Shown here one piece after another: positions 1-11,854 of a stretch of 11,854 nucleotides of DNA. The position numbers and the translations under genes were made by a program. Each line of letters opens with the position of its first letter. Position 1 is the stretch's first letter. The stretch comes from Deltaproteobacteria bacterium (GTDB lineage Bacteria > Desulfobacterota_B > Binatia > UBA9968): contig VBKY01000197.1 in assembly GCA_005879255.1 (NCBI GenBank), positions 1-11,854 on the forward strand, given 5' to 3'. The notes beneath the pieces are model-generated. The model was not told the origin of the DNA and did no database searches. It worked only from the letters and a program-made list of their open reading frames with translations.

Positions 1-873
1 GTCCTCGAACAGATTCCGCGCAGCACGCCCCCGATGGATGTCATGCGCACCGGTTGCTCGATGCTCGGCACGTTGGAACCCGAGGGTCCGGGCCATGAAC
101 AAATCGCTGTGGCCAATCGGCTCACTGGCTGCTTCAGCGCAATGCTCCTCTACTGGTATCAGTTTCACGAACACGGCAGGCGCGTCGACACCGAAACCGA
201 CGACGACAGCACCGCCGGCCATTTTCTCCATTTGCTCCACGGTAAGAAGCCCGATGACCTGCATCGGCGCGCGATCGACGTCTCACTGATTCTCTACGCC
301 GAGCATGAGTTTAACGCGTCGACTTTTACCGCGCGCACGATTACCTCCACGTTGCCCGACTTTTACTCTTCGGTAACCGGCGCCATCGGCGCCCTTCGCG
401 GCCCGTTGCATGGCGGCGCCAACGAAGCCGCGATGGAGTTGATCGAGCGATACGCGACACCAGATGAGGCGGAGAAAGGCGTGCTCGAATTGATCGCGAA
501 GAAGGCACTCATCATGGGCTTCGGCCACCGTGTTTATAAAATCTCCGATCCGCGCTCGGATGTGATTAAAGCATGGTCGAAGAAACTTGGCGAAGCCTAT
601 AATGACAAGCGGCTCTATCCAGTCTCGGAGCGCATCGAGCAAGTGATGCGACGTGAGAAGAATTTGTTCCCCAACTTGGATTTCTATAGCGCCAGCGCCT
701 ATCACTTGTGTGGAATACCAACGGCGATGTTTACGCCGCTCTTCGTGGTCTCGCGCATCACCGGCTGGGCGGCACACATCATCGAGCAGCGCGCCGACAA
801 TCGTCTGATCCGCCCCAACGCCGATTATGTCGGCCCCGATCCGCGGCTATTCGTGCCGATGGAAAAGCGGTAG
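1..873 (+). CDS. prpC: 2-methylcitrate synthase (PrpC), 5' end outside window
   Basis: Condenses propionyl-CoA with oxaloacetate to 2-methylcitrate, the first step of the methylcitrate cycle, in the cytoplasm. The reading frame is open from base 1 and the first codons already read as citrate synthase (IPRSTPPMDVMRTGCSMLG), so the N-terminal part, perhaps 80-100 residues, lies outside the window. The citrate synthase catalytic triad is visible: His in RGPLHGGANE (codon 409-411), His in MGFGHRVYK (526-528) and Asp in FPNLDFYSA (679-681). The PMDVMRTGCSMLG segment and the ending NRLIRPNADYVGP...FVPMEKR match PrpC-type enzymes better than housekeeping GltA. The two genes downstream encode the next methylcitrate-cycle activities, which supports the 2-methylcitrate assignment. 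A citrate synthase with dual substrate use remains possible. Confidence 0.94.
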   Translation, partial: VLEQIPRSTPPMDVMRTGCSMLGTLEPEGPGHEQIAVANRLTGCFSAMLLYWYQFHEHGRRVDTETDDDSTAGHFLHLLHGKKPDDLHRRAIDVSLILYAEHEFNASTFTARTITSTLPDFYSSVTGAIGALRGPLHGGANEAAMELIERYATPDEAEKGVLELIAKKALIMGFGHRVYKISDPRSDVIKAWSKKLGEAYNDKRLYPVSERIEQVMRREKNLFPNLDFYSASAYHLCGIPTAMFTPLFVVSRITGWAAHIIEQRADNRLIRPNADYVGPDPRLFVPMEKR

Positions 874-885
874 AAAGCGTTAAAC

Positions 886-946
886 GTTCAAGGTTCAATC
901 TCCTCTTGCCGACATTGAATTCTTGAACCCTTGAATTGTTGAGTCC
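886..946. repeat. Mirrored octamer-repeat hairpin element between prpC and prpD
   Basis: The right arm (915-946) is four consecutive 8-bp words starting TTGA: TTGAATTC, TTGAACCC, TTGAATTG, TTGAGTCC. The left arm (886-899) holds two inverse words, TTCAAGG and TTCAAT. The stretch 887-898 pairs with 923-935 through 12 base pairs and one bulged C, around a loop of about 24 nt. The element fills the prpC-prpD gap and ends 13 nt before the prpD ATG. It has the same design as the elements at 5744-5820 and 11027-11085, though the words differ. A transcription attenuator or mRNA-stability role within the operon is inferred, not shown. Confidence 0.7.
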
Positions 947-959
947 TTTCGCGACAACG

Positions 960-2402
960 ATGGCTGGAAACGTTTCAAACATTCGCCCTGAACCGGATAC
1001 AATCTTGGTTGAGTTGGCTGACTACGCGGCGAATTATGTTCCCGGGAGCCCAGAAGCCATCGATACCGCGCGCTACAATCTTATGGATGCGCTCGGCTGT
1101 GGCTTGCTTGCGCTCCGCTATCGCGAATGCACGAAACACTTGGGACCCATCGTTCCCGGCGCGACGCTCAAGGACGGCGCGCGGGTGCCTGGAACGAACT
1201 GGCAGCTCGATCCGGTCCACGCGGCATTCAATCTCGGCGTGATGATCCGTTGGCTCGATTTCAACGATACCTGGCTGGCGGCCGAATGGGGTCATCCCTC
1301 CGATAATCTGGGCGGCATTCTTATGCTCGCCGATTATCTCACTCGCACACAAAAAAAGATTTTTACGGTGCATGACGTGCTGTGTGCCATGATCAAAGCG
1401 CACGAAATCCAAGGCGTCCTAGCGCTCGAAAACAGCTTCAATCGCGTTGGCCTGGATCACGTGCTGCTCGTCCGCGTCGCCACGGCGGCCATCGCCACGG
1501 CCATGCTCGGCGGAACCAAACAGCAAATCATCAGTGCGCTTTCCAATGCGTGGATCGACGGCGGCGCGTTGCGCGTATATCGACACGGGCCCAACACCGG
1601 TCCCCGTAAGTCGTGGGCGGCCGGCGACGCCACCAGCCGCGGCGTGCGCCTTGCGCTGATGGCCATGCAGGGCGAGATGGGTTACCCGTCGGCGCTATCA
1701 GCCAAACATTGGGGATTCTACGACGTGCTTTTCAACGGTAAACCTTTTGTGCTCGGTCGCTCGCTGGGCTGCGACGTGATGGAGAACGTGCTGTTTAAAA
1801 TATCGTTTCCCGCTGAATTTCACGCCCAGACGGCGGTAGAATGCGCCCTCAAACTCCACGTACTGATCAAGGATCGCTTGAATGAAATCGATAAAGTCGA
1901 AATCACGACGCAAGAATCTGCGCTTCGCATCATCGATAAAACCGGACCGCTGCACAATCCGGCCGACCGCGACCACTGCATTCAATACATGACCGCCGTC
2001 GGATTAATTTTTGGCGAGCTCACTGCCGATCACTACGAAGATGCCGTCGCCCGGGACCCGCGCATCGATGCGTTACGCGGCAAAATGGTCTGCCTCGAAG
2101 ACCCGCAATACTCGAAAGATTATCTGGATCCGGAAAAACGCTCGATCGCCAACGCCGTCCAGGTATTTTTCAAAGACGGATCGGCGACGGAGAAAGTTGC
2201 GGTGGAGTATCCCGTTGGCCACCGCCGCCGCCGCGCTGAAGGCATACCGTTATTGATCAAGAAATTCGCAGCCAATCTCGCCTCGCGACTGTCTCCGCCA
2301 CAGCGCCAAGCGATCATGGATGTTTGTCGCGATGCCGAGCGTTTGCATCCAATGCCGGTCGATAAATTTCTCGATATGTGGATTGTCAAGTCCATCGAGT
2401 AG
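960..2402 (+). CDS. prpD: 2-methylcitrate dehydratase (PrpD, MmgE/PrpD family)
   Basis: Dehydrates 2-methylcitrate to 2-methyl-cis-aconitate, the second step of the methylcitrate cycle, without an iron-sulfur cluster. The 480-residue product is close to the usual PrpD length (about 483) and is recognisable nearly end to end. It has the N-terminal NIRPE motif, VPGA/VPGT segments, the block [20 protein letters not shown] at about residues 95-114, the active-site region [15 protein letters not shown], the block [41 protein letters not shown], and [13 protein letters not shown] chose the ATG at 960 because [11 protein letters not shown] lines up with the start of known PrpD proteins. An in-frame TTG at 936 would add eight residues encoded by the repeat element. 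Neither start has a clear Shine-Dalgarno. The gene lies 86 bp after prpC and 65 bp before the prpB-like gene. Confidence 0.95.
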
Positions 2403-2467
2403 CACTGACGGTCTTAAGTTAACTCGGCGCAGAACTCGAAAGCACTTTAATTAATCTGAGGTATCAC

Positions 2468-3349
2468 ATGAACTCACGACAAACGCTTCGACAGCTGCTG
2501 AAACGCGACAAATTGCTAGTTGCCCCGGGTTGCTTCGACGGCCTCTCTGCCCGTCTCGTCGAAGAGGCCGGATTTGAAGCGGCGTATTTGAGCGGTGGCG
2601 CGGTGGCGAGAAGCATGGGCATACCGGATATCGGTTTGGTCACGCTGTCGGAATCCATCGACCGTGCCGCCCAGGTCGTTGCCACGGTAAAGATTCCCAT
2701 TATCGCCGACGCGGACACCGGCTACGGCAATGTCGTCAATCTCGTGCGCACGGTGCGTGAATTCGAGCGCGCCGGCGTCGCCGCGATTCATATCGAAGAC
2801 CAGATCACGCCCAAGCGTTGCGGTCATCTGGATGGCAAGGAAGTCATACCACTGGCGGAGATGGAAAAGAAATTGCAAGCGGCGCTGGCGACCCGCACGG
2901 ATCCTGATTTCTGTATTATTGCACGAACCGATGCTCGCGGAGTCAATGGCTTCGACGACGCGATCAAACGCGGGCGTGCGTTCGCCAAACTCGGCGTTGA
3001 CGCGATTTTCGTCGAGGCGCCACAGTCGGAAGACGAATTAGCTGAAATCCCGCGCCGAATCCCCAATGTCCCGATCCTCGTCAATGTTTTCAAAGGCGGC
3101 AAGACTCCGATGCTGCCGATGCAGCGCTTGCAAGAGATCGGCTACCGCATCGCGATTTATCCGTCTGAGACTCAGAGGGCGGCGATTCACGCCATGAGAA
3201 GAGCGCTCGAAACACTCAAACGCGAAGGCACGACGGAATCGATCGATGACTCACTAACAACCTTCAAAGAGCGCGATCAGGTCGTCGGCTTGGATGACTG
3301 GCAGAAAATTGAAAGAGAGTATCTAGCGGTAGATAGCCAGAAAGCTTGA
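2468..3349 (+). CDS. prpB: Methylisocitrate lyase-like protein (isocitrate lyase/PEP mutase family)
   Basis: Probably cleaves 2-methylisocitrate to pyruvate and succinate, the last step of the methylcitrate cycle. The 293-residue protein is an ICL/PEP-mutase superfamily TIM barrel: DADTGYG (residues 81-87) for Mg2+ binding, the lyase signature KRCGH (116-120) with the candidate catalytic Cys118, ARTDA (152-156) and FVEAP (181-185). A GAGG Shine-Dalgarno at 2458-2461 sits six nt before the ATG. Position in the operon favours PrpB. However, DADTGYG replaces the DADIGFG I recall in enterobacterial PrpB, GGKTP replaces its FGATP region, and YPS (231-233) replaces YPL. These features also suit 2,3-dimethylmalate lyase or oxaloacetate decarboxylase members of the superfamily. 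The family is certain; the substrate is a context-based inference. Confidence 0.85.
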   Translation: MNSRQTLRQLLKRDKLLVAPGCFDGLSARLVEEAGFEAAYLSGGAVARSMGIPDIGLVTLSESIDRAAQVVATVKIPIIADADTGYGNVVNLVRTVREFERAGVAAIHIEDQITPKRCGHLDGKEVIPLAEMEKKLQAALATRTDPDFCIIARTDARGVNGFDDAIKRGRAFAKLGVDAIFVEAPQSEDELAEIPRRIPNVPILVNVFKGGKTPMLPMQRLQEIGYRIAIYPSETQRAAIHAMRRALETLKREGTTESIDDSLTTFKERDQVVGLDDWQKIEREYLAVDSQKA

Positions 3350-3373
3350 CGATCGCAAAAACTCTCCCGTGGC

Positions 3374-3388
3374 GGCTTACCGAAAGCC
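3374..3388 (+). terminator. Small hairpin just after the prpB-like gene
   Basis: GGCTT (3374-3378) and AAGCC (3384-3388) form a perfect 5-bp stem around ACCGA, 24 nt after the prpB-like stop codon. The sequence after it (TTCTCG) is only weakly T-rich, so this is at best a weak intrinsic terminator for the prp operon. Confidence 0.25.
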
Positions 3389-3487
3389 TTCTCGTGGTAA
3401 TCAAGTCCATCAATCGATTTACGATCCTGTCGCACACGTAGCCGGTTGGCGTAATCGAATGCTAGTCCTGACAGGAATGTCCGGCAC

Positions 3488-3517
3488 GGCCGCCAGTCCA
3501 ACCGCTTGGCTGCGGCC
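3488..3517 (+). terminator. GC-rich hairpin, possible operon terminator
   Basis: GGCCGC at 3488-3493 and GCGGCC at 3512-3517 are perfect inverse copies. The inner bases (CAGTCCAA / TTGGCTG) continue the pairing, giving about 12 base pairs with two single-base bulges around a CCGC loop. No T-run follows. It lies 139 nt after the prpB-like stop codon and may end the prp transcript or protect its 3' end. Confidence 0.35.
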
Positions 3518-3651
3518 TTGCCTCCTGGGTAGACATTTTAGCGGTAGTGAAGTACCTAGAGAACATCGAGCAGTCCGTCCATGAGTTTAGAACCTAAGAA
3601 ACGCCGTGTTATTCGATCCTTCACTATGCAGTAATTTGACCAAGTGCCATA

Positions 3652-3960
3652 ATGATAAAAATCGTCATCGCCTTAGCTTTGGTTCTTCCGCTAGTCATCC
3701 CGGATTCGCCGCCGCGCTCCAGTCCGCAGAACCGCTATTGTGCGGCGGTCGGTTCACAGGAAACTGCTAAATCCATCGGCGAAATATTCGACGACGATAG
3801 TAATATTGTCTTCAGCTCGCCGCTATCAAAAAATTTACAATATCCGTTTGCAGCCACGACAGCCGCGACTATTTTCTGCTGCTTCGATAGCAAGAGTCAT
3901 AGTAGTCTCAATAAAAAAGTGTTGGCACTTTTCAAACTCAAGGGAGCCTTTTTGATTTAG
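3652..3960 (+). CDS. Doubtful small exported protein (102 aa)
   Basis: I do not recognise this protein. Its first residues (MIKIVIALALVLPLVIP) look like a signal peptide or membrane anchor, and the rest is serine-rich with no known motif. Against it: no Shine-Dalgarno before the ATG, codon use that varies along its length, and a hairpin flanked by A and T runs (3913-3932) inside its last third. That would be unusual in a real coding sequence and could stop transcription before the gene ends. It may be a decayed gene, a spurious frame, or the source of a short RNA ending near 3932-3955. Confidence 0.25.
   Translation: MIKIVIALALVLPLVIPDSPPRSSPQNRYCAAVGSQETAKSIGEIFDDDSNIVFSSPLSKNLQYPFAATTAATIFCCFDSKSHSSLNKKVLALFKLKGAFLI
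3913..3932. terminator. Intrinsic terminator-like hairpin flanked by A and T runs
   Basis: AAAAGTG (3915-3921) and CACTTTT (3926-3932) form a perfect 7-bp stem with a TTGG loop, preceded by further A residues, so it could end transcription from either side. A second T-run follows a four-base stem, AAGG/CCTT, near 3940-3952. It lies within the doubtful frame 3652-3960 and upstream of the small gene at 4086. Confidence 0.4.
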
Positions 3961-4052
3961 TATCTCCTCCCCGACCGTCGGCTCGTGCAACTAGTGGTGA
4001 GAGCTCCAGGCAGCATTAATCCCGCCGCTGCATTCTCATAGACGTTGGGCAA

Positions 4053-4080
4053 TCGAAAGCATTGGCGCTTTCCGAGGAGA
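4053..4080 (+). promoter_or_regulatory. 5'-leader hairpin abutting a strong Shine-Dalgarno
   Basis: TCGAAAGC (4053-4060) can pair with GCTTTC plus GA (4067-4075, one bulged C) around the loop ATTGGC. The hairpin's 3' arm runs into GAGGAGA (4074-4080), the strong ribosome-binding site of the small gene starting at 4086, five nt downstream. Such a stem could partly hide the ribosome-binding site. That role is inferred; the pairing and the strong Shine-Dalgarno are visible. Confidence 0.4.
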
Positions 4081-4085
4081 ATAAA

Positions 4086-4190
4086 ATGGAAGAGTTTCCG
4101 CTGTGGCTAAAATGTATCATCTGGGGAACTATCGGTTTCACAGCCCTATATACGCTTTGGGGCGTGATCCACTCTTTTCTGCAGGCTTAA
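4086..4190 (+). CDS. 34-residue single-pass membrane peptide
   Basis: The frame opens with ATG five nt after GAGGAGA, one of the best ribosome-binding sites in the window, and ends with TAA twelve nt before a perfect 12-bp hairpin. The peptide begins MEEFPLWLK, carries a hydrophobic segment of about 22 residues (roughly 9-30, rich in Ile, Leu, Trp, Phe and Tyr) and ends HSFLQA. The acidic N-terminus followed by Lys9-Cys10 and a single helix suggests an integral inner-membrane small protein. Small single-pass proteins of this size often act as accessory subunits or modulators of larger membrane complexes, but I recognise no family. The good RBS and the following hairpin indicate a self-contained transcription unit. 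Confidence 0.6.
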   Translation: MEEFPLWLKCIIWGTIGFTALYTLWGVIHSFLQA

Positions 4191-4202
4191 GCGTATCGGC
4201 TT

Positions 4203-4232
4203 TCGCGAGGGTGAATTGAGTCACCCTCGCGA
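4203..4232 (+). terminator. Perfect 12-bp hairpin after the small membrane-peptide gene
   Basis: TCGCGAGGGTGA (4203-4214) and TCACCCTCGCGA (4221-4232) are exact reverse complements separated by ATTGAG. This GC-rich stem begins 12 nt after the small gene's stop codon. No T-run follows, so termination might depend on Rho or the hairpin may protect the 3' end, but position and stability fit a transcript end. Confidence 0.55.
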
Positions 4233-4310
4233 CACGGGCTAGGTTATTGATCAAAGTTTATCCGGTCAAGAACAGACCCGCCGGCTGACGTATTCGTAGT
4301 ATTTCATCTC

Positions 4311-4327
4311 ACTAATCCAGTATTAGT
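4311..4327. promoter_or_regulatory. Inverted repeat upstream of the cupin gene
   Basis: ACTAAT (4311-4316) and ATTAGT (4322-4327) form a perfect 6-bp inverted repeat with a 5-bp spacer, 42 nt before the cupin start codon. An 8-bp palindrome, TTGATCAA, also lies at 4247-4254. Either could be a regulator binding site. No clear -10/-35 pair is visible nearby. Confidence 0.2.
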
Positions 4328-4368
4328 CGTCGGCAGTAGCCGCGCCATCAATCCATCAGGAGGCCAAC

Positions 4369-4698
4369 ATGAAATTTTATCGACTCTACTCAGGCGCCGA
4401 TGGCCAATCGCATTTTGAGCCACTGGATTCGAGCCGAGCCTCAGAGTTTTTCAACTCCACGCGGACGGCCACGGGACTGTTGTTCAGAAACGATTTTGCT
4501 CCCCATATCGTTGACTATCACCGCGCGCCACGTCGCCGCTGGGTCATTACCCTCTCCGGGAGTGTCGACATTGGACTTGGCAACGGAGCTCGTGAGACCT
4601 TCTTGCCCGGGGATGTATTCCTTGCCGAAGATATCACCGGTCAAGGACACACGGCGACCCCCCACGATTGGGTTAGAGCGTACGTGAATATAGAATAA
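4369..4698 (+). CDS. Small single-domain cupin protein
   Basis: A 109-residue cytoplasmic protein with one cupin beta-barrel domain. Cupin motif 1 is seen around H51-R52-A53-P54-R55-R56 through TLSGSVDI (residues 51-68). Motif 2 is the PGDVFLAEDITGQGH stretch (80-94), with His94 and Glu87 as possible metal or ligand contacts. The pattern of an arginine-rich strand, LSG turn, PGD turn, E-D-x-T-G-x-G-H is familiar from small cupins of unknown substrate found near catabolic genes. AGGAGG at 4358-4363 gives a strong ribosome-binding site five nt before the ATG. The next gene, a solute-binding protein, starts 63 nt later behind its own possible promoter. The role (sensing or isomerising a small molecule) cannot be read from the sequence. 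Confidence 0.87.
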   Translation: MKFYRLYSGADGQSHFEPLDSSRASEFFNSTRTATGLLFRNDFAPHIVDYHRAPRRRWVITLSGSVDIGLGNGARETFLPGDVFLAEDITGQGHTATPHDWVRAYVNIE

Positions 4699-4719
4699 TT
4701 CCACCTATTACTCATCGCG

Positions 4720-4728
4720 TGATATACT
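4720..4728 (+). promoter_or_regulatory. Possible extended -10 promoter for the solute-binding protein
   Basis: TGATATACT at 4720-4728 fits the extended -10 form TGnTATAcT, differing from TATAAT at one base. It lies in the AT-rich gap between the cupin stop and the binding-protein start, 33 nt before the ATG at 4762. No good -35 is seen, which is tolerated in extended -10 promoters. Confidence 0.35.
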
Positions 4729-4761
4729 ATTTCTGTTTGCCGGACGATGGGAGTGGTGCTC

Positions 4762-5733
4762 ATGGCTCGGGTTCGAATTCTTCTGTTATTTGCACTCTTA
4801 TGCTTACTTTTCACGGCTGGCGCCGGTGAAGCGCAGAAAATCACTTTTTCTTATAGCTCGTTAATTGGTACTCAATCGCCGCTCTGGATCGCTAACGACG
4901 TCGGTTTCTTCAAGAAACATCGGATGGACGTCAACGTAGTTTACATCCCTGGCGGCAAAAGCGTTGTGGAGGGAATGCTGGCTGGAAACATCCAGATAGC
5001 TATTGCAGCTCCTGCTGCCGTGCTTCGCGCCAATCTTGGTGGTTCCGACTTTGTTTACATCGGAGCTCTTAGCAATAGCGTTGATTTTGTCGTGATTACT
5101 CGCGATGGCATAAAATCGGTTCAAGAGCTCCGCGGCAAGAAAATCGCCATCGGCAATTTTGGCAGCGGCACGGATTATGCCGGCCGTCTCGTCTTTGACA
5201 AGCTCGGCATGCAGGTCGGTAAGGACATTATTTTTACCCAGAGCCTGGGGGGACAGCCGACACGGCTTGCTATGCTCCAATCGGGTACCGTCGACGGAGT
5301 GGTTCTCAGCCCGCCTTTCACCCTGCGCGCACAACAGTTGGGATTCCGTCCGGTGCTGGATTTCTCGTCGGTGATTCCCCATTATTTTTCGTTGGGCTAC
5401 TTTACCAGGCGCAGTTATATCCGGGACAATCCTCGCGTCGTGGAGAACAGCCTCAAAGGACTCCTCGATGCCACCAGATACGTTTGGTCCAACGCCGACG
5501 GCACAATCAAAATCCTTAGCCGTCATCTGCAGATCAGCGACGAAGCTTTCGTGAAATCTTACTACCGCGATGTTCTTCTCGCTCAGCTCGATCGCGATTT
5601 GTACCCGGATGAGAAAGGCGTCGATCTGTTTCTAAAACAAGAGCGTGCGGCCAATCCCGGGGCGGGCAAAATCAAGTCTGGCGATTTCATCGACACGAGC
5701 ATTCTCGACAAGCTGCGCAAAGAGGGATACTGA
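4762..5733 (+). CDS. ABC transporter solute-binding protein (SsuA/NMT1-like)
   Basis: A secreted periplasmic binding protein of the SsuA/THI5/NMT1 type, which normally delivers small organic ligands such as sulfonates, pyrimidines or aromatic acids to an ABC importer. Counting from the ATG at 4762 it has 323 residues, with a signal peptide whose hydrophobic core is about residues 6-18 and likely cleavage after Ala24 (GEA/QK). The mature part begins with the family pattern: ITFSYSS, PLWIANDVGFFKKHRMDVNV, GGKSVVEGMLAGNIQIAIAA, then VQELRGKKIAIGNFGSGTDY and the LQSGTVDGVVLSPP hinge segment. I prefer 4762 over the ATG at 4747 because GGGAG (4749-4753) is well placed for it and the shorter N-terminus gives a cleaner signal peptide. 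No permease or ATPase gene is nearby, so it may share a transporter encoded elsewhere. Confidence 0.92.
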   Translation: MARVRILLLFALLCLLFTAGAGEAQKITFSYSSLIGTQSPLWIANDVGFFKKHRMDVNVVYIPGGKSVVEGMLAGNIQIAIAAPAAVLRANLGGSDFVYIGALSNSVDFVVITRDGIKSVQELRGKKIAIGNFGSGTDYAGRLVFDKLGMQVGKDIIFTQSLGGQPTRLAMLQSGTVDGVVLSPPFTLRAQQLGFRPVLDFSSVIPHYFSLGYFTRRSYIRDNPRVVENSLKGLLDATRYVWSNADGTIKILSRHLQISDEAFVKSYYRDVLLAQLDRDLYPDEKGVDLFLKQERAANPGAGKIKSGDFIDTSILDKLRKEGY

Positions 5734-5743
5734 AAAGACGCAG

Positions 5744-5820
5744 ATTGGAGTAAGGGATTATTGGAGTGTTGAGGTGGAGCGCATACCCATTACTCCAACA
5801 CTCCAACACTCCAATACTCC
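5744..5820. repeat. Mirrored octamer-repeat hairpin element before the carboxylase-like gene
   Basis: The right arm (5792-5820) is 3.6 copies of an 8-bp word: ACTCCAAC, ACTCCAAC, ACTCCAAT, ACTCC. The left arm carries inverse copies: ATTGGAGTA (5744-5752) and ATTGGAGTGTTG (5760-5771). The latter is an exact 12-bp reverse complement of 5804-5815. The element starts 11 nt after the binding-protein stop and ends 39 nt before the next start, so it could act as a terminator or mRNA stabiliser between the two genes. Its design matches the elements at 886-946 and 11027-11085. Confidence 0.75.
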
Positions 5821-5859
5821 GACCGCGCGCCACTCTCTTCACGAAAGATAAGCTAAAAC

Positions 5860-7350
5860 ATGAGCGAGCAGCCAACACGTCCGAGGGAAATCTTCTTCGT
5901 CGACACCACCTTGCGCGACGGACAATTGAGCCTATGGGCATCGAACATGCGTACGGGAATGATGCTACCGGTCGCTGAGCGGTTGGACCGTGCCGGTTTT
6001 GAAGCGATCGAGGTTATGTCATCCGCCTTCTACAAAAAATGCGTGCGCGACCTAAAGGATGACCCATGGGAACGTCTTCGGCTCCTGCGCCAGCGCATCA
6101 AAAAAACCCCGCTTAGAAGCATCCGCAGCCGCGCCATGTTGGCATTTCAGATAACCCCTTTGGCTGTCGCCGATCTCTGGCTCGAGCGCTTGGCCGCCAA
6201 CGGCATAAGCGAGCTTCGAACGTCAGACCCGTCGAACACGCCGTCGTACTGGAAGCAGGCAGTAGATGCCGCCAAGAGGGCCGGCCTTAAGACTATTTTG
6301 AATGTCATATACTCGATTTCGCCGAAGCACACCGATGACTATTTTGTCGAACGAACCCGGCAAGCGGCCAAGCTTGACGTCGCGCGCATTTGCTTCAAAG
6401 ACCCCGGCGGTTTGCTGACGCCCGAAGCGACGCGCCGACTCGTGCCGTTGATTTTACGGGAAGTCAACGGCAAACCGCTCGAATTCCACACCCACTGCAA
6501 TACCGGGCTGGGCTCTCTCTGTTGTCTGGAAGCGATCAAGCTCGGCGTCACGTCGATCAACACGGCGATTCCTCCGCTCGCCGACGGCTCGTCCAATCCC
6601 TCCGTTTTCAATGTCGCCATGAACGCGCGCGCTTTAGGTTATACGACGGCTGTCGATGAAGAGATCATCAAGCCGGTGCGCGAACATTTCACGGCAATCG
6701 CCAAGCGGGAAAATCTGCCAATCGGCAGGCCGCTCGAATACGATGCGCTTCATCCGCTGCACCAGGTGCCGGGAGGTATGATTTCGAACTTTCGCTTTCA
6801 ACTTGCCAACCTCGGCAAACTCGACAAGCTGCCCGAAGTTCTCGAAGAAGTTTCACGGGTGCGCGCCGAGTTTGGTTACCCAATCATGGTGACGCCATAC
6901 TCCCAGTTCTTCGGCGTGCAAGCCGCCATTAACGCGATGGTCGGCGCGCGCTACAAGGAAGTGACCGATGAAGTCCTACTCTATACGCTCGGCTTTTGGG
7001 GCGAGGAAGAAGCTCGATCAATAGACGTCAATCTAAAAGACCGACTCCTCAATCTGCCGAGAGCCAAAGAACTGGCCAAATTAGAACCACCTGAAATGTC
7101 GGTCAAAGAATTTCGCGCAAAACTTGGCGGCGCTGGAGTCAGCGACGACCAGAGATTGCTGCGCTATTTCGCTGGGGAAGACGCCGTGGCAGCAATGAAA
7201 GCCGCGGGCCCGGGACAAGATTACGCACAAACCTCCAAACCGCTGATGACCTTGATCGAGCAAATCACTAAGCGAAAAGATTCGGCGCGAGTTTACATTA
7301 AGCGAAACGGCCTCACTTTACGCCTGGAACGGCGCCAAACGGTGCCTTGA
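5860..7350 (+). CDS. Carboxyltransferase-domain (HMGL-like) protein lacking a biotin domain
   Basis: A 496-residue cytoplasmic enzyme resembling oxaloacetate decarboxylase alpha, pyruvate carboxylase subunit B and the transcarboxylase 5S subunit. The HMGL-like TIM barrel starts with DTTLRDG (residues 15-21, Asp15 a probable metal ligand). It keeps the active-site Arg120 (ELRTSD), Lys180 (CFKDPGGLLTP, the carbamylated-Lys position in carboxyltransferases) and the metal ligands His210 and His212 (FHTHCNTG). The conserved C-terminal carboxylase domain follows: HQVPGGMISN, then GYPIMVTPYSQFFGVQA. Two oddities: the usual RDAHQS motif is RDGQLS, which removes the conserved Gln, and no biotinyl domain (no AMKM motif) is present. 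It may pair with a separate biotin carrier, or act as a biotin-independent decarboxylase or aldolase on a 2-oxo acid. No Shine-Dalgarno is obvious. It follows the binding-protein gene by 126 nt. Confidence 0.85.
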   Translation: MSEQPTRPREIFFVDTTLRDGQLSLWASNMRTGMMLPVAERLDRAGFEAIEVMSSAFYKKCVRDLKDDPWERLRLLRQRIKKTPLRSIRSRAMLAFQITPLAVADLWLERLAANGISELRTSDPSNTPSYWKQAVDAAKRAGLKTILNVIYSISPKHTDDYFVERTRQAAKLDVARICFKDPGGLLTPEATRRLVPLILREVNGKPLEFHTHCNTGLGSLCCLEAIKLGVTSINTAIPPLADGSSNPSVFNVAMNARALGYTTAVDEEIIKPVREHFTAIAKRENLPIGRPLEYDALHPLHQVPGGMISNFRFQLANLGKLDKLPEVLEEVSRVRAEFGYPIMVTPYSQFFGVQAAINAMVGARYKEVTDEVLLYTLGFWGEEEARSIDVNLKDRLLNLPRAKELAKLEPPEMSVKEFRAKLGGAGVSDDQRLLRYFAGEDAVAAMKAAGPGQDYAQTSKPLMTLIEQITKRKDSARVYIKRNGLTLRLERRQTVP

Positions 7351-7372
7351 CCTCTAAACCATTTGAGAAATA

Positions 7373-7404
7373 ACTGGAAGTCGAGATAATCTCGCATTTC
7401 CAGT
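7373..7404 (+). terminator. Hairpin after the carboxylase-like gene
   Basis: ACTGGAA (7373-7379) pairs with TTCCAGT (7398-7404), and inside it CGAGAT (7382-7387) is mirrored by ATCTCG (7389-7394), giving a two-part stem 22 nt after the stop codon. A smaller hairpin, GTCGG-CTT-CCGAC, follows at 7410-7422. No T-run is present. These are a likely transcript end before the DUF2459 gene. Confidence 0.4.
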
Positions 7405-7447
7405 AAGCTGTCGGCTTCCGACCGTATCCTCAACTAGCGTTCGTTGA

Positions 7448-8086
7448 ATGATCTTACGCGGCGTTTTGATCTGGCTGTTGCTGACCGTGAGCTGCGCGTC
7501 TGCGCTTGCGCATTGGGCTTGTACGACGCAAGAGTCGACATGCAAACTCGTCTTCGTCGTTCACGACACCTGGCATGCCGCTATCGTTCTGCCCAAAAGC
7601 GATATCGCACTCGACTCTCTGCCCGAACTGGTTGACTTTCCCGACGCGGAATTTATCGAATTCAGCTGGGGCGACAAGGACTATTTTCCCGATCCGAATG
7701 CTGGCATATTCACTGGGATTAAGGCGGCGTTTTGGTCGAGTGGCAGCGTTCTCCACGTTGTCGGTTTTAGCGGTGATGTACAGAGTTTTTATCGAAGTGG
7801 TGAAGTCGTCCAGCTGCGACTAGCGGCTGACGCCCATGCTCGATTGCTCGAGTATATCTCCGATACTTTCTCGCGTCCGCAGCCGAACGGCCGAGCTCGA
7901 GCCAGCCCCGGCCTTGTCGCCCACAGCCGATTTTATCCGGCAACTCGCAAGTTCAGTTTGTTAAGAACTTGCAATACCTGGGTGGCCGAGGCGTTAAAGT
8001 CCGCCGGCCTGCCTGTATCGCCGGGTCACGTAATGACCGCCGGTAGCCTGGCCACACAGCTCAGCGGCATCGAAGTCCGCGAATAA
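7448..8086 (+). CDS. DUF2459 family exported protein
   Basis: A 212-residue protein whose first 22 residues form a signal peptide (likely cleavage after ASALA), so it probably acts in the periplasm. It matches DUF2459, a family of unknown function. Visible family features are the N-terminal HDTWHAAIVLP (His39 and His43), the FIEFSWGDKDYFPDP block (about residues 70-84) and the C-terminal CNTWVAEALKSAGLPVSPG with Cys175. The arrangement of Cys in CNTW with an upstream His suggests a papain-like or NlpC/P60-like cysteine hydrolase fold, but that function is inference. There is no clear ribosome-binding site before the ATG. It stands 97 bp after the carboxylase-like gene, with hairpins between, so it is probably a separate unit. 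Confidence 0.85.
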   Translation: MILRGVLIWLLLTVSCASALAHWACTTQESTCKLVFVVHDTWHAAIVLPKSDIALDSLPELVDFPDAEFIEFSWGDKDYFPDPNAGIFTGIKAAFWSSGSVLHVVGFSGDVQSFYRSGEVVQLRLAADAHARLLEYISDTFSRPQPNGRARASPGLVAHSRFYPATRKFSLLRTCNTWVAEALKSAGLPVSPGHVMTAGSLATQLSGIEVRE

Positions 8087-8125
8087 AATTGTCCGCGGCT
8101 AGGTCGCGCGAACGCTCACAAATCG

Positions 8126-8143
8126 AAAATGGAGAATTTTTTT
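8126..8143 (+). terminator. Weak AT stem followed by a T-run
   Basis: AAAAT (8126-8130) and ATTTT (8136-8140) flank GGAGA, and the T-run continues to 8143. The stem is AT-only and weak, but it lies 39 nt after the DUF2459 stop codon. The rest of the AT-rich gap 8087-8290 shows no gene. TATAAG at 8281-8286, right before the next ATG at 8291, could be a -10 giving a nearly leaderless mRNA, without a recognisable -35. Confidence 0.3.
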
Positions 8144-8290
8144 GTTTCTGCAAATACCTCTTCTTGCGTAAAATTCCGCATTCTTCATAGGTCAAATGAG
8201 CCGATTGAAAGGCATAGACATTGCGGTTCAGTGAAAGATTAGACAAACTCATATAACAGAAATACGAAATTTGCTTTAATTATAAGAACA

Positions 8291-9319
8291 ATGCTTCGAC
8301 CAACGATCATGGCGTTGCTTCCCGGCCTAATGACGGCTTTATTGTTAGCAGCCTGCCAGCCGTTTTCGCCGGCAAAGATTCCTGAGGCGCCACCGGAGGG
8401 ACCAGAGGCTTCGCCGACCATCAAAATCGAGCCCCCGCCCGAGCCACAAGTTCCCGCCGCTCAAGTCGAGGCACCCGCAAAACCGGGCATGGTGGCAATT
8501 CCAAGGCTGCTGCCCGAATCGATCGTCGGCATACCGGAAAAAGATCTGGCGTCACGTCGGCTGGAATACAACACGATGATCAGCAGCCGTCCCGGTGAAC
8601 CGCCGCACGGCGCAGCTTGGCAGTACCGAAATACCCGTCAAGGGCAGATTGTCGGATTTGAATTTTCCAACTATGGCGGCAACCGCATACTTCCGCCGCG
8701 GCGGGACGCCGCAAAAAATCAATTTTTCACCCGCGACTTTCAGTTTCGCTTCGATGATCGCGCCAGGCAGGATGTCCATCTCCTCGTCGTGGATTGGGCA
8801 GCGTCACGCGATAAGCAATTCCGCTTGAGTGAACTCATGAACAGTCTGATGCATTTTTTCCCGCGCAGTTATTTGCCGGCCATCGTAAACGTCAAGAACC
8901 GAAATCTCGTGACGCTACCTACCGGGGAGGAAGTCGAATTCGACGCCAAGACCCACGAGATTCTTAGCGGGGTCCTCTCAGAAGCGCCCGTCGACCTAAA
9001 TCCCGACCGCGCTGCTCGCAAATTTCCCGGCGTTGACTATCTGGGCAAAGGCGTACTGGTCCGTGCCAACGCGCGCGGGACCGATCCGAGAATCGGCACG
9101 ACCGCGATCATCACCACAGGATCCCCGCCACAGGATTGTGACAAAGGAATTGATTGCGGCCGGTGCCAGGTGCCGTCGCGGGAGCTTTGGGAGCAAACGG
9201 GTGCGGTGCGCTTCAAATTTTCCACGGATCTAGATTTCGATCGTTTTTTGACCACGCGGTGCGGTTTCGGTCTCCCCACGACCGGTTTCGAATTCAGGAT
9301 CGCATCGCGACTTCAATAG
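8291..9319 (+). CDS. Proline-rich lipoprotein of unknown function
   Basis: I do not recognise the family. The 342-residue product has a lipoprotein signal peptide with lipobox LLAAC and lipidation at Cys22. A proline- and glutamate-rich linker follows (about residues 24-67), likely a spacer from the membrane to the folded domain. The C-terminal domain (about 75-342) includes QYRNTRQGQIVGFEFSNYGG, a strand-rich region around HLLVVDWAASRD, then LMHFFPRSYLPAI. Late in the protein it has three clustered Cys (QDCDKGIDCGRCQVP) plus a fourth in TTRCGFGLP, probably two disulfides in the periplasm. None of the possible starts (8291, 8309, 8330) has a good Shine-Dalgarno, but all keep the lipobox. It converges with the next gene, 11 nt between stop codons. 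Confidence 0.8.
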   Translation: MLRPTIMALLPGLMTALLLAACQPFSPAKIPEAPPEGPEASPTIKIEPPPEPQVPAAQVEAPAKPGMVAIPRLLPESIVGIPEKDLASRRLEYNTMISSRPGEPPHGAAWQYRNTRQGQIVGFEFSNYGGNRILPPRRDAAKNQFFTRDFQFRFDDRARQDVHLLVVDWAASRDKQFRLSELMNSLMHFFPRSYLPAIVNVKNRNLVTLPTGEEVEFDAKTHEILSGVLSEAPVDLNPDRAARKFPGVDYLGKGVLVRANARGTDPRIGTTAIITTGSPPQDCDKGIDCGRCQVPSRELWEQTGAVRFKFSTDLDFDRFLTTRCGFGLPTTGFEFRIASRLQ

Positions 9320-9330
9320 AAGTTGGCAAA

Positions 9331-9756
9331 TTACTTCTTTTCATTGACGGGCCTGGTGCTTCTCGGGTCGACGCCGGCCGGCAAACACCAAAAAGTATAT
9401 TCATAGTATAGCTGGGTCGTCTTAGCCGATGACCCGCCCCCCTTCTCTGCGCCGGTGGACACCGATGCGCTGATGCCGTCCGCTAGAGTCGACTGTGATA
9501 CCGGTTCGTTCGGATAAATCGACACCAGTCCGTCGTAGGCTTTTTTGTGCTCTACTCGCAGTGCTGCCAGACATTCTTTTCGAGTGTCTACGGCATTGAG
9601 CAGTTCCCATTTGTTGACGTCCCCTTCCGCGCTCAGACCTCGGGGAGTGCCCTCTACGCGTCGGGTTACGAAATTATGTTTCCACAATAGCCAGGCGGCA
9701 TCGGCGCTATCCACAAGCAATAAAACCATCAACAAAGGTAGGGCTATATTTTTCAT
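9331..9756 (-). CDS. Small exported two-cysteine protein
   Basis: A 141-residue protein of a family I cannot name, with a signal peptide (residues 1-20, hydrophobic core LPLLMVLLLV, cleavage SADA/AW). The mature part starts WLLWKH, continues WELLNAVDTRKECLAAL with Cys62, and ends YTFWCLPAGVDPRSTRP with Cys124. The two cysteines are probably joined in a disulfide. The W-LW ... W ... RKEC ... CLP-x-x-x-DPR layout is one I associate with short hypothetical proteins common in environmental deltaproteobacterial-type genomes. A glycine/serine-rich stretch (about 100-113) separates the two halves. It is transcribed opposite to its neighbours and shares a 139-bp divergent region with the amidohydrolase gene. 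No strong Shine-Dalgarno is visible. Confidence 0.75.
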   Translation of the reverse strand: MKNIALPLLMVLLLVDSADAAWLLWKHNFVTRRVEGTPRGLSAEGDVNKWELLNAVDTRKECLAALRVEHKKAYDGLVSIYPNEPVSQSTLADGISASVSTGAEKGGGSSAKTTQLYYEYTFWCLPAGVDPRSTRPVNEKK

Positions 9757-9834
9757 TTGCTGGCCCGGCGCTCGCCGTTCCTTCTGATCGGAAAATCAGT
9801 TATAAACGTTATGCTTTCGCGGAATTGGTTGCAA

Positions 9835-9857
9835 TTCCTAACGAAGCCGATTAGGAA
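9835..9857. promoter_or_regulatory. Inverted repeat in the divergent intergenic region
   Basis: TTCCTAA (9835-9841) and TTAGGAA (9851-9857) are exact reverse complements with a 9-bp spacer, 38 nt before the amidohydrolase start. A second repeat, CTGAT-N6-ATCAG, lies at 9784-9799 nearer the divergent gene. They could be regulator sites in the 139-bp shared promoter region. No regulator gene is in the window. Confidence 0.3.
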
Positions 9858-9895
9858 GTAATCAAACTTTTCCCCGCGCCCGCCAAGGAGCGACT

Positions 9896-11122
9896 ATGCC
9901 GACCCATATCGTGATCGATGCCGATGGCCATTGTAACGAACCGGATAACGAACTCGCCAAATGGATGCCCAAGGAGCTCGCCCACCTGGCGCCCAGTCGC
10001 GTGACAGACAGCAGCGGCTATTCCCATTTAATGATCGAGGGCCGGCTCGCCGGACGACGACGATGGGGCGGCGGCACCGACCGCTGCGCCGTATTCGCCA
10101 GTCACATTGAGCGTAGCCGCCCGGGCATGACCGATCCGTTGAAACGACTGCCCGATATGGACGAAGAAGGTATCGACGTCGCGATTATCTTCGGAACTTC
10201 CATCGCGCTGATGGTTAACGGCATGGCCGACAAGCCGCTCGCCGCCGTGATTTGCCATGCCGTGAACCGCTGGCTCGTCGAAGAATATCTCGCGCCTGAC
10301 CCGAAAAGACTGAAAGGCGTCGGCTTGATTCCCGTGCAAGACCCCCCATCCGCTGTGAAGGAATTGGAGTATTTGGCGCAGCATCGCGCCATCGTTACCG
10401 CTATGCTACCGACCAACGTCTATGGCATCAATTTAGGCCACCGCATGTTCGATCCGGTTTATGCCGCGGCGCAAGAGATCGGCATGCCCTTGTCAGTTCA
10501 CCCGCAAACCGAACATGACGGGCAGTATGGCGTCTGGGGCGTCATGGGCGCCGGCAGCGAGCGCATGGAAAAATATAGCTATGTGCACATGACGTCGTTT
10601 CCCTTCGAATTGATGATCGCGCTCATGCACATGATCGGTGAAGGGGTATTCGACCGCTATCCCAAACTTAAAGTCGGCTTCATGGAAGGCGCCTGCGGGT
10701 GGCTGCCTTTCTGGATGGAACGATTGGATGAGCATTTTCACAAGCTCGGACCGCAGTGGCCGCTGCTCAAACGCAAACCTTCCGAGATCATCAAGAGCTC
10801 CCAAGTCGCGTTTACTTGCGAGCCCGAAGAATCGATTTTACCCTACGTCCTTGATACCATCGGCATCACCCAGGTGATGTACGCGTCCGATTACCGCCAC
10901 TGGGACTCCGAGTTTCCCGACTCCGTGCGCGAAGTGAAGAAGATCCCGGGCATGACCGAAGACCAACTCCGCCACGTGCTCGGCGAGAACGCGCGGAATT
11001 GGTTCAATTTAAAAGAGGGGAGGATGGAGAATCGAGGATCGCGAACTCCGATCCTCTATCTGCCATTTTCTATTCTCGATTCTCGGCTATGCATCAACGC
11101 TTCTCCGCCCACACCTGATTGA
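9896..11122 (+). CDS. Amidohydrolase (Amidohydro_2 family) with an unusual C-terminal tail
   Basis: A cytoplasmic metal-dependent hydrolase or decarboxylase of the Amidohydro_2 (ACMSD-like) type. The metal-binding signature IDADGHCNEP gives Asp10 and His12. His202 lies in SVHPQTEH, FMEGACGWLPFWMERLDEH is the conserved helix region, and Asp332 lies in MYASDYRHWDSEFPDS, where members of this family have the final metal ligand. AAGGAG (9885-9890) is a good ribosome-binding site. Homologous sequence ends at about Lys373 (ENARNWFNLK). The last 35 residues (RMENRGSRTP...) are encoded by a hairpin repeat and by the end of the convergent gene, which it overlaps by 29 bp. This tail is probably an accident of stop-codon loss. 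Proteins of this family act on aromatic or carboxylated ring compounds. The substrate here is unknown. Confidence 0.9.
   Translation: MPTHIVIDADGHCNEPDNELAKWMPKELAHLAPSRVTDSSGYSHLMIEGRLAGRRRWGGGTDRCAVFASHIERSRPGMTDPLKRLPDMDEEGIDVAIIFGTSIALMVNGMADKPLAAVICHAVNRWLVEEYLAPDPKRLKGVGLIPVQDPPSAVKELEYLAQHRAIVTAMLPTNVYGINLGHRMFDPVYAAAQEIGMPLSVHPQTEHDGQYGVWGVMGAGSERMEKYSYVHMTSFPFELMIALMHMIGEGVFDRYPKLKVGFMEGACGWLPFWMERLDEHFHKLGPQWPLLKRKPSEIIKSSQVAFTCEPEESILPYVLDTIGITQVMYASDYRHWDSEFPDSVREVKKIPGMTEDQLRHVLGENARNWFNLKEGRMENRGSRTPILYLPFSILDSRLCINASPPTPD
11027..11085. repeat. Mirrored heptamer-repeat hairpin element inside the amidohydrolase 3' end
   Basis: The right arm contains the 7-bp word ATTCTCG twice in tandem (11072-11085). 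The left arm contains GAGAATCGAG (11027-11036), the exact 10-bp reverse complement of 11075-11084. Nested within is a second perfect hairpin: GAGGATCG (11034-11041) and CGATCCTC (11049-11056) around CGAACTC. The element lies at the end of two convergent genes and could terminate both. It resembles the elements at 886-946 and 5744-5820 in design but not in words. Confidence 0.7.
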
Positions 11123-11854
11123 AGAAACCACTGCTTTCCATCTCCGCTAGGTAGCGCCGGTCCATCAGTTCCTGAGGTTTGATTTCATTAGCGCGCGGAT
11201 TGGTCCGGGCGACTTCATCGATCATCGGCTGAATCGCCTGCGCTTTTAATTCTAGGCGTGGTTCCATGACCTTCATCTCGATCGCATAGCTGGCATCCAA
11301 AATCGCCCGATCCTTTATCCGGAGCTGCTTTTCCATAACCCGGTACACTAGCTCCTTGTCTTTATGCATCGATTTGGACGCCTCCGCCATCGCCCGCATG
11401 AATCGGCCGACCACAAATGGCCGCTTGGCAATAATCGACCGGCGAGTTGTGATCGTCGATGCTGCATAAGGAATACCGATATCGGGACCGAAAACCACAT
11501 AGCGAAAGCCTTGTGAGATCGCTCGGGCATCACTCGGCGGTAATAGCGTCGCGGCATCGATACGTCCGGATACGAGCGCACCCAACGTCTCCGCCTCGCC
11601 TCCAGTCTGGATGAAAGTGATATCTTTGTCCGGATTCATGCCCGCGCGGCGAAATGCTTGGACCGTAAAAAAATGCGTGTTGCTGCCGATGCGCGTTACG
11701 CCGATCCTCTTGCCTTTCAGCTGTTCCAACTTTGTAATATCCGGTTTTGCCAGCACGCTTTGCGTCATGATGTTCTTGATGCTGCCGATGAACACCAAGT
11801 CCGTCGCGCCGTTGACGTAGGCATTGACAATGCCCACTCCGCCCAATAATCCAA
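11094..11854 (-). CDS. ABC transporter solute-binding protein (SsuA/NMT1-like), N-terminus outside window
   Basis: The frame stays open to the window edge, and the first visible residues (LLGGVGIVNAYVNGATDLVFIG) are internal to this fold, so the signal peptide and first lobe are missing. About 252 residues are visible. Recognisable parts are LEQLKGKRIGVTRIGSNTHF, the family's lobe-opening segment, then AFRRAGMNPDKDITFIQTGG, LGALVSGRIDAATLLPPSD and RRSIIAKRPFVVGRFMRAM. The C-terminal NPRANEIKPQELMDRRYLAEMESSGF is a common ending in this group. It is a second binding protein of the type at 4762-5733, but clearly divergent from it, and no permease or ATPase is in view. It converges on the amidohydrolase gene and overlaps its end by 29 bp. 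Confidence 0.92.
   Translation of the reverse strand, partial: GLLGGVGIVNAYVNGATDLVFIGSIKNIMTQSVLAKPDITKLEQLKGKRIGVTRIGSNTHFFTVQAFRRAGMNPDKDITFIQTGGEAETLGALVSGRIDAATLLPPSDARAISQGFRYVVFGPDIGIPYAASTITTRRSIIAKRPFVVGRFMRAMAEASKSMHKDKELVYRVMEKQLRIKDRAILDASYAIEMKVMEPRLELKAQAIQPMIDEVARTNPRANEIKPQELMDRRYLAEMESSGFFNQVWAEKR

What the first reader, a model, noticed from the sequence alone, without database searches (positions are those of the whole stretch)
886..946. Octamer-word hairpin element inside the prp operon, with two look-alikes built from other words
Four 8-bp words in tandem (TTGAATTC, TTGAACCC, TTGAATTG, TTGAGTCC) are preceded by inverse words, so 12 base pairs can form. Two other gaps in this window (5744-5820, 11027-11085) repeat the plan with unrelated words: tandem 7-8-mers on the right, degenerate inverse copies on the left, roughly 20-40 nt between. 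Elements sharing a design but not a sequence would be missed by ordinary repeat searches. Heptamer STRR repeats in cyanobacteria are the nearest parallel I know, but those lack the obligate mirrored arm. Inference: copying by slippage within a hairpin arm, or maintenance as terminators or attenuators.
Basis: partly seen in the sequence, partly recalled or inferred. Interest (0 to 1): 0.75.

Follow-up and report, generated by a model that had tools for sequence, protein, structure and literature searches.

The report
Mirrored tandem-word hairpins between bacterial genes
Many bacteria carry, in the small gaps between genes, hairpins whose two arms are built from short repeated 'words'; each species uses its own words, and in related species the same gap can be empty or hold the same design spelled differently.

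Summary
Three gaps of this Candidatus Binatia window carry hairpins whose arms are both tandem arrays of degenerate 7-8-nt words (E1 TTGAANNN, E2 ACTCCAAY, E3 NATTCTC). No held genome contains the window, so I tested the idea in other lineages. The design recurs in Betaproteobacteria, Nitrospirae, Verrucomicrobia and a Pelobacter genome; 100 kb of E. coli had none. Vocabularies are species-specific: within one betaproteobacterial genus one species has 167 matches to a TTCACNN triple and 11 to a CTCTGTGNN triple, another 0 and 90. Across 14 orthologous gaps, related species have the gap empty or filled, and in 5 gaps filled with different words. The purine-rich arm is 5' in 55 of 61 elements. 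E3 has replaced the last codons of a gene. Best reading: miniature foldback-like dispersed repeats that copy within genomes and remodel their words. The copying enzyme is unknown. Terminators, REP/RAYT and strict hairpin-templated copying are not supported as general explanations. A published precedent exists for one word (Xanthomonas GGGAATC, often in convergent pairs, read as G-quadruplex). Hence a new, wider variant of a known kind.

The parts
880..900 (+). E1 left arm: TTCAA words at 7-nt spacing, starting 7 nt after the prpC stop codon (871-873)
   Evidence: sequence; period-7 self-match 0.71; pairs with the right arm
915..946 (+). E1 right arm: TTGAATTC TTGAACCC TTGAATTG TTGAGTCC, just upstream of an ATG of prpD at 960
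   Evidence: Tandem Repeats Finder 915-942 period 8; period-8 self-match 0.64; 0 of 1000 Markov windows with this arm pair
5744..5776 (+). E2 left arm: degenerate GGAGTNNN words, period 8, starting 11 nt after the stop codon of the NMT1-type substrate-binding protein gene
   Evidence: inverted repeat I1, 84%; period-8 self-match 0.64
5787..5820 (+). E2 right arm: ATTACTCC AACACTCC AACACTCC AATACTCC
   Evidence: Tandem Repeats Finder 5792-5820 period 8; self-match 0.85; fold z -5.8/-6.8
11019..11042 (+). E3 left arm: GAGGATG GAGAATC GAGGATC heptamers, replacing the native 3' end of the amidohydrolase gene
   Evidence: Tandem Repeats Finder 11020-11041 period 7; self-match 0.76; protein comparison
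11048..11084 (+). E3 right arm: GATCCTC TATCTGC CATTTTC TATTCTC GATTCTC heptamers, ending about 10 nt from the stop codon (11094-11096) of the convergent substrate-binding protein gene
   Evidence: period-7 self-match 0.67; 0 of 300 Markov windows

Best explanation
E1-E3 belong to a widespread class of miniature foldback-like dispersed repeats. An element is two facing arms, each of about 2-8 tandem words of 7-9 nt (a 5-7-nt core plus 1-3 variable spacer bases), around a variable loop (5-14 nt by my arm borders in this window, 22-89 nt in the CACAGAG family), usually with the purine-rich arm 5' on both strands. Elements spread as copies inside a genome by an unidentified route (shown, in betaproteobacteria: related copies at several places, empty orthologous gaps, genome-specific words; inferred: the copying itself). 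Their words then change by slippage and mutation, both arms keeping the same word family. They persist mainly in gaps and at gene ends, perhaps because the 5' arm usually brings stop codons (the stops are shown; that they are the reason is inferred).
For: Recurrence: 33 calls in 330 kb of betaproteobacterium G003; ten Markov passes of its 314-kb sample 0-4; seven other genomes. Period: 27 at 7 nt, 5 at 8, 0-3 at each other period 4-20. Vocabularies by species. Copies: in G003 at least 8 of 33 elements align over 90 nt or more, loop included, with another place at 71-80%. In G163, 27 oriented elements have cores and GC borders invariant but for one site at 96%, and 11 of 26 loops score 14 or more against a reference loop, rejected orientations at most 4.1 (the orientation was chosen by that score). 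Turnover: outside G003, 11 of 103 gap sequences filled, different words in 5 of 14 gaps. E3: 18 of 19 close homologues keep a C-terminal tail that the window gene has lost to E3. Purine arm 5' in 55 of 61; stop triplet in 80 of 95 5' arms vs 23 of 95 3' arms.
Against: No enzyme, target duplication or autonomous partner is known; of enzymes only Y1_Tnp was searched. Arrays without a facing core are as common as two-armed ones (56 of 103), and in G082 and G006 facing cores are not above the swapped-core rate. 12 of 33 G003 elements had no match elsewhere in the sampled DNA. G163 loops are on average only slightly more alike than shuffled loops, 0.71 vs 0.64, with orientation chosen to favour likeness. 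No Binatia genome was reachable, so copying was not shown for E1-E3 themselves.
Confidence: 0.53

Rival explanations
1. Local growth: a short word at a gene end (often including the stop codon) is amplified by slippage, and a facing arm arises by template switching within a hairpin; no copying between loci.
For: The upstream stop codon lies in the first word in gaps C and g2 of several species; arrays without a facing arm are common; arrays of identical units exist; orthologous elements at g3 in G003 and G161 share the loop type but differ in words in both arms.
Against: Genome-specific vocabularies shared over many loci and homologous copies. Inner spacers are systematically unpaired, which templated copying would correct.
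Confidence: 0.23
2. Recognition sites: an RNA- or DNA-binding factor reads the repeated core (translation, mRNA decay, nucleoid or G-quadruplex function), so selection keeps the core and frees the spacer.
For: Core invariance against variable spacers in G163; published proposals for TAACTGA (translation; PMC4679880 abstract and two sections) and GGGAATC (G-quadruplex; PMC4692102 passages and two sections).
Against: Words differ between sister species and between gaps of one genome; orthologous gaps mostly lack a called element (11 of 103 filled); the main cores here hold no GGG; core 7-mers outside elements are not clearly enriched (11 seen, 6.5 expected).
Confidence: 0.13
3. Intrinsic terminators or attenuators.
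For: E2 and two betaproteobacterial examples fold well (z -5.8 to -9.0); the G163 family has A-rich left and T-rich right flanks about 8-11 nt from the borders; on the minus strand TTTT follows E3 after 4 nt and E2 after about 7 nt.
Against: A terminator consensus scan reports none of E1-E3 (6 sites found, shuffles 14.3; its loop limit is 8 nt). Gap types at about background: tandem 23, convergent 6, divergent 7 of 47 against 62, 17 and 21 gaps (crude ORF caller, one element counted twice). E1 lies inside the prp operon.
Confidence: 0.07
4. REP/REPIN-type elements moved by Y1 (RAYT) transposases.
For: Small, intergenic, many copies, hairpin, species-specific.
Against: G003 and G163, the species richest in the two tested words, have no Y1_Tnp match; tandem-word arms and loops of 22-89 nt are not the REP form described (PMC3733652 abstract).
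Confidence: 0.04

Closest known systems
Heterogeneous heptamer arrays (GGGANTN)n of Xanthomonas (PMC4692102; passages and two result sections read)
   Same: Degenerate heptamers, mostly four units, intergenic, close behind the upstream gene, often (70 and 75 cases) two arrays in convergent orientation that can form a stem-loop; long arrays not at the same genes in two related species
   Different: One G-rich word in one genus (a similar one in Nostoc, rarely paired), read as G-quadruplexes; here many unrelated words, the main ones without G-tracts, several phyla, and orthologous gaps with different words
TAACTGA heptamer repeats of Beggiatoaceae, and STRR heptamers of cyanobacteria (PMC4679880, abstract and two sections read; STRR recalled)
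   Same: Intergenic heptamer arrays; stop codons in the forward reading noted there as shaping their distribution
   Different: Fixed word, direct repeats (169 sets and one indirect repeat per the abstract)
REP / BIME / REPIN elements (PMC3733652, abstract read)
   Same: Intergenic hairpins, high copy, species-specific families, presumed mobile
   Different: 20-40-bp palindromes, most with GTAG or CGTC tags; tandem words in the arms are not part of that description
Eukaryotic foldback (FB) transposons (recalled; only a search listing seen)
   Same: Inverted arms made of tandem short repeats around a variable centre
   Different: Much longer and eukaryotic; the bacterial elements are about 60-130 bp with 7-9-nt words
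Small dispersed repeats SDR4-6 of Nostoc (recalled; not found)
   Same: Families alike in structure but not in sequence, nested in heptamer arrays
   Different: 21-27 nt, no tandem words in the arms

Membership tests
Xanthomonas-type heptamer arrays (PMC4692102) | heterogeneous tandem heptamers, core conserved and spacer free | tested here: met
   (periods 8 and 9 occur too)
Xanthomonas-type heptamer arrays (PMC4692102) | paired convergent arrays forming a hairpin | tested here: met
   E1-E3 (E3 weak by energy); 47 of 103 arrays with a reverse-complement core
Xanthomonas-type heptamer arrays (PMC4692102) | G-tracts of three or more per word (G-quadruplex) | tested here: not met
   cores TTGAA, ACTCC, TTCTC, GTGAA, CACAGAG hold no GGG on either strand; some other words do (e.g. 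ATGGG, CGGGT)
REP/REPIN | GTAG or CGTC unpaired tag at one end | tested here: not met
   absent around E3; in E1 the only GTAG overlaps the prpC stop codon; E2 has one GACG; the G163 family border is GC
REP/REPIN | RAYT / Y1 transposase in the genome | tested here: not met
   Y1_Tnp 0 matches in G003 and G163, present in 11 of 15 species of the genus; draft genomes; not testable for the window's own genome
Intrinsic terminators | stem directly followed by a T-run | tested here: not met
   no site at E1-E3; flanks (TTTT only 4 nt out at E3 and about 7 nt out at E2, minus strand)
Miniature inverted-repeat / foldback transposons | dispersed copies and empty orthologous sites | tested here: met
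   (betaproteobacteria only); E3 insertion inferred from proteins
Miniature inverted-repeat / foldback transposons | target-site duplication | tested here: inconclusive
   filled and empty gaps compared by eye; flanks too diverged
Miniature inverted-repeat / foldback transposons | autonomous partner with matching ends | not tested
   only Y1_Tnp was searched
STRR / TAACTGA repeats | one fixed heptamer as direct repeats | tested here: not met
   many words per genome, facing arms
Rfam RNA families | match to any of 4227 models at gathering score | tested here: not met
   window 0 matches; 14 loci of 120 kb, only a tRNA

The most novel reading that the evidence does not exclude
A writing process: some bacteria have an enzyme that extends a gene-end hairpin by repeated copying of a short template (realigning on the core, loose at the spacer, as telomerase-like synthesis would), so each lineage writes its own vocabulary into its gaps and elements arise de novo as well as by copying.
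Probability: 0.1. Interest if true: 0.88.

Novelty: new variant of a known kind. Interest (0 to 1): 0.6.

Why it matters
If right, a common class of bacterial intergenic repeats has been overlooked because it is defined by layout, not sequence. It would explain many hairpins in gaps that are now called terminators or simple repeats, give a fast-evolving marker of genome-specific vocabularies, and pose a testable question: what copies the words, and why 7-9 nt with a free spacer. It also suggests that a G-quadruplex reading of the Xanthomonas case cannot be general.

Tried and rejected
Own-genome search: not possible, no genome held. Binatia DNA through viral contigs with the carboxylase gene: none. 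The one genome-contig scan used PrpD and brought only distant loci, at most 71% identical. E2 words with one mismatch in 50 diverse genomes: 0 of 50. E1 words: 4 of 50 genomes; of five places viewed, at least three looked one-armed by eye. Plasmid collection: one partial match each for two betaproteobacterial elements, none for E2. Flank complementarity beyond the words: suspected from two gaps; tested on 45 elements it is not above re-paired flanks (0.35 vs 0.40), rejected. Stop codons in all three frames: 48 of 85 5' arms against 24.5 expected with word columns permuted (maximum 38 in 200 runs), but GTGAA dominates; by distinct core 25 of 32 have a stop in the 5' arm and 12 of 32 in the 3' arm, so this is kept as a trait, not a proven function. 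Enrichment at 3' ends: not seen. DNA-uptake-like single words: no clear excess. Terminator scan of the window: nothing at E1-E3. Literature: brought the Xanthomonas and Beggiatoa precedents; in what I saw of their listings no paper describes the general design. A stem-loop survey (PMC2267715) holds none of the words tandem, heptamer, internal repeat or direct repeat. Subscription journals are mostly not in that library.

Full report
What the window is. The 11.9-kb window carries the end of prpC (citrate-synthase family), prpD, a prpB-like gene, two NMT1-type substrate-binding protein genes, an HMGL/PYC-type carboxylase gene, a DUF2459 gene and an amidohydrolase gene. The carboxylase is 97% identical to a protein deposited as Candidatus Binatia. 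I tested the same idea in genomes reached through other loci.

The observation. E1 (880-946), E2 (5744-5820) and E3 (11019-11084) are as described, and both arms are tandem in each. Self-match at the period is 0.71 left and 0.64 right for E1 (period 7 left, 8 right), 0.64 and 0.85 for E2 (period 8), and 0.76 and 0.67 for E3 (period 7), with at most about 0.4 at the other periods tried. A scan that knows no word (a 5-mer repeated at 7 or 8 nt with its reverse complement in a separate arm) finds E1 and E2, 0 in 50 resampled windows and 0.014 per Markov window. It paired E1 with a TTCAA at 974; the true arm pair was tested separately (0 of 1000 Markov windows), and E3 likewise (0 of 300), with thresholds chosen after the fact. 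By folding energy E2 is strong, E1 modest and E3 weak. E1 starts 7 nt after the prpC stop, E2 11 nt after a stop codon. No terminator-like site is reported at any of the three.

E3 is an insertion into a gene end. The amidohydrolase frame runs through E3. Of the 19 closest homologues, 18 end in a tail with LP or MP after the NWFNLKE-type block, and one record ends early. The window gene matches up to NLKE and then reads the element, so E3 has replaced the native last codons and stop.

Recurrence. The same scan over 80 loci of distant relatives gave 15 calls in 1.30 Mb against 5 in one resampled pass. Among them were clear cases with other words in Betaproteobacteria, Nitrospirae, Verrucomicrobia and a Pelobacter genome, and some single calls that look like chance or coding repeats. 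In the betaproteobacterium G003 it gave 33 calls in 330 kb. Twelve of the 20 fetched stretches were chosen around known TTCAC arrays; the eight others (80.6 kb, short contigs) held one call, so that density is biased upward. Ten Markov passes of the 314-kb G003 sample gave 0 to 4. Samples of seven other genomes, some stretches again chosen near known arrays, gave 2-5 calls each against 0 or 1. E. coli K-12 gave none in 100 kb. In G003 the period peak is sharp: 27 calls at 7, 5 at 8, and 0-3 at each other period from 4 to 20. In the other 79 loci the counts at 6, 9, 12 and 15 are 10, 14, 14 and 7, presumably coding repeats, next to 11 at 7 and 2 at 8.

Anatomy. Without asking for a mirrored arm, six genome samples hold 103 arrays of three or more cores at 7 or 8 nt (Markov 8). 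In 47 of 103 the reverse-complement core lies within 110 nt. By genome it is 30 of 66 in G003, 5 of 6 in G127, 5 of 6 in G011, 3 of 3 in G005, 3 of 16 in G082 and 1 of 6 in G006, against swapped-core rates of 0.24, 0.55, 0.29, 0.53, 0.30 and 0.34, so G082 and G006 do not show mirroring. Purine-rich arrays have the partner downstream 24 times and upstream 2 times; pyrimidine-rich arrays upstream 14 and downstream 1 (6 more have both). Among the 61 two-armed calls the purine-rich arm is 5' in 55. Counting both strands, arms of 12 nt or more hold a stop triplet in 80 of 95 cases as 5' arm and 23 of 95 as 3' arm; by distinct core it is 25 of 32 and 12 of 32. E1 and E3 fit this poorly: E1 has one TAA in its left arm but its TGA words in the right arm, and E3 lets translation run through. 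In 17 GTGAA hairpins the two arms agree in period (0.91 vs 0.70) and first spacer base (0.63 vs 0.39), not in the last base; within G003 alone, 9 elements, P is 0.04 and 0.01.

A family in detail. 47 hairpins (38 in G163, 8 in G168, 1 in G171; one G163 element is counted twice because it ends two contigs) follow gc[CACAGAG NN]n - loop - [CTCTGTG NN]n gc, found by the core with up to one mismatch; 32 have three cores in each arm. In 27 oriented elements of G163 the core and border positions are at 100% except one at 96%; spacers are at 37-81%, and flanks are not shared except A/T-rich positions about 8-11 nt out. Loops are on average little more alike than shuffled loops (0.71 vs 0.64), but 11 of 26 score 14 or more against a reference loop while rejected orientations reach 4.1 at most; orientation was chosen by that score. 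The inner spacers face each other unpaired (9% vs 34% in re-paired arms; outer spacers 53% vs 49%), partly because the family has an orientation with AA facing AA. Strict copying of one arm from the other would have removed this. Gap types are near background. Flanks beyond the words are not complementary.

Vocabularies and turnover. The following are pattern matches, so a long array counts several times. Within the 15 species of that genus, exact TTCACNN triples number 167 in G003, 45 in G160, 31 in G162, 11 in G161, 4 in G173 (where the backward control gives 35), 1 in G165 and 0 in nine species including G163, G168 and G171. CTCTGTGNN triples (one mismatch allowed) number 90 in G163, 38 in G168, 30 in G171, 11 in G003, 1-9 in eight species and 0 in three. 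In the order around G003, 26 of 150 genomes have TTCACNN triples. I compared 14 gaps in G003 with every species whose flanks could be aligned (117 gap sequences). Eleven were chosen for a called element; g5, h2 and k3 are other gaps of the same regions; three further stretches printed (g4, h3, h4) were left out as coding or poorly bounded. At two or more links G003 is called in 11 of 14 and the others in 11 of 103; shuffles give 7 of 2120. With one link allowed it is 35 filled of 117, but then shuffles give 10.6%. In five gaps (B, C, g3, h2, h5) different species carry different words; in gap C the G003 array has no true facing arm, its partner core lying in the next gene. The clearest is g3: GTGAAA in G003, GTGAAGGA in G161 with the same kind of loop, GGTAAGC/GGTGAGC in G162, CACAGAG in G168, CCAAGACG in G173, and 22-27 nt with no element in G171, G166, G167, G165 and G163. 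In gaps C and g2 the stop codon of the upstream gene lies inside the first word in several species. The fill rate outside G003 is low, so I see no evidence that these gaps attract elements more than others.

The window's own words elsewhere. The ACTCC triple occurs in 47 stretches of IMG/VR contigs. E2-type hairpins (GGAGTNAT... ...ACTCCAAY) are clear in L256 (two), in L275 and in L237, whose element is the same as the one in L270. The triple is absent from 50 diverse genomes. E1 words occur in 4 of 50, with 23 matches in a Verrucomicrobia genome, many in one array.

Mechanism. Copying inside genomes is inferred from homologous copies, shared vocabularies and empty orthologous gaps. It is not shown for the Binatia elements. 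How copies are made is unknown: Y1 transposases are absent from G003 and G163, no target duplication could be read, and no other enzyme was sought. Word change in place is suggested by the G003/G161 pair at g3. The stop-bearing 5' arm offers a simple reason why such elements are tolerated at gene ends; MacGregor made a similar point for TAACTGA repeats (section read).

What is known. [quoted passage not shown] My results extend this layout to many non-G words and several phyla, and show that related species carry different words in the same gap. The tested features of REP elements and terminators are not met. I therefore call it a new variant of a known kind.

Noticed in passing
L105:14904-14988, L106:6546-6640, L108:7095-7198, L110:18906-19014, L298:4408-4514: Several GTGAA hairpins carry a second hairpin in the loop, CCCTCTCCC...GGGGGAGAGGG or like it, i.e. 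composite elements; it is kept in the orthologous gap g3 of G003 and G161.
   Followed up: partly
L182 (G171), orthologous gap B: Where G163 and G168 have CACAGAG words, G171 has an unrelated GCTCCCGCGAAAGCGGGAG...CCCGCTTTCGCGGGAA hairpin in the same gap.
   Followed up: no
window 4203-4232: Perfect 12-bp inverted repeat TCGCGAGGGTGA / TCACCCTCGCGA with a 6-nt loop after a short reading frame.
   Followed up: no
L256 (IMG/VR contig, 12.4 kb): Seven scan calls in one contig, among them two ACTCC hairpins about 500 nt apart; its host was not determined and some calls may be chance.
   Followed up: no
L057:9829-9926 (Marichromatium gracile): Long array of CAGCTAC units (11 links) with a partial facing arm.
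   Followed up: no
L106:18265-18300 (G003, gap C): One-armed array GTGAACGGTGAAGGGTGAAGGGTGAAGGG whose first word holds the upstream stop codon and whose end sits where the next gene's ribosome site would be.
   Followed up: partly
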